Assembly (NCBI GenBank): GCA_013306675.1
Contig: JABLUY010000101.1
Location: 9,710 to 73,709, forward strand
Source of the DNA: Thraustochytrium sp. TN22
Taxonomy: Eukaryota > Sar > Bigyra > Thraustochytrida > Thraustochytriidae
Direction of reading: 5' to 3'
DNA: 64,000 bases
Under the pieces are notes generated by a model. That model did not search any database. It saw nothing but the letters and a program-made list of their open reading frames with translations, and was not told the DNA's origin. A program made the position numbers and the translations under genes. Shown here piece by piece: positions 1 to 64,000 of the stretch (positions are counted from its first letter, which is position 1; each line of letters begins with the position of its first letter).

Positions 1-1414
1 CTTTCCTCGTAGCACCGCAGCGCCTCCTCGTAGCGGCCCTGGTTCCAGTACACGCTCCCCATGCCGACGAGCGTGGTCCCCACCTCAGGATGCCGCGGCC
101 CGAGGTTGTCCTTGAAAATATCCATGGCCTCGCGATAGCACTGCAAGGCGCCTTCGTAGTCGGCTTGCTCACCCACCAAGAACCCGACTTGCGCAAGCAC
201 TCGTCCCATCTGGAGCATGTCGCCGCCTTGGCGCCGGGTCTCGTCGATCGTGCCGCGCGCGATGCCGGTCAGCCAATCGCGCTGGCGGCCCTGCACCTCC
301 GCGTTCAGCGTGGTGTATCCGTCCGGGAGCTTGTCATTGACGGCGGCGTCGATCGTGGCCTTATCTTCGGCCTTCCAGCACTGCGCGTTGCGCATGTCCA
401 TGTTGCGGGCCCTGAGGATGGGCCCTGCACCTCCGCGTTCAGCGTGGTGTATCCGTTCGGGAGCTTCTCATTGACGGCGGCGTCGATCATGGCCTTGTCT
501 TCGGCCTTCCAGCACTGCGCGTTGCGCATGTCCATGTTGCGGGCCATGATGGTGGCGATCTCGCCGGGGTCCTCCAAGAGCGTCTCGATGAAGCGCTCCT
601 CCTGGCCGGGTGCGTAGAGGACGTGAAAGGGGCGGCCGCTGCGGACGGCGCCGTACATCTCCCACACGCACCATGCGCGCTGCAGCGGCGCGGGTTCGTC
701 CCAGCGGTCCAGGAAGATCACCGCGCTATCGAAGCGCGTGATGGCCTCGTGGAGGCCCTCCGTCAGGATGCGCTCGCGCAGCCTCGCCGTCTCGGGAGCA
801 GGCCGGTCCCTGCTGGTCAGCAGCGGTTGGTTCGCGCAGAAGAGGTCGAGCCACACGAAGACCTCCCGCGGGTTCTGGTCGTCAAAGTGTTTCCCCAGCG
901 CCCCGACGAGGTCTGCGAAGCGGCAGCGCCGCGCCTGGCTCACGAAGGTGCCCTGAAACCGCTCGCCGACCGCCGCGGGCGGGACCGCGTTCAGGTAGAA
1001 GGCCTCGTCGTGGTCCATTCGGAGCGCACGAGGCATGACCACGTGCTCGGCGATGTCCTCGGTGGACCACTCCTCGCGCGGCTTGAGTACCACGTCCTCG
1101 CCCAGCAAGACGTTGAGATCTTTGCCCACATAAGCGCCTCTCACTTGGACGCGGTCGTCGCCAAGCTCGGCCACAAGCCGTAGCGTGGCCCCTTTTTCGA
1201 CGCCTTCGCCGAGGTCGCGCGTCGCCACGACCAGCACGACGTCCTCCGCGAGCCTGCCGTCCGCGACGTCCTCGAGCACCACCTGCAGCGCGCGCAGGCT
1301 GATGCTGCGGTAGTCGACGATGCGTCGCTGCTCGGCCTCGTACGCCTCGCCCTTGCCGCTGCCGCGCCTGCTCAACCTGCCGAGGCTCCTGCGCACGCTC
1401 GACGCCAGCCTCAT
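1..1414 (-). CDS. TPR protein with N-terminal HET/TIR-like domain (3' end outside window)
   Basis: Reads from ATG at 1414 towards base 1 and leaves the window. The first ~330 residues carry VFVWLDLFCANQ (about 829-863), AVIFLDRWDEP and RAWCVWEMYGAV (about 654-685), a pattern reminiscent of the HET 'WIDALCINQ' motif and of TIR-like folds. After ~300 comes tetratricopeptide sequence (e.g. GRYEEALRCYEE at about 10-45), resembling kinesin-light-chain-type TPRs. The combination suggests a signalling or scaffold protein; the role is unknown. The open frame is lost at a 134-bp tandem duplication (288-555), but removing 297-430 as a GT...AG intron restores one continuous frame through the TPRs. Either this is a spliced gene or the duplication broke it. 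An in-frame (GGT/CCA)n tract lies just upstream of the ATG. The HET/TIR likeness is inference from motifs only. Confidence 0.6.
288..555. repeat. 134-bp tandem duplication inside the TPR gene
   Basis: Two adjacent copies, 288-421 and 422-555, differ at 7 of 134 positions. The length is not a multiple of three, so the unspliced frame shifts. Each copy contains GCGGAG/GTGCAG on the minus strand. A donor in the upstream copy (intron starting at 430) and an acceptor in the downstream copy (exon resuming at 296) would remove exactly one copy length. Confidence 0.9.
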
Positions 1415-1422
1415 TTCCCTGG

Positions 1423-1461
1423 TGGTGGTGGTGGTGGTGGTGGTGGTGGTAGTGGTGGTCG
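1423..1461. repeat. (GGT)n microsatellite 5' of the TPR gene
   Basis: About 13 near-perfect GGT units (ACC on the minus strand) immediately upstream of the likely start codon at 1414. If translated from an earlier start it would encode a Thr/His/Pro run, but no convincing upstream ATG is needed. Confidence 0.8.
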
Positions 1462-2209
1462 CGCTGGCCTCGATCGAGCGTACGCCCGCGCCCTGCCGCC
1501 CGTGGCCGCCGCGCCGCGCTGCTCGTCCTCTGGGTCCTCCTGGAGGCGCGCGGCCAGCCAGCGCGTGCAAGCTGAGCGCGTGCAAGAGAAGACGCCGGAC
1601 TCCGCCGGCGCGCGCGCCGCCTGCGGCAGAGCGCGCCCGCGCGCGCGGAGAAGCGCGCAGCCGCCGCCCGGCGCCCCGGAGCGCGAGCGGCGAGCGAGCT
1701 TGCGGTTCTGCCGGGCCGCGCGCGCGAGAGCGGCGGCCACGAACTTGAACACGCGCTGGGCGACGCCTGGGAACCGGAGGGGCAAAGCCGCTCTCCAAGT
1801 CGCGCCCAGACACGGCTAGGCAGCGACTGGGAGTTGGTGGCGGGACGACCGCGGCGGCGTCGTCGCGCTGCAAGGCCCTCGAGCTTGTTTGAGAGGCCGC
1901 CGCCCTGCGCGCTGCCGGCCTGGAAAGGCCGTGCTTGTGGGCTTGCTGGCTGCGCGCTGCTTGATGGCCGACTGCCGCTTGCTCTGCTCTGCCCGTCCGT
2001 CCGCGCGTGCAGCCTGGTCGCCCAGCACGCGTGGGGATTGCTCGACTCGCGCGGCGCTGAGAGCTCCGACTTGGCCAAGCGAGCGAAGGCGTGCAGATTC
2101 TCGTGGCTGGCAACAGCAAAGTTCACCGCCGCAGCGCGGCCTGACACGGTCGCGCCTTGCAGCGCCTCCTGCACCGCGAGCCAGCGCGCCTGCTTGCTTG
2201 CTTGGCTTC

Positions 2210-2302
2210 TCCAAAAGCGTCTCCTCCTGGCCAGGTGCGTAGAGGACGTAAAAGCGGCGGTCACTGCGGACGGCGCCTTGCATCTCCCAGACGCAGTTGG
2301 GC
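2210..2302 (-). pseudogene. Fragment of a paralogue of the TPR/HET-like gene
   Basis: The minus strand encodes CVWEMQGAVRSDRRFYVLYA followed by PGQEETLLEK. This matches CVWEMYGAVRSGRPFHVLYA plus PGQEERFIETLLED of the neighbouring gene (about 590-680). Similarity ends on both sides, and no TPR or N-terminal domain accompanies it. It looks like a relic of a local duplicate, or less likely an exon of an unrecognised gene. The rest of 1462-2498 shows nothing else I can support; a CTAG-rich tract lies at 2376-2398. Confidence 0.6.
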
Positions 2303-2498
2303 TCCTTGGGCAAATTCAAGTTCCGAACCACAAACGACGAAGAGTTAGCTAATACGGCGCGAGCCGATGGTGCCAAGCTAGCTAGCTAGCTAGCTAGAGC
2401 TGGAGCAACGGAGCCAACGCAAACAGGGCGAAGAAGAAAGTTGAATGTACAATGGGAACTCTCTGTTGCGGTTGGTGCACGCTTGCTTTTCTGGCTGG

Positions 2499-3074
2499 TC
2501 ACCACTCGTCCTTGGAGACACGACGCATCTGCTTGATCTTGGAGCGGTAGCGCTTGGTTTCCTTGCGACGCACCTTCTCGGCGTCGGAAATGTCAGTGTA
2601 CATCTCGCGGTCCTTGGGCACGATGAGGCAGGCGTCGAGGAGCTCCTGCAGTCTTGCTCGCGCGATCCGCTTGTTGGCCTCCTGCGTGCGCTGCTCTTGA
2701 CAGACGACGATGAGGTCGCCCTCCTTGTTGATGCGGTTCTTCTCGGCCTGCATGAGGCGGTCGCGGGCGTCGTCCGGTAGCCAGTAGGCCTCGTACAGAT
2801 TGACGCGCGCCTCGACACAGGTGGACTGCTTGTTGACGGCCTGGCCGCCGGGGCCCGACGAGCGCACGGCCTTGTAGCGAACCGCGTTCTTGGGCACGTT
2901 GGCGCGCGGCGGCGGGCCTTCATCTCCCTGTTCCGCGGCCTGGCAGAGCGCGCGCCACGCTGCTGGCCCGCCGGCGCCGGCGCCGGCGCAGCGCTCGAGC
3001 TCACGCGCGCGCCATGCTGCTGCCGCGATGGCTGGCGCTGGGCGCTGCGCCAGCGCGCAGGCGGCGCGCAGCAT
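2499..3074 (-). CDS. ICT1: Mitochondrial peptidyl-tRNA hydrolase ICT1/MRPL58 (RF-1 domain)
   Basis: 191 residues from the ATG at 3074. The first ~60 residues are Ala/Arg-rich with few acids, as expected for a mitochondrial presequence. The catalytic part follows: VRSSGPGGQAVNKQST contains the GGQ motif that hydrolyses the ester of peptidyl-tRNA, and a basic C-terminal tail (KVRRKETKRYRSKIKQMRR) corresponds to the ArfB/ICT1 tail that enters the mRNA channel of a stalled ribosome. There is no codon-recognition domain, so this is an ICT1/ArfB-type rescue factor, not a full release factor. Longer in-frame starts are non-ATG. The next gene lies upstream on the same strand with a 284-bp gap. Confidence 0.88.
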   Translation of the reverse strand: MLRAACALAQRPAPAIAAAAWRARELERCAGAGAGGPAAWRALCQAAEQGDEGPPPRANVPKNAVRYKAVRSSGPGGQAVNKQSTCVEARVNLYEAYWLPDDARDRLMQAEKNRINKEGDLIVVCQEQRTQEANKRIARARLQELLDACLIVPKDREMYTDISDAEKVRRKETKRYRSKIKQMRRVSKDEW

Positions 3075-3358
3075 GGATGGCGCCACGCAAGGGCCGGCCG
3101 CGCGCGGGGCGCGGCGCCGCACCCGCTGCTCTTGCCCCCGCCCCCTCGCGCAGGCCCGCGCCCAGCAGCTTGCCAGCAGGAGCGACGCCACCAAAGCGAA
3201 CTGTCAGACTGTGAGAGTGGAGCCACGGCGGTCAGATGATCAGTGAGAGAGAAAGAGTCAGAGCCTTTGACAGTGAGAGACGACGCGGAGGCGGCGCAGC
3301 GCAAGGCAGACGACGGCTCGGCCACAGCGCGCGTGCATGGTACCAGGCTCGCAGCCAG

Positions 3359-4075
3359 TCAGAACTTGACGTCCCACTCGTCGTTGACCTCGTCGGCCTG
3401 CGCGCCGAAGCGACAGGTGCAAATCTGCAGCAGGCTGCCCTGGATGAGCGCGTTGCGGAAGTGATTGAGCACGAAGAAGAGGAGGAGCGCGACGCAGCGC
3501 ACGAGTAGCAGCGTGAGTGCCACGTCCTCCTCCCAGCCCGTTCGGCCCTGCAGTGCAGTGGAGATGACGCCAGCGATGCTGAGTATGGCCAAGGCGACCT
3601 GCGCGTAGTTGAGGAGCGTGCCGAGGACGCGCGCACGCCAGGTCTCGCGCGCCTGCTCCTGGTCGCGCGGCTCGGCGCCGCAAAAGAAGCGGCGCAAGCC
3701 CTGGAAGTGCACCATGAGCACGGTATCAAAGCAGACCGAGGCGGTGACAAAGGCCTCGAGGAAGAGAAAGACCGCGTGGTGCGCCGCGTACCGGTCAAGC
3801 GCCAGCCAGACGATCATAGCCACGATCACAAGGACCTGCAGCAGCGTGAGCACAAGGTACGCTCTGGAGTGCCTCACGCGCACGGACCAGGTCGCTTCCT
3901 GCACGCCTTCGCTGTGCCCGCTGCCGCGGCGCGGCCGCTGGTCCTCTGGCGGCGGCGCGGGCGCCCGCGGGTCCGCGCCCGCCTCGCCGCTCCCGTGCCG
4001 GCGCGGGCCGCCACGCGAGCTCGAGCGCGACAGCAGCGGCTCGTCCTCGCGCGCGTCCTCCTCCGCCGCCCGCAT
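3359..4075 (-). CDS. Four-transmembrane protein of unknown function
   Basis: 238 residues from the ATG at 4075. An acidic, Ser/Arg/Pro-rich cytosolic N-terminus (~80 residues, with a DEPLLSRSSS stretch resembling an acidic di-leucine signal) precedes four hydrophobic helices at about residues 85-107, 113-137, 162-185 and 195-222. The fourth ends in NHFRNALIQG, followed by a Cys-containing segment and an acidic tail. I do not recognise the family. The size and the conserved-looking Arg-Asn after helix 4 would fit a voltage-sensor-like or MARVEL-like four-helix protein, but no S4 arginine ladder is visible. It is divergently paired with the coiled-coil gene at 4574. Confidence 0.7.
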   Translation of the reverse strand: MRAAEEDAREDEPLLSRSSSRGGPRRHGSGEAGADPRAPAPPPEDQRPRRGSGHSEGVQEATWSVRVRHSRAYLVLTLLQVLVIVAMIVWLALDRYAAHHAVFLFLEAFVTASVCFDTVLMVHFQGLRRFFCGAEPRDQEQARETWRARVLGTLLNYAQVALAILSIAGVISTALQGRTGWEEDVALTLLLVRCVALLLFFVLNHFRNALIQGSLLQICTCRFGAQADEVNDEWDVKF

Positions 4076-4573
4076 CGCGCCTCCGCCTCCGCCCACGCGC
4101 CGCCGCGCCGCCGCGCCGCGCCCCGCCGCCGCGCGCGTACCGCGCCTGCCTTTCGAACAAGCTAGCCCGCTGCGCCCGGTGCGCCCTCGCCGCGGCGGGC
4201 GCGCTCCGCCTGCCGCGGCTCCGGCTGGGCCCGGAACTGGCGTCGCGCGGCGCCGTGCGCGGGGTCGATAACAGCCGCGCCGGCGCATTGGGCCGGGGAG
4301 ACCCGAGCGCGCCGCTGATACGGGGCCGGGGTACGGGGGCAGGCCGGGGCGCGCAGGCGAGCCGCAGAGGGACTGGCGGGCGCCAGGACCCGGCGGTGCC
4401 GGGCGCCAGGGTCCTGGGGGCCGCCGCGGCGGAGCCCGGCGCGAGGGAGGGAGGGAGCGAGGGAGAGGGAGGGAGCGCTCGTGGGCGCGGGCGAGCCGGG
4501 CGGCAGGACCCGATCGATCGATCGAAGGAAGGCCAGGCCGTCGGCGTCGATCGCGCGGGAGCGAGCGAGGAGG

Positions 4574-6082
4574 ATGGCGGCAGCGCCGGCCGCGACGCGC
4601 GCGGCGACGAGCGAGACGAGGCGCAAACAGGAGGAGCTGGGCGGCGAGGCGCTGGAGGAGCTGCAGCGCGTGGTGAACAGGCGCAAGGCGTCGATCCTGG
4701 CGGACGAAGAGCAAAAGAGGCGCGTGGAGGAGTGCAAGGAGGAGGAGGAGGCAGAGGCCGCCGAGCGAGAGGCGCGGCGAGGCAAGGCGCTGAAGGAGGT
4801 GGAGCGCGAGCAGCTGCAGGAGGCGGTTCTGCGGCGGGAGGAGGAGGTGGCGGGGCATGAGGAGCGAACGCAGGCCGCGGCGGTCGCGCGACTGGCCGTG
4901 ACCGAGGAGCAGCTGGCCGCGGAGCTCGTGGCGGCGCGAGAGGCGGTGCTGGCGACCGAAGCGAGGCAGCAGGCCGCGCTGCGCGCAGCCAAGGCGGTCG
5001 AGGACGAGCGGGAGCGGCGCGCCGTGGTGCTCCTCCAGGAGCGGTGCGCGGAGCTGCTGGAGCGCAAGCGCAATCAGGCCAAGGCGGCCGTGGCCGCGGA
5101 TCTGGCGCTCCTGGAGCGGCAGTTGGACGTGGACGCGGACGAGGTGCGCGGCGCCTTTGCGCGCGCACGCGCCACGTCCAATGCGTGCAGCATGGCGGAC
5201 GCGGAGGTAAGCCGGCGCGTCGGCGAGGCGGCCGGCGTGCGGCCCGCCGAGCTGGAGCAGGCCGCTCGCGCAGCGAGGCAAGACCTGGAGCAGGCCCTGG
5301 AGGACGTGGCCCGTGCAGAGACAAGCCAGCTCGCGGCACTCCAGGTGGACCAAGAGCAGGCAGAGCGGCAGCTCGAGGCAAAGTGCGAGTCGCTCACGAG
5401 AGTGGCGGAGCGCGAGGTGAATGCGGCGCGCGTCGACGCCCTGGCCGAGGTGGAGCGCGCCCGGCGCGCCCGCGAGGAGCGCTTCTCCGCGCTGGCCGTG
5501 CGCGTGCAGCAGGAGGCCCGCGTGGCGCTGGTCGCGCTGGAGGCGGACGCCGAGCGGCGGCGGCGCATTGCCGCTGACCGCCTTCAAGAGGCGACGGAGC
5601 TCGAGACGCGTCTCTTCAACCAGGCACAGGTTCTGCGCGACGTTGAGCAGGAGCGCAAGCGCCGCATGGCAGAGGACCGCGCCGCGGACCTCGCGGCGGC
5701 GCGCATGCGCGACGCGCTGCGCGCCGAGGTGGCGCTGGCCATCGAGCGGGAGCACGAGCGCCGCACGCGCCAGGCGGAATACTTCCAGAGCGTCGACGGC
5801 GTCGAGGATTTGGACCTCAGCCTCACCGAGAAGAAGGTCTTCGGCGCGTACCTTCACGACGACGACGACGCCGACGACGTCAGCCTAGACGAGCTCCTGC
5901 GCTCGTACCGCCATCACGCCCGCAAGCTTGCGGCTGTCGTCCGCACCATGCACGCCGAGCTCGTCCCTTTGGCCGGCGTCGTCTACTCGCATCAGTCGTC
6001 CGCGGCGCAGCCGTCCCAGCTCGTCCCAGCTGACCCGACCATCTCCGATCCGGTGGCCAAGTGCACCTGCGCTCTGCTCTAG
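4574..6082 (+). CDS. Long coiled-coil protein ending in a CaaX-like motif
   Basis: 502 residues from the ATG at 4574; an in-frame ATG at 4481 is possible. About residues 15-400 are almost uninterrupted Ala/Glu/Arg/Gln heptads, a very long coiled coil rather than a globular fold. A more ordinary segment follows (YFQSVDGVEDLDLSLTEKKV and an Asp-rich DDDDADDVSLDELL), ending in VAKCTCALL. The last four residues, CALL, fit a CaaX box, and Leu in the final position favours geranylgeranylation; a second cysteine two residues earlier could be palmitoylated. A membrane-anchored coiled-coil tether or cytoskeletal linker is an inference. No family is recognised. Confidence 0.65.
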   Translation: MAAAPAATRAATSETRRKQEELGGEALEELQRVVNRRKASILADEEQKRRVEECKEEEEAEAAEREARRGKALKEVEREQLQEAVLRREEEVAGHEERTQAAAVARLAVTEEQLAAELVAAREAVLATEARQQAALRAAKAVEDERERRAVVLLQERCAELLERKRNQAKAAVAADLALLERQLDVDADEVRGAFARARATSNACSMADAEVSRRVGEAAGVRPAELEQAARAARQDLEQALEDVARAETSQLAALQVDQEQAERQLEAKCESLTRVAEREVNAARVDALAEVERARRAREERFSALAVRVQQEARVALVALEADAERRRRIAADRLQEATELETRLFNQAQVLRDVEQERKRRMAEDRAADLAAARMRDALRAEVALAIEREHERRTRQAEYFQSVDGVEDLDLSLTEKKVFGAYLHDDDDADDVSLDELLRSYRHHARKLAAVVRTMHAELVPLAGVVYSHQSSAAQPSQLVPADPTISDPVAKCTCALL

Positions 6083-6378
6083 GCCTAACCTCGAACTTCG
6101 AAGCGCAGCGCTGACGGCTTTTCGCATTCTCCGAGCCGACGAACTGGACAGATGGAGTCCGTCTCCATCGCGGCGGAGGAGGGATAATTAATCCCAATCT
6201 TGGCCTTTCTCGCGCGGATGCGGCGTTATCGCCTTGGGTTCCGGGTCCGCTGGCGTCCCTTACGCGTAAATGGCGGGTGCGGCGCGCAGCGGACCCGGCT
6301 GGCTACCGGCCGGCGGGGACCCGACCGCGCGAGCAATCACCATCAAAGTCAAACGCGGAGCGCCCACTTGTTGGGCGC

Positions 6379-6425
<47 letters not shown>

Positions 6426-6623
6426 CGCGGCGAGCGCGGCGCACGCCCTGTCGCGCCGCGTCGCCTTGCCTCGCCGAAAGCGCAAGGCGGCCAGCGCGGC
6501 TCTTGCATAAGCCGGCCGACGGGGACTCCTCCCGGCCCGTCTTCTCCTTCTTGGTCGCGGAGGCTGCGGGTGGCGACTTCGAGGTGGAGGTGATCGCGCA
6601 GCGAGGGCGAGCTGTTCACTTCC
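6083..6623. other. Intergenic region with GGC microsatellite
   Basis: 541 bp between two plus-strand genes. It contains a (GGC)n run at about 6386-6423 and otherwise GC-rich sequence. No gene or RNA is recognised. Confidence 0.6.
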
Positions 6624-7832
6624 ATGGCGCGGCGGAAAATGGGCGGCGCACCTGCGCTGGCGGTAGCGCTGGCGCTGGCGGTCGCGCTGGCCTCGAGCGC
6701 GGTGACGGCGCTGCGCATGGGCGGCGAGCTGCTCGAAGAGCAGGCCCTCCTCCTGGGCGGCACGCAGCGGTCCGGGGACGCGGTCGAGAGCCTCAAGCAG
6801 CAGCGGGATGCGCTGCTGGGCGACGTGCAGGCGCTGGAGGCCGAGGTGGGCGCGGTGGCGGGCGCGGCTGCGGGCCTCGGGGCGCAGGGCGCGGCCCGGT
6901 TCGTGTGCCCACCGCCCCAGTATGAGGCGGATTATTTCACCCTGAGCGCGGTGCTGTCGGTCCTAGGTGCCGTAGCCGGCATGGTGCTCCTCACGGGCGG
7001 CGTGCGCATCCCGCAGACCAGCATGGTGCTCCTCTTCGGGCTCGGGTTTGGCCACATTGGGTACGCGCTGGTGTGGTTTGGTGTGTCATTCACGCCAGCG
7101 CACTGGTACGACCCGTTTTTGGCTGGGCTGCTGGGCGGCGCTGTGCTGCTTGTGATCATGGGGCTGGTGGGGCTGGCGCTCCCCGTGGCGAGCAGGTTTT
7201 CCACGGTGGCTTCGGGCGCGCTCGCATGGATGGCGCTGGGAATCATGCTCAATACAGCGGGTGTCTTTCGCGCCGGTGACGTGGACCTGCCGTACTACAC
7301 GTTCGCGATCTGCTCGTCCGCTTGCACGCTGATTGGCACGGTGCTGACCTCGGTGCTCGTGGGCTGCCGCCTGTGCGCGCGCCGGACGCTGACGACGGCG
7401 CACTTTGCCTTTTTTGGCGCGTACCAGGTGATCAAAATGTGCGGCGTGGTGGCGCGTGTTTACCCCAGCGAGTTCTGCGCGCTGCGTGTGGACTCTCGCG
7501 CGCTCTCGTGGCAGTACTTTCTGTGCTTTGCGGCGACCTTTGTGACGGCCGCCATTGCCTTTGCAGTGCAGCGGCGCGTCTACGCCCAGGACGTTTCGGG
7601 CGACTTTAGCGATGATCCTTTTCTGGACTCTGGAGGAAAATCTTCGGTCAAGTACTACACGCCTCTGGGCGGCGAGTCTGACCAGGGCCGGCGAAGCAAA
7701 AAGGCGAGCCGGCCAGGTATGCCTCGGCACGCCTCGTCGCGTCGCAGCTTGGCCAGTTCGCCCGGCGTGGGGGGCAACAACTTCGGGCGTGCTCCTCATG
7801 AACCCACGGACCGTTTCGTGCGCCTGTATTGA
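6624..7832 (+). CDS. Seven-transmembrane membrane protein with signal peptide (TMEM198/DUF4203-like?)
   Basis: 402 residues. A strongly hydrophobic start (about residues 8-28) reads as a signal peptide. A short coiled coil (about 35-85) sits in the predicted lumenal or extracellular N-terminus. Seven hydrophobic helices follow between about 105 and 315, rich in small residues (LSVLGAVAGMVLLTGGV, GLGFGHIGYALVWFGV). The tail after about 320 is Ser/Arg-rich and cytosolic. The layout of an extracellular N-terminus plus seven helices resembles TMEM198/TM7SF3-type proteins, but I see no decisive motif. It converges with the gene at 8010, leaving 177 bp between ends. Confidence 0.65.
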   Translation: MARRKMGGAPALAVALALAVALASSAVTALRMGGELLEEQALLLGGTQRSGDAVESLKQQRDALLGDVQALEAEVGAVAGAAAGLGAQGAARFVCPPPQYEADYFTLSAVLSVLGAVAGMVLLTGGVRIPQTSMVLLFGLGFGHIGYALVWFGVSFTPAHWYDPFLAGLLGGAVLLVIMGLVGLALPVASRFSTVASGALAWMALGIMLNTAGVFRAGDVDLPYYTFAICSSACTLIGTVLTSVLVGCRLCARRTLTTAHFAFFGAYQVIKMCGVVARVYPSEFCALRVDSRALSWQYFLCFAATFVTAAIAFAVQRRVYAQDVSGDFSDDPFLDSGGKSSVKYYTPLGGESDQGRRSKKASRPGMPRHASSRRSLASSPGVGGNNFGRAPHEPTDRFVRLY

Positions 7833-8009
7833 TTGACACGAGAGTGACAACACGAGGGAGCGAGAATTCGCAAGAGAATCGAGGCCAAGCCGGAGCCGTG
7901 TACGCTATCTTTTCAAACTAACCATAGTACCACCCAAAGGGAGTTGATGACTGTTTGTTCACAAGGAGAAGAAAAAAAGAGAGCAAGGTAGGCTACTTAG
8001 TATTCATGG

Positions 8010-8549
8010 TCACAGCTGCATGGGCGCCAACGTCAGCGCCAGCTCCTCGAGCAAGGGCTGGAGCGTGAGGTCGAGGCGCGTCGTGTCAAAGTCTGCGACG
8101 GAAGTCCCGTCCGCAGGGCTACTGTACATGGCAAGGATCTGCGCGCCCACCACGTAACAGGAGAAGATGTGGCGCTCGCCCTTGACGTGCATGATGGGGC
8201 ACTCCGAGACCTGCAGCGTGCTGGCGAAACGCGTCGACGCGAGCTGCAGCGCGCCGAGCACATGAAGAAAGGACGAGTCCGCGGGCTGCGTTGTCTTGCG
8301 GGCCTTGCGCGGGTCCTTGCGGTCCTTGCGGCGTTCGTTGGCGGCTTGACGTGCGAGGTCCTCGTCCAGCGCGTCTTGCGCCAGCGCGCTCCAGTGCGCC
8401 AGCAGGCGGCCGTCCGCCGTGGCCAGTGTCACCATGGACGCCCTGCCCTCGGATGGCAGCCGCCGTGCCGCCGCGGCCAGCTTGTCGTCCAGCAGGGCCC
8501 GCACGGCGGGCGACAGCGGCCCGCGCCGCTGGCAGCACGACGTGCTCAT
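8010..8549 (-). CDS. Small protein with roadblock/LC7-like pattern
   Basis: 179 residues from the ATG at 8549; a longer in-frame form to 8633 is possible. Two blocks resemble the two halves of a roadblock/longin-type alpha-beta sandwich: SMVTLATADGRLLAHWS near residue 40, and ECPIMHVKGERHIFSCYVVG with AQILAMYSS near 125-155. A charged Lys/Arg insert (RRKDRKDPRKARK) separates them. Proteins of this size act in dynein light-chain, Ragulator or MglB-like complexes. The assignment rests on pattern, not on a diagnostic residue, so treat the function as unknown. Confidence 0.5.
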   Translation of the reverse strand: MSTSCCQRRGPLSPAVRALLDDKLAAAARRLPSEGRASMVTLATADGRLLAHWSALAQDALDEDLARQAANERRKDRKDPRKARKTTQPADSSFLHVLGALQLASTRFASTLQVSECPIMHVKGERHIFSCYVVGAQILAMYSSPADGTSVADFDTTRLDLTLQPLLEELALTLAPMQL

Positions 8550-9731
8550 GGCCGCGCGCGCTACCCAGCCAAAACGGTCTGGTCGGTCTGTGACACTGTG
8601 CGGCTTGACTCCGACGACCGCCTGTTTGACCAACTTGCAGTGGTTGAAAAAGGACAGAGAGCACGATCGATCGAGTCAGCCGATTAGCGCTAAGAGCTGG
8701 TAGGCTACATCATTGACGGTCAGCAAGTCCGGCGGCTGCGAGCACTGCTGCGAGCACTGCTCCGAGCACTGCTCCGAGCACGCCTCGGATATTAGGATCT
8801 GCCACTGACTGGCAGTGCAGTGCCCTGAGCCCTCGCACAGTCACTCACGGTCGGTGCGAACCTCGCAGTGCAGTGGGTCCCGAACTTGAAGACGGGCCTA
8901 AGATCAACCAAGCAGCGTCGCACCGCGAGCGCATCGCAAACTGGATGCAAGCTGAGAGTCACCAGAAGGACGTCCTCGTCTTCTGCCCTGCGGCGGCCGG
9001 TGCGCTCGCCGCCAGCCGGAGTGCAGTCGACCAGCTAGCTCGCTAAGGCCTACTACAACGAGTCGCCGCCTGCCTCAAGTCCTGATGATCAATCCTCAGC
9101 CAAGCCAAGAGCCAAGCCCTCGCTGGCGGGTCTCGTCTCGCGCCGTGCGCTCGCCCGGCGCCCCCTGCGCCCTCTCCGAGTCGCTCGAAGACATGAATCA
9201 ATCAGGTTGGCAGGCGGGCGAGCCTCACAGGCGTCTTCAAGCTCTCGGCTCGGCTCGCGCCAGAAAAGTTGCAGGGCGCGGCCGTGGAGGTGCTGCCGGT
9301 GGCCAGCCAGGCCAGCTAGCCTGAGCTGCTCAGGCTGGTGCTTCAGTACCATGGCGGCGGCGAGGGAAGTCAACGCGAAAGAAAAGGCGGCAGCGCCCTG
9401 GTTCCAGGCCGCCACGCGCAGGGCGACCTCAGCAGTCGCGGGCTAGCTGGCTCGAGCTGCAGAGCTCTAGTTGGCGGCGGCGCAGGCACAGTGGCGCAGC
9501 GGCGCGCGAGTTGAGTTGAGCCGACTGCGAGTGCCGCGCGGGCCTGGCAGCGCAAAAGGGGAAAAAAGGATAGGCGGCGGCGGCGGCGCAGCAGCTGCAG
9601 CGGAGCAGCTGCAGGCAGACCCCGAAGCGCGAGGCAGGCAGGCAGGCAGGCAGGGAGGGCGGCAGCAGAGGCTCCCGAGGTCCCGTCGTGCGCGCAGGCA
9701 GAGAGGCAAGCGCAGGCAGCGAAGCGCCAGG
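8550..9731. other. Intergenic region with 12-bp tandem repeat
   Basis: 1.2 kb between divergent genes, likely holding both promoters. About four copies of a 12-bp unit (gctgcgagcact and variants) lie at 8735-8783. A CTAG-containing stretch occurs at about 9028-9043 and (GGCA)n at 9630-9655. No conserved ORF is seen. Confidence 0.5.
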
Positions 9732-11096
9732 ATGGCGCTCCGGTTCTGCGTGGTGGGGTCCGGCCCCGGCGGCATGTACACGGCCAAGTACCTGCTGCGC
9801 GCGCTGGGCGACAAGGCGCGCGTGGACGTGGTGGACAAGCTGCCGGTGGCGTACGGCTTGGTGCGGTACGGCGTGGCGCCGGACCACCCCGAGGTGAAGA
9901 GCGTGAGCAATGACTTCGACGAGGTGCTGGGCGACGAGCGCGTGCGGTTCTTCGGCAATGTGCAGGTGGGCTCGGACGTGAGCTTTGAGGCGCTGCGCAA
10001 CGCGTACGACGGCGTGGTGCTCTCGTACGGCGCGAGCACGGACAAGTCCATGGGCGTGGCGAACGAGGCCGGCACCAAGAACGTGTGGGGCGCGCGCGCC
10101 TTCGTGAACTGGTACAACGGGCACCCGGAGATGTCGGCCATGGAGCCGCCTCTGCTGGACCACGAGTCTGCCGTGATCGTGGGCCAGGGTAACGTGGCGC
10201 TGGACTGCGCGCGCGTGCTGACCAAGTCGGTGGACGAGCTTGCCAAGACGGACATCTCGCGCGCCGCGCTCGAGGTGCTGGCTGAGAGCAAGGTGCGCCG
10301 CGTGGCGGTGGTGGGCCGCCGCGGCAGCGCGCAGGCCGCCTTCACCATCAAGGAACTGCGTGAGCTCACCAAGCTTGACGGCGTCGGCTGCATGCTGCAC
10401 AAGGACGAGCTCGCGCGCGGGCTCACGGCCGCCTCCCTGCAGGAGATCGCCGACGCGCGGGCCACCAAGCGCATCAACGAGCTCATTCAGAAGATCTCCA
10501 ACGGCTCCGACATCGCCGCACAGCAGGAGCGCGTCATCGACCTCCGCTTCCTGCTCTCGCCCACCGAGATCCACCGCGACGCCAACGACCGTGTCTCGGC
10601 CATTGTGCTCCAGCCCAACGAGCTCGTTGGCGAGGCCGGCGCGCAGCGCGCGCAGCCTGCGCTTGACCTTGTCAAGGAGACGCTCGACTGCGGCCTGCTC
10701 ATCCGCTCCATTGGCTACCGGTCCCAGCCCATCCCGGGCGTGCCCTTCGACGACCGCCGCTCCACCGTTGCGAACGAAGGCGGCCGCGTCACCGGCGCCC
10801 CCGGCGTCTACACGGCTGGTTGGGTCAAGCGCGGCCCCTCGGGCATCATCGGCACCAACATCACGGACGCTCGCGAGACCGTCGACAACATCGTGCATGA
10901 CGTTGAGTCCGGCGTCGTCTCCGCCGACCCGGCTCGCACCGGCATTGATGCCCTCCTCCCCGCTGGCCACCGCGCTGTCGCTTGGGAGGACTACGCCCGC
11001 CTTGACCGCTACGAGCGCGAGCAGGGTGAGGCCGCCGGCGCTTCGCGCCTCAAGCTTCTCACCGTCGACGCCATGCTCCAGGCCGTTGGCCGGTAA
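9732..11096 (+). CDS. FDXR: NADPH:adrenodoxin/ferredoxin oxidoreductase
   Basis: 454 residues. It passes electrons from NADPH through FAD to a mitochondrial [2Fe-2S] ferredoxin that serves Fe-S cluster and haem biosynthesis. Motifs in order: the FAD-binding VVGSGPGGMYTAKYLL directly after the start; YGLVRYGVAPDHPEVKSV; the NADP-binding GQGNVALDCARVL (about residue 155); VVGRRGSAQAAFTIKELREL with the paired arginines that grip the NADPH phosphate; and the C-terminal GWVKRGPSGIIGTNITDA. Length equals the mature mammalian enzyme. The FAD motif begins at residue 6, so no mitochondrial presequence is present. Upstream in-frame sequence lacks an ATG, although a CAG just before the ATG could be a splice acceptor for an unseen first exon. 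Confidence 0.93.
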   Translation: MALRFCVVGSGPGGMYTAKYLLRALGDKARVDVVDKLPVAYGLVRYGVAPDHPEVKSVSNDFDEVLGDERVRFFGNVQVGSDVSFEALRNAYDGVVLSYGASTDKSMGVANEAGTKNVWGARAFVNWYNGHPEMSAMEPPLLDHESAVIVGQGNVALDCARVLTKSVDELAKTDISRAALEVLAESKVRRVAVVGRRGSAQAAFTIKELRELTKLDGVGCMLHKDELARGLTAASLQEIADARATKRINELIQKISNGSDIAAQQERVIDLRFLLSPTEIHRDANDRVSAIVLQPNELVGEAGAQRAQPALDLVKETLDCGLLIRSIGYRSQPIPGVPFDDRRSTVANEGGRVTGAPGVYTAGWVKRGPSGIIGTNITDARETVDNIVHDVESGVVSADPARTGIDALLPAGHRAVAWEDYARLDRYEREQGEAAGASRLKLLTVDAMLQAVGR

Positions 11097-12206
11097 TGCC
11101 GGGCTTGCTGCTGCCGCTGATGCCATGACTGAGCTTGCCTGCTAGTAGTATTCTGCTCTGGCACCGCATGCATGACGATGATACGAACGTAACACCTGTG
11201 CTTTTTTTTCTCTTCTTTTTGTTTGGAGCCATGCCATGGCGAGCGATTTTCCTTTTATTTGTGGAGCCATGGCAGCACACGCCTGGCTGAAAACAGCCTA
11301 GCCGCTAGCCCCCCACCTCAGAGTCTCAGACCACCACCCACGTGAACGACAGAGCCTGCGCGGGCGCACATTGGTGCACGGACATCGTCGGACAATCAAG
11401 AAAGACGCGGGACGACAGGAGACGGGTTGGTTGGCAGGGCCTGCCAGGGCGGCGGGACGACTAGGTGTCTCGACACCACAACAACGTCGACAAGCCACTC
11501 TCAGTTGGCAAGTTATTAGTCAGTCTTGGCGCTTGTGCACGCGTGCATGCATGCATGCACACGCATGCATACGGCGATGAACAGAGCACGACAGTCCAAA
11601 ACGGACGACAGAGATGGGACATGCACGACAGTCTGGACCTGGCCGCCACGACAACGACAGGGAGGGGCACCTCTAATAACGACAGAACACCGCTCAGCAA
11701 CGACAAACGACAGAAGCCCCCAGCTGCACGGCAGAGGAGCGCACCGCAAAGCCAGTCCGCCACTGCGCTGGCGCGCTGGCGAAGGTCACAGTGGTGGTAC
11801 CAGGTAATACAAAGACAAAAGTCACTCTTCATCACGGCCGTCCAGCTAGTAGCCCTGAGGTCTCTAAGCTAGAGCTCTTAGCTCGGAGCTCGCTCTTGGT
11901 TTCCAGCCGAGGTCGGCGAACAAGCCTTGTTTGAACGACGGCCTGTGCGAGATAAGTTAGCTGGCTTGCTGCTCATCTAGAGCCAACGGAGAGGTCATGA
12001 GCCCTGAGGCGCTGGCTGCAAAACTGGCTGGCTGTTTGTCTGCAGAGCCTGCACCAGCCTCCATTCATGACAGCCTCCATGAAACCGCGGCGGCTACAGA
12101 TCACATGCTCGCCCAGCTCTCTAGCTACTGCTCTAGCTCTAGCTAGCTAGTAGAGCCTGCCATTTTGCTCGCTCACAAACTCGCTCGCTAACGGGGGATT
12201 AAATCA
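11097..12206. other. Intergenic region without a recognised gene
   Basis: 1.1 kb between convergent gene ends. It contains alternating purine-pyrimidine gcatgcatgcatgc (11544-11570) and CTAG-rich tracts (12120-12152). Short ORFs here show no motif and look like chance. Confidence 0.5.
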
Positions 12207-12755
12207 TCAGTGCATGAGCGCCATGGTGCTGCAGAGCGCGCCGAGGTCAGCGAGCTGGCCTTGGTTGGACGACGGCTGGTGCGAGATCATGAGATCCTTG
12301 AACTCATCAAAGTCGCCCAGGCTAAGGAGGATGTCAAAGACGTCGCCACAGACCTCGTTCTTGCGACGCTCGCACATGTGCGCGAAGTCATCCATGCGGA
12401 ACCCAGAGATGCGTCGCTGAAGGCGCGACTCAAGGTAGCCCTCGATCAGGTCCGTGTACTCGTTAAAAAGGGTCGTGTACTCGAGCTTGTTCTCCGGCTC
12501 GTCCGCGTCGAAGAGCATGCAATGCTTCTTACAGAACCGGCTCTGCAGCTCTACAAAGTCGGGATCCATGATGACCTCCTCCAGCACGCCCACCGCTTCG
12601 TCAAAGGCGTTGTCTTCGGCGCTGCCGCCGTGGCCCTCGCAGATCAGGTCCTCGTCCTCCGCGAACTCCTTGCCCTCATAAGTCCCCCGCGCGCGCTCGT
12701 CTTCCACGCGCTCGTCCAGGCTCGCGCCCTTGAACTCCCTGCACATGCTATCCAT
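12207..12755 (-). CDS. ARL2BP: ARL2-binding protein (BART domain)
   Basis: 182 residues from the ATG at 12755; the longer open frame begins with GTG. The BART fold is visible from about residue 45: FDEAVGVLEEVIMDPDF, FCKKHCMLFD, then YTTLFNEYTDLIEGYLESRL, FRMDDFAHMCERRKNEVCGD and VFDILLSLGDFDEFKDLM. It matches human ARL2BP block by block. ARL2BP is an effector of the GTPases ARL2 and ARL3, and is found at basal bodies and centrosomes as well as in mitochondria. With RSP3 and BBS5 in the same window, a ciliary or basal-body role is plausible. An acidic N-terminal extension precedes the domain. Confidence 0.9.
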   Translation of the reverse strand: MDSMCREFKGASLDERVEDERARGTYEGKEFAEDEDLICEGHGGSAEDNAFDEAVGVLEEVIMDPDFVELQSRFCKKHCMLFDADEPENKLEYTTLFNEYTDLIEGYLESRLQRRISGFRMDDFAHMCERRKNEVCGDVFDILLSLGDFDEFKDLMISHQPSSNQGQLADLGALCSTMALMH

Positions 12756-12882
12756 CCTGCTCAGCGTTGTTGCCCGACGCTGTTCGCCCACTTGACTTGC
12801 TCAACCTTGCTTGCTCGCTTGCTCGCTTGCTCGCTTGCGCTCCCGCGTGCCTGCACGCTTCTTCTCGGCTCGCCTCTGCAAA

Positions 12883-12994
12883 GCGACGCCTCGCTCGTCA
12901 AGTTCTGCCTCTGCACAGCGAAGCCTTGCTCGTCAAGTTCTGCCTCTGCACAGCGACGCCTTGCTCGTCAAGTTCTGCCTCTGCACAGCGACGC
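12883..12994. repeat. 35-bp tandem repeat, three copies
   Basis: Three near-identical units containing ctcgtcaagttctgcctctg, lying about 130 bp upstream of the ARL2BP start. They are in the likely promoter or 5'UTR of that gene. A (CTTG/CTCG)n tract at about 12805-12840 precedes them. Confidence 0.85.
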
Positions 12995-13285
12995 CAAACA
13001 GGTAGGCGAGCCCGGCAACACGATTGCCGTTTCCGCCGTATCGCGCGCACTTGTTCGTTGGAGAGCCATCGCGGCCTCTGCGCAGGCGCCGGGGGCCCAC
13101 CGTTTCTGTTGTGCAGAATGAAGCCCCTTGCACAGCTGGCTGTTTCAAGGGGTCTACTTACGTAGGCCTTGGCCCAGTAGACGCGACGCGAGAAGTTCGG
13201 CAGAGCGAGCGTTGATTGGGACGCTGGCAAGGTGACCGTGACGAAACTTGAAAACAAAGGGTCAAAAAAAGTTAGCCCACTTGAT

Positions 13286-13290
13286 AAAAA
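13286..13290 (-). terminator. Pol III T-run after tRNA-Ala copy 1
   Basis: Five T residues on the minus strand, 2 bases past the tRNA 3' end at 13293. Typical RNA polymerase III stop. Confidence 0.6.
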
Positions 13291-13292
13291 GT

Positions 13293-13399
13293 TGGACACT
13301 GTGGGAATTGAACCCACGACATTCTGCAAGATGTCTAACTCTTCGAAACCGAAGGTTGTTAGATGCGAAGCAGACACTCTACCACTGAGCTAAGCGCCC
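13293..13399 (-). tRNA. tRNA-Ala(CGC) with 35-nt intron, copy 1
   Basis: Acceptor stem GGGCGCT pairs with AGTGTCC and includes G3:U70, the alanine identity pair, with A73. D-stem GCTC pairs with GAGT. Anticodon stem TCTGC pairs with GCAGA around TTCGCA, giving anticodon CGC. The T-arm is GTGGG-TTCAATT-CCCAC, which also supplies the B box. A 35-nt insert between A37 and T38, containing the self-pairing arms TCTAAC and GTTAGA, is an intron at the canonical site. The mature length without CCA is 72 nt. Confidence 0.92.
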
Positions 13400-13415
13400 A
13401 CACATGGTGGAACAT

Positions 13416-13436
13416 ATCGAACATTCGTTGTTCGAT
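13416..13436. other. Perfect hairpin between two tRNA-Ala genes
   Basis: Eight-bp perfect inverted repeat (atcgaaca / tgttcgat) with a 5-nt loop in the 42-bp spacer between tRNA copies 2 and 1. Copy 2 has no T-run after it, so the hairpin may be a processing element of a dicistronic tRNA transcript. Confidence 0.6.
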
Positions 13437-13441
13437 GTAGT

Positions 13442-13546
13442 TGGACACTGTGGGAATTGAACCCACGACATTCTGCAGAATGTCTAACGCTTCGTAGCGA
13501 AGCTGTTAGATGCGAAGCAGACACTCTACCACTGAGCTAAGCGCCC
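13442..13546 (-). tRNA. tRNA-Ala(CGC) with 33-nt intron, copy 2
   Basis: Exon sequences are the same as copy 1; the intron is 33 nt with the same TCTAAC/GTTAGA stem and a different loop. It lies 42 bp upstream of copy 1 on the same strand. No T-run follows it, which suggests co-transcription with copy 1. Confidence 0.92.
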
Positions 13547-13871
13547 GTCCATTGCAAGTGGCTTAACTTGCTGATTTGATCCGATTACACCCGCACTCTT
13601 AAGAGATGGAACATGGAGAGATGGGAGGAGGCGGCGGCAGGGAAGCTGCACCAGTCTGGGGCACCAGTCTGGGGCCTGGCAGGCTGGCTGGCTAGCACCT
13701 GAAGTTAGTCGCTGGGCTCAGGAGCGTAGCTCTCTGCTAGCTAGCTAGATGCGCGCAAAGCCAGATCATCGTAAGAGGCTTTGGCTGCACAAGTCAGACA
13801 CGAAATTTGGTTTGGATCGCTTATACGTGTGGCATCCTCCCTGAATCTCAACAGCAAGTAATAGCCTGATC
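13547..13871. other. Spacer between tRNA genes
   Basis: 325 bp between divergent tRNA copies 2 and 3. Direct repeat of ccagtctgggg and a CTAG-rich tract (13736-13749). No gene is seen. Confidence 0.5.
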
Positions 13872-13976
13872 GGGCGCTTAGCTCAGTGGTAGAGTGTCTG
13901 CTTCGCATCTAACAACGCCGCAAGGAAAAGTTAGACATCCTGCAGAATGTCGTGGGTTCAATTCCCACAGTGTCCA
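13872..13976 (+). tRNA. tRNA-Ala(CGC) with 33-nt intron, copy 3
   Basis: Same cloverleaf and anticodon as the other two copies, on the opposite strand. The intron again forms the TCTAAC/GTTAGA stem but has its own loop (GCCGCAAGGAAAA region). Followed closely by TTTTT. Confidence 0.92.
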
Positions 13977-13979
13977 ACA

Positions 13980-13984
13980 TTTTT
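13980..13984 (+). terminator. Pol III T-run after tRNA-Ala copy 3
   Basis: Five T residues starting 4 bases after the tRNA 3' end. Confidence 0.6.
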
Positions 13985-14167
13985 GTCCGTTGACCTTTAA
14001 CGGTCTATTCACCATGGACCATTTTCTTTTTGCGCTTCCGCGCAACGTTGACGCGTGCTTGCTCAATCATCCTTGAAAGCAGACCTCGCCCACTTTGACG
14101 ATGTGCGTGGCTGCGCATGTACTAGTACTTTTAGAACGTGACGTCTGACGTTGCTGCGCACATTTCT

Positions 14168-14385
14168 CAGGCCGAGAGCCCGTCTCACTCCGTCTCGAAC
14201 TCAGGCCAAGAGCCCGTCACACTTCGTCTCGAGCCCGTCTCACTCCGTCTCGAACTCAGGTCGAGAGCCCGTCTCACTCCGTCTCGAACTCAGGCCGAGA
14301 GCCCGTCTCACTCCGTCTCGAACTCAGGCCGAGAGCCCGTCTCACTCCGTCTCGAACTCAGGCCGAGAGCACGTCTCACTGTTAG
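14168..14385. repeat. 34-bp minisatellite
   Basis: About six head-to-tail units containing gagcccgtctcactccgtct, some truncated, in the 3' region of the poly-SAM gene. Spacers are not unique, so this is not a CRISPR array. The remaining sequence to 14566 holds degenerate extensions of the repeat and nothing coding. Confidence 0.9.
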
Positions 14386-14566
14386 GCCTGAAAGCCCGTT
14401 TCGAGCTCACAGTCAGGCTGAGAGTTGTCTTGGATCGCTCGCTTGCCTTGGATCGAGCCTCTAGCCCGTCTCAACAAGTCATGGTCTTGGCGCAGGCAAG
14501 ACTAGCTAGCTAGAGCTCTAGGCTCTCGTGGAACACTTGACTTACTTACGAATCAATGATTGTTGA

Positions 14567-17500
14567 TCAAAAGAGGCCGAAGAAGGAGCTCTTCTTCTTG
14601 GGCCTTTCGTAGGTGAGGACGAGATCGATTTCGCGGCACGAAACTTCTCGAAGGGTCCGGCCGGAACCGAAGCGGACCAAATAGCGCTGGGCAGGTTGGA
14701 CCTGGATGATACGACCGAGCTCGTTGTTGGCGATGCGGGAGTTTGCGCCGCGGAAGTGTACCATCTGGCCGACCTGGTACTTGGCCCGCGCGGTTCCCGT
14801 GCGGGTGGCCGTGGTTGTCGTGTAACGGTTGGCGTATGTGGAGGTGGCAGTGCCGCGCGCAGGCGGGGGCGGCTTCTTCATGGCGGTGATGATCTTGTCT
14901 CGGTCACTGAAGAGGGTGACGCCGGCCTTGCGCAAGTCTGCGTGGCTCATGTTCTTGCATTTGGCGATCGTGTCGAAGCCCTCGCGGCACATGGGGCGGT
15001 AGTACTTCTGCATGGCGATGTCGGTGAGGCGGTCGAGGAGCTCCTCGTCCTCAGAAGAGCTGCCACCGTAGGAGCTGCGGCGGCGCGAGCCGGAGCGCGA
15101 CCGAGAGCGGGAGCTTGAGGCCTCCTTGAAGGCGCGGAGGATTTTTTCGCGGTCGGCGTACGTGTTGATGCCGAAGCCGCGCAGCTCGGCGTGCGTAAGC
15201 AGTCCGGCTTTGGCGAGAGTCGGTGCGCGTCGGATGATGACGGACGTGAAGCGCGTCTGGCCGAGGTCGCGAAGGATTCTACGGATGGTGGTCTCGTCAT
15301 TGCCGCCAGCGCTGGAAGAGGAAGACGAAGAGGAGCGTGAGCGGCGCCGCGAGGAGCGCGAGCGCGAGCGAGAGCGGGACTTGCCAGCGTGTTCCTTGAT
15401 GTAGGTGATGACCTTGAAGCGCTGCGTCAAGGGCACGCCGGCGTCCTTCAGCTCGGTTTGCGAACCCAAGAGCGCCTTCTTGACTGTGAAGCCCTTGCGC
15501 ATGACCATCCGGAGTCTGTCGCTCTCCCCGACGGAACGAAGCGCCTTGCGGATGAGATCCTCGTCATCGGAGCCGCCACTGCCGGAGGAGGAGGAGGAGG
15601 AGGAGGAGGACCTGCCGCGCGAGCGGCCGCGGCTGCGGCTGCGGCTCTTCGACTTGGAACGCTTCGAGGTGTACGAGGTGAAGGCCTTGAGCATCTTTTC
15701 GCGATCCGCGTACAGTTGCACGCCGTACTGGCGGAGGTCCGTGTGAGAGAGCGCCTTCGCCTTGCGGAGGGTGGTGACGCCGCCGCTTCGAAGTGGCCTG
15801 GCGTACTTGCTCATATCGAGATCCTTGAGGATGCGTTTGATGACTGCCTCCTCGTCAGACCCGGAAGAGGACGACCCGGACGAGGATGACGCAGACCTAG
15901 ACCGCCGGCTACCGCGCGATCTGCCGCGCGAACGAGACCGGGACCGGGACTTGGACTTCTTCCTGCTCTTCTTGGGCTCGTAGGCCTCCAGGGCACGCTG
16001 CGCGCGCGCGCGCTCTGAATACATCTGGAGGCCAATACCCCGCAGATCCGTCATGGTGACCTTCTTGAGGGTCTTGACCGAGTCGAAGCCCTTCTTCTTG
16101 AGGTCCCGCCGGTACTTCTCCAGGCCGGCCTCCTTGAGCATCGCCTTGACCTCGGCCTCCTCGTCGTCGCTGCCGCTCGACTCGCTGCCGCTGCTGCTAC
16201 TGCTCGAGCCGCCTCGGGACCTAGACCGCTTGCTGCTTTTGCTACGTTTGCTGCTCTTGCTGCCCTTGCTGCGGCTGCGGCTGCGGCTCTTTTTCTTCTT
16301 TGGCTCATAATCCTTGAGCGCGCGAATGATGCGGTCACGGTCGCCAAACATGGCCACGCCCATGCTCCGCAGTTCCGCGTGACTTAGCGCCTTGGCTTTG
16401 CGCCAAGTCGTCACGCGCCCCTTCTTGAGGGCGCGCATGTGGCTCTCCTGACCAATCTCTTTGAGCGCGCGCTTGATCTCGGCCTCCTCGTCGCCGCCGC
16501 CGCTGCTCGAGGACGACCCGCTGTCGCTGCCGGAGGACGACCCGCTGCTGGAAGAGGACGAGGATGACGACCGCCCGCGCTTCGAGTGTTTGGAGCTCTT
16601 GGAGCTCTTGGAGCTCTTGCTCTTGCTGCGGCTGCGGCTCTTACTCCTCTTCTTATCCTTCACGTCCTTGAAGGCCGTCATGATTTTCTCGCGCTTCATG
16701 TACATATTGACGCCAGCCTCGCGCAGGTCCGAGTGCGTCGCGCGCTTCAGCTTGCTCAGCGACATCTTGCGCAGGCTCTTGTAGTATTCATCCAGGTCGT
16801 TTTTTTTCAGCGTGCGTTTGATGATCTTCTCGTCGTCCTCGCTTCCGCTGCCCGACGACGACCCGCTGCTGCTGCCGCTGCTCGACGACGACGACGACGA
16901 CGATGACGATCGCCCGCGCTTCGACTTCTTGCTCTTGCTCTTGCTGCGGCTGCGGCTGCGGCTCCGGCTGCGGCTCTTTCGGCTGCTTTTGCTACTGCTC
17001 CGCTTCTTGGCCTTCTTCTTGGCCTTCTTCATTTGCTCGTCGATGTCGCGAAGCGCCGAAAGCACACGCGATCGCTCCGAGTACATCGTCAACCCGGCCT
17101 CCCTGAGCGAATCGTTGTCCGCCTTCTTCGCCTTCTTCACCGTTTTGATACCAGCCTTGAAGAGCTTCTTCGCCACGTCCTTGTCCAGGTTATTCTCCTT
17201 GAGCGTCGCCTCGATCACCTTCTTCTCGTCCACCTCGCCGCTGTCACTCCCGCTCGAGCTGGACGCACTCGAGCTATCGCTGCTGCTCGACCCACGCGAC
17301 TTGCTCCGCTTGCGGCTCTTGCTGCGGCTCTTGCTGCGGCTCTTGCTCTTGCTCTTGCTCCTGCTCCTGCTGCCGCCCTTGAGGTCCTTGAGCGTGTCAA
17401 TGATCTTCTGCCGTTCTGAGAAATTCGGAATGCCGGCGTCGCGCAGCTTCGGGTGAGTCAGCTCCTTGGCCTTGGCCACTGTGTTGATGCGTGCCTTGGA

Positions 17501-20189
17501 AAGCTGTTTGCGGAACGACTCCAGCCCCTTCTCCTTGAGCGCCTTCTTGATCTTGTCCTCGTCGTCGCCGCCGCTGTCGCTGCTGCTCGACGAGCTGCTA
17601 CTGCTGCTGCCGCTGCGCTTGCGTGACCGCCCACGGCTGCTGCTGCGTTTCTTGCTCGACGGCTCATACTCGGAAAACGTGCTGATCAATTTCTCGCGTT
17701 CCGAGAACATGAACAGGCCAGCCTTCTTGAACTCCGCGTGCCCCGCCGCCTTGCACTTTTTCAGCGTCTTGAGCCCCGACCCGATCAGCTTGGCCATGTG
17801 TTGCTCCATGTTCGCCTTCTTCAGCACCTCCTTGATGGCCGCCTTGTCGTCGTCATCACCCCCACTCGACGACGAAGAGGACGAGGAGGAAGAGCTGCCC
17901 CGCTTCTTCGACTTGCTGCGGCTGCGGCTACGGCGCTGCGCGCGGACCGCCTGCCGCGAGTCGCGCAGCACCTCCAGCAGCTTCTCGCGGTCGGGCGTCA
18001 GAGCAACGCCCATCGCACGCAGCTCGCCGTGGCTCAGGTCCGCGCACTTCTTGAACGTCGTATATCCTTTGGAGAAGAGTACCTTCCTGTGCTTGTCCAG
18101 GTTCGCCTTTTGCAGAATCTTCTTGATCTCCGCCTTGTCGCCGCCCGTGTCGCTGTCGCTGCTGCTGCTGGAGCTGCTGCTAGAGCTGCTGCTGCGCTTC
18201 TTGGACTTGCTGCGGCTGCGGCTCTTGGCCCGCTTCTTCCCGCTGCTCGCCTTGCCTTCGACTGCCTTGCACGCTTTGAGGATCACAAAGCGCTTCGTCA
18301 TCGGGATGTTCACCGCCTTCAACTCGATGTGAGATCCCTCCTTGCCCTTGGCGAGCGTAAACCCCTTCTTCATCGCATCCTTTAGTTGGTCCTTGACATC
18401 CGCCTCGCTGAAGATCTTCTTCAGCACGGCCTCTTCGTCCACACCGCCATCACTGTCACTGCTGCTGCTCGAGCTGCTGCTCGAACTGCGCTTCTTCTTC
18501 TTCTTCTTCTTCTTCTTGCCGCCGTCGTCGCTGCTCGAGTCGCTGCTCGAGTCGCCGCCCTTGCTCTTGTTGTCCTTGGCCATAGCGAAAGCGTCCAAGA
18601 TGCGCTCCTGACGGGAGGCGATCGTGATGCCGGCCTCGCGCAGCTGGTCGCGAGTCAGCTTTTTGCCATCATGCACCGTCTTCACGCCGACCTTTTTCAG
18701 GTCGCCCTCCAGTTCGCCGAGTGACACCGACTCTAGGACCTGCTTTACGGACTTCCCGCCGCCCTTGCCTTTGGACGACTTCTTGCTCTTCTTGCTGCTG
18801 CCGCGCTTCTTCTTCTTCTTCTTGCCGCCGTCACTGCTGTCGCTGCTACTGCTGCTGCTGTCGTCCGAGTCGCTGTCGCTGCTGCTGCCCGAGTCCGAGT
18901 CCGAGTCAGAGTCAGAGTCCGAGTCAGAGTCAGAGTCAGAGTCCGAATCGCTGCTGCTGCTGCTGTCGCCCTTCTTGCTCTTGCCGCGCTTCCGCCGCCT
19001 CTTCTTGCTGCCCTTCTTGCCCCGCTTCTTGCCCTTGCCCTTGCTGCTGCCCTTCTTCCTCCGCTTCTTCTTCTTTTTGTCATCGGCGGCCACAGCCGCC
19101 TGCACCTTGAGAATATGCTTCGCCTTGGCCAGCTCCACCGCCAGCTCCGAAGGCTTGTGCTCCTTGAATGCCGCCATGATGCGCCCGCGCAAGAAGTTGT
19201 TGGCCACACCAATCTTCTTCCAGTCCTCCTCCTTCAGCGCAGCGCACAAGACCGGGTTGATCATGCCTGCATTCTCCACCATCGGGATGTGCGCGTCCGC
19301 GCCCACCGACTTGAGCACAGTCTCCACTTCCGCCGTCACCTTCTGTTGCGCCTCGATGTCCTTTTTGCGCAATTTCTCCTTCTTCTTGCTCTTCTTCTTC
19401 TTGCTCCCAGCCTCCAGCAGCGCCGCTGCCGCTGCGGCAATCGGGTCCAGGTTCGTGCCGCCATCGCCGCCATCGCCGCCACCGCCACCGCCGTCGCCGC
19501 CGCCGTCCTCAGCCTTGGCGTCACCGCCGCCGCCGCCGCCGCCGCCCACGTCGAACGTCTCGCCATTCAACTCCCTCATCTTGCTCAGAATAATGTCGAT
19601 GTGCGCCACATTCTCGATTCCAGCCTTCTTTAGGTGAGCATGGTTCACCCCCTCAAAGTCGCGGACCGCGCGGTAGCCCTTGTGCGCCAGCAACTCCTTG
19701 TATTGGTCCATCGCCAGGTTGTCCAGCGCAACGCCCAACGTCTCCTCCATGTCCACAACGCCCTTGCCGCTACCGCCACTGCCCGACCCGCCGTCCTTGC
19801 TGGACTCCGGGAGCACCACCGTGCACTCCTTGACGCGGTCCAGCAGCTTGCGCCGGTCCTCGTATCTGTCCATCCCCAGCTCCTCCAGGTCCGGCATCGT
19901 CATGCCACGGACTGCCTCGAGTGTCGTCTTGCCACTCACCTGGAAGTTGGGAATGTATTCGTCAAGCTCGCAAGTGTGCAGAAGCGTCACGAGGCCGGAC
20001 TCCAGCTGCTTCAGCTGCACGCGTGACGACGACGGCTCCTCCGTCGTGCTCGTCTTGCGCACCGCAACGGACGCGCCGCGTCGCTGGATGCCCAGCAGGA
20101 TCGTGTCGGCTAGGCGACCGCGCCGCGAGTCTGTTACCGCCACCGACGAGCTGCGCCGCCCTGGTCGCACCACCATCGGGTTGCGCCGC

Positions 20190-20232
<43 letters not shown>

Positions 20233-22114
20233 TAACAGCCGATGCCGCCGCCACAGCCGCCAGCGCGCAAACCTGCTCGATCTTCTTCATCACCTTGTCG
20301 GCGTCGCCCGGCTTGAGCCCGGCGGCCTCCAAGTCGCGCTGCTCAACCTTGTCGAAGTCCCGCAACGCGCGAAAGCCGGCGCGCGCAAGCCGCACCTTGT
20401 GCTTGCCCATGCCGATGCTCTCCAACGTAACCACCACCTCCTCGTCCATGGTGAGGTCCTCCTCCTCGTCGTCGTCGTAGCTGTCCACCGACGAGCCAGA
20501 CTGCGAGCCCACGTCGTCCTCGACCACGCCGTCCGCAGTCGCCTCCAGGACCGTGTCCAGCAGCCTCCGCCGATCATCGTACGAGTCGATGCCAAGCTGC
20601 TCCAGTTGCGGCATGCTCAACTCCCGCAGCACACCCAGCGTCAGCACGCCGCCCAGCTCCAGGTTCGCCTTGTACTGCTCCAGCTTGAGCGCACGGAGCA
20701 CAGACTCCACCTGGGCGTTCACCCGAGGCCGCCGCGCCCGCGAGCGTGACTTGGACGCGCCGCGCCGCCGGTGCGGCACAGCCAGCGACTTTCCGCGCGA
20801 GCGTTTGCCGCCCACAACGCGGGACGCCGACCGAAGCCGCGACGCCTTCTCGAAGCGCTCCAGCGAGCGCGTGCGCCGCGACGGCCGCGTGCTTGAGCGC
20901 GGGATGCCTTCGAATTGGCTACGGCGTTCCTTGACCGACTTGGCCGACTCGCGGATGATGGAAAGCTGCGCCTCCTTCAGTGCCGCGTCCGCAAACGCCT
21001 GCATCATGCGTTCGCGCTGGCTGGCCAACATGATGCCCTTCTCGCGTAGCGTCTGGTGCGAGAGGTCCTTGGCCTTGGTCAGGGTGTAGTTCTCAAACTC
21101 TGGCTTGAGGTGCCCGTAGCCGATGTTGTCCAGAACCACTTGTACCGGGTTGCGCTCGTCGGACGACGAGTCCCCGCGGCGGCGACGACTGCCACCGAGG
21201 TCCAGAAGCCCATCCTCGTCCGACTCGGACTCCTCCGAGCTGGAGACCTCCGACCCCGACGGCGCCTCGTAGTTCATGAACGCGTGCAAGATCGAAGCGC
21301 GCTCCTTGAACTCTGAGATGCCCCACCCCTTGAGGTCCTCGTGCGCCAGCGCCTGCGCGTCTGACAGCGTCACGCAATTGTTCTTGTCGAAGAGCTCTAC
21401 GTACTTGCCCAGCTGCAGGCGCTTCAACACGCGCTGGATGTCACGGAACTCGTCCCGAACACGTGTGCGGCGCTGCAGCGAGGCGCGAGACGCCGAACGC
21501 ACGCGGGTTCGCGACCCATGCGATCCGCGCGAGGCCCGGGACGCGCGCGATGCGGACCGCTTCCTCAACACCGACGCCGACCGCGACCGCGACCGCGACC
21601 GGGACGTGGACTGCGACCGCGACCGCGACCGCGACCGGGACGTGGACCGCGCACGCTGCGACGCGCGAGAGAGGGACCTCACGCGCGGCCCGCCGTTCGC
21701 GCGCTGCAGCTCCTCCTGCTTGCGCCGCTTCTTCTCCTTCTTACGCTCCTTTTTGCGATCCTTCTTGCGGCTCGCGCTGCTCGCCCGCGACGCGGACCGC
21801 GCGCGCGACCCGGACCGCACGCGAGATACGCGCCGCTGGTGCTCCTCCTCGCTCGAGCCGCTCTCTGACGAGGCGTCCACGTCCAGCTCCGACACGAACA
21901 GCAGGTCGTCCATGCGCTTCTGAAAGTCCAGCTTCGCCTCCTCGTGCTCGCGCGCGTCCACCACCGCCGTCAAGATCTCCGAGTGCAGCGCGCGCAGCTT
22001 GGTGCGCGACGACCCGCGCGACCCGTTCGACCTCGGCGACGACGCCCCGGCCGCCGACTTGGACCGCATCGACCGCGCCGCCGACGAGCTGCGTCGTCCG
22101 GCCGCCACGCTCAT
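14567..22114 (-). CDS. Giant poly-SAM protein with RS/SK linkers and C-terminal SH3/Tudor-like domain
   Basis: 2,515 residues in one exon. Residues 1-220 are basic and Ser/Arg-rich. From about 222 to 2415 I count 20 SAM-like repeats of about 60 residues. Each has a hydrophobic helix pattern, a central T-L-x-K-A-K-x-L-S-H-x-D/E-L-R core, then G-(V/I)-x-x-x-(S/A)-(D/E)-R-x-K-I/L and a closing helix (e.g. TTLRKAKALSHTDLRQYGV). Most later repeats are separated by SR/SK-rich, poly-Ser or (SD)n linkers of 30-70 residues, resembling SRPK/CLK and CK2 substrates. The C-terminus (about 2450-2515) has YQVGQMVHFRGANSRI and GRIIQVQPAQRYLVRFGSG, an SH3/Tudor-like barrel pattern. SAM domains commonly polymerise, so a scaffold or condensate role is likely but inferred. 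No named homologue of this architecture is known to me. Confidence 0.85.
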
Positions 22115-23178
22115 GCTCCCTCGCTCTCCCGCTCTGCCCGTCCTTCTACCCTCCCCGCTCCTCGCCGCTCCTCGCCGCGCCGCCCGTGGCGCAGCTCGGC
22201 TCTCTCTGTGGCCCCGAGCGCGGGCGCGTGCACTCCCTCCTCTGCCGCGCCGGCGCGTGCCCGCCCCGCCGCGGCCGGCCTGGCCCGGCCTGGCCGGCGC
22301 CTCGCTCGCTCGCTCGCTCGCTCGCTCGCGCGCCGCCGCCGCGCGCCTGGCCGCCGCGCGCTCTGCCGCCGCGCCGCTCCGCGCGCTCTGCCGCCGCGCG
22401 CGCGCCTTCCGCCGCCTGGACAGGCCAGGCCCGGCCAGGCCAGGCGCGCCTCGGCAGCGCCGAGTCAGTCAATCAACCAATCAATCAACCAATCAGCCAC
22501 TGTGCGTGCGCGCGCTCCGCTTCCCGCGCCGCGCGCGCCGCCGCGCGCCGCGCCGCCGCCGCCGCGCCGCCGCCGCCGCCGCCGCCGCCGCGGCGCGCCG
22601 CGCCGCCGCCCCCCGGCAAGCCGTCTGCCGCCGCCGCGCGCGGGCGAGCGCGGCGCGCCTGCCCGCCTGGCGCGCCTCGAATCCGGTCTGCCGTCAACTC
22701 CCGGGCCCGCCGCCGGGTTTTCCCCGAGCACGCCCGTTTCGCCGGCCGGGGGGCCGCGCGGACGGGTGTGCGCCGATTCCGAGCCGGCGGCGGTGACCGC
22801 GGTGCCGCGGGCACCGTGGCTGCGGCCACTGCGGTGTTGGTGACTCGGACTCGGTGCGGCGGGTCTGACCCAACCCAGAGACGCGCGGCGCGGCGCGGCG
22901 CGGCGAGGCGAGGCGAGAGCGCGGACGCGGCCGGCGGCGGCGAGGCGCGCGGCGGACGCGCGGCCGGCTGAACGGCTGGCTGGCTGGCTGGCTGGCGCGT
23001 GAGCTTGCTGGAGCAAGCTGAGGAGCGTCTGATGACTGACTGGCAGGCCAGGGCCCGGCGGGAGGGGAGAAGATAGGTTCCGTTTGCGGGGACGACGGCG
23101 GAGAAGCCGCACGCACGTCTCCTTCGGCGCGGAGCCTGGGCCACTGCCAGTGGGCGTGCGGCGGCGCGGCAGAGCGAC
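22115..23178. promoter_or_regulatory. Divergent intergenic region, poly-SAM / TPR genes
   Basis: 1.06 kb between two divergent start codons, very GC-rich, with (GCTC)n at about 22300-22330 and (CCG)n at about 22555-22600. It must hold both promoters; no TATA element or gene is evident. Confidence 0.5.
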
Positions 23179-24018
23179 ATGGCGAAGAAGAAGAAGAAGG
23201 CCGCCAAGGCCGCGGCGGAGGCGGGAGATGGGGCGGCGCTGGGCAAGTGCGTGGAGGTGGACGTGGTGAACGATGTGCCCAGGCCGCAGTGCACGTGCGG
23301 CACGCGCGTGCTGCGCAGGGAGCGCTACAGACCCAAGCTGTGCCCGATGGAGATCCGCAACAAGTATCACATCTATGAAGGCCTCCAAGACGTGCGGGGG
23401 AACGGCCGGCTCGTGGAGGACCAGCTTCTGCGCAAGGTCGAGGCCAACTTGCCGCCCGGCGCCCAGTTTATGGATGAACTGATCAGCGTCGCGCCCGCGC
23501 AGCGGACTCGTTCCTGGTGCTTGGAGGAACTCGCTCGCTACGACGCTCTTCTTGCGCGCCATGAGGCGCTGGTCGCAGCGGGACGCAAGAGCGATGCTAG
23601 CGAGATGGGCGCTCCTCTGCAGCAGCAGCAGCAGCAGGATTTGGAGGAGGAGGAATACGACAGAGAGGGGGACCAAGATGAAGAAGAGAGCATGGAGGAG
23701 AATGGCGATGCGACGACGATGGCGGCTCATGTCTGGGACATGAGCGACCTCTCACAGCCCGAGCACCTCGCTGTGCCCTACTGTCGCCGCGCAGCTCTGC
23801 TGCTTGCGCTGGGCCGCTACGCAGACGCCCAAGCGAGCGCCGCAATGGCCGCCTCCCTAGATGCGCACCGGACGAGTGCGTTCTTTCAACTTGCGCTTGC
23901 ACGATTCCATCTCGCGGACTTTCCGGGCGCAGCAGACGCTCTGCTCCAAGGTTTGCGCTACAATCCTCGCAATCCTCGCTTAGAAAAGGCTCTGGGCCGC
24001 TTGCGTGTGCTCATTTGA
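23179..24018 (+). CDS. TPR-type helical protein of unknown function
   Basis: 279 residues. A Lys/Ala start (MAKKKKKAAKAAAEAG) is followed by a Cys pair in PQCTCGTRV and a helical middle. A low-complexity Gln/Glu/Asp stretch follows at about residues 150-180. The C-terminal ~85 residues form helix pairs of TPR character: YCRRAALLLALGRYADAQA and FFQLALARFHLADFPGAADA, then GLRYNPRNPRLEKALGRL. TPRs usually bind a partner protein. I do not recognise the family. It lies between the two SAM-domain giants; ends converge with the myosin gene, 252 bp apart. Confidence 0.7.
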   Translation: MAKKKKKAAKAAAEAGDGAALGKCVEVDVVNDVPRPQCTCGTRVLRRERYRPKLCPMEIRNKYHIYEGLQDVRGNGRLVEDQLLRKVEANLPPGAQFMDELISVAPAQRTRSWCLEELARYDALLARHEALVAAGRKSDASEMGAPLQQQQQQDLEEEEYDREGDQDEEESMEENGDATTMAAHVWDMSDLSQPEHLAVPYCRRAALLLALGRYADAQASAAMAASLDAHRTSAFFQLALARFHLADFPGAADALLQGLRYNPRNPRLEKALGRLRVLI

Positions 24019-24270
24019 CTTTGCGCAAGGCGCGGCCCGGGTGGTCTCGGCAACAAGCTTCGAAGCAGAGGGCGCGGGTCTTCGCGCTCTGCCCCGTCAA
24101 ATTTTGTTCACCAGGAACAGGCATGTAGCCAACCCTGGCCTGGCGAATCGTTCGGATGGGCTTGTCTCACCGACTGTAGCTCGGCCATAACCAGGTAGTA
24201 ATAAGAGTCAAGCTCGTCTGTCTGATTTTACACACTTCATGTAGCTACACCACAAACCCATGCGTTGAAC

Positions 24271-27200
24271 TCACTCGGCAGGCCCGCCATCCTTGCCGCG
24301 CTTGGACAGTCTGGCCTCGGAGGCGCGCCGCTTGCCGAACCTGGCGCTCAAAGCGCCAAAGCCGAGTGCGGAACCGAGCCCTGATCGCTCCTCGCCCATT
24401 CCGAACGACGCATCTGCCGTGCGGTCCGAAGAGGTTGCTCGGAGTCGTCCGTGGGCACCCGTGGCGCCGCTGCTACCACGATCAGAGGCAGCCGTGCGAA
24501 GACGCGCGCCGCGCGCCGAGGCGCCCCTGCTGCCCACGTCCTCCTTCCCGTCCTCCTCTTCTTCGTGCTGGTCCTGATCGCCGTGGCGACGCTCCTGCTC
24601 CCCATCCTTCTCGGCGTGCCGCACCTGCGCTCGCATTTGTCCGTCTTGTCCTTGCCCATCGTCCTCGACATCTTCCCCTCCTTGCGTCCTCCCTCGCCGC
24701 CGCTCATCCTCCGCCTTCTTCTTCTTGCTGCTCGCCAGATCGGCTGTCACGTCAGTGGGACCGCGCGCCACAAGAGGCGGCGCCTCAGGTACGGCCGTGG
24801 AAAAGCGCGACGGGAGCACCGTCGCCATGGGCCGGAAGCGGCGCTGGAAAAACGTGTTGATGCGCTCCAGCTTGCCCGGGCGCGGGGTGATCTTCTTGAG
24901 GTGCTCGTTGTCCACCTTGAGCCTCGCGCCGTCGTCGAAATTAACCTCGCAGAATGGAACATCCTGGTACGCCTCAATCACCATGCCGGCCGCGTTGCGT
25001 TCCAGCTCGTACACGTCGCTCACCACCAGCCGCACGCGGTCGCCCATCTCGAACGTATGCACGCCCAGGGCAGTCGGTGCGTCGGTGTCCGTCGGTGCCT
25101 CCATCACGCTTGTCGGCATCGAGGACCGCGCCGTCTGGCAGTTCCCGCAAAACACCATGTCGCCTGGATTGCGCCGCTGGCACACCGCGCACGCCCAGAG
25201 GCTGTCCACCTCTGAAGCGCGCGTCTCGTCCACGACTGCCAGCCGGTGCGCGCAACGCTCGCAGCGCAGCTGCTCCGCGTCGTTCCGCTGCCTGCAGACG
25301 CGGCACTCCCATGTCCCACTCTCCTCATCCACCCTTCGCGAGGCCGTGGACGACACCTTGAGGTCGCTTGGCAGCGATCCGTATCGGCGGTGCTTGGATG
25401 CTTTTGCGTCCGCATCCGCCGCCTCCTCCGCCTCGCCCTTGCTCACGCTCCGACGCCGTCGTGGCAAGAGCGCGGCAGCCGTCGCAGCGAGGGCAGCCGA
25501 CGGTGACACAGACGGTAGCGCCGGCACTTGATTCCCCTCCTCATCCTCCTCATCCCCATCATCATCATCATCATCACGCGTCGCCATCTGCTCGCGTTCG
25601 TCCTCGCTCTCGTGGCTGCTGCCGTTGCTGCCACGGCTGCTGCCGCTGCTGCTGCTGTGGCTGCGGCTGCGGCTGCGGCTGCGGCTACGGCTGCGACTGC
25701 GAATGCGCCTTCCCAAGTCCGCCTCCTCCTCAGCGCCCATCTCCTCGACAGGCTCCTCGTCCTCGATGTCGCGCGCCGCGCGACTCTCGTCGGTGCCTTC
25801 AATGTCTGCAAGCACCTCGTCATCCGCAGCGCCCCCCATCGGCTCGCCAGTGCCCTTCGCATCCCCATAGTAGTAGTCCTCGGTTGTCGAATCAGACCTG
25901 TCATCGGATTCGTCCGACTCGTCCGACTCGTCGTCTTCATCGCCGCTGACCCGACGCCTCCGCGAGGACGACGACGACGACGAGGAGGAGGAGGAGTTGG
26001 TGGTGGTGGTGGCGGCGGTGAAGGACGACGAGGAAGCCCTCTTCTCCTGCACCCGGGTCGCCCCTTCCTCCTCGGCCTTGCCCTCCAGCGCAGCTGTCCC
26101 AGGCACCTCCTCGCTGAAGAGTCCCTCGCCGGAGGCACCAACGGCCCTACCGGCGGCTACCTTCGCGTCATCATCCGAGGCCCCATCGTCGCCGATCGAC
26201 AATGCAGCGCGACCCTCCTGAATCTTCTCCAAGATCTGTTTGCGCTCGTGGTGGCTAGCGACGCCCAGCTTCGAGAGCCGCTGCTTGTTCAGAGCCAAAA
26301 GGTCGTCCACAGTAAAACAACCGCGCTCCACGAGTTGCGAGCGCCACTCCTCGAGGCCCAGCGTGACGATGGCGTGCTCGAAACGCGGCCCGGATTCGAA
26401 AAGCTCCGCAAGTCGTTGGCTCGAGCGGCGAGGCTGCTCCATGGCTGAGCCAACGCGCCCATAGTTACGAAAGGCGTGGATCAGCTTCTCCTGGTGCGAG
26501 AATGCCGTCACACCAAATTCCGGCAGGTCGCTGTGCGAGAGAAGCTTGACCTTCTTGATCGTCGTGCAGTTGTGCTCGCGGAAGCCGTCCATGTACTGGC
26601 TCAGGCCCAAGTTTGCCAGCAGCTCGCTCAGAAGACGACCGCTCTCATCGTCGCCCTCGAGCGCCTCCGCATCGAAGCCGTCCGTCTCGCCCAAGGGCGA
26701 GCCGTGCTTGCGCCGCCTTCGTGGGGGCGCCGTTGCCACGTTCGTGAACATCAGCAGGCCTTCCAGCCGCGTCTCCGTATCGGGCGCCACAGTCATGAAC
26801 ACGTCAAGGACCGAGCCCTTCCACACGGCGGCGTCCGCGAACGCGCGCCACGCCGGAGTGGGGGCCGTGGTGGAGGACGGCGAGGACGCCGCGGGCAACG
26901 CCGCGGGCAGCGCCTCCCGCGCGCGACTCCAATTCCCGAGCAACACCTCCAGCGCACCCGCCGTGGACGCCAGCCGCTCCGCGTAGGCCGCCTCTTTCAT
27001 CGTGTGGTACAGCCTGCTCGTCTGCCGTGACGCCAGCACCTGCGCCTTGACCTGCAGCCGGACGCGCCGTCGCGCCGCCGGCGAGGCCGGGCCCACCTTG
27101 ATCGGAACTGCCGCCTCCGCGCCGTGCGCGGAAATGTCCACGGGAGCGTTGAGCAGCTTCGAAAGCCGCCGCCCAGCGTTGTCCTGACGGCGCCCGCCGC

Positions 27201-30200
27201 CGCCGTCTGCGACGTTTAGCTCCGGCACGGAGAACTGGCCAGATGTGCGGATCTGGCCCACGGCCAGCGCGTGGTCCACGATGGAACCGGCGGCTGCCCG
27301 CCCATGGCCCGCGTTCGCGTCGCTGCGGATCGTCGACAGCCGCTCATTGCCGCGCACCACCTGCAGGACCCACGCAAAGGCCTGCGCCCAGCGCTCGCGG
27401 GCGCTGTTGTCTGCCAGACGCAAAATGAGCGCCTCACCCTCGGCCGGCAACACCTCCAGATAATAGTGCTCGACCTGGTCCACGGAGTTGACTGCGAGAA
27501 CCGTGCTGCGCCCATCCAGTTCCACACGCTGCTCCAGCTCCTCACGCTGGTACAGCACGAGCTCCTGCCGATGCAGGACCGCAAAACGCTCCCGCCACCC
27601 CGCGCGCCCGGGCCCGACGCGCACCTGCAGCAGGCCGCAAGCCAGGAAGCTTCCCAGATACCGCTCCGCGACCTCGTCCAGCGGGCACATCACCACGGCG
27701 CCCGCCGTCGGCGGGTGCATGATGTCCTGCGCCCATCCATCCAGACTCTCCGGCCGTAGCGCGTCCGCAAGGCACAGCGTCCGAACCGTGCCGCCCACGG
27801 GCTGGTCGATTTCCAGCACGTCCGCCACGCCCTCGGCGCGTACCACACGCGCCGAGGTGACCTCGGGGTCGATGATGACCGACCACACGTGCTTGCCGTT
27901 GACCGGGTCGAGGAGGCGAAGCTCCGCACGCGGACCCGAGGTGAGCACGAGCTGGCGCCGGCGCCGCGCCGATGCCTTTCCCAGCCCGGAGACGTTGTTG
28001 AGCTGCACTACGAAGGAGGTACGCACAATGCGCTCCGTCATGAGGTCCAGCTGCGCGCTGGACTGCTCGCAGGCCAGCGCGACGAGTCGCTGCCGCTGTC
28101 GCACGGCGTAGCCGCGCCATACGCGCTGAATCGGCACCACCATGGCCGCCGCGCGCACGTCCCAGGACCGGCACAGGAAGCGCCGCACGAGCGCCTGGAT
28201 GCGCACGGCGGCGCCGCGCACGAGCAAAAAGTCATTGCGCACGCGAAACATGCGAAAGGCGTCCAGGATGCGGCTCGCGGCGTCGCGCACATGCGCCGGG
28301 TCCAAGATCGTGCGGTACACGAAGTGCTGAATCTTGCGGACCGCCTCGATGCGCTCCGTCAACTTCATGAACTCGTGCTGGAGACACACGGCCGCGCGGT
28401 CGCGCCAGCGCCAGCGCCGCCGCTGCAGCGTCAGGTACGCCTTTTCCGTCAGGTACAGGCTCTTGTCGTCCTCGTCGCCGTGCACCCAACATGCACCCTC
28501 CGGGCCCAGAAGAACCTCCAAGATCTGGGAAGCAGACTTGATCTGTTCGGGCGGCGCGCACCGCCGCGCGGTGCACCAGAATCGGTCCACCACCTTGCTG
28601 CTGCTGAGGCGAGTCGGGAAGAGCTCGTCACGCACCTCGCACATTTGGCTCAGGCCGGCGTAGTCCACCTGTCTCACCACGGCGGTCGGGTCCCACTCCA
28701 TGGGGCGGTACCCGAGGTTCGGCATGAGGCATCGCACAACCCACAGCTTGCTCGTCTCCAGCATCTCCGAGAGCGCCATGATTTCGCCGCGCCGCCGCTG
28801 CGCCGCCGTGCGGGTCTCCGCACGTTGATTCAGCATCTCCGCCTCCTCCTCCTCGCGCCGCACCAGCCCCTGCGCGCCTCTGCCCAAGAGCGCCAGCACC
28901 GCTGAGGTGTTGCGCTCAAAGAGGCCGAGAAAATGCGCGCTCGGTGTCTGGCACGGCCGCGCGTTCGCCGCCACCATGCCGCGCGCATCGTACTCCACGA
29001 AGAAACCGCCAAAGTGCCGCACGCGAAACGACTCATACCCAAAGGTGGCGCGCTGCAAGAACCGCTTCTTCTCGTGCACCACCAGGAGCGTCTGCACGAA
29101 GTCCGTGTCTTCCTGCGAGCGCCGCCCGCGCACAAGCGCCTGCTCGTCCAGCAGCGACAAGATGCCGGTCGGCTGGCCCACAAACATCTCCAGCACCAGT
29201 TGGCTGGCGCGTGGCTGCGCGACCTTGGCCAGCCGCCGACACGCAGCCGGGAGACGCGCCAACTCGCTCGAGATGAGCGAGTCCTCGTAGACGTGCTCCA
29301 TGACCTCGTTGGCGAAGTTCTGGAAGAGCGCGTCGCTGGAGAGCTGCTGCGCCGCCGCAAAGGCCTCCGGAGCCGGCGCCGTCGTGCCGGCCATGCCAAT
29401 GCTCGGCGCGACAAAGTCCGTGGCCGTGTCCGTGCCGCCCAGGCCGAACACGAAGCCGGCGTACTCAACCACGTTCACGCACAGCGCCGCCGGTTCTGGC
29501 GCCACGAGCGAAGCGGCCAGCGCGGGCGGCGCCAGCCGCTGGTTCACGGTGCGCAGCACGAAGTTGAAGACCAACTTGTACACGAACTCCGCGAACCGGT
29601 CGCGCATCTCCGCCGCCTGCTCGGGCCCCAGGGCCGCCTTGGCGCGGAAGAGGAAGGTCCGCGCGAGCCGCTCGCGGTCTACCTTGAGCAGGCGCGCGGC
29701 GCGCTCCAGCGGTCCATCCGAGGCGCGCGCCACCACGGCCTTGGGCACCACCTCGTCGCCGCCCGAAGACGCGTCCTCGCGCCACTCCGCGTTCTCCATG
29801 AAGTCAACGTTGCCCAGAAAGAGTAGCGCCGCCAACACGCGGAGCAGGTCCTCGCGTACGGACGCCTCCACGCCCAGCTCGCCAAACGCCTGCAGCGTCG
29901 CGTGCAGCGCACCGGACCGCGTGTAGCGGAACCGCGTGGAGTGTCGGTCGCGAGGCTTGAGGTGCCGCCGGTACGTCTGGTTCTCGGCGCCCAGCATGCG
30001 GTATCGCGAGGGCTTCTCCAAGTCGAGCGATACGTCCAGGCCCTCGGCCTCGGCCCACCCGTTGCACAGCTGGTAAAAGATGTGCATGTTCCGCTCCAGC
30101 GGGGGCTTCCGCATCAGCCGGTTCTCGTCGAACATGTGCGCATCCACCCAGACGCCCGTCACGCGGTCTCCCTCCACGCAGAGCCGCGTCGCGCGCGTGT

Positions 30201-32652
30201 AGCACGTCATGTCGGCGCAGCGCACACCGCTCGCATTGCCAAAGGCCTGGAGCAGGACCTCGGCGGCAGTCAGCGCCTTCTCGAGCCGCGCCGCGTCCTC
30301 CGCGCTCGCGCGTGTGCGCAACAGGTGCCGCACCAGCTCGCCCCCGAGCCGCGACTTGCCGGCGCCTGACATGCCCGTCAGCACCACCGTCTGTGTGCAT
30401 GTCATGGACCCGGTCGCCGCTGCGAATGCTCGGTCTGCCAGCGTGAAAAGGTGCGGCTCGCGGCCCGCGCCATCCGTCGCGGCGCGCGTCGCGAAAAGGT
30501 CCTGGAGCTCCCCACATGGATTCACGGCCGTCAGTACGCTCCGCGTGAGCCAGGTGAACACGCGCTTGCGTCGCACAAAGCGATCCTGAAGCCGGAAGGT
30601 GATAACTGCCTCGTTGAGAGCATCCAGTCGCGAGAGATCGTCGTCCTGCACCGCGTCAAAGTCCATGTGACTCTCGTGCACCGGCAGGACGCGGTCCAGG
30701 GGGACAATCTGCGTCTCCTCTTGGCCGTCGCACCGCACGCGCATCGTCGTCTTGTAGCACGCCTGCACGGTCGCCAACGCCCAGCTCATGTTATCCTGTG
30801 GCCGAACCCAAGCGCGGCGTGCCGTCTCCGCCGCGTCAAAGTCCGTCGTCTGCATAAGCCAGTCCCAGCCGGCCGTGAATGGAGCCGGAGGCGGCCGATG
30901 CGCAGCCGCCTCCTCGGACGCCAGCTTGGACTTCCGCTTCAACGCCCACTTCGACTCCTCCACCTGTAATGTCCGCGCCGGCGCGCGCGGGTCGCGCCGT
31001 CCCGGCGTCATGCGGTAGTTGCTCGGCCGCTCCAGGAAGCGCTCCAGGCCCACGCGCAGCGGCCGCTCCTGCGCGCTCATCCACTCCATGATGGCGTCCT
31101 TGTCGCGCACATCCTCCTCCTCCTCCTCTTCGTCGTCGTCGTCGTCGTCCGCCTCTTCCTCTTGGTCCGCATTGCGCTCCTGGAGCGCCGAGAAGCCGCG
31201 CTCGCCAATGTACACGATGCGGTTCCCATCACCGAAGAGCTCAATCTCCGGTACGGCGTCCTTGAAGAGGTCGTGGTCCACGCCCGTGAGCTCGAGTGTG
31301 CCGTCCGGCATCACTCGAAAGTCAAAGCCCGGGTCTTGCTGCTCCACGAGAACCTCCGTCACCACGCTGAGGCGGTTCACGGGCTGCGGCGGCTCCACAA
31401 AGGCTGGCTCCTCCAAAGGCTGCTTGCTGGCCGCCGGTCTTTCCTCCGCCGATAACATCGCTTCGCCCTTGTGCTCCGAGTCCTCCGCCGTGCTGTCCTC
31501 CTCGCCTTCGTCGCCGCCCTGATACTCGAGGTCGCCGGAGTTCGCTTCCGCACCACCGCCCTGTGAGCGCCGCCGCGACTCGCGCGATCCGTGTGATGAT
31601 CGCCGCCGCTCGCGCGACGACGTCGAAGACTTGGTCTCCTCCACGGCCACGGCGGCCGAGAGCTCCCGCGTAAAGGCATCATCATCGGCGGCGAGGTCGT
31701 CGGCGCCGGGCGCCCGTCGCAACGTCCCCGAAGCCCGCCGCTCCCGGGGAGGCGCCCCCTGCTCCGCCTCGGCGTCTTGGTGGTGGTGGTGGTGGTGGTG
31801 GTTGTGATGGTGGTGGTGGTGGGGATGGTGGTGGTGAGAATGGTGGGTTTGCGGGTGTGGATCAGAGGTGCTGCTGGACGTCGGCCCAGAGAAACTTACT
31901 GCACCTCGATCCGTGTCCTCACCCGGCACTGCCTCCGCGACGGTCTCCAGCCGAGGCGTGCCACGATCTGCCTTGGGCCCGGCTTCAAGCGACGGAATGC
32001 TTGCCAGGGCCGAGGACGCGCGCTGTCGCGAGTGAGGTGCGTGCACAGGCGGCGGCGGCGACGCCACGGAGGGGATACCGCCGGTGCCGGCGCCGACTAC
32101 ATTCGCCACTTTGGCGTTTTCTTCGTCCGCGCGGCGGCCGCTCTTGCTTGCGCGACGGCGGGAGACCTTGTCTGTTGCTGAGCTGGCGCCAAGTCCACTG
32201 CCGGTCTTGACGACGGCTGCTGGCAAGCTCTGTCGCCGCGAGAGCGGCGATCGGGGCGAGGAGGTTTCTAGAATGGCCGAGAGCGCCATGCCGGAGTCGT
32301 CGCTCTCCGACGAGGCGGTAGACGAGGAGGACCCTGGTCCGCGGACCGCCACGTGCGCCTGGAGGTGCGAGAGCCGCGCCCCTGCGCTGCCCACGCGCTT
32401 GATGGGGCGCACAGGTGGTGGTGGCTCGGAACCGCGTCGCAACGGGGTCACGTCCGAGTCTGCGCCATCGCGCGCCGCCGCCAGCGGCGCAGCACCCTTG
32501 CTGCTCCGCTCGCGTCGTTCGCTCCTGGCGTGCTTGTCCTTGTCCTTGTTCTTGTCCTTGTCCTTGTCCGAGCCTGTTGAGCTTGCGGAGGATCCCCTTC
32601 GCCTCGAGAGGAAGGCGCCTGCGGGAGGCATGGCGGCTGCTGCGGCCGTCTT

Positions 32653-32683
<31 letters not shown>

Positions 32684-32844
32684 GCCTCCTTGCTGGCCTG
32701 GCGCCTGCGCTTCCCGGCGGCGTGCTCCTCCTCCTCCTCCTCCTCCACCCCCTCGTGCGCCTGCCGCAGCGGTCTGCGCGTCCTGCCGCTTCCGTTCGCA
32801 GCCGCGTCCACGGCGCCCCCCGCCGCCGCTGTCGCCGCCTTCAT
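24271..32844 (-). CDS. Giant unconventional myosin with degenerate motor, PH, SAM and RanBP2 zinc-finger domains
   Basis: 2,857 residues from the ATG at 32844; no intron. Order (approximate residues): disordered N-terminus with polyQ and poly-His (1-650); myosin SH3-like N-domain (660-720); motor (725-1470) opening with DDLSRLDALNEAVI and AVNPCGEL; IQ motifs (1480-1600, e.g. AAVRIQALVRRFLCR); PH-like domain (1726-1831); two SAM domains (2065-2206); an RS run; two RanBP2 zinc fingers (2508-2573, WECRVCRQRN and WACAVCQRRN, each with a later C-x2-C); an SH3-like domain (2595-2655); a charged tail. The P-loop is GMSGAGKS instead of GESGAGKT, switch I lacks SSRFGK, and switch II reads VVEYAGFVFG instead of DIxGFE. 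Actin-activated ATPase is therefore doubtful. A cortical or membrane scaffold is my inference. Confidence 0.88.
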
Positions 32845-33772
32845 GTCTCCCGCGCGCCGCGGGTTCTGGTGCCGGCGGCGGGCGCCGCGACCAGACCCCC
32901 GAACGGCGCCTGCGCCGGAGGCGCGGCCGTCGCCGCGGGCGGGAAGGATGGATGGATGGATGGATGGGTGTCGATGGATGGGATGCGGCTGCCGGCCGCC
33001 GTCCTCGCCTCGCCGCCTCGGGCAGGGCGGCCACCAGCCTGCCCCCGGCGCTCCGGCCGCCGCGGGCGCGGCGCGCCGCCCAGCGCAGCCACGCGACCGC
33101 GCTCGGCCGCGCCGCGCTTCCGTCGGGTGTCGCCGGCCTGCCGGGCGCGGCGGCCAGCCTGGGCGGCGGAGCAAGCAGCCTGATCAGGGCGGGTGAGTGA
33201 GTGAGCGAGGCTGTTTGAACTCGAACGAGAGGCACGGCCTGGACAACCCCCGGCGTTTCCGGACTCGCAGCCCGCCCCGCGCGGGGCCTCCGGCGCGGCC
33301 GCGGCGCACGGCAGGCCCGGCGAGGCTGCCGCGGGGTTCTGCCGGCGGGGGGCGGCCGGCACGTATGCGCTCCCTGGGATCCACGCGCCGCGCGGCGCGG
33401 TTCGCTAACGCCCGCGCGGCCGTGTGCGCCAGCCCGGAGCCGCGGCCGGCGAGGCGCGGAGGTTACGGGACCCCGAGCGGGCGCGGATGGCAGGTAAGCG
33501 GAGCGGGCGCGCGACGCGGACGGGGTGTGCGCGGAGCGGTGGCTCGCTTTCCTTTCTGAGCGGCTGACCATGACTGGGCGCGGGCTCGGAGTGGAGCCCC
33601 ACCCCGCGGAATCGCACTCCATTGCAGCGCGGCGAGTGCGAGGGATTGACACGGCCGGGGCCGCGCGCGCGCGCCGGCGGCCCGGGCGACGGCCTGCGCG
33701 GCACTGGCAGTCGCGAAGCGAAGCGAAGCGGCGGCGGCGCGGCGGAGGCGGCGAGCACGCAGTGTCGATCAC
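32845..33772. promoter_or_regulatory. Divergent intergenic region, myosin / unknown gene
   Basis: 928 bp, GC-rich, between divergent start codons. Contains (GGAT)n at about 32946-32968. The open frame of the myosin continues upstream to 33174 but begins there in low-complexity Pro/Arg sequence, so I treat it as untranslated. Confidence 0.5.
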
Positions 33773-34735
33773 ATGGAGAAGGCGTTTCAGAAGCGGCAGG
33801 CGGCGCTGCACGTGCGGCAGCAGGAGGAGGACCGCGATGCGCTCGTGGCCTTCGCGCCGCGCGAGCGCGTGGTGCCGCGCTTGCGGCTGGGCGTTCAGGA
33901 TCTTACCGCAAAGGCGAAGGAGGGGACGAGCTTGAGCCGGGGCGTGCCGGCGCTCGTGGCGTCGGCGCGCGAGCGAGGGCCCGGCCTGGCCATGAACAGG
34001 TGGACCGGCGCCCACGACACGACCTCGTGGACTCAGGAGCTGGAGCTCAAGACCCAGGCGCGGCGCGACGAGCGGCCCTTTGCGCACGCAGCCGAGGCGG
34101 CGCGGATCCCGCGCCTGGGCCGACACGACGTGCTGTTCGCGGACCGCGCCCGACACGCGGCCTTTGGGCTTCAAGGCGCGCCTCACAGCCATGACCGCAT
34201 GCTCATCCACCACGTCGGACTGGAGGCTAGCGAAATGGCCAGCTTCGATCGCGTTATGCACGTGTCGCCGCGCAGGAATCTCGACACCTCCTTGCGCACG
34301 TCGGAGAACCCGATGCTCCTTGGCTTCAAGGACCCGGCCCCGCCCTCGCATGGCCGGCGTGCCCCGCAGCACGGCCGGCACCTCAAGTCCTCGATTCATC
34401 CCCATGGCCCAATGCCACAGAACCCGCTTGCCCCGCCGACGCCCACGCCGCCGCCGCCGCGCTGCACCTACGACCCGGTCCGGCACGTCTTCGAGCAGGC
34501 GAGCGGCGAGGCTGGCCAGTGCCCGCTGACGGGCGCGCCAGCGACGCACGCCAAGGTCCACGCGGACCGCAACGACGAGCGTCTGCCATCGGGCCGACTG
34601 CGCTCGCGCCACAAGCACCACGGCGCCTCCGCCGCGCGTACCTCGACGATCGCTGGCCTGCTGCAGCCGGATCCTCAGCAGCAACAACAGCACCACCAAC
34701 AACACCATGAGCAGAATCACGTTATGGCAGGCTAA
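33773..34735 (+). CDS. Unknown basic protein with His/Gln-rich C-terminus
   Basis: 320 residues. The first ~25 residues are helical and charged. The middle (about 70-190) has conserved-looking stretches such as MNRWTGAHDTTSWTQELELK, RLGRHDVLFADRARHAAFG and RMLIHHVGLEASEMASF. A Pro-rich run (PPTPTPPPPR, about 225) and a second block with YDPVRHVFEQASGEAGQCPL follow, then a poly-Gln/His tail. No family is recognised; no membrane helix or signal peptide. Its last 14 bp overlap the 3' end of the convergent pseudokinase gene. Confidence 0.65.
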   Translation: MEKAFQKRQAALHVRQQEEDRDALVAFAPRERVVPRLRLGVQDLTAKAKEGTSLSRGVPALVASARERGPGLAMNRWTGAHDTTSWTQELELKTQARRDERPFAHAAEAARIPRLGRHDVLFADRARHAAFGLQGAPHSHDRMLIHHVGLEASEMASFDRVMHVSPRRNLDTSLRTSENPMLLGFKDPAPPSHGRRAPQHGRHLKSSIHPHGPMPQNPLAPPTPTPPPPRCTYDPVRHVFEQASGEAGQCPLTGAPATHAKVHADRNDERLPSGRLRSRHKHHGASAARTSTIAGLLQPDPQQQQQHHQQHHEQNHVMAG

Positions 34736-36281
34736 CCTTTGAAGGAGACGCAGAAACATTCAGATTGGCGCTGGAGAGCTTGGCAAAGGTGATGCGCTGT
34801 GCACGGCGCGCGGCGCGGCCCTGCAGAGGGGCTGCTTGCTGTCGCGCGTTGTTGCCCAAAAGGGATGGCAGGCGGAGCTTGTGCGCCTGCTTGAGCTCCT
34901 TGAAAAGGTCTTGCCGGCGGGCACGGCGCTCCTCTTTGGTGTCCAAGCCTTGCTGCAGGCGGTTGAACATGTCGGAGAACACCATGTCCTCCGCGATCAC
35001 GGCCCTGTCTGGGTCCTGCTGGCCCTCGGTCCACTCACGCCGCGCGCGGATCGTGCATGACTCCACCGCGTCCGCCATGAGCTCCTTGCACGCCTGCGTG
35101 AAGTAGCAGTACTCGATCTCCTCTGGCGTCGGTCGCGCCTGCAGCTCCGCCGGCGTGTGGCCCGGCTGCGCCACTGTCCGGTCGTACACGCGCTGCGGGC
35201 GGTGAAAGCACGAGGTGTCCCCGGCGACGAGGTAGTTGCGCGGTGCGCACGGCGCTTCGAGTCGGTGCAGGAGCGACCAGTCGCCGATCATGGAGAAGAA
35301 CAAGCTGTGCTGCACTTGCGGGAAGCTCCAGCGGTCGCCCGGGTCGTAGCTGAGCAGGCCATTGATGACATGCAGCACTCCGTTGGACCGATGCCGCCAC
35401 TCCACGGCGTCGGTCCACAACGGCAGCCGCACACGCTTGTTGGTGAGGATCCGCTTCGCCACGGCCGCGTCATCCTCCACCTGCTCATTGCCGAAAGGCG
35501 AGTAGCCCATCACGAGCTGGAACATGAGCACGCCGAGCGCCCACCAGTCCACCTCGAACCCGTGGCTGAGCTCGTCATCGGCGCTGCCGACGATGCGCTC
35601 GCGGTACGAGGGCGCGAGAAACTCGGGCGCCGCGCTGCTCTGCGTCAGCGCTGCGCTCTGTTCCGTGGTGCGCAAAAGGTCATGCTCGCTTTCAAACTGC
35701 ATGGCGTGTCCAAAGCCGAGCAGCTTCACGTGACCGTTCCACGCGATGCCGACGTTCTCTGGGGAAAGGTTGCGGTGCACTACGTTGCGCCGGTGCAGAA
35801 AGTCGAGCGCCACCGCGATCTCGGACGCGTAGAACCGCACTGCGTCCGGCGCGAAGATCTTGGGCGGCGCCAGCCTCTGCGTCACTGGCCGACGCAGGAG
35901 CTCCAGCGTGCCGCCCACGCAGAACTCCTGCACAAAAAACACAAAGGAGTGATGGTCGAACACGCGGAATAGGTTCACCACGAACTTGTTCTGCAGGTGG
36001 AGGTGGATGCTGGCCTCGCGGCGCACGGCCTCAAACGCCTTGCTCTGATAGATCCACTTCTTTTTGATCCCGCGCAAGGCGTAGTAGCGGCCTGTCGCCT
36101 TGAGCTTGGCGATGCTGACGCGCGTGCGCCTGCCCTCGCACACCACCTTGGGCGTCTCGAAGCTGTCAATGTTCACGAACCGCATCGTCATGGTCTTGCC
36201 GTCGCGCACTTGATTGGCGAGCCACGGCGGGAACTGCCGCTCTCGAGCGTCCTGCAGCGTGTACTGACGGGCCCTCTTCAT
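34722..36281 (-). CDS. AGC-family pseudokinase
   Basis: 519 residues. The fold is clearly that of a PKA/AGC kinase: the helix-C glutamate is present in RREAS (Glu89), HRNLSPEN lies at 169-176, APEFLAP and VDWWALGVLMFQLVMGYSPF follow, and there is an AGC-like C-terminal extension. The catalytic residues are changed: the VAIK lysine is Arg70 (YYALRGIKKK), the HRD aspartate is Asn171, and the DFG aspartate is Gly189 (LLGFGHA). The glycine loop (VCEGRRTRVS) is also poor. It should not phosphorylate substrates by the normal mechanism; a regulatory or scaffolding pseudokinase is likely. The Asn of the catalytic loop (Asn176) is kept. It is divergent to RSP3 and converges with the gene at 33773. Confidence 0.88.
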   Translation of the reverse strand: MKRARQYTLQDARERQFPPWLANQVRDGKTMTMRFVNIDSFETPKVVCEGRRTRVSIAKLKATGRYYALRGIKKKWIYQSKAFEAVRREASIHLHLQNKFVVNLFRVFDHHSFVFFVQEFCVGGTLELLRRPVTQRLAPPKIFAPDAVRFYASEIAVALDFLHRRNVVHRNLSPENVGIAWNGHVKLLGFGHAMQFESEHDLLRTTEQSAALTQSSAAPEFLAPSYRERIVGSADDELSHGFEVDWWALGVLMFQLVMGYSPFGNEQVEDDAAVAKRILTNKRVRLPLWTDAVEWRHRSNGVLHVINGLLSYDPGDRWSFPQVQHSLFFSMIGDWSLLHRLEAPCAPRNYLVAGDTSCFHRPQRVYDRTVAQPGHTPAELQARPTPEEIEYCYFTQACKELMADAVESCTIRARREWTEGQQDPDRAVIAEDMVFSDMFNRLQQGLDTKEERRARRQDLFKELKQAHKLRLPSLLGNNARQQAAPLQGRAARRAQRITFAKLSSANLNVSASPSKVSLP

Positions 36282-36768
36282 GATCTCGGCGCCCTTCTCA
36301 CCGCCGCCAAGCTTGCAGTGCTGTCTGTGCTGCGACGGGAAAAATCGGCTTGCTCTGCCACGCCGCCGCCGCCGCCGCAGGCGAGGCTGGCGGAGGTCTC
36401 CGAATTCACGATCGTGCCGTCACCGCCAACAACAGCGCGGCCGCCGCGGCCCGGAGACGACGGCCGCTATGCTCTCTCAGCTCCCTACCCTTCGCACACC
36501 GCTCATCCTTCGGCTTAAATTCGTGGGAGGTGCGGGCGCCGCGAGTTTCCGAACCATTTGCACGTTGAGCCCCGGCGGCACCGCAGGCCTGCACTGTCCA
36601 CTGGCAAGATGAAGGCAGGCAGGCACTCCGCAGGTCTGCGGCCGCCTTCGCCGCCGACGGAAAAGGCGGGCGGCGGGCACGCGGCGCCAGTGCCACCGCG
36701 GTGCGAGGGCGCGCGCTGGGCGTGGCGTGGCGTGGCGTGGCTTGCGGCGGCGTGGTGGGCCTGGGAGG
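36282..36768. promoter_or_regulatory. Divergent promoter region, pseudokinase / RSP3
   Basis: 487 bp between two start codons. No recognisable motif apart from a cgtgg tandem run at about 36720-36740. Confidence 0.45.
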
Positions 36769-38139
36769 ATGGACTCCAGCCCGCTGTACAAGTTCGCGGC
36801 CAGTCCGCAGGCCGTGGACGCGAAGCGCAGGTCGCTGTACCGCAAGGCCAAGGACGCAGCGCTGGACGTGCGCGTGGCCGCCGTCGGCGCGCGCGACGGC
36901 GCCGTCGCGGACAGCAAGGACTCGAGCGAGGAGCAGCGCCTTGGCCATGTGCGGGTGCCATGGGGTAGTATCGCGCGGCAGCACACGGACGCAGAGCTCC
37001 AGGGCATGCTCGAGCAGGCCGGCCGGGGCGTCGTGGACATCTCGGCCAACCTCGTGGAGCAGACCTCGCCGGTAGCCCGGTCGGCCGTCGGCGCGCAGAC
37101 GGACGCCTTCCAAAAGCGGCCGGAGACGCCCCCGTACGCGCCTCGCAAAACAGGCGTGGATGCCAGCACGCAGATTGAGGACCAAACCGAGCTCTTTGAC
37201 TTCGATCGCGAGGTGGAGCCCATCCTCTCGGTGATTGTCAGCAAAACGCTCGAGCAGAGTCTGGTGGAGGTGCGCCGAGAGGAGGAGCTGGCCCGACTGG
37301 CGCGCGTCAAGGACGCGCACCGCGAGGAGAACGAGCGCCTGCGCGCTGAGCGCGAGGAGCGTGAGCGCCTTCAGATGCAGCGCTGGGCAGAGAAAGAGGC
37401 TCTCAAGCGCAAGGAAGCGGCCCGGCTCGCGCGCGAGCTGCAGCTCTGCGAGAAGGCGGCGGCGTGCCGATTTTTCCAAACCTCCATCCGGGACCACTTC
37501 CAGGCCAACGCGATCCGCAACCTGGAAAACTCCGGCCATTTCAGGGACCAGCTGCGCGACGAGATTGAAGAGGTCTTTCTGCCGATGCTCGAGGCCGGGG
37601 TGGCCGCGCTCGTGGACCGCCGCGCGCTCTGCGTGCAGCTCACGCACCAGATTGTGCAGCGGTCGCTGGCCGCCCGCCGCCGGAGAGCGCTCGACTACCG
37701 CGCGGGGATCGAGGCGCGCAGGCTCGCCGCGGTCGAGGAGGCGGCGCGCGCCGCTGCGGCCGCGGAGGCGGCGCGCAACAAGCGCATCCGCATCTTCTTG
37801 CGCGGGGAGGACATCCTCGGCACGGAGGGCGTGCTCGGCCCCATCGAACTTACGCTCGGCTTCACCATCGCGGCAGCAGAGCGAGCCATCGAGGCCTGGC
37901 TCGCTGAAAACGTCGACGAGTCCGTGGCCGCGCCGGAAGGTGGCTTTTTGCGCCTCGCGCTCCAGCTCTCCGACGGCGAGATCGACCCTGAGGACGAGGA
38001 GCGGACGCTTGAGTTCCTCACCTTCCAGGACGACTGCGTTCTCCAAGGCGAAGACGCCGATGCTCGAGAAAGCGCGGAGGCTCCGCTCGACGAGAGCACC
38101 CCAAGCGAAGACGTTTCTGGCGACGCCGAGGAGAACTAA
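36769..38139 (+). CDS. RSPH3: Radial spoke protein 3 (RSPH3)
   Basis: 456 residues. RSP3 dimerises to form the stalk of the radial spoke in motile cilia and anchors it to the axoneme; in other species it also acts as an A-kinase anchoring protein. Signature sequence is clear: VGAQTDAF, then APRKTGVDASTQIED, then LFDFDREVEPILSVIVSKTLEQSLVEV, which covers the amphipathic helix that binds PKA-RII-like domains, followed by a long charged coiled coil. The C-terminal ~120 residues, including LRGEDILGTEGVLGPIEL and an acidic tail, are less conserved. The start at 36769 is the first ATG that keeps the family-like N-terminus. The gene shows that the organism builds motile cilia. Confidence 0.92.
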   Translation: MDSSPLYKFAASPQAVDAKRRSLYRKAKDAALDVRVAAVGARDGAVADSKDSSEEQRLGHVRVPWGSIARQHTDAELQGMLEQAGRGVVDISANLVEQTSPVARSAVGAQTDAFQKRPETPPYAPRKTGVDASTQIEDQTELFDFDREVEPILSVIVSKTLEQSLVEVRREEELARLARVKDAHREENERLRAEREERERLQMQRWAEKEALKRKEAARLARELQLCEKAAACRFFQTSIRDHFQANAIRNLENSGHFRDQLRDEIEEVFLPMLEAGVAALVDRRALCVQLTHQIVQRSLAARRRRALDYRAGIEARRLAAVEEAARAAAAAEAARNKRIRIFLRGEDILGTEGVLGPIELTLGFTIAAAERAIEAWLAENVDESVAAPEGGFLRLALQLSDGEIDPEDEERTLEFLTFQDDCVLQGEDADARESAEAPLDESTPSEDVSGDAEEN

Positions 38140-38489
38140 CTTGGCCTTTCTGCGGAGGTGCGTCCTTTCTTTCGGTGTTGATGAAGAGGGGAGTTGCAAT
38201 GTGTACCAAGGCACGGACGCACGCGTGCGCAGCCCGTCAGAGTGGTGTACCAAGGTACGGACGTACGTATGCGCGAAGCGTCAGAATGTAAGAGATTTTG
38301 ATGACAGCATATTTATGGGCTACAACGGTCCGAACAGGAGAGAACGCGCATCCGTGCACGCAACGCACGCACGCGCTGTGCGCCAGAAACTCGAGCGAAT
38401 AGTGTACTTGCACACGTGCGCTTTGTTGCTTGTCTTGCCTTGTCTTGTCGTGTCTTGTCTTGTCTTGTCGTGTCTTGCCTTGTTGTTGG
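38140..38489. repeat. Convergent 3' region with TTGTC-type repeat
   Basis: 350 bp between convergent genes. Contains a duplicated ccaaggtacgga/ccaaggcacgga block (about 38204-38260) and a (TTGTC)n-like tract at 38431-38487. Confidence 0.7.
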
Positions 38490-40137
38490 TCAAATGTCGG
38501 CTTCGGTGTCTGAGGCTTCGTTGTTTAAGTTGGGTTTGGCGCCGCTGGCGCCTGCGGTAGCAGCGCCGTTGACGGCACCGTTCGGCCCATTGCCCTGGAA
38601 ATGTGCAAAGGTCAGCGACGCAGAACCAGGCCTGCCGCTCCCGCCGTCCCTGCTTTGCTCGAGCTCCTGGATGCGTGCCTTGAGCTGCTGGACCTCCTTT
38701 GCATAGGACTGCGCGCCAGACTCAAGCAAGGCGCGCATCTCTTTGAGCGCCATGTTCTCCTGCAAAAGGGCCTCCAGGCGACGTGCAAGCTCGTGCTTGA
38801 CGCCGTCCTCGGCGGCGTCCGCCCCAGACCCAGCCCCCGTTCCCGCCCCCGCCCCAGCGCGGGCGCCTACAGCGCCCGGCCCTGGCATCGGGCCTCCGGA
38901 CTGCCGCCGGCGTAGGAACGTAGACAGTGCCGGCGGCCGCTTGCTCTGCGCGGCCTGGAGCGCCTCGCGAAGTTCGCGCGCCTCCGCCTCGAGGCGCTCG
39001 CGGTCAGCACGCGCGGCGCGCTCCTGCTCCTGCTTCGCTTCCTCGAGCGCCTCTAGCTGGCGCCTGAGCTCTGCACTAGCTGAGGACTCGCGCACGAGCT
39101 CACCCTTGAGCTCCTTGGCAAGCGAGATGGCGCGCTTCGAGGCGATCTTGTGCTCCACGGCCTGCTCCTCGAGCTTCTGCGCGAGGCCGTCGCGCTCCTC
39201 TTCGAGATCCGCGCGGGCCGCTTCAAGCGCGTCGCGCACCTTATGCGCCTCCGCCAGTGCATCCTCTGCTGCCTCTGCACGCGCTTGCGCCTCGGCGCGC
39301 ATGTTCGACGCAACACGGAGCGCCTCCTCGGCCTCGCTGGCACGCTGCGCGTCACGCGCTGCGGTCTCTCGCGCCTCACGCAGGTCCTCCTCGGTCTGGG
39401 CGGCGCGCGGCCGCAGGTCGGCCAGCTCGCGTTCGGCTTTGTCGAGTGCTTCAGATTTCGCTGCAAGCTCCGCCTGGCTCGAGGCGAGCTGCGACTGCGC
39501 CTGCGCCTTGCGGCGCGCGGCCGCTTTGAGCTTTTCGGCCTGCTTCTCCAGGTCGGCGGCCTGTGCCGCTACCTTGGCTTCGAGCTCCGCGGTCGCCGAG
39601 GAGGCCGCACTGCTCTTCTGCGTCTCAAGGTCTGCGCAGCGCGCCTCCAGCACCTTGATGCGCTCCCGCGCCGCATTCAACTCCTGGGTGTCGGCGCTGG
39701 ACGGCGTGCTCGTAATCTCCAGCATCTCCTTGAGCGTGCCGACCTGCTGCCGCAGGCTCGTGTTCTCGTCCCGGAGCTGCTGTGTACTCTGGTGCTCGCC
39801 CTCGAGCTCCGCCAGCCGCTCGCGCGCCTTGACCAGCTCCTCGCCAGCGCGCTGCGCCGTGGCCTCCGCCTCGGCGCGCCCCGCAGCCTCACGCGCCGCC
39901 TGGGCCTCGCGCTCCGTTGCCTCGCGCTCCACCCGCTCCCACTCCTTGCGCAGTCTCTCCAGCTCCTCGCGCTCCTTGGCGTCCAGCGCCGGTGCTTCCG
40001 GCGCCTCTTCCTCCTCCTCCTCCTCTTCCTCCGCGAGCCGAGGCGTCGCAGGCGCGTCCATGTTGACATCAGGCAAGGCGTGCGCGTGCTCCTCGACCTG
40101 TTCCTGATCTTCCTCATGCTGCTGATCCTCCTCCTCG

Positions 40138-40194
<57 letters not shown>

Positions 40195-40571
40195 TCCTCA
40201 GCTTGCTTGTCGATGCTCAGCGGCTGCGCGCTCTCCTCGCCTCTCCGGTCCTCCTGCTCCTGTTCTTGCTCCTGATCTTGCTCCTGCTCCTGCTGAGGCG
40301 GCTCAACCTGCTGCTCGCTCGGGTCGTCCACCAGCGGCTGCGCATTCTCCTCGCCTTGCAGCAGCTGCAGCTGCTCCTCGCCCTGCGCGCCGTCCTCGTC
40401 CCTCGCCTCGCGCTGCTCCGGCTGCCCTTCCTCGCGAGCGTCGCTCTGGCCCGGGTCCTCGTCCTCCGCCCGCCCGCGCTCCTCTCGTCGCGCGCCCTGG
40501 CCCTCGTCGCCGTGGCTCGCGCGCTGCAGCTCGCGGGCGTTGGCCGCGTCGCCCTGCGCGTCCTCCTCCAT
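38490..40571 (-). CDS. Golgin-like coiled-coil protein with polyQ tract
   Basis: 693 residues from the ATG at 40571. Residues 1-120 are acidic and Gln/Glu-rich, ending in a poly-Gln run of about 18 (CTG/CAG repeat at 40139-40192). A short Pro/acid segment follows. From about 190 to 530 there is an uninterrupted coiled coil rich in Ala, Glu, Arg and Leu. A second coiled coil (about 590-660) precedes a Gly/Asn-rich tail ending in an acidic DTEADI. No diagnostic GRIP or GRAB motif is visible, so a Golgi tether is only a guess. It is divergent to SHQ1, 325 bp apart. Confidence 0.7.
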
Positions 40572-40896
40572 CCCGCCGCGCCGCGCCCAGCCCGCCGCGC
40601 CCAGCCCGCCGCGCCGAGCCGCGCCGAGCCGCGCCGAGCCGCGCCGAGCCGCGCCGGCCGCGCGGGCGCCCGGTCCTCGCCGCCCGGCCGCCGCCGCTCG
40701 AGCGGGACCGCGCGCGGCGCGGCTCAGCCTCTGCGAGCCCGAGCGGGTCTGCGCTGGCAGGGGCGGGGCCGCCCGCATGGCGCGACTGGGGGCGCCAGCC
40801 TGAGGCAGGCTGAGCCCGAGGGCAGTGGACAGGAAACGCGCGGCGCGGCGCGGCGGCGGCGCGGGCGGCGCGGGCGGCGCGGGCGGCGCGGCGAGG

Positions 40897-42822
40897 ATGC
40901 CGGTGACGCCGCGGTTCTCGCTGGCGCAGGACGATGCCTTCGTGTTCGTGACGATGCGCGTGCCGTACGTGCGCGTGTCGGACCTGGAGTACTCCATCGA
41001 GGGCGCCGCGGTCTCGGTCTTCGTCAAGCCGTACCTGCTCAAGCTGAGGCTGCCGGCGAGCGTGGAGGACGACGAGCGCACCAAGGCGGAGTACGACCCG
41101 CTGCGCGACAATGGCACGGTGGTGCTTCACCTGCCCAAGACGGAGGCCGGCAGGCACTTCGAGGACCTCGACCTGCTGACCAAGCTGAGCCAGCCGGCCG
41201 GTAAGAGCAGCCGCGCAGGCCCGCCGTCCCTCCGGGTTGTGGACGGCACGGTGCCCAAGGGTGAAGCGGCGGCCAGCGCGCCCGCAGTGTCGCTCCAAAA
41301 GGACGCGCCCGGCGCAGCTGCACCCCTCATCGAGGTGCTCAGCTCCCTCACCTTTGACGACGAGAAGAAGCCGGCCGAGGACAGCAGCGACCAACAGGTG
41401 GCCGCTGCCACGGACAAGAGCAGCGGCCAGCAGGAGAGCAGCGCCGAGGCTGTCGCGGCCGAGCCGCCATCTCCACCGCTGCTCAAGCTGGGCGGAGACG
41501 GGCGCGAGGGCGCCTCGGGCTCCGCGAAGACCGCGTCCACGGACTACCTCGCGAGCCTGCTGGAGCAGACCACGCTGGAGGGCAGCGAGGGCGGCGTGGG
41601 CGCGTCGAGGGCGCCGGACGATGATCACCGGGCCGGCGACGTGGAAGCGAGCCTGGACCTTTCCGCGCCCAAGTACGGCTTCAACCACGGCATGGAGGGC
41701 TTCTTCCGCGACATCCTCTCGGACTTTCCCGAGCTTGTCGATCTGCCTGATCCGGACTCGACGCCCGAGGAGAAGCGGCGCCAGCTGCGCATCGAGGCGG
41801 AGAACACGGCGTTTGACGTTGATCGCTACCTGGGCGACCTCTGCGAGGTGGAGGAGGATGACTTCTTCAAGGCCGCCATGGCGTATGCGGGTCCCGAGGT
41901 CGAGTTTTCGGGCTTCTCGGACGACGAGCAGGAGCAGATGCGGCAGCTCCGCAACCGCGAGTTCTTGCCGTTTTCTCCCTACGAAGAGGAACGCGCGCTC
42001 TGCGCCATGCTGGACGTGGCACTGGCGTTCCTGTATGACGCGCGCACCACGCAAGGCGAGCACAATGCCGAGACGGCCTGGACCATTCGCACATTGAGCT
42101 CCACGCTCTGCTGGCTGGACTCCTTTGCGGTACGTTTCCACTTCTTGAATGCCGGTTCGAGGAAGAACCGACGCTAACTGACTTGCCTCTCCGTACGCGT
42201 GCTCGCGCGCTCGCAGGACGTGGGTGCCGTTGTGCGTGCCTCGACGCACCGCTTCATCATTTGCCCGTACATTCGCAACCTCTCGCTCGCCAGCAAGGTG
42301 CTCGCGGACGCGGCGACGGTCATGACACAGGGCCGCCGCGGCCTGCTGCGGTGCCTGCTTGCAGTGCACCGCGTCTTTGCGCGCTCCGATGTTTTCTACC
42401 TGCACAACCGACTGTATGTGACAGACATGGTCATTTGGCTGCAGCACGTGGACGAAGAGACCGTGGCGGACTTTTGCGCGCGCGCCAAGTCCTGTGCGTC
42501 GTACTATGCTGGAGACCCGTACGACGCGCTGCGCTGGGACCTGCAGACTTTGGAGTCGGACTTTCGCATCCATGAGCTCGCCGGCGCGAGTGATGGGGAA
42601 GAGGACGATGATGAGGATAGCAGCGACAGCGACGGCGGGGAGGGCGTGGAGGCCTCGTCCGGGAGCAGCAGCAGCAGCAGTGGCGGCAGCGAGAGCAGCA
42701 GCTCAGACAGTGAGAGCAGCAGCTCAGACAGCGAGAGCAGCGCCGACACGGACGATGAGGGACCTGAGCCGGATCAGCCCGTGCAGCAAGACGACGACAA
42801 CGATGAGGAGGAGACATCGTAA
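40897..42822 (+). CDS. SHQ1: SHQ1, assembly chaperone of H/ACA snoRNPs (two exons)
   Basis: Exons 40897-42129 and 42217-42822 (intron 87 nt, GTACGT...CAG, phase 0) encode 612 residues. SHQ1 holds dyskerin/NAP57 before it enters H/ACA ribonucleoproteins. The N-terminal CS domain is typical: MPVTPRFSLAQDDAFVFVTM, VPYVRVSDLEY, GTVVLHLPKTEAGRHFEDLD. A low-complexity linker (about 120-250) is followed by the SHQ1-specific helical domain: KYGFNHGMEGFFRDIL, LPDPDSTPEEKRRQLRIEAE, then across the splice STLCWLDSFA and HRFIICPYIRNLSLASKVL. The C-terminal ~90 residues are a Ser/Asp/Glu tail with many CK2-type sites. The start lies at the beginning of the CS domain; upstream in-frame starts are non-ATG. 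Confidence 0.9.
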
Positions 42823-42955
42823 GAAAAAAAATGGACAAGGTGATTTGGGTCTTGCTACGAAGGGTAGGGTGCAAAGAGAGGGTTCCACAACGACAGGTGG
42901 GTTGCGATGCGACGCTATTGACACAGCGCGCGCCGCGTGCGCTTGCTCGCTTGCG

Positions 42956-43204
42956 TTACTTACGGCCTGAAATCTCCTTTCCGAGCTCCTTGCGCACCTC
43001 GGAGAGAAAGCCGAGCAAGTTGGTGCCGCCGGTCTTGAAGTTCTCGCCGGCCTTGACGCCGCCCTCGCTGATGATCTTCTGCGACTTTGTCACGTTCTGG
43101 TGCGTCTTGTGCGCCGCGCGCAGGAACGTCTCGGAGCTCGCCAGGCGCTTGGTGATGACCTCGTTCGCCAGCCACTGCGCGATGCGCTGGAAGAACTGCG
43201 ACAT
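42956..43204 (-). CDS. Small 82-residue protein
   Basis: 82 residues from the ATG at 43204. Two helical halves: IAQWLANEVITKRLASSETF, then RAAHKTHQNVTKSQKII, then a Gly-rich link and LLGFLSEVRKELGKEI. The phrase NEVITKRLASS followed by a short amphipathic helix recalls small mitochondrial-associated proteins such as NCBP2AS2-like ones, but the match is weak. It could also be a short coiled-coil subunit of a membrane complex. It is divergent to UXT with a GCTC-repeat promoter between them. Confidence 0.6.
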   Translation of the reverse strand: MSQFFQRIAQWLANEVITKRLASSETFLRAAHKTHQNVTKSQKIISEGGVKAGENFKTGGTNLLGFLSEVRKELGKEISGRK

Positions 43205-43539
43205 CGTTCCGCTCGCTCGCTCGCTCGCCCGCTCGCCGGCTCGCTCGCTCGCCGCTCGCCCGCGCGCGCGCCCGCTCGCCCGCTCGACCGCCGCTCGCTC
43301 GCTCGCTCGCTCGCTCGCGCGCGCGCGCCGCCCCTCCGGTCGCCGGACTCTCTCTTCGCGGTCTGCCGCCGCCGTCGTCGTCGCGCCGACACTGGCTGGC
43401 ACGCGCTTCCAGTCCTTGGCCGGCGCGGAATTCCGGGGCGGCCCGGAGCTCCGGAGGGCGCGGCGGCGGCGCGCCGACCGCGACCCGAGGGCGCTGAGCG
43501 GGCCCGGCAGAGACGGACGGCGGCGCGCGCGGCGGCGGC
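43205..43539. promoter_or_regulatory. Divergent promoter region with (GCTC)n repeat
   Basis: 335 bp between start codons. The first ~115 bp are (CGCT)n-like repeats; the remainder is GC-rich without a motif I recognise. Confidence 0.5.
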
Positions 43540-44055
43540 ATGGGCGAGGCGGCGGAGGGCGGCGCGGAGGTGGCGCGCGCGCTGCGCGAGGCGCGCAGGC
43601 AGGCGGCCTTCCTGGACGCGCGGCAGGCGGAGCTGGAGGCGAGCATCGAGGCGTACGAGGACCTCGCGCTCCAGGCGCGCGCGCTGCAGGAGCGCGCGCG
43701 CGCGAGGGAGCGCCAGCGCCAGAAGGCGGCCAAGGAGGCCGGCGCGGCCGGCGCGGCCGCCAAGGAGGACGACAGGCCCGAAGCGCTCGTGGACCTCGGC
43801 TGCGGCGTCTTCTCCAGGGCGCGCATGGACGACCCCGTGCGCCTCAGTGTCGACGTTGGCGCGGGGATCTACGTTGACCTGGAGCTCGACGAAGTCGAGG
43901 CCGTGGCCCAGCGCCGGATTGCCACGCTACGCGAGGAGCTCACGCTCTGGATGGACCGCCGCGGCGACGTTCATGGCCACGAGCGCGTCCTGCTTGAAGC
44001 CGAGCAGATTCTGCGCTACGCAGCAGGTCTCTCGTCCGCCCCGATGGAGCCATAG
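43540..44055 (+). CDS. UXT: UXT, prefoldin-alpha-like subunit
   Basis: 171 residues. Two coiled-coil helices (about 5-65 and 115-165) flank a beta hairpin, the prefoldin-alpha arrangement. The central block VDLGCGVFSRARMDDPVRLS, then VGAGIYVDLELDEVEAVAQR, corresponds to UXT's 'VDLGCNFFVDTVVPD... ALGYGFFLELTLAEA'. UXT belongs to the R2TP/prefoldin-like co-chaperone complex that helps assemble RNA polymerases and PIKK kinases. SHQ1, one gene upstream, also acts with the R2TP machinery during snoRNP assembly, but adjacency may be chance. A 19-bp tandem duplication covers the stop codon region (44045-44082). Confidence 0.85.
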   Translation: MGEAAEGGAEVARALREARRQAAFLDARQAELEASIEAYEDLALQARALQERARARERQRQKAAKEAGAAGAAAKEDDRPEALVDLGCGVFSRARMDDPVRLSVDVGAGIYVDLELDEVEAVAQRRIATLREELTLWMDRRGDVHGHERVLLEAEQILRYAAGLSSAPMEP

Positions 44056-44082
44056 GCCATGGCTGGAGCCATAGGCCATGGT
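44045..44082. repeat. 19-bp tandem duplication over UXT stop codon
   Basis: Two adjacent copies of tggagccataggccatgg(c/t). The stop TAG lies in the first copy. Confidence 0.85.
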
Positions 44083-44275
44083 GGCCCGCCTGTTCGACGC
44101 CTTGATGGAACGGCACAGGTCAGCAAGTCTCCGGATTGTCTCTGTGACTTTGCTTGGCCATCATCACGGTTCAAGAAAGAACATTTGTTTACACACGCTG
44201 TTTGGCTCGCCAGACCTTGACTTGGCTGCACCATGCTCCCCTCCGAGTCCACGTCATGGATTCCATCACGGACGC

Positions 44276-44313
44276 ACTCTCTCTCTCTCTCTCTCTCTGG
44301 CTCTCTCTCTCTC
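44276..44313. repeat. (CT)n microsatellite
   Basis: Dinucleotide CT run with a short interruption, in the convergent 3' region between UXT and CIAO2. Confidence 0.85.
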
Positions 44314-44366
44314 GCCGAAGCCACCGCCGACCCTCCCAAAACGCCGGGCAGACGGCTCACTCTCAC

Positions 44367-44846
44367 TTAGGCAGCAGGCGAGAGGCCAGCAATGCACTTG
44401 TTGACCGTCTGCAGAAGATTGGGGTTCTCGAGGGCCGCGGCGACGCGCTCCTTGTCGTTGAGCTGCTTGTTGACCTGATGCTCCTGCACGTGGGAGCCCG
44501 GCATAACGAAGATGTCGACCTTGAAGCGGCGCGGCAGCGAGCGCAGCAGCTTCACACGAAGGCTGAGTCCAATGAGCGTGGACATGGAGCAGTGCGGCAC
44601 GGTCGGTGTAAAGTAGATGACCACGCGGCCCTTCTCGTCGTCCACCGAGACGTTCTTGACCTCTGTCACATTGAGCTGCTCCAGCGTGAGCGGGTGCTCC
44701 GGGTCCTGAATGTCGCGGATCAGCTCGAAGACCTCCGCCGCGTCGAAGGGCTCCGGCGCGTCCTCATCCTCGATGTCCTCCACCGAGTACGCGCGCTCCG
44801 CGCGGCTCACCGCGTACACGGTCGGGTTCTCGTTCAGCTTGGCCAT
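44367..44846 (-). CDS. CIAO2B: CIAO2/MIP18 (FAM96), cytosolic Fe-S targeting factor
   Basis: 159 residues from the ATG at 44846. DUF59/MIP18 fold: [20 protein letters not shown], then [35 protein letters not shown] with the reactive cysteine, and [20 protein letters not shown]. The C-terminal [20 protein letters not shown] is typical of FAM96B. With CIAO1 and MMS19 it delivers [4Fe-4S] clusters to cytosolic and nuclear apoproteins such as DNA polymerases and helicases. A FAM96A assignment is less likely because the N-terminus (NENPTVY...RAYSVED) is FAM96B-like. It is divergent to the ATP-grasp gene. Confidence 0.93.
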
Positions 44847-45435
44847 CCTGCCTGCTGCCTGCCTGGCCTGCCTGCCTGGCCTGCCGGGCTCCGCGCGCGC
44901 GCTGGGCCGTGTCGCGCCGCGCCGCGCCGCGTCGCGTCGCGCCGTGCCGTGCCGCCTGCCGCCCGCCGCCCGCGCCGCCGCCAGCGCGCCGAAGTAGGTC
45001 TGCTGCTCGCGGTCGCCGTCTCGGTGGCCACCGCGGCGCGGCCGGCCATTCTGCACTTGCGCGGGGCCGCGGCGCAGTGGCCGCAAGCGCGCGCGCCCGG
45101 CGCGCAAGCGCGGAGTCTCCCGCGCAAGTGCAGAATGGCCGGCGGCGGCGCCGCGGGGCCCGGCGCCGACCCGGAGACGCGCCGCCGACCCGGCCCGGGC
45201 CCGCGGCGGGGCGAGGCGCGAGGCGCGAGGCGCGAGGCGCGGCGGGCCGGGCGGGCCGGGCGGGCCGGCGCGCGCGGCCGGGCGGCGCGCGCAGGCAGCC
45301 GGGCGGCGCGCCGGCGCGTTTGAACCGGAGGCCTCGGCCCCGTCCTCGTCCTCGTCACGCGGTGATGCTCATGACGAGGGCCACGGTCACGGCGAGGGAG
45401 CGGCAGAACCTGAACGGCGGCGCGGCGGCGCGGGC

Positions 45436-45472
<37 letters not shown>

Positions 45473-45503
45473 GCAGGGCGGCGGCGCGCGGCGCGGAGGA
45501 AAG
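44847..45503. promoter_or_regulatory. Divergent promoter region, CIAO2 / ATP-grasp
   Basis: 657 bp between start codons, containing the long inverted repeat at 45041-45143 and a (GGC)n run just before the ATP-grasp start. Confidence 0.5.
45041..45143. repeat. Perfect 25-bp inverted repeat with 53-nt loop
   Basis: Arms 45041-45065 and 45119-45143 are exact reverse complements, sharing the core ccattctgcacttgcgcggg. Pairing continues outward with a 3-nt slip through ccgcggcgc. It lies midway between two divergent promoters. It could be a cruciform, a dimeric regulator site or a transcribed hairpin. Confidence 0.9.
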
Positions 45504-46838
45504 ATGGTGGGCGCGCTGATGCTGCTGGTGCTGCTGGGCGCGGCGGCCGCGGCGGCGTACGGGTGGACGCAGGCCTCGGAGCAGGGCAAGGCCGCCGTGC
45601 GCAAGGCGCTCGGCAAGACCGCGGCGTTCTATCGCGCGACGGGGGGCTTTATGCGCGGCGGAAGGTACACGGACTGCAAGGAGTTCGCCGACTCGCCGCG
45701 CGCGCGCACGCACGTGTACGGGCTGTGCCTGCACCTGAAGCTCTGGAACGAACCGCACTATCGCAACGGCACGTTTCAGGAGGACATGGTCAAGAACCTG
45801 CGCAACGTGGCAGTGCCCGGCACGGGCGTGCCGCTGAGCCTCTTTGCGCACAGCCGCATCACGGCATCCTTTTTGCTGCTTGTGCTGTACCCGCTGGGCT
45901 GCCTGGCGGCGGCCGTGCACGCGGAGCGCGGCGACCTCGAGCGCATCTGCGCTGCCTATGAGGAGCAGCTGCTGACGCCGACGGACTGGTTCTCCTTCTG
46001 GCGGCTCAACTGTGCGCTGGCATCCTGGCATGCGCTCGTCACCAACGAGGACGCCTACCGGCTCGAGGACAAGCTCACGTTCCTTCAGGTCGCCGAGGAG
46101 AAGCAGGTCGCGGTCTCCCCCATCCTCGACATCCCGTCCATCATTTGCAAGCACCGCAACGAAGAGGGCGGCCTCGGCTACAAGTTCTTCTCCAACGCGG
46201 TCGTGGGCGGCGACTGGATCATTCAGGAGGTCCTCCGCAACGAGGGCCCCATCACGGCGCTGCTGCCGGAGGATGCGCCGCTGTCCACCTTCCGGGTCAT
46301 CACCGCCTCGCTGCACGGCTCGCACAAGGTCGTCCCGCTCTCCTGCGTTTGGCGCGCAGGTATGGCTGGCGCGCAAACGGACCACGCCGCCGTGCTCTTC
46401 GACGTCGACGTCGACAAGGGCGCATTTCGCCGCGGCACCACGAGCTCGCACTGGTACGCGCTCGGGCTCTCCAAGGTGTGGACCACGCCCTGGACCTCGA
46501 CCCACGACATTGTGGAGCACCCGGACAACGGCGTCAAGGTCGAGGGCGAGAAGATCGACGCAGCTGCCATCACCGCCTTCGCCAAGCGTGCGCACGAGGA
46601 CATGATGCCGTCCGTCCCCATTGTTGGCTGGGATGTGGCGCTCACCAACAAGGGCATGCTCATGCTCGAGTGCAATCTCTCGTGCAACTTCTTTCGTGGC
46701 TCCTTTGACCTGGCGCAGTATACTTCCTTCGTTGACGAGTACTTTCGAGCCCTCGACGACCAGGAGCGGGCCGAGGCTGCTGCCGACGCGCATGCTGAAG
46801 CAGAGGCCGAGGCCGGGGCGGCCGAGGCGGAATCTTGA
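45504..46838 (+). CDS. ATP-grasp protein of the sugar-transfer-associated type
   Basis: 444 residues. An N-terminal hydrophobic helix (about 2-20) is a signal anchor. From about 210 the ATP-grasp fold is visible: a cluster around KFFSNAVVGGDWIIQEVL, then STFRVITASLHGSHKVVP, a Gly/His segment, HPDNGVKVEGEKI, and the metal-binding end IVGWDVALTNKGMLMLECNL. This order (TxRVIT, HPDxG, GWDVA...LE-N) fits the ATPgrasp_ST family, known mainly from bacterial polysaccharide loci. The substrate is unknown; ligation of an amino or carboxyl group on a sugar or lipid is possible. The C-terminal 30 residues are Ala/Glu-rich low complexity. Confidence 0.72.
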   Translation: MVGALMLLVLLGAAAAAAYGWTQASEQGKAAVRKALGKTAAFYRATGGFMRGGRYTDCKEFADSPRARTHVYGLCLHLKLWNEPHYRNGTFQEDMVKNLRNVAVPGTGVPLSLFAHSRITASFLLLVLYPLGCLAAAVHAERGDLERICAAYEEQLLTPTDWFSFWRLNCALASWHALVTNEDAYRLEDKLTFLQVAEEKQVAVSPILDIPSIICKHRNEEGGLGYKFFSNAVVGGDWIIQEVLRNEGPITALLPEDAPLSTFRVITASLHGSHKVVPLSCVWRAGMAGAQTDHAAVLFDVDVDKGAFRRGTTSSHWYALGLSKVWTTPWTSTHDIVEHPDNGVKVEGEKIDAAAITAFAKRAHEDMMPSVPIVGWDVALTNKGMLMLECNLSCNFFRGSFDLAQYTSFVDEYFRALDDQERAEAAADAHAEAEAEAGAAEAES

Positions 46839-46858
46839 AGAGACGAGGCGAGGACGCG

Positions 46859-46927
46859 AAAGCGAGAGCGAGAGAGAGAGCGAGCGAGCGAGAGAGAGAG
46901 AGGGAGAGAGAGAGAGAGAGAGAGATG
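46859..46927. repeat. (GA)n microsatellite
   Basis: GA/GAGC-rich tract just after the ATP-grasp stop codon, likely 3'UTR. Confidence 0.85.
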
Positions 46928-46969
46928 CAGGCCTGGCCTGCCCACCATGAAAATTCGCAAACGTTGACT

Positions 46970-47085
46970 TTTCTTTTCAGCGAGCTTGACTTTGATGAAC
47001 GTCCTCGACTTTTATGAACTTCCTTGACTTTCTTGTCCAAGACTTTGATCAACTTTCTCTTCAGTGAGCTTGACTTTGATGAAGC
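46970..47085. repeat. AT-richer direct repeats between convergent genes
   Basis: The block agcttgactttgatgaa occurs at about 46982 and 47067, each preceded by tttcttttcag/tttctcttcag. Intervening variants (gacttttatgaac, gactttgatcaac) suggest a decayed tandem array. Confidence 0.65.
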
Positions 47086-47128
47086 TCCGAAGGATGGAGC
47101 ACCTGACTTGCACCAAACCGTGGCAGTC

Positions 47129-48232
47129 TTACACCTCGGCCAGGGTGGCAGTGCGCGCGTCCCCCGCGGCAGCGGAACCCTGACTTCCCGACATGTACTG
47201 GCCACTCAGTCGAACCGACTCGGTCTGCCGCGCCGTAAATCCAGACGGCGTGAGTAGGCGCCAGGACTTGTAGATGGAGAGTGCTACCAGGGTGGAGTAC
47301 ACCAGCGCTACCCACGTGAAGAACGCAAAGGCCGCCGCAGCACCCGCCTTTCCCTCGCCAATCTTGGCAGGGAAAAGCCCCTCCCCGAAGGAATCAACGA
47401 AGTTGCGGAAGGAGCGAAGCATCTGCGCGTTGGTCGCAGCAGCGGCGAAGGCTGTCAGCGAGAGCACCATGAGGATCGGATCCGCGATGCCCCCTACGAG
47501 AGCAAAGGAGTACGAGAGACGGTCTGAGTTGCGCGTCCCCAGCGTCAAGAACCCTACGCCCGCCGAGGCCCCGGCGTACAGGGTGACCATGAGCATCAGT
47601 ACAACCGTCCAGATGATACCAGACAACATGCCATCGAGAGGCGCGCTCTCCGTGGCGGACTTAAAATCGCTCATGGCGCTCGCAGCGCACGCCCAGGAGA
47701 TGAGCGAGAGTACGCCCTGAACCACGCGGGCCACGATGAGACAGTTCACGCTCGTCTGCACCTCCTCAGTCGTGTCCGCATCCGCGTTGATGCCCACAGA
47801 CGGTGCCCAGGAAGGAAGCATCTTCACCTCCAGCACTGGCGGCATAGATGCCCTTGACCGTCGCCGCTTGTCGTTGAAGGTGCCCTGCCCGCGCGACGAG
47901 GATGGGGACGTGCCCGCAAAGAAGTCAACGTGCGACCGATTCGCCTGGCTGCCCATGGACTCCCGCGCGCCCGTGGCGACCGGCGATGGCCTCCGGCTGG
48001 CCTCCTCCTGCAGCGTCGCATCATCCCCAACTTCCACAGGGATGGCCTCCTGCACCTCGCTCTGGCCCCGTTGCGCCTCCTGATCTTCCTGCTGCGCCGC
48101 ATTGGGCGCCGTGCTCTCCGTCTGCAAATCCACGGCGGCGGCCTGCGCCTCCGTCTGCGCGTCCTTCTGCGCGTCCGACTGCGCGTCCGCCTCGCCCGCG
48201 CTGCCGGCCGTGTCGGCTTCCTTGGCGCTCAT
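47129..48232 (-). CDS. Four-transmembrane CASP/MARVEL-like protein 1
   Basis: 367 residues from the ATG at 48232. Residues 1-140 are disordered, acidic and Gln/Ala-rich. Four hydrophobic helices lie at about 160-182, 200-224, 240-265 and 295-325, with NCLIVARVVQGVLSLISW, FLTLGTRNSDRLS and FALVGGIADPILMVLSL as recognisable stretches. The last helix ends in YKSWRLL, followed by a short Ser/Gly tail. The arrangement resembles CASP-like or MARVEL four-helix proteins, which organise membrane domains. A related protein is at 57272-58027, placed symmetrically about the rhodopsin pair. The function is inferred from topology only. Confidence 0.7.
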   Translation of the reverse strand: MSAKEADTAGSAGEADAQSDAQKDAQTEAQAAAVDLQTESTAPNAAQQEDQEAQRGQSEVQEAIPVEVGDDATLQEEASRRPSPVATGARESMGSQANRSHVDFFAGTSPSSSRGQGTFNDKRRRSRASMPPVLEVKMLPSWAPSVGINADADTTEEVQTSVNCLIVARVVQGVLSLISWACAASAMSDFKSATESAPLDGMLSGIIWTVVLMLMVTLYAGASAGVGFLTLGTRNSDRLSYSFALVGGIADPILMVLSLTAFAAAATNAQMLRSFRNFVDSFGEGLFPAKIGEGKAGAAAAFAFFTWVALVYSTLVALSIYKSWRLLTPSGFTARQTESVRLSGQYMSGSQGSAAAGDARTATLAEV

Positions 48233-48834
48233 GTTGCCGCTGGCGGCGCCGTCCCGGCCCTGCCCGTCCCGCCTGCGCGCCCGCTCGCTCGCCCGGGGCT
48301 CGGGCGCCCCGCCGCTGCGCCCGCTGCAGCCGCCGCCGCTGTCCCTCCTCGCGCGCGCGCCCGCTCGCCCGCTCGCTCGCTCGCTCGCGCAGCCGCCGCG
48401 GTGGTTGGGGTTCTGGCGGGCGTGGGCGGCGCTCGTCAGCGCCCTCACTCGCCTCGCAAACTCGCGTTGCTGAGGATCATGTGAGACACTCTGATCTCAT
48501 CTGACTGACGCGTCATCTGAGGCAGCTCCGATGTGCGCGCAAGGCGCGGTGCGGCACGCAAAGGCACGACGCAGCACGACCGCTGCCCGCAGCACGACCG
48601 CAGCACGACCGCAGCGCAGCGCAGCGCAGAGCGCCAAAAGTGACGAGAACTCGTGCTGGACTGCTCACTGTCAGGCAGGCAAGGGGCGGCAAGGGACGCA
48701 ATGGACTGCAGCACGGATGACGGGGCTCGCGCACGTGCCGTGGATTAACGTTAACGTTAGGCCTAAGCCTTACAGAGCTAGGCTAGACTGGCTGAGGCGA
48801 GGCGAGTGGTAGGATTCACATCAGAGGACTGCTC
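48233..48834. other. Intergenic region
   Basis: 602 bp between two minus-strand genes. GCTC repeats near 48360-48390 and a short direct repeat (cgcagcacgaccg) at about 48565-48625. No gene is recognised. Confidence 0.45.
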
Positions 48835-49680
48835 TTACCTACCCAACTTAGTCGGAAGGAGGTCTGCTCGGCCTTGACCTCGCTCAAGCTTGGCTTGCAG
48901 CAAGAGAAGGGCCGAGAGCAAGAGGCCCGTGGCATGGTGCGGGCGGAGAGATATGAAGTGAAGGCGGAGGAACGGCCGGGGCGAGCGCGCGCCAAGTCGC
49001 CAGCGCCGTGCCGCCAAAGCCTGCAGCGAGGAGCACGGAGAGCACTGGGGTAAAAAGACTTGCGGCGTGGGGCGGCGAAAGAGCGCGGAGAAGCGCGAGC
49101 GCGACTGAACGTGGTGCTCCTGCACTTTAATAGGCGGCATGTGGTCCGCGTAGAAGCCAGCGCGACCTGGGCGGCGCGTGCCACACGTGTGGCAGCCGTA
49201 CCGGCGGCCGAGGCGGGCCACAGCACGGCGCTCGGCGGGTTTGGCGTAGCGCGGACCGGCAGGCAGGCTCTCCCGCGCGAAGGCCCCGGGCCGAAGCACG
49301 TCGCTGGGGAGGACGCCCGCAAAGCTGCCGCCCAGCGCCTTGAAGGCGACGAGTGTCGCGCCCGTCCATGCCGCGCGGTCCCGGCGCGATGGCGCGCTCC
49401 CGCTTGTCTTCTCCTTGGAGTCCTGCACCAGCACTGAGGCGTCCAGAAGCGTGTGCGAAGCCTCTGCGGCAGCAGCCACGAGCGCCACCCCGGCACCCGA
49501 GCTGACCACCGGGATCGCGCAGCTGAGGCCGACGGCCGCGGCGGCCAGCTGGCCGGCCGCGAGCGCCGCCACGAAGGCCGCGCCGCCCGCCGCGCTCAGC
49601 GCCACGGCCGCGGGCACGCCGACCCGCGCGGCAGCGCCGCCGCCGCCGCCGCCGCCGCGAGGCTCGGCGGCGGCCTGCAT
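48835..49680 (-). CDS. Membrane-associated protein with HNH-like zinc module
   Basis: 281 residues from the ATG at 49680. A poly-Gly start leads into about three hydrophobic segments (residues 20-75, AAVALSAAGGAAFVAALAAG and following). Then comes RYGCHTCGTRRPGRAGFYAD followed by HMPP, and about 35 residues later FLPQCSPCSSLQA. The two C-x2-C pairs around D-H-x-P-P look like a zinc-bound treble clef of the HNH type, with ADH as the catalytic-like Asp-His. A second hydrophobic stretch (GLLLSALLLLQAK) is near the C-terminus. I recall similar uncharacterised eukaryotic proteins with CHTCG...DHxPP...PQC but no name. A membrane-tethered nuclease or zinc-structural protein are both possible. Confidence 0.65.
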   Translation of the reverse strand: MQAAAEPRGGGGGGGAAARVGVPAAVALSAAGGAAFVAALAAGQLAAAAVGLSCAIPVVSSGAGVALVAAAAEASHTLLDASVLVQDSKEKTSGSAPSRRDRAAWTGATLVAFKALGGSFAGVLPSDVLRPGAFARESLPAGPRYAKPAERRAVARLGRRYGCHTCGTRRPGRAGFYADHMPPIKVQEHHVQSRSRFSALFRRPTPQVFLPQCSPCSSLQALAARRWRLGARSPRPFLRLHFISLRPHHATGLLLSALLLLQAKLERGQGRADLLPTKLGR

Positions 49681-50210
49681 CGCTCCGCAAGCGCCGCGAG
49701 CGCGCAGCGAGCAGGACTGGGGCTGTGCGCGCCGAGCCTCGGGGCGGCCGCCACGTACTTACAGTTTAGACTTGGACCCAGGTGCCGGCGTAACGGGAGG
49801 ATGTCTTCGCTTGATCGCTAGTAGCACTGGCGCTGGCAGAAGGCAGAAGGCAGAATGCACACTGCACGTGCTCGCAACTTGAAGAGAGGTTCCTCGAAGT
49901 CACTGCAGCCGGCCAATCCAATCTGCCTGCCAGTGGCTGAGACGCCATGTCTTCGAACAGCCAAGCAGAAGGCGCAGGAAGCACGAGAGGGCACGCGTCG
50001 GTGCCGTCTGATGAGAGGGCTAACTTACTCTAACACCTAAAATGTCACGAGCGAGCTCGCCGTGGGCGCCGAGGACGCTGTCAAAGATCGGCCCACCAGG
50101 GTCAGGGCTTGATGGATGGATGCTCGAGCAAAGGATCGATTTTCTTTTCTTAGAAAAAGACGGCTTCTCTCTTCTTGGGAGGGCGGAGAGCGGAGCCCGG
50201 GTGGCGTTCA
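49681..50210. other. Intergenic region
   Basis: 530 bp between the zinc protein and rhodopsin A, both minus strand. No gene or repeat of note. Confidence 0.45.
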
Positions 50211-52350
50211 TCACATGTAGTCGACGCGGCTGTTGCGCGGGTCGCCGCGGCGCGGGCCGCTGCGCGGCGCTTCGTCGAAGGAACGGCGGCCAGTGCCGCG
50301 GGAGACGCCCGAATCGCCACGCTGGTAGGGCGGGCGTCCGCCCTCAAAGGAGATGCCACGACCGGAGTGCTGACGCTGCAAGCCGCGGTGATCGCGCTCA
50401 GCGAAGTCCTGCGAAGCGAAGCTCTGGCTGCGAGGGTAGGTCGAGGTCCGGGCGTTGGGCTCGTCAGGGCGGCCGCCGGGGTAAGGGCCGTACGGATCGT
50501 CGCGCACCTGGCCGGGGACGTGATGGGCGCCCGGGGCGGCGTGGGCAGAACGCGGGCTACGGGGCGTGTGGCTCTCGCGCGCGTACGGGTCTTGCGGTTG
50601 CATCGGGTAGCCGCCGCCTTCCGGGCGATGCGCGTAGGGCTCCTCGAAGCCGTGCTCGTCCGGGTAGCCACCGGCGTATCCGCGCTGAGCGCCGGAGAGA
50701 GCCTGATCCATGTCCCAGTGGTGAAAGTCTTCGCCGCGGTCCTCGGTCATGACGGAGCGATCGTCGTAGTTGCTGTCCCCAGCAGAGCGGGCGGTGGGGG
50801 AGCGATGGACACCCTGGACGTTGTCGTAGAGCTTGCGCTCAATGTCAGCGGTCACGTCAATGTCGCGCCAGTGGGAGGCAGCCTCCTTCCAGTGCACGAT
50901 GAGGTCATGCATGTGGGTCTCATCGAGCACATGGCGAATGATGCCGTCGCAGATGGTGCGCTGGCGCTCCTCGGTCTCGAGCAGTTCGATCATGTTGTCC
51001 TCATCGAAGGTGTAGCCGAGAACTGGAAGGTAGTACGGCTTGCGGTGGTAGTGGTTGCGGAAGCGCTGCACCTCGACGCGCTTCTCCGGCGAGAGCTTAA
51101 TGTTGACGAAGACGACGTGGTAGGTGCCGAGGTGGTCGCGCTTGAGCAGGTGCACCGCCATGTTGAGGTTGAAGGCGAACTCCGTGATGACACCGGTCTG
51201 GGAGAGCATGAGCGAGAACAGGCGCTGCATCTCGATACGCGGCTCGACAATGAGAACAGTCGGGCTCTTGCGGCCAATGGGGCGGCGCACGCGCTTCTTG
51301 CGCAGCGTCTCGTCTGTGACCTCACCCAGCTTGAACTGCTTCGCGGTGAAGTTCTGCGCGTACGGGGTGACGGCATTGTTGCCTACGGCACGAGCGTGGT
51401 ACGGGCCGAGCACCTCATAGTGGACGTACCAGATGAGGAAGACGAGGCCGTTCTTGGCAAAGAGGTCGGCAACAGCGTGAGAGATACGGTCCACCTGCGA
51501 GGTGAGGATGTTCAACATGGGCGGGCCCACCACGTAGAGGATAGGGTACACGCTCCACGTAATGGCCATCATACCAAGCGTCAGGCACACCCACTGCCAG
51601 GCACGCTCGTGCCGAGCAAAGTACTTGCGGCGGTGGTACGCGAGCAATCCAACGTCGTAGAAGACAGCGCCCATGGCAATGAAGGATACAACAATGAAGA
51701 CGGCCTTGAGACCAATGGCGCGCTGGAAACCACCAACCAAGCCTGTCGCAATCATGACGATGCACTTCATCATCACAAAGCTGACCTGGCCAGCGTCCAC
51801 CAGCTCAGGAGTCAGGCAGTTGAGCATCAGATTCATGTCGGCAAAAATCATCGGGCAGGTCACTGTTGGTACGTTGGGTAGCGTGCGTCAGTCACAACTG
51901 TCTTGCTTCCTTCTCAAAAGAGCACGTTTCTGTAGAGACTCGCCGAGGCGTGAAGATGAGGAGAATGTTTGCGCAAGAGTGAAACGTACTCAGCCAGTAG
52001 CTGTATCTGCCCAGGGCAAACTCAAAGGGCTCCTCGTTGCTGCCCTCGATGTTGACGTAGAAGTGGTCCGCATTGCCAAAGGTGTTCACGCTGTAAAAGC
52101 AGACCACAACCGCCTGCACGAAAATGGGCTGCGGGTTGCCACGGTTCTGATACAGCTGCGATGTGAAGAAGATGAGCAAAATGATGGAGCACGCAAAGAC
52201 GCAGAGGCTAGCGCCGAAAACACCAGACAGGTTTGTCTCCGTGCCGCTTGTCTCCTGGAGGGATCGGAACGTGGGCCACGTAAAGCGCCAGTTCGACTCG
52301 TCCTGCATGGCGTCAATGCCCATCTGGGCGCCGGCCATTAGGGTATCCAT
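50211..52350 (-). CDS. Channelrhodopsin-type microbial rhodopsin A fused to a receiver-like domain
   Basis: Exons 51990-52350 and 50211-51862 (intron 127 nt, GTACGT...CAG, phase 1) encode 670 residues. Seven helices fill residues ~45-275. Helix 3 reads RYSYWL-MTCPMIFAD across the splice (Arg115, Trp119, Cys123, Pro124, Asp129). Helix 6 has ITWSVYPILYVVGPP. Helix 7 reads HAVADLFAKNGL, with Asp253 and retinal-binding Lys257. Alignment with Chlamydomonas ChR2 is nearly gap-free. The ChR2 helix-2 glutamates and helix-3 Glu123 (here Tyr118) are neutral, which favours an anion channel. Cys154 replaces the Asp156 of ChR2. Residues ~330-440 form a receiver-like domain (TVLIVEPRIEMQRLF, HVVFVNIKLS, YYLPVLGYTF) without acidic pocket or phospho-Asp. 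A conserved helix (HVLDETHMHDLIVHWKEA) and an Arg/Pro-rich tail follow. Expected in plasma or flagellar membrane as a light sensor. Confidence 0.9.
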
Positions 52351-53311
52351 GGCGACCTCGGCGTGAACAGAACCCTTTCCGCGGCTTGTCACTTCTAAGC
52401 TTGCTGTCGCTGCGGCTGCTACTGATGGTCCGTCTTCTGCTTCGCTGCGCTGCCGCCAATGCCGGCCTGAGGCAGGCTCGCCTGCCTGCCTGAACTGCCC
52501 AGGCGCGGCACGCGGCCGAAAGAAGGTTTGCCGCCGGCTCGCACCAACGCGAGCTTGGCGACCACCCTCCACCAGCGAGCGAGTAGAATGAAGCACAGAT
52601 CCGGCGCGCTGGCAGCGTGCTTGCTACTCAACGGGTCGATCATGCAGATCGTTGGCCTGCCTTGGCGGCGACACAAACAGTGCGTCGCTGCCGCGCCGCT
52701 CTGAAATCCGTTCCGCGCCGCTCTCCAGTGCGAAACGCAGCGTCCACTCTGCAGGTGAAGTGCAGCCGTACAGTCTGCCCGCGTTCTCCAAGCCTTTGCG
52801 GTGCACAGTGTGACCGCTGTGCCGTACACGATACCGGCGCCTAGCCGTTTTTCGCGCGCGACCCGCCCGCCCGCTTGCCACTGTGGCAGCTCCGCGAGCG
52901 CGGACCCAAGCTTGGCGCAACGGCCTCTTGACACGTTCTAGCGTATGCACAGTGAACATCCAGAGGTAGCCGTTTCATGCAGATGGCAGGGGCCGCTCCG
53001 CACATCCCTGACGCGCGCATCAAGGCGAGCGCGTCATGCCGACCTCTCGATGTCCATGTCGCCGCGTCGCCTGGAGTCAGCTCCTTGGCAAAAGGTGTAC
53101 AGAACCGTTGAGGCAGGTGCTCATTTGACCCGACACAGTACCTCGCAACGCGACACAGTTGAGGGATCAACAATGCATTCCCGGGAGACAGCGTAACTTT
53201 CAAGCTCGCCAGCTAACGAACGAGACATGGCCAATTTGCTTGACATGGCATGACTCTGCGGCAACGCCGCTTACCCGAAAAACAAGGCGCGCTGATCGAT
53301 CGCCAGGTGCG

Positions 53312-53384
53312 GTAGCTAGCGGACACTAGTAGCTAGCTAGCTAGCTAGCTAGCTAGCTACTAGTAGCTAGCTAGCTAGCTAGAG
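53312..53384. repeat. (CTAG)n palindromic tract
   Basis: Runs of agctagctag bounded on both sides by actagtagctag/ctagctactagt, so the block at about 53326-53364 is a perfect palindrome. Confidence 0.9.
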
Positions 53385-53404
53385 CAAGCCTTCTGACTCG
53401 GGCT

Positions 53405-53452
53405 CAGGCCAGGCTCGGGCGCTCACTGCAGGCCAGGCTCGGGTGCTCACTG
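53405..53452. repeat. 24-bp tandem duplication
   Basis: Two copies of a unit containing aggccaggctcggg and ctcactg, one mismatch. Confidence 0.85.
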
Positions 53453-53701
53453 AAGTCATTGCGGTCTCAATCTCTAGCTGGCTAGGTAGCTAGGGTCCCT
53501 TACTATTACTCTAGAGCTAGCCTGGAGCTGGCCTGGCGAACGGAACATTCCGTCCACTGTGTGCCACTGACGCCCCCGTTGCGGTTCCGTTGGGGTATCC
53601 GGTGGAAGTAGCACCGGACTCCACTGTGCAGTTCTCTGCTGGCGAAAGGTGGCCGGCCGGCCGGCGGGCAGGCAGGCTACGCACATGCATGTATTTACAT
53701 G

Positions 53702-53815
53702 GCGTTGCGATGCGTTGTGATGCGTTGCATTGCGTTGCGTTGTGTTGCGTTGCGTTGTGTTGCGTTGCGTTGTGATGCGCGTTGTAATGCGATGCGATGC
53801 GTTGCGATGCGACGG
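53702..53815. repeat. GCGTT/GCGAT minisatellite
   Basis: About 20 imperfect 5-bp units of gcgtt, gtgtt, gcgat and tgatg type. Confidence 0.85.
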
Positions 53816-54171
53816 TGACGCAACGGGATGCGATGCGTTGCAACTTCGCACTGTCTTGCCTTGGTCTGTTGCCTCGAATACGTTTCCACTGCACTGTAGC
53901 GCACTGTGGCTGCACGCGCCCGCTTGGCTCGCCTCTTCGAGTTCCACGCGGCGCTCGCCGGATTTCTGGCGAGTTGCTTGAGAGGCTGCGCGAGCGAGCA
54001 TGGAAAGACGCGCCGCAAACCCCTTTCTTTCCGGGCGTGGCGTCGAGGCCGCGACAACCCGGGGCAAAGCAGGCAACAGGACAGGCAGGGAGCTAGGCCA
54101 ACCGGAGCCCGACTTCACCTTGCGAGCTAGCTGGCCGCCGCTCCGCTTGAGGCGCGAGACGAGCGAGCCAG

Positions 54172-56381
54172 ATGCAGGCCGCCGAGATGGGCGATATGAT
54201 CTCGGATATGTGGTCCGCTGACGTGAAGCAGCGCGTGCTGTCGGAGATTGTTTCGTCGGAGCTTGTTTCGAGTACCAAGGTGGTCTCGCAGGGCGTGGCC
54301 GGTGCCCGGCTGTGTACTTTTGCTTGCAGCATTGCGCTCCTCGTGTTCTACGCCTTCCAGTGGCGCGCGGGTCGCTGCAACCACCATCCCATCTACGTGC
54401 AGTTTGTGACCTTTTGTGTCTACGTGCTCTCCTGCTTCGGCACCACGGACTTCCTGTACATTCCCATCGAGGACCACAATGGCGTCGTCTTTGACCTCGC
54501 AATTGGCCGCTACCTCTTCTGGATGAGTAAGTCAACTCGGGCCTATGGTCTGCCGTCGTCACCTGGCCTTTGCTTTCCGGTATACTGATGCGCCCGCTCC
54601 CTGACACCTCTCGCAGCTACCTGCCCTGTGATCATTTCCAACGTAAACGTGCTGCTCAACATCATGACCCCCGACGATATTGAGCTGCCTAAAATCACAT
54701 TCATGATGGTGGAGGATATCGTCATGATCGCCTTCGGTGTGCTTGCGGCCATGCAAAAGAATCTCATGCTCAAGATCGTCTTCAACGTGCTCTCCTACCT
54801 CGTCAGCGTAAGTTTCTTCAGCACTCGTTCGCCCGAGTCTGTTTCGTGTGAAGTGCCCAAAACCACGAAAAATGCACTGTCACACCCCACGAGCAGACAA
54901 GCTGACCTACCTTCTCGCACTTGACTCAGTTTCTTCTGGCTTGGGATCTGTACAAGCAGATGCAGGAGAAGAAGAAGTTCTTCGCCAACCACGAGCGCTG
55001 CTGGGAGTGGGTGGTCTTCACCATGATCTGGTTCTACTGCTCCCAGTCGCTCTTCATCGTCCTGTACGCGGTGGGCCCGCCCTGCTTTGCCTGGATGGGC
55101 TCGGACGGCGATCGCATTGGCCACAGTGTCGGCGACCTTCTGGCCAAGAACCTCTTCGGCTTCCTCGTCTGGTACGTCCGCTTCGTTGTGCTTGACCCGT
55201 ACGTGAGGCGCATCCGCGGTGCTCGGGCTGTGTCGCCGTATGCGCACAAGAACCTCGTCACTTCCGGCGACACGCACAAGGATTCCTTCGTCTTGCGCAA
55301 GCATCTCAAGAAGGAGAACAAGTTCGGCGTGCGTGGCCCGCGTGTCCTCGTGATTGAGCCGCGCATCGAGCTGCAGCGTCTTTTCATGTTTCTCCTGCGT
55401 GAGGCCGGCATTGAGGGCGAGATTGCCTTCGATCTGCACTCTGCGACCAAGGTCATCAAGCGCGATGCCCTCACGCACTACGATGCGGTCATCCTGAACA
55501 TGGCAGTCGCTTTCGAGAACCGCTCCGACACTCAGAAGTTCCGCATGCACTTCCGCTGCAAGCCGTTCTACCTCCCGGTCCTCGGCTACTGCTTCGAGGA
55601 GGAGAGCTACGGTCCGCTCATCGAGCGCGAGGAGACCGAGCGCATGCTCGCGGACGGCTTCGTGCGCCACGTGCTCGACGAGGCCCACCTCTTCGACGTT
55701 CTTGCCCACTGGCGCGAGGCCTCCACGCATTGGCGCGAGATCGACGACTCTGCTGACATGGAGCGCCGCCTGCACCAGAACGTTCAGGGTGTTCACATGT
55801 CTCCGGTGATCGAGGACGACATTGGCGGCGTCAGTCTGGTGGACGGCTCTCACACGGACGACAACGAGATTTTCGAATCTGACGGTCATTCTGACGAGGC
55901 TAGCCTTTCCGGTTTTCCGCCCCCGGCCAGTCCTCCCGATAGCAAGCCCTCCCGCGCCCCACCCGCCAACCCGAGCACCCGCCCCCCCGGATCCAGCCGT
56001 GACACTTCCTCTGTGCACAGCACTGAGAACGCTCGCATCTCGCTCCGCCGCAAGAGCGCCTTTGAGGTCATGAACGAGAACCTTCGCCGCCAGCTTAAGC
56101 AGGAGGAGTCCACCTTCAACCGCCTTGCTCAGCAAGGCCACCACCACGCCGAGGACCACAACCCCGCTGAGACGCAGCAGTACCATGCTCCCCACCAGGA
56201 CCACGTCTCTCACCATCCGGCCCAGCTCGGCGGCGCGCCCACCGGCGCCGGCGCCGCTAACACGCCCGGCCCCATGATGACTGACGGCACCGACCATGAG
56301 GACGACCTCGATGACCTCGAAGAGGACGAGTCGGCCCCCAAGCGGCGCTCCAGCCTCATCATCAAGGGCTCCATGATGTAA
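54172..56381 (+). CDS. Channelrhodopsin-type microbial rhodopsin B fused to a receiver-like domain
   Basis: Exons 54172-54526, 54617-54807 and 54930-56381 (introns 90 and 122 nt, both GTAAGT...CAG) encode 665 residues. Helix 1 contains IALLVFYAFQ, very close to ChR2 ILLLMFYAYQ. Helix 3 across intron 1 reads RYLFWM-TTCPVIISN (Arg113, Trp117, Cys121, Pro122). Helix 4 has MMVEDIVMIAFG with Asp152, matching the ChR2 Asp156 partner of the cysteine. Helix 7 reads HSVGDLLAKNLFG with Asp251 and retinal-binding Lys255. Helix-2 glutamates are Thr/Ser/Thr and the helix-3 carboxylate is Phe116, as expected for an anion channel. Helix 6 is odd: SQSLFIVLYAVGPP, so the usual Trp and Pro are Gln221 and Ile225. 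A receiver-like domain (~320-430, RVLVIEPRIELQRLF, DAVILNMAVA, FYLPVLGYCF) lacks its phosphorylation residues. The tail is Pro/His/acidic. Confidence 0.9.
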
Positions 56382-57271
56382 GGCAAGAAGCAAGCATTTT
56401 TAGAGTAAGGTCTCAAAGTCTCCTCGCTCTTCTTTTCTCTCTCTCGTCTCTCTGTCTCCGTCTGTCTGTCTGTCTCTCTCTCTCTCTTCCCTTCTTGTCG
56501 TCAATGCGAGGCCCGGAAGCGAGCCTGATGATGAGAGGTCAGAGAAAAGAATTTGTCCCACCTGAGGTGGCCCGGGCCTGTCAGGTTCTTAGAACTTAGT
56601 AGCCGGCTTCTGGATGCCTGCCCTGGCCTGGCCCGCCAGTGCGCCCCCAGCGAGATCCTCCATGCCAATGACCAAGGCATACGCTGTGACAGGCTAGCGC
56701 TCGCGCCGGCAAGCTGGTTGCCACCAAGCAAGAAGAATGGTCAGAAAGACTGTGAATTTGGTTTTTGCCACCCTGGCCGGGGGACAGAGAGGAGACTGCC
56801 GCTGGCCGGTGCATTCTGTGCGCGGGAGATGGCGAATGACCCACGGCAGGCCGGCCCCGTCTTGCAGGCTGTCTGTCTGTCTGGCTGGCTGCCGGGCTGA
56901 CTGAATGGCCGTCGGCTGAAAGCAGTGTTTGATAACTTTCTTGGTGGTAAAGTTACCCGGGTCTGCACAGTGCGGTGCGACAACCGAGGGAGTCGAATCG
57001 CATGTGCGCGCGGCCGAGAGGGAGCTTGCTCAGCACGGGACACCGCAGCTTGGCACAGCGACACACGAGGGTGGGAGAGAAAGTCAAGAGCAAGAGCCAT
57101 CGGTTCTCTTTCTCACCCTCGGCGTACGCGCGCGCGCGTTGGCAGACCCGCATGCACGCGTGGTTCGGTTTTCTCTCGAAGCGAGCAAGCAAGAAGCGCG
57201 GCTTGACCCAAGCTCGTGATCCATCGTCACCTCGTGCGGCGAGGCGATAAGCGCAGCAGCGCTAACACACC
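56382..57271. other. Intergenic region
   Basis: 890 bp between two plus-strand genes. A CT/TCTG-rich stretch (about 56428-56490) is in the 3' region of rhodopsin B. No conserved ORF; must include the promoter of the 4-TM gene. Confidence 0.5.
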
Positions 57272-58027
57272 ATGGGCTCCGATGCGGTCGTCGTCGATAG
57301 CGCCACGGTGCCCGAATCGCCTGGCGTGGTGAGCGTGGAGGAGGACTCTGGCACGCCGGAGGTGGACGGCTATGTGGACACCAGCCCGCCAGCGGTGCCG
57401 GTGCCAGCGGCTGCCCCGAAGGCTAAGAGCCGCGGTTTCCGTGGCAACGCAACATCATCCACGGGGCTCGTCGCCACCCTCGGCCTGCAGCCGACAACGC
57501 CTGCCCAGGCCGACGCCCTCGTCAAGCGTACAATGATCCTGCGAGGCGTGCAGTGCCTGCTCGCCCTCTTGGCACTGGCCCTGGCTGCTGCTGACAAGGA
57601 TTTTGTCGGCCTGAGCGGCGTTGATTGGGGCGTGGCCTGTGCGGCGCTCGCCTTTGCCTTCGCGCTTGCGCAGGTGGCCTTGAGCCTGCTGACGCTGTCC
57701 GCCGGGAAGCGCAATGACGTTGTCGTCAAGGCGCTCGTGGTCTCTGGCATCGCAGGGGACCTGCTCTTCTCCTATCTGGTGATGTCGTCCTTCTCGACCG
57801 TCGCGACAATCTCCGCACTCTGCGTTCCGATCAACATTAACACCGGCACGACGACCTACGTGCAGTCCTGCTCGACGATCCGGGCCGCGGCCGCCTTTGG
57901 CTTCTTCCTCTTTGCCTCCTTCGTCGCCGCTCTGCCGTTTTCCATGGCAATCTTCGTGCGTCGCGAGCTGCTTCCCGAGGATGCGCGTGCCACGCTGCGT
58001 CACGACGAGAACGACATTGGCGTGTAA
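57272..58027 (+). CDS. Four-transmembrane CASP/MARVEL-like protein 2
   Basis: 251 residues. A ~85-residue acidic and Pro-rich N-terminus precedes four helices at about 90-110, 118-142, 152-180 and 208-235. Recognisable stretches are MILRGVQCLLALLALAL, LLTLSAGKRNDVVVKALVV, SGIAGDLLFSYLVMSSFS and AAFGFFLFASFVAALPFS. They line up with the helices of the protein at 47129-48232 (RVVQGVLSLI, FLTLGTRNSDRLS, GGIADPILMVLSL, AAFAFFTWVALVY), so I regard them as paralogues. The short C-tail is acidic. It follows rhodopsin B on the same strand, as its paralogue follows rhodopsin A. The function is unknown; membrane-domain organisation is inferred from topology. Confidence 0.72.
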   Translation: MGSDAVVVDSATVPESPGVVSVEEDSGTPEVDGYVDTSPPAVPVPAAAPKAKSRGFRGNATSSTGLVATLGLQPTTPAQADALVKRTMILRGVQCLLALLALALAAADKDFVGLSGVDWGVACAALAFAFALAQVALSLLTLSAGKRNDVVVKALVVSGIAGDLLFSYLVMSSFSTVATISALCVPININTGTTTYVQSCSTIRAAAAFGFFLFASFVAALPFSMAIFVRRELLPEDARATLRHDENDIGV

Positions 58028-58154
58028 GAAGTGATGGTATTGTAAAGAAGATCCCTTCGATAATCACTCCTTCGTCCTGGTCGCTGCGAGCAACTTTCCG
58101 TGAGGCCTAACTCTCTCGCAAGGTCGCGCTTAGGCGCGCGCACACTTTCTTCCA

Positions 58155-60192
58155 TCACTTGGACGCCGCTGGCAAAGAGAACTTGTCGGAGGCCTCGCCC
58201 TTTGCCGCTGCAACCGCCGCACCCACGTTGCCGCGCGGACGCTTGGCGCGCATCATCTCGTCGATGTCGCGCTGCGTATAAAAGTGAGGCGCAATCTCCA
58301 GGAGCCACTCTGGCTTGATGACGAGGATCTGCCGCATGTACTCTTGCTTGGTGCGCTGAAGCTGGTGGTAGAGCACGAGCTTCGGGAGCGGGTCGCGCTT
58401 GTGCAGGCTGCTCGAGGGATGCACATGCACGGCGTAATGGTCCTTGACCGTCTTGTAGGTGCCGTCCTTTTGCAGCTTGGCGGTGTGGAAGAAGTAGCCC
58501 GCCGTGACGGCCTTGCGAAGGTGGTCCGCGTCTGAGCTGGAGGTACGCTGCAGCTCGACCCGGTCGCACAGGTCGGCAAGCTGATCGCGCACGTCGCGCG
58601 CGCGGCGCATGCTTCGCACCTGCACAAAGTTCTCGTAGCACCATGCGGCGCTGAAGTTTGTCGCCGCCCATTGATCATACACAGCCTTGAGCACCATGTG
58701 GTCGCCAAAGGCGCCGTCGCCTTGCGCAAAGGTCTTGCGCGCCGTGTCCGCGTGCACCGCCTTGTCAGGCGGGCGATAAAAGACTGAGGCATTCACGTCC
58801 AGCATTGCGGATACGGTGAGTGCCTCCTCGACGCAGCCGTAGTGCTCTGCAGCCAGGAGCATCTTGGAGAGCATCGGGTCGCCTGGGAACTCGGCCATGC
58901 GGCGGCCCAGCTTGGTGAGCTCGCCTTTGTCAGTGAGCGCGCCCAAGGCATAGAGCTGCTGTAAGCAGCGGATGAGAGCCTCCGGCGGTGGCGGGTCCAT
59001 AAAGTCGAAGCCGATGAGGTCGTGGATGCCGAGGCTCTTGAGCGTGAGCACGACGGAGATGAGGTTACTTCGTTGGATCTCCGGAACCGTGTTCTCCTCA
59101 AGCTCGTGCTTGAACGACCACGCCGTGTAGAGCCGAAAACACTTGCCGGGCGCCGTGCGGCCGGCGCGGCCTGCGCGCTGCTGAGCTCCGGCTTGCGAGA
59201 CGGGCGTCACCATGAGCGAGTCCATGCCCGTGCGCGCGTCGTAGCTTGTCTGCTTGCAGAATCCCGTGTCGATCACGTAGCAGATGCCATCGATGGTGAG
59301 GGAGGTCTCGGCGATGTTGGTTGCTAGCACCACCTTGCGTGCCCCGCGCGGGGTAGGCACAAATACCTTGGCCTGCTCCTCGCTCGGCAGCGACGCGTAA
59401 ATGGGACAGATCAGCAGCTCCTTGATGCGCCCGCCCAGTCCGCGCGTGCGCTGCACGAGCGCGTCGCGCGCCGCCTCAATCTCCTCTTGGCCCGTGAAGA
59501 AGATCAGGATGTCACCTGGTGTGGGCTCGCTAATGTGGATCTGCAAAGTGGTCACCACCGCGGCGTCCAGGTAGTCTGCCTCCGGCGCCTTGGTGTGCAT
59601 GATGTCCACCGGGTACCGACGGCCGGGGATGTTGAAGATGGGCGCGCCGTCAAAATAGGCCGCGAACTTTTGCGCATCCAGTGTGGCGCTCGAGACGATC
59701 ACACGCAGATCCTTGCGGTGACGCGCAATGTCTTTGATAAGACCAAAGAGGATATCCGTGTTCAGCCCGCGCTCGTGCGCCTCGTCGATCATCATGGCAC
59801 TGTAGTCCGCCAGGTCGGGCGACGTCATGAACTCGCGCAGGAGCATGCCATCCGTCATGTACTTGATGAGCGTGCGATCCGATGTGCAGTCTTCGAAGCG
59901 GATCGCATAGCCGACCTCCCGCCCCAGCTTAACGTCCATCTCCTGCGCGACGCGAGCCGCCACGCTCATGGCCGCCACGCGCCGCGGCTGCGTGCACCCA
60001 ATCTTGCCCAGCTCCGAGTACCCGGCTTCGTGGATATACTGCGGGATTTGGGTTGTCTTGCCGGACCCGGTCTCTCCCACTACGATGAGGACCTGATGAT
60101 CTTTAATCGCACGCAAAAGCTCCTCGCGATACGGGAAGATTGGCAACGAAGCACGCACCTCCTGCATGGTCTTCGTCTTGTTCTCCTCTTCG

Positions 60193-60224
<32 letters not shown>

Positions 60225-61613
60225 CGACGACGTCCCTGCTGTCGCCGCCTGCTCCGACTCCGTCGCGCTGCGCGCCCCGCGCCACGCCGTCTTGGTGCCG
60301 GGAAGCCCTTTCTTGCTGCTTACAAAGTCGATCTCGCTCGCACGAATAAGCTCGTACGCCTGGTCGGCTGCAGACTCGAGACTGCTGTCGGCAGAGGGGA
60401 TCGCCGCGGCACCCGCGGCGCCGCGCGCGACCTTGGTCTGCTGCTCCTCCCAGACTTCGTGCTCCGTCTTGCCGCGCTGCGAGTCGTCATGGTACCGCTG
60501 AGTGAGGAGTGCCTCGCGACGTTTCGCGTCGACGCGGCCCTCCTCGTCCGCGTACGAGTCCGGCAGCTGGTAGAACTCACCCTCGCGTTCACGCTGGATG
60601 TTCTTGCGGCCCTCCACGAGCCGCAGGAGCTCTTTGCGAGCCTCCAGGTCACGCTTCTCCTTGTCGGTAAGCTTCGCTCCATCAAACAGCATCTCCTCGT
60701 CCTGGATGCTTGCCTTGAGAAGCTTGAGCTCCCGATCCTCGCGCTTTTGCAAGTACGCGTAGCGCGACTCTTGCCGGAGCTCTTCCACCGTGAACTCGCT
60801 GCGCAGCCGCTCGCTCTCGCTCTGGATCTCCTTAAGCTTCTTCTCGTGCTTCTCGCGCTCCTTCTCGGCGGCGCGCCGCTTCAGGCGCTCGCCCTCCTCT
60901 TTGCCATCCGCGCCGCTGCCCACGAAGGCATGAAATTCGCGCAGCTTGCGTTCGTGCTCAGTCTCCTTCGCAGAGGAGCCCTCCTCCTTGTCCGCATTGT
61001 CTCCGCTGGGGCTGGGCGCCCCTTCTGCTCCTTGGTCCACTTCCTCGTCCTCTTCGTCCTCGCTGCGGTCGCCAGGGATCACCACGGGCAGGTCTTCTTC
61101 TGCGAATCCATCCTCGGTCGGCGCATGAAGTCGCTCAGCGCGCGCCTCACGGCGCTCTCGCCGGCGCTCCTCGCGGCTGCTTGCCTTGGCATCCTCGTCC
61201 TCGTCCCCTTCGGAGCCATCGCGCCTAGACGACCTGGACTTCTTCTTGTTTTTCTTCTCCTTCTTCTCCTTCTTCTCTTTGCGCTCGCGCTTACGTTTGC
61301 GATCCGTGTCCACGCCTGGGTCATCCAGCACCAGGCTGTAGGACCCAGCACTCGCCGCAGGATCGGCGCTTTGGCTCACGTTGCTGCTGCTGCTGCTGCT
61401 GCTGTTGCCGCGTCCCGTGCGCGCCAGAAGCGCCTCAGCGAAGCGATGCGTGCGCGCGTCTCGCGGAAAGTCGTACGCCTGCAGCTGCCGCACGACATCC
61501 GCCGCGCTGCTGGCGGACCTGCCCAGCGCCAGCACGAAGTCCTCCGCCGCGCGCTCGCTAAAGCCCAGGAGCGAGTGCAGCTCGTCGCTCACCCACCGCC
61601 GATCGCTCGCCAT
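58155..61613 (-). CDS. DHX16: DEAH-box spliceosomal helicase DHX16/Prp2
   Basis: 1,152 residues from the ATG at 61613. The N-terminus [20 protein letters not shown] matches DHX16 (RWVQDELHSVLGLSER), which separates it from DHX8, DHX15 and DHX38. A charged linker (about 90-440) precedes the helicase core: [46 protein letters not shown] and QRAGRAGR. The winged-helix, ratchet and OB-fold regions follow to the C-terminus ([20 protein letters not shown]). Prp2 remodels the activated spliceosome before the first transesterification. The linker is rich in Lys/Glu and Ser, and a poly-Ser run is encoded at about 61385-61405. The open frame upstream of this ATG is low-complexity Gly/Arg and probably untranslated. 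Confidence 0.95.
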
Positions 61614-61679
61614 CCTCGCCCTCGCGCCGAGCCGCGCCGCGCCGCGCCGCGCAGTCTGCCGCAACCGTGTGCCGCCGCG

Positions 61680-61714
<35 letters not shown>

Positions 61715-61966
61715 TGTTGCGGCGCAGGAGCGGCACGCCGCGTTCGGGTTCTGCCACTGCTGCTCCACGGCGCGCGGGTGGTGGGTGCGGCGGGCCGCCT
61801 GACCCGCACGGCGCGGCGCACGGGTACGAGCGCGAGCCGATGAGCGAGCAACTTGAAGCGAAGGGACAATTTCCGGTTTGATTACATCAGCTCGGCTCAG
61901 CTCTGTGAGCGAGCGCTGCGCAGCGCGGTGCGCGGCGGGGCAAGCTCAATCATGACGTGTGAATGA

Positions 61967-63281
61967 CTATTTGGCGGCGCTCATGAGCCCCCAGAGCGAC
62001 TGCACCGTGACGCCCGGAGGCATGGGCTGCACGGCGAGGCCGAGACGAGGGTCGAAGACGGGGCGGCGGTCGTCGACGGCAGACTCGGGGTTGCGCGGGC
62101 CGGCGCCGTCGTCGTCGTTGTCGTCGGCGTCCGGCTCGCCGGCCAGGTAGGCTTCCGGGCCCTTGGGCGCGGCGGAGAAGGACGCAGGAACGAAGTCATC
62201 GGCGTCTTCGTCGAGGCGCAGGTCCTCCTCGACAGGCTTCTCGGTAACGTGCGCGAGCTGCTCCGGAGCCGCCTCCGTCACCACCCGGACACCAAAGTCG
62301 GGCGAGCGAAAGAAGACCCCGTGCAGGTTCCGGATGGTCTCCGCGGTACGCTGGAGGCGGTCCCTGGGGTCGATGCGGAAGCCAAGCGTGTAGCTGCCGC
62401 CTGTGGGCATGGTCTCAATGACGAGCGCGTCGCCGAAGCGGGAGTCGTTGATGGCAATGCGCATAATCTGCACGTACGGGATGCTCACGTTAAAGTTGTT
62501 GGCCAGGTCCGCGAACCAGACGAGGCGGATGTTGGTCACCACGAGCGTCCCGAGACTGCCCTGTTCGGAGGAGAGGTTCCACACGCCCGTGAGGCTCTGA
62601 TAGATCTCCTCGCCCGGCAAGATGCGCAGCGACTTGTCCTTGACGATGGCCCCGCGCAGCCGAAGCTCGCGGTACAGGGTTGTGGTCTCATAGGCCCTGT
62701 GCGCGTTGGGGTTTGCACCGTTACCACCGTGCGGGTTGGGTTAGATGGCGAATTGCACTCTGCGCGGGGACGGAAGCGCGAACGTACTTGTGGACAGCGA
62801 GGACCGTGGTGAAGAGCCGAGGACTGTTGTTTACGAGCGATGTGAAGATGAACTCGTATCGCTCGCCCTCGTAGGTGCATGTGAGGAAGAGCGCCCGTGT
62901 GACGCCGCGCAGCTTGGAGCTGGCCTTTTTGACACGCAGCTTGGTGACGACCTTGTAGCCGATACTGAGGTTGGTCCGGTGATGCTTGTGCGCGATCCAC
63001 TGAATGCGCAGGTTCGTCACGAAGAGGCTGCCTCGCATGCCATTGTTCCCCTTGGTGTCCTCCACCGAGTTGATCGAGTCCAGCACGCGCTCGCCCTTGC
63101 GCGGCTTGAACGCCCTGCGTCACGTCGCGCAGCGCAGCGCCGCGTCGCTCGCGCGCGTCAGTCTCTCTCCGGCGGGCTCGCACCGGCCGCCCAGCAGCCG
63201 CTGGCAGGCGACCTACCTGAGCGCCGCGTCGAACCGCAGCTCCCTGTCCTGCCACAGCTCCTCCTCGCCGCCCAGCTCCAT
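61967..63281 (-). CDS. BBS5: Bardet-Biedl syndrome 5 protein, BBSome subunit (three exons)
   Basis: Exons 63217-63281, 62788-63114 and 61967-62696, joined through introns of 102 nt (GTAGGT...CAG) and 91 nt (GTACGT...CAG), give 373 residues. BBS5 binds phosphoinositides and helps the BBSome carry membrane proteins in and out of cilia. Exon 1 encodes LWQDRELRFDAAL. Exon 2 has KGERVLDSINSVEDTKGNNG, GSLFVTNLRIQW and FIFTSLVNNSPRLFTTVLAV (first PH-like domain). Exon 3 begins KAYETTTLYRELRLRGAI and contains ILPGEEIYQSLTGVWNLSSE, LVVTNIRLVWFADL and FNVSIPYVQIMRI (second PH-like domain). The splice joins match human BBS5 without gaps. The last ~90 residues are an acidic extension. Only these exons give the family sequence. 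Confidence 0.93.
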
Positions 63282-64000
63282 GCTCGACCCGCTCCCTCTC
63301 TCCTGCGGCTCCTCTTCGCCGTCCGTGCGGTCCCGCTTCGCCAGGTCCTGGCCCGGTCTTGCGCCGCCCTGCTGCGCACCACGTCCCAGTACTACTAGTA
63401 GCAGCGCATCGTCACGGTCACCTTCACGGTCGCGCGGGACCGTTAGGCCCCTTCGCTTGGGCCGCTTCTTCGCGGGGTTCTGCCGAGGGGGCGCCCGGGG
63501 GATTCGCCGGGTGGGGCGCGCGCGCAGAGGCGGCGGGGGGGGAGGGAAAAAACCGCGGCGGCGGCGCGAAGGCGCGCGAGCAGGCGGCGGCCGCGGCGGC
63601 GGCGCAGTGGCGGCGAAAAAGAACGGGCGGCGAGGAGTAGGCGATGATCGCCGCCCCGGTCTGCGGCGGCGGCAACGCGAAGGCGAAGAAGGTTTTGCGC
63701 GCGCGCGCGGGCGCGGCGGGCGCGGCGGCGGCGGGGCCGGGCGGCGGCGGCGGGCGCGGCGGCGGGCGCGGCGGCGGCGCGCGGCGGCCTGCGCGGCGGC
63801 GGGCGCGGCGGGCGCGCGGCAGGTTTGAATCGGCCGCGGCGCGCGGCGGCGGCGACCTCGTGAACGCGGCCTCGGCGGCGCGCGCGCTGCCGGCGCGCGG
63901 CGCGGGGAGGCGCGCGAGGGAGGGGGGGAAGAAGGAGGGAGGGAGGGAGAGAGAGAGAGAGCGGGCGACGCCGCGCCGGAGATGCACCAGGGCATGGCAG
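63282..64000. other. GC-rich region upstream of BBS5
   Basis: 719 bp with (GGC)n and GA-rich tracts (about 63900-63960). Open frames here are low-complexity Arg/Gly/Ala and show no motif. It is likely promoter or 5' region of BBS5 and of a gene outside the window. Confidence 0.5.

Follow-up and report, generated by a model that had tools for sequence, protein, structure and literature searches.

The locus described here raises the question of what two channelrhodopsin homologues, encoded head to head and each fused to a receiver-like tail, do in a thraustochytrid cell. The two genes lie in a 64,000-nucleotide stretch of Thraustochytrium sp. TN22 DNA (contig JABLUY010000101.1), here referred to as the window, in whose positions all coordinates are given. 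Gene A, on the minus strand, encodes a 670-amino-acid protein in two exons. Exon 1 (51990 to 52350) starts at the first in-frame ATG downstream of a stop codon and covers amino acids 1 to 120 plus one base of codon 121 (the N terminus, helices 1 and 2, and the start of helix 3). After a phase 1 intron (51863 to 51989, GTACGT...CAACAG), exon 2 (50211 to 51862) runs from the remainder of codon 121 to amino acid 670 and the stop codon, encoding helices 3 to 7, a linker, the receiver-like domain, and the tail. Gene B, on the plus strand, encodes 665 amino acids in three exons: exon 1 (54172 to 54526; helices 1 and 2 and the start of helix 3), exon 2 (54617 to 54807; approximately helices 3 to 5), and exon 3 (54930 to 56381; amino acids 183 to 665, with approximately helices 5 to 7, a linker, the receiver-like domain, and a low-complexity tail). 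Its introns lie at 54527 to 54616 and 54808 to 54929. All three introns of the pair have GT-AG borders, and intron 1 has an identical position and phase in both genes, directly before the TCP of helix 3. At the first, second, and third codon positions, GC content is 0.62/0.43/0.82 for A and 0.61/0.39/0.82 for B; the introns have 0.50 to 0.60 overall. The 1,821 bp between the start codons of the two gene models (52351 to 54171) form a possible shared promoter region. The receiver-like domains span amino acids 319 to 449 of A (50877 to 51269, minus strand) and 317 to 447 of B (55332 to 55724, plus strand); tblastn with a paralogue's receiver as the query matched positions 50883 to 51260 and 55341 to 55721, respectively. 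Both genes are intact and contain introns, and the coding regions and fusions described in a first-pass annotation of this DNA are confirmed.

The rhodopsin domains of both proteins scored above the Pfam cut-off for Bac_rhodopsin (E = 2.9e-21 for A and 2.4e-19 for B). The Schiff-base lysine of helix 7, to which retinal would bind, is kept in 10 of 10 relatives in the alignment; from the exon models, its codon is placed at 51453 to 51455 in A (Lys257, minus strand) and at 55146 to 55148 in B (Lys255, plus strand). As the first-pass annotation had stated, R-Y-x-x-W, C-P, GPP, and D-x3-K motifs occur in both proteins, and our alignment agrees that the residues at the positions of ChR2 Glu90, Glu97, and Glu101 (Thr/Ser/Thr in B; Val/Asn/Asn in A) and Glu123 (Phe in B; Tyr in A) are neutral. 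The FYAFQ motif that it placed in helix 1 of both proteins is present in B, but A reads FFTSQ, and its nearly gap-free alignment to ChR2 needs qualifying, as B aligned to ChR2-type chains with a few small gaps. The chlorophyte and streptophyte channelrhodopsins (C1C2, ChR2, Chrimson, and KnChR) share the seven helices, the helix 3 CP, and DxxxK with A and B, to which the C1C2 and Chrimson segments are 19 to 25% identical; A and B differ from this group in the neutral helix 2 glutamate and Glu123 positions and in their tails.

We identified the Hondaea protein FCC1311_007872 as HfACR1, a characterized RubyACR, by three residue numbers: it has the published HfACR1 residues F104, M143, and A242. 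B is 61% identical to this protein, and 74% identical within the rhodopsin domain. With the RubyACR pocket residues defined as far as published descriptions give them, B has the complete pocket set of HfACR1 (F, M, N, Y, Q, I, and A), including Phe at the position of bacteriorhodopsin (BR) D85, Met at BR-118, Ala at BR-215, Tyr in TM5, and Gln and Ile in TM6. The nine best matches to B among the sequences of solved structures are all channelrhodopsin chains; the same holds for HfACR1, against which cryptophyte ACRs, KCRs, and ChRmine scored far lower than C1C2. These comparisons support the assignment of B as an orthologue of HfACR1, for which a red-shifted spectrum, up to 610 nm, is reported (PMC8818676), and B is predicted to be anion selective and red absorbing. 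Domain order and pocket set in HfACR1 and the Labyrinthulea RubyACRs are as in B, whereas A lacks the pocket set, which excludes the reading that both proteins are RubyACRs. The earlier proposal that RubyACRs are the nearest relatives of the pair is supported for B. Other literature drawn on is PMC8406140, PMC12221091, PMC11473104, and PMC10359266.

A appears to be an older paralogue of the channelrhodopsin family, orthologous to Hondaea FCC1311_007882 (P0003). It keeps the Met and Ala of the pocket, but the BR-D85 position is Tyr, the TM5 residue is Phe, and TM6 contributes Trp/Pro; its retinal lysine, TCP, and TM7 Asp are all intact. Where P0003 and P0006 have Phe at the counterion site and Asp at the DC gate, A carries Tyr and Cys, respectively. 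We rejected a reading of this Cys as loss of function because Chrimson also carries Cys there in the alignment. In a phmmer search against solved structures, Chrimson was the best match to A, with bacteriorhodopsins directly behind (2.3e-9 versus 5.7e-9). A shares 37 to 42% identity with six members of the family and clusters with them in a rhodopsin tree of 13 rows, in which C1C2, Chrimson, and one BR fragment were the only outsiders. Within this tree, which was flagged with long-branch warnings, A groups with P0003 and P0006 at only 80/89 support.

The fusion is not peculiar to the A/B pair. It is also found in the protein identified as HfACR1, and each of the four rhodopsin genes that we detected in the genome carries it; in two of them (paralogues C and D) a MYND finger, which is a protein-binding module, is added. 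A receiver-like tail is present in every examined relative that covers the region, a result that is partly built in for P0001 to P0006, since the protein searches scored the best 8,000 candidates each at 0.55 to 1.75 times the query length and P0006 came from a search in which the tail was the query. C and D, found by a rhodopsin profile, are free of this bias. Together with the stretch between helix 7 and the receiver, which is intron free in the gene models of both A and B, this led us to reject a chance open reading frame or a separate gene as the source of the tail. Scanning viral contigs with the family alignment gave 63 pattern matches, none of which was confirmed as a relative. A literature search returned no paper naming both channelrhodopsin and a receiver domain; the RubyACR paper (PNAS 2020), which lay outside that search, may describe the tail or the second Hondaea gene. 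Among the matches listed, none retrieved with pseudo-receiver terms also has channelrhodopsin, and none from a second search on the fusion has "anion channelrhodopsin." The sole match for channelrhodopsin with MYND was a rat nerve-stimulation study.

The cytosolic receiver-like domain proposed in the first-pass annotation finds support in a profile search, in a comparison of profiles with each other, and in structure, with structure prediction and fold comparison giving a (beta-alpha)5 receiver fold. The tail model has a mean pLDDT of 70 (65 to 67 in the outer part of the last helix); a full-length HfACR1 model (mean pLDDT of 49) was set aside without a fold search. Sequence-based receiver matches span mainly the first two-thirds of the domain, and a zinc-finger repeat protein came second in the tail profile search (E = 0.00066), with no single stretch passing. 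Pfam called no receiver in the tail of A or B even at an E value of 10 and gave no Response_reg match above the cut-off for the tails of A, B, C, and D; P0005 alone gave such a match (E = 0.011), below the cut-off. The fold and the long last helix are shared with the receivers of SLN1, NtrX, and PleD/DgcR, but the tail lacks their phosphoacceptor Asp and second acid. Where beta3 ends, all 10 relatives carry Asn in place of the phosphoacceptor Asp (Asn374 in A; Asn372 in B, at 55497 to 55499). At the end of beta1, the acid pair reads Glu-Pro in nine relatives and Glu-Asn in one, with the first acid site keeping Glu and the second metal-binding acid lost in all 10, and the region of the beta5 Lys, whose exact register is ambiguous, has the pattern [RHK]-H-x-L-D-E in 9 of 9. 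Because the phosphoacceptor and the second acid are both lost, ordinary phosphotransfer, and with it a two-component mechanism, is not supported. None of the branches in the receiver-region tree was starred, and its outgroup was very long, so only identities were taken from it.

Conservation of the tail relative to the channel differs among the paralogues. In A-type proteins the tail is far more conserved than the channel domain: across three pairs, the tail is 76 to 89% identical and the channel core 42 to 63% (76 to 79% and only 42 to 44% between A and its orthologues P0003 and P0006). In contrast, tail and core are about equally identical in three B-type pairs, and in the C-D pair the tail is less conserved than the core. 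This A-type pattern is newly described here. Giving each domain its own branch lengths raised the log likelihood by 47.3 units at a cost of 12 parameters (p = 6e-15); of the 10 proteins, 8 entered this comparison, P0004 and P0005 being excluded as incomplete.

Taken jointly, we consider it probable that B is a red-absorbing anion channel, that A is an ancient companion paralogue, and that the tails are docking or dimerization modules working without phosphotransfer. Light would isomerize retinal on Lys255 of B and open an anion path through the seven-helix domain, and the resulting current would change the membrane potential. By analogy with relatives, this would probably take place in the flagellate zoospore and probably serve phototaxis. 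A, with its different and faster-evolving pocket and pore, would probably be a retinal protein of another color, with another conductance or none. The tail, a degenerate receiver, is taken as a constitutive module whose long last helix and conserved beta5-alpha5 face may hold subunits together or anchor a partner, and channel position or conformation could in this way be passed to the cytoplasm. The gene models, the orthologous relation between B and the presumed HfACR1, the receiver fold, the lost phosphorylation site, the tail in every relative that covers the region, and the conservation pattern were computed here; anion selectivity, red absorption, the zoospore role, and docking or dimerization by the tail are what we infer. 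It is highly improbable that the tail is an active receiver, phosphorylated by a hybrid histidine kinase so as to place the channel under two-component control. The genome does have canonical receivers (24 matches), the two inspected sit by motif in apparent hybrid histidine kinases, and the tail keeps both the fold and the first Glu; however, those two receivers have Glu-Asp and the phosphoacceptor Asp, whereas the tails have lost the second acid and the acceptor throughout and carry H-x-L-D-E where the Lys is usual. Histidine-kinase rhodopsins and two-component cyclase opsins likewise join a rhodopsin and a receiver fold in one chain, but these, as described in PMC12558739, carry a histidine kinase by which the receiver is phosphorylated, and A and B have no kinase domain that Pfam recognizes.

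It is possible but unlikely that A is no longer a channel and acts through its tail as a sensory or regulatory rhodopsin subunit, perhaps as the heterodimer partner of B. The strong conservation of A-type tails and the better fit with separate domain branch lengths are consistent with this, as are the head-to-head arrangement, the locus tags of the Hondaea A and B orthologues (FCC1311_007882 and FCC1311_007872), which are ten apart, and the heterodimeric rhodopsins RGC1/2 with NeoR reported in PMC7655827. Yet A keeps the key retinal-domain residues, its fast evolution could reflect tuning of color or selectivity, and the conservation contrast could stem from stronger constraint on the tail alone. 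The pair is bracketed in mirror orientation by the sole two MARVEL-type genes detected in the 37.9-Mb genome, an arrangement newly described here: on the A side, a gene for a MARVEL-like membrane protein (open reading frame 47129 to 48448, minus strand; E = 1.8e-6, 28.5 bits, under the Pfam cut-off of 32.8) and a MARVEL/CASP-like one on the B side (57272 to 58027, plus strand; E = 7.6e-8, 32.9 bits, cut-off 32.8). We regard as doubtful the combined proposal that A, as a fast-evolving second rhodopsin, and B, as a red-absorbing anion channel, are obligate partners in a two-color heteromeric photoreceptor, clamped through dead receivers, coexpressed from one divergent promoter region, possibly assembled with the MARVEL-type proteins, and signaling through the receiver face as well as ions. 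A plausible if tentative alternative, which overlaps the docking part of the preferred reading, is that the tail is just a tag for trafficking or anchoring and leaves the photocycle unaffected. The cytoplasmic domain of the C. reinhardtii channels is reported to act in localization and protein binding and not in cation transport (PMC10637977), and the MYND fingers of C and D fit such a role. Weighing against the preferred reading, the seven-transmembrane domain alone is reported to suffice for channel activity (PMC12448745), and in KnChR the distal FimV domain had no effect on channel function, although membrane-proximal residues did (PMC7902849); conductance may thus be indifferent to a folded tail. 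Against a mere tag, full-length GtACR1 is reported to cycle about three times more slowly than its tail-less form, which indicates that a tail is able to influence the channel; the GtACR1 tail, in contrast to those of A and B, is described as disordered (PMC10637977).

Effector-type tails are known from modular channelrhodopsins with FimV (as in KnChR; PMC7902849), MED15, or UL36, and none of these three, as described in PMC7693036, has the receiver seen in A and B. Recent papers call the role of channelrhodopsin tails unclear or elusive, and most work has used truncated proteins. Here, a folded, conserved tail with a signaling fold and a disabled switch occurs in every examined relative, including the protein identified as HfACR1, among the reddest anion channels known. 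Because this tail is folded and conserved, in one branch more so than the channel itself, the question of what channelrhodopsin tails do becomes testable. B is a further natural RubyACR candidate for optogenetics, and A offers a ready comparison for the contribution of the RubyACR pocket. The loss of the switch residue in a fused signaling-type domain suggests that these light sensors act in the cell beyond the passage of ions.

The genome from which the window derives (37.9 Mb, 453 contigs) looks eukaryotic, and the GC content of the window ranges from 56 to 75% in 2-kb steps. The two head-to-head rhodopsin genes, each fused to a receiver-like tail, lie on the minus strand (gene A, 52350-51990 and 51862-50211; 670 aa) and the plus strand (gene B, 54172-54526, 54617-54807, and 54930-56381; 665 aa). 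Their start codons are 1,821 bases apart, and CTAG and GCGTT tandem repeats lie between them (53326-53382 and 53702-53811). A and B share 38% identity over 574 alignment columns and an intron 1 of identical site and phase; B has a second intron. For both proteins, a protein search placed the closest named relatives in Hondaea fermentalgiana, and on this basis the organism is taken to be a thraustochytrid.

When B was compared with solved structures using phmmer, the top nine matches were all channelrhodopsin chains, led by C1C2 (E of 1.5e-17). Its top protein match was Hondaea FCC1311_007872 (P0001), with 61% identity and 98% of B covered. PMC12448745 gives Phe104, Met143, and Ala242 as residues of HfACR1; because P0001 carries F, M, and A at exactly these numbers, we infer that it is HfACR1. 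B has the matching residues. The complete set of TM5 Asn/Tyr and TM6 Gln/Ile was found only in B, P0001, and P0002 among the ten relatives compared (A, B, the two further rhodopsins of this genome, C and D, and the related proteins P0001 to P0006). According to PMC11473104, Tyr, Gln, and Ile at the corresponding places are unique to RubyACRs, the red-shifted labyrinthulean anion channelrhodopsins; the MsACR1 positions were assigned to the ten-relative alignment by our own matching. PMC8406140 states that Labyrinthulea channels have lost the Glu90 homologue. B is most likely a red light-gated anion channel, with both conductance and color predicted.

A clusters in the tree with P0003 (FCC1311_007882) and P0006 (support of 80/89). 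It retains Lys257, TCP, and the TM7 Asp, but the counterion site is occupied by Tyr, the DC-gate Asp is replaced by Cys, and the RubyACR Gln and Ile positions carry Trp and Pro. Among solved structures, Chrimson was its top match, closely followed by bacteriorhodopsins. By kinship, A is classed as a channelrhodopsin-family paralogue; assignment as a RubyACR was rejected on the pocket residues. Most likely it is a companion rhodopsin, which may or may not conduct ions. FCC1311_007872 and FCC1311_007882 have locus tags ten apart and a contig size of 535,287 in both cases; if Hondaea tags step by ten, the two genes are neighbors, and the pair would then be older than the split of the two species.

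A rhodopsin profile search of the genome gave four matches: A, B, C404, and C443. The last two yielded intronless open reading frames (ORFs) of the channelrhodopsin family, C (L001, 97-2223, minus strand; 708 aa) and D (L002, 1411-3402, plus strand; 663 aa, counted from the ATG that we chose). Both have a receiver-like tail as in A and B, again a dead receiver (a receiver fold with Asn replacing the phospho-acceptor Asp), followed by a C-terminal MYND finger (E of 5.1e-8 and 2.4e-8). Their counterion site is occupied by Ser or Val, and the residue preceding the retinal Lys is Gly. Searching the genome with the D tail matched the same four genes and no free-standing copy of this tail at E values up to 0.1. 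The nine relatives that reach the end of the receiver-like domain all have it, and P0004 ends within it, past the Asn. P0006 was recovered with the tail as the query and P0001 to P0005 with a length limit, so the unbiased sample consists of C and D only. The distant P0005 (535 aa; 26% identity to B) likewise combines a rhodopsin with an Asn-type receiver, its tail matching Response_reg below the cutoff (E of 0.011); the fusion therefore probably arose before this lineage and Hondaea diverged.

Within the A-type proteins, identities in the channel core and receiver were 98/231 and 99/131 (A-P0003), 102/231 and 103/131 (A-P0006), and 146/232 and 116/131 (P0003-P0006). The corresponding values were 182/231 versus 99/130, 171/231 versus 97/131, and 195/231 versus 108/130 for the three B-type pairs, and 163/228 and 82/130 for C-D. 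Pairwise z values were 3.8 to 5.6 in size, from overlapping and hence nonindependent pairs. With eight proteins on a fixed topology (P0004 and P0005 excluded), a model with separate branch lengths per domain fitted better than one with proportional lengths, the 12 parameters bringing a gain of 47.3 log-likelihood units (AIC difference, 70.6; BIC difference, 22.7; p = 6e-15). The identity contrast and the branch-length test together indicate that the tail is held under stricter selection than the channel in the A branch. This is our chief argument for believing that the tail performs a separate function.

Genes for MARVEL-type membrane proteins flank the pair in mirror orientation, at 47129-48448 (minus strand, A side) and 57272-58027 (plus strand, B side). 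They were the only MARVEL matches at E values up to 0.001 in a six-frame genome search, which can miss intron-split genes, and one fell below the family cutoff. One explanation is an inverted duplication of a MARVEL-channel block; the two genes are hardly similar (29% over 66 aa; E of 0.038), and the symmetry is imperfect because a 281-aa ORF (48835-49680, minus strand) with a C-H-T-C-G ... D-H-x-P-P motif and no Pfam match separates A from its MARVEL gene. The MARVEL proteins may be accessory proteins, or their genes a trace of such a duplication. A DEAD/DEAH-type helicase gene with HA2 and OB-fold domains (1,200-aa ORF) occupies 58155-61757 on the minus strand.

The genome also has two RPE65-type matches, in line with a supply of retinal. 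Its 24 matches to canonical receivers suggest that an ordinary phosphorelay exists in the cell. The portions of the literature searched gave no account of the receiver-like tail, which may be in the original RubyACR paper, outside that search. The tails of A and B are most probably dead receivers that would serve docking or dimerization through a predicted interaction, and the pair may have a role in the zoospore.
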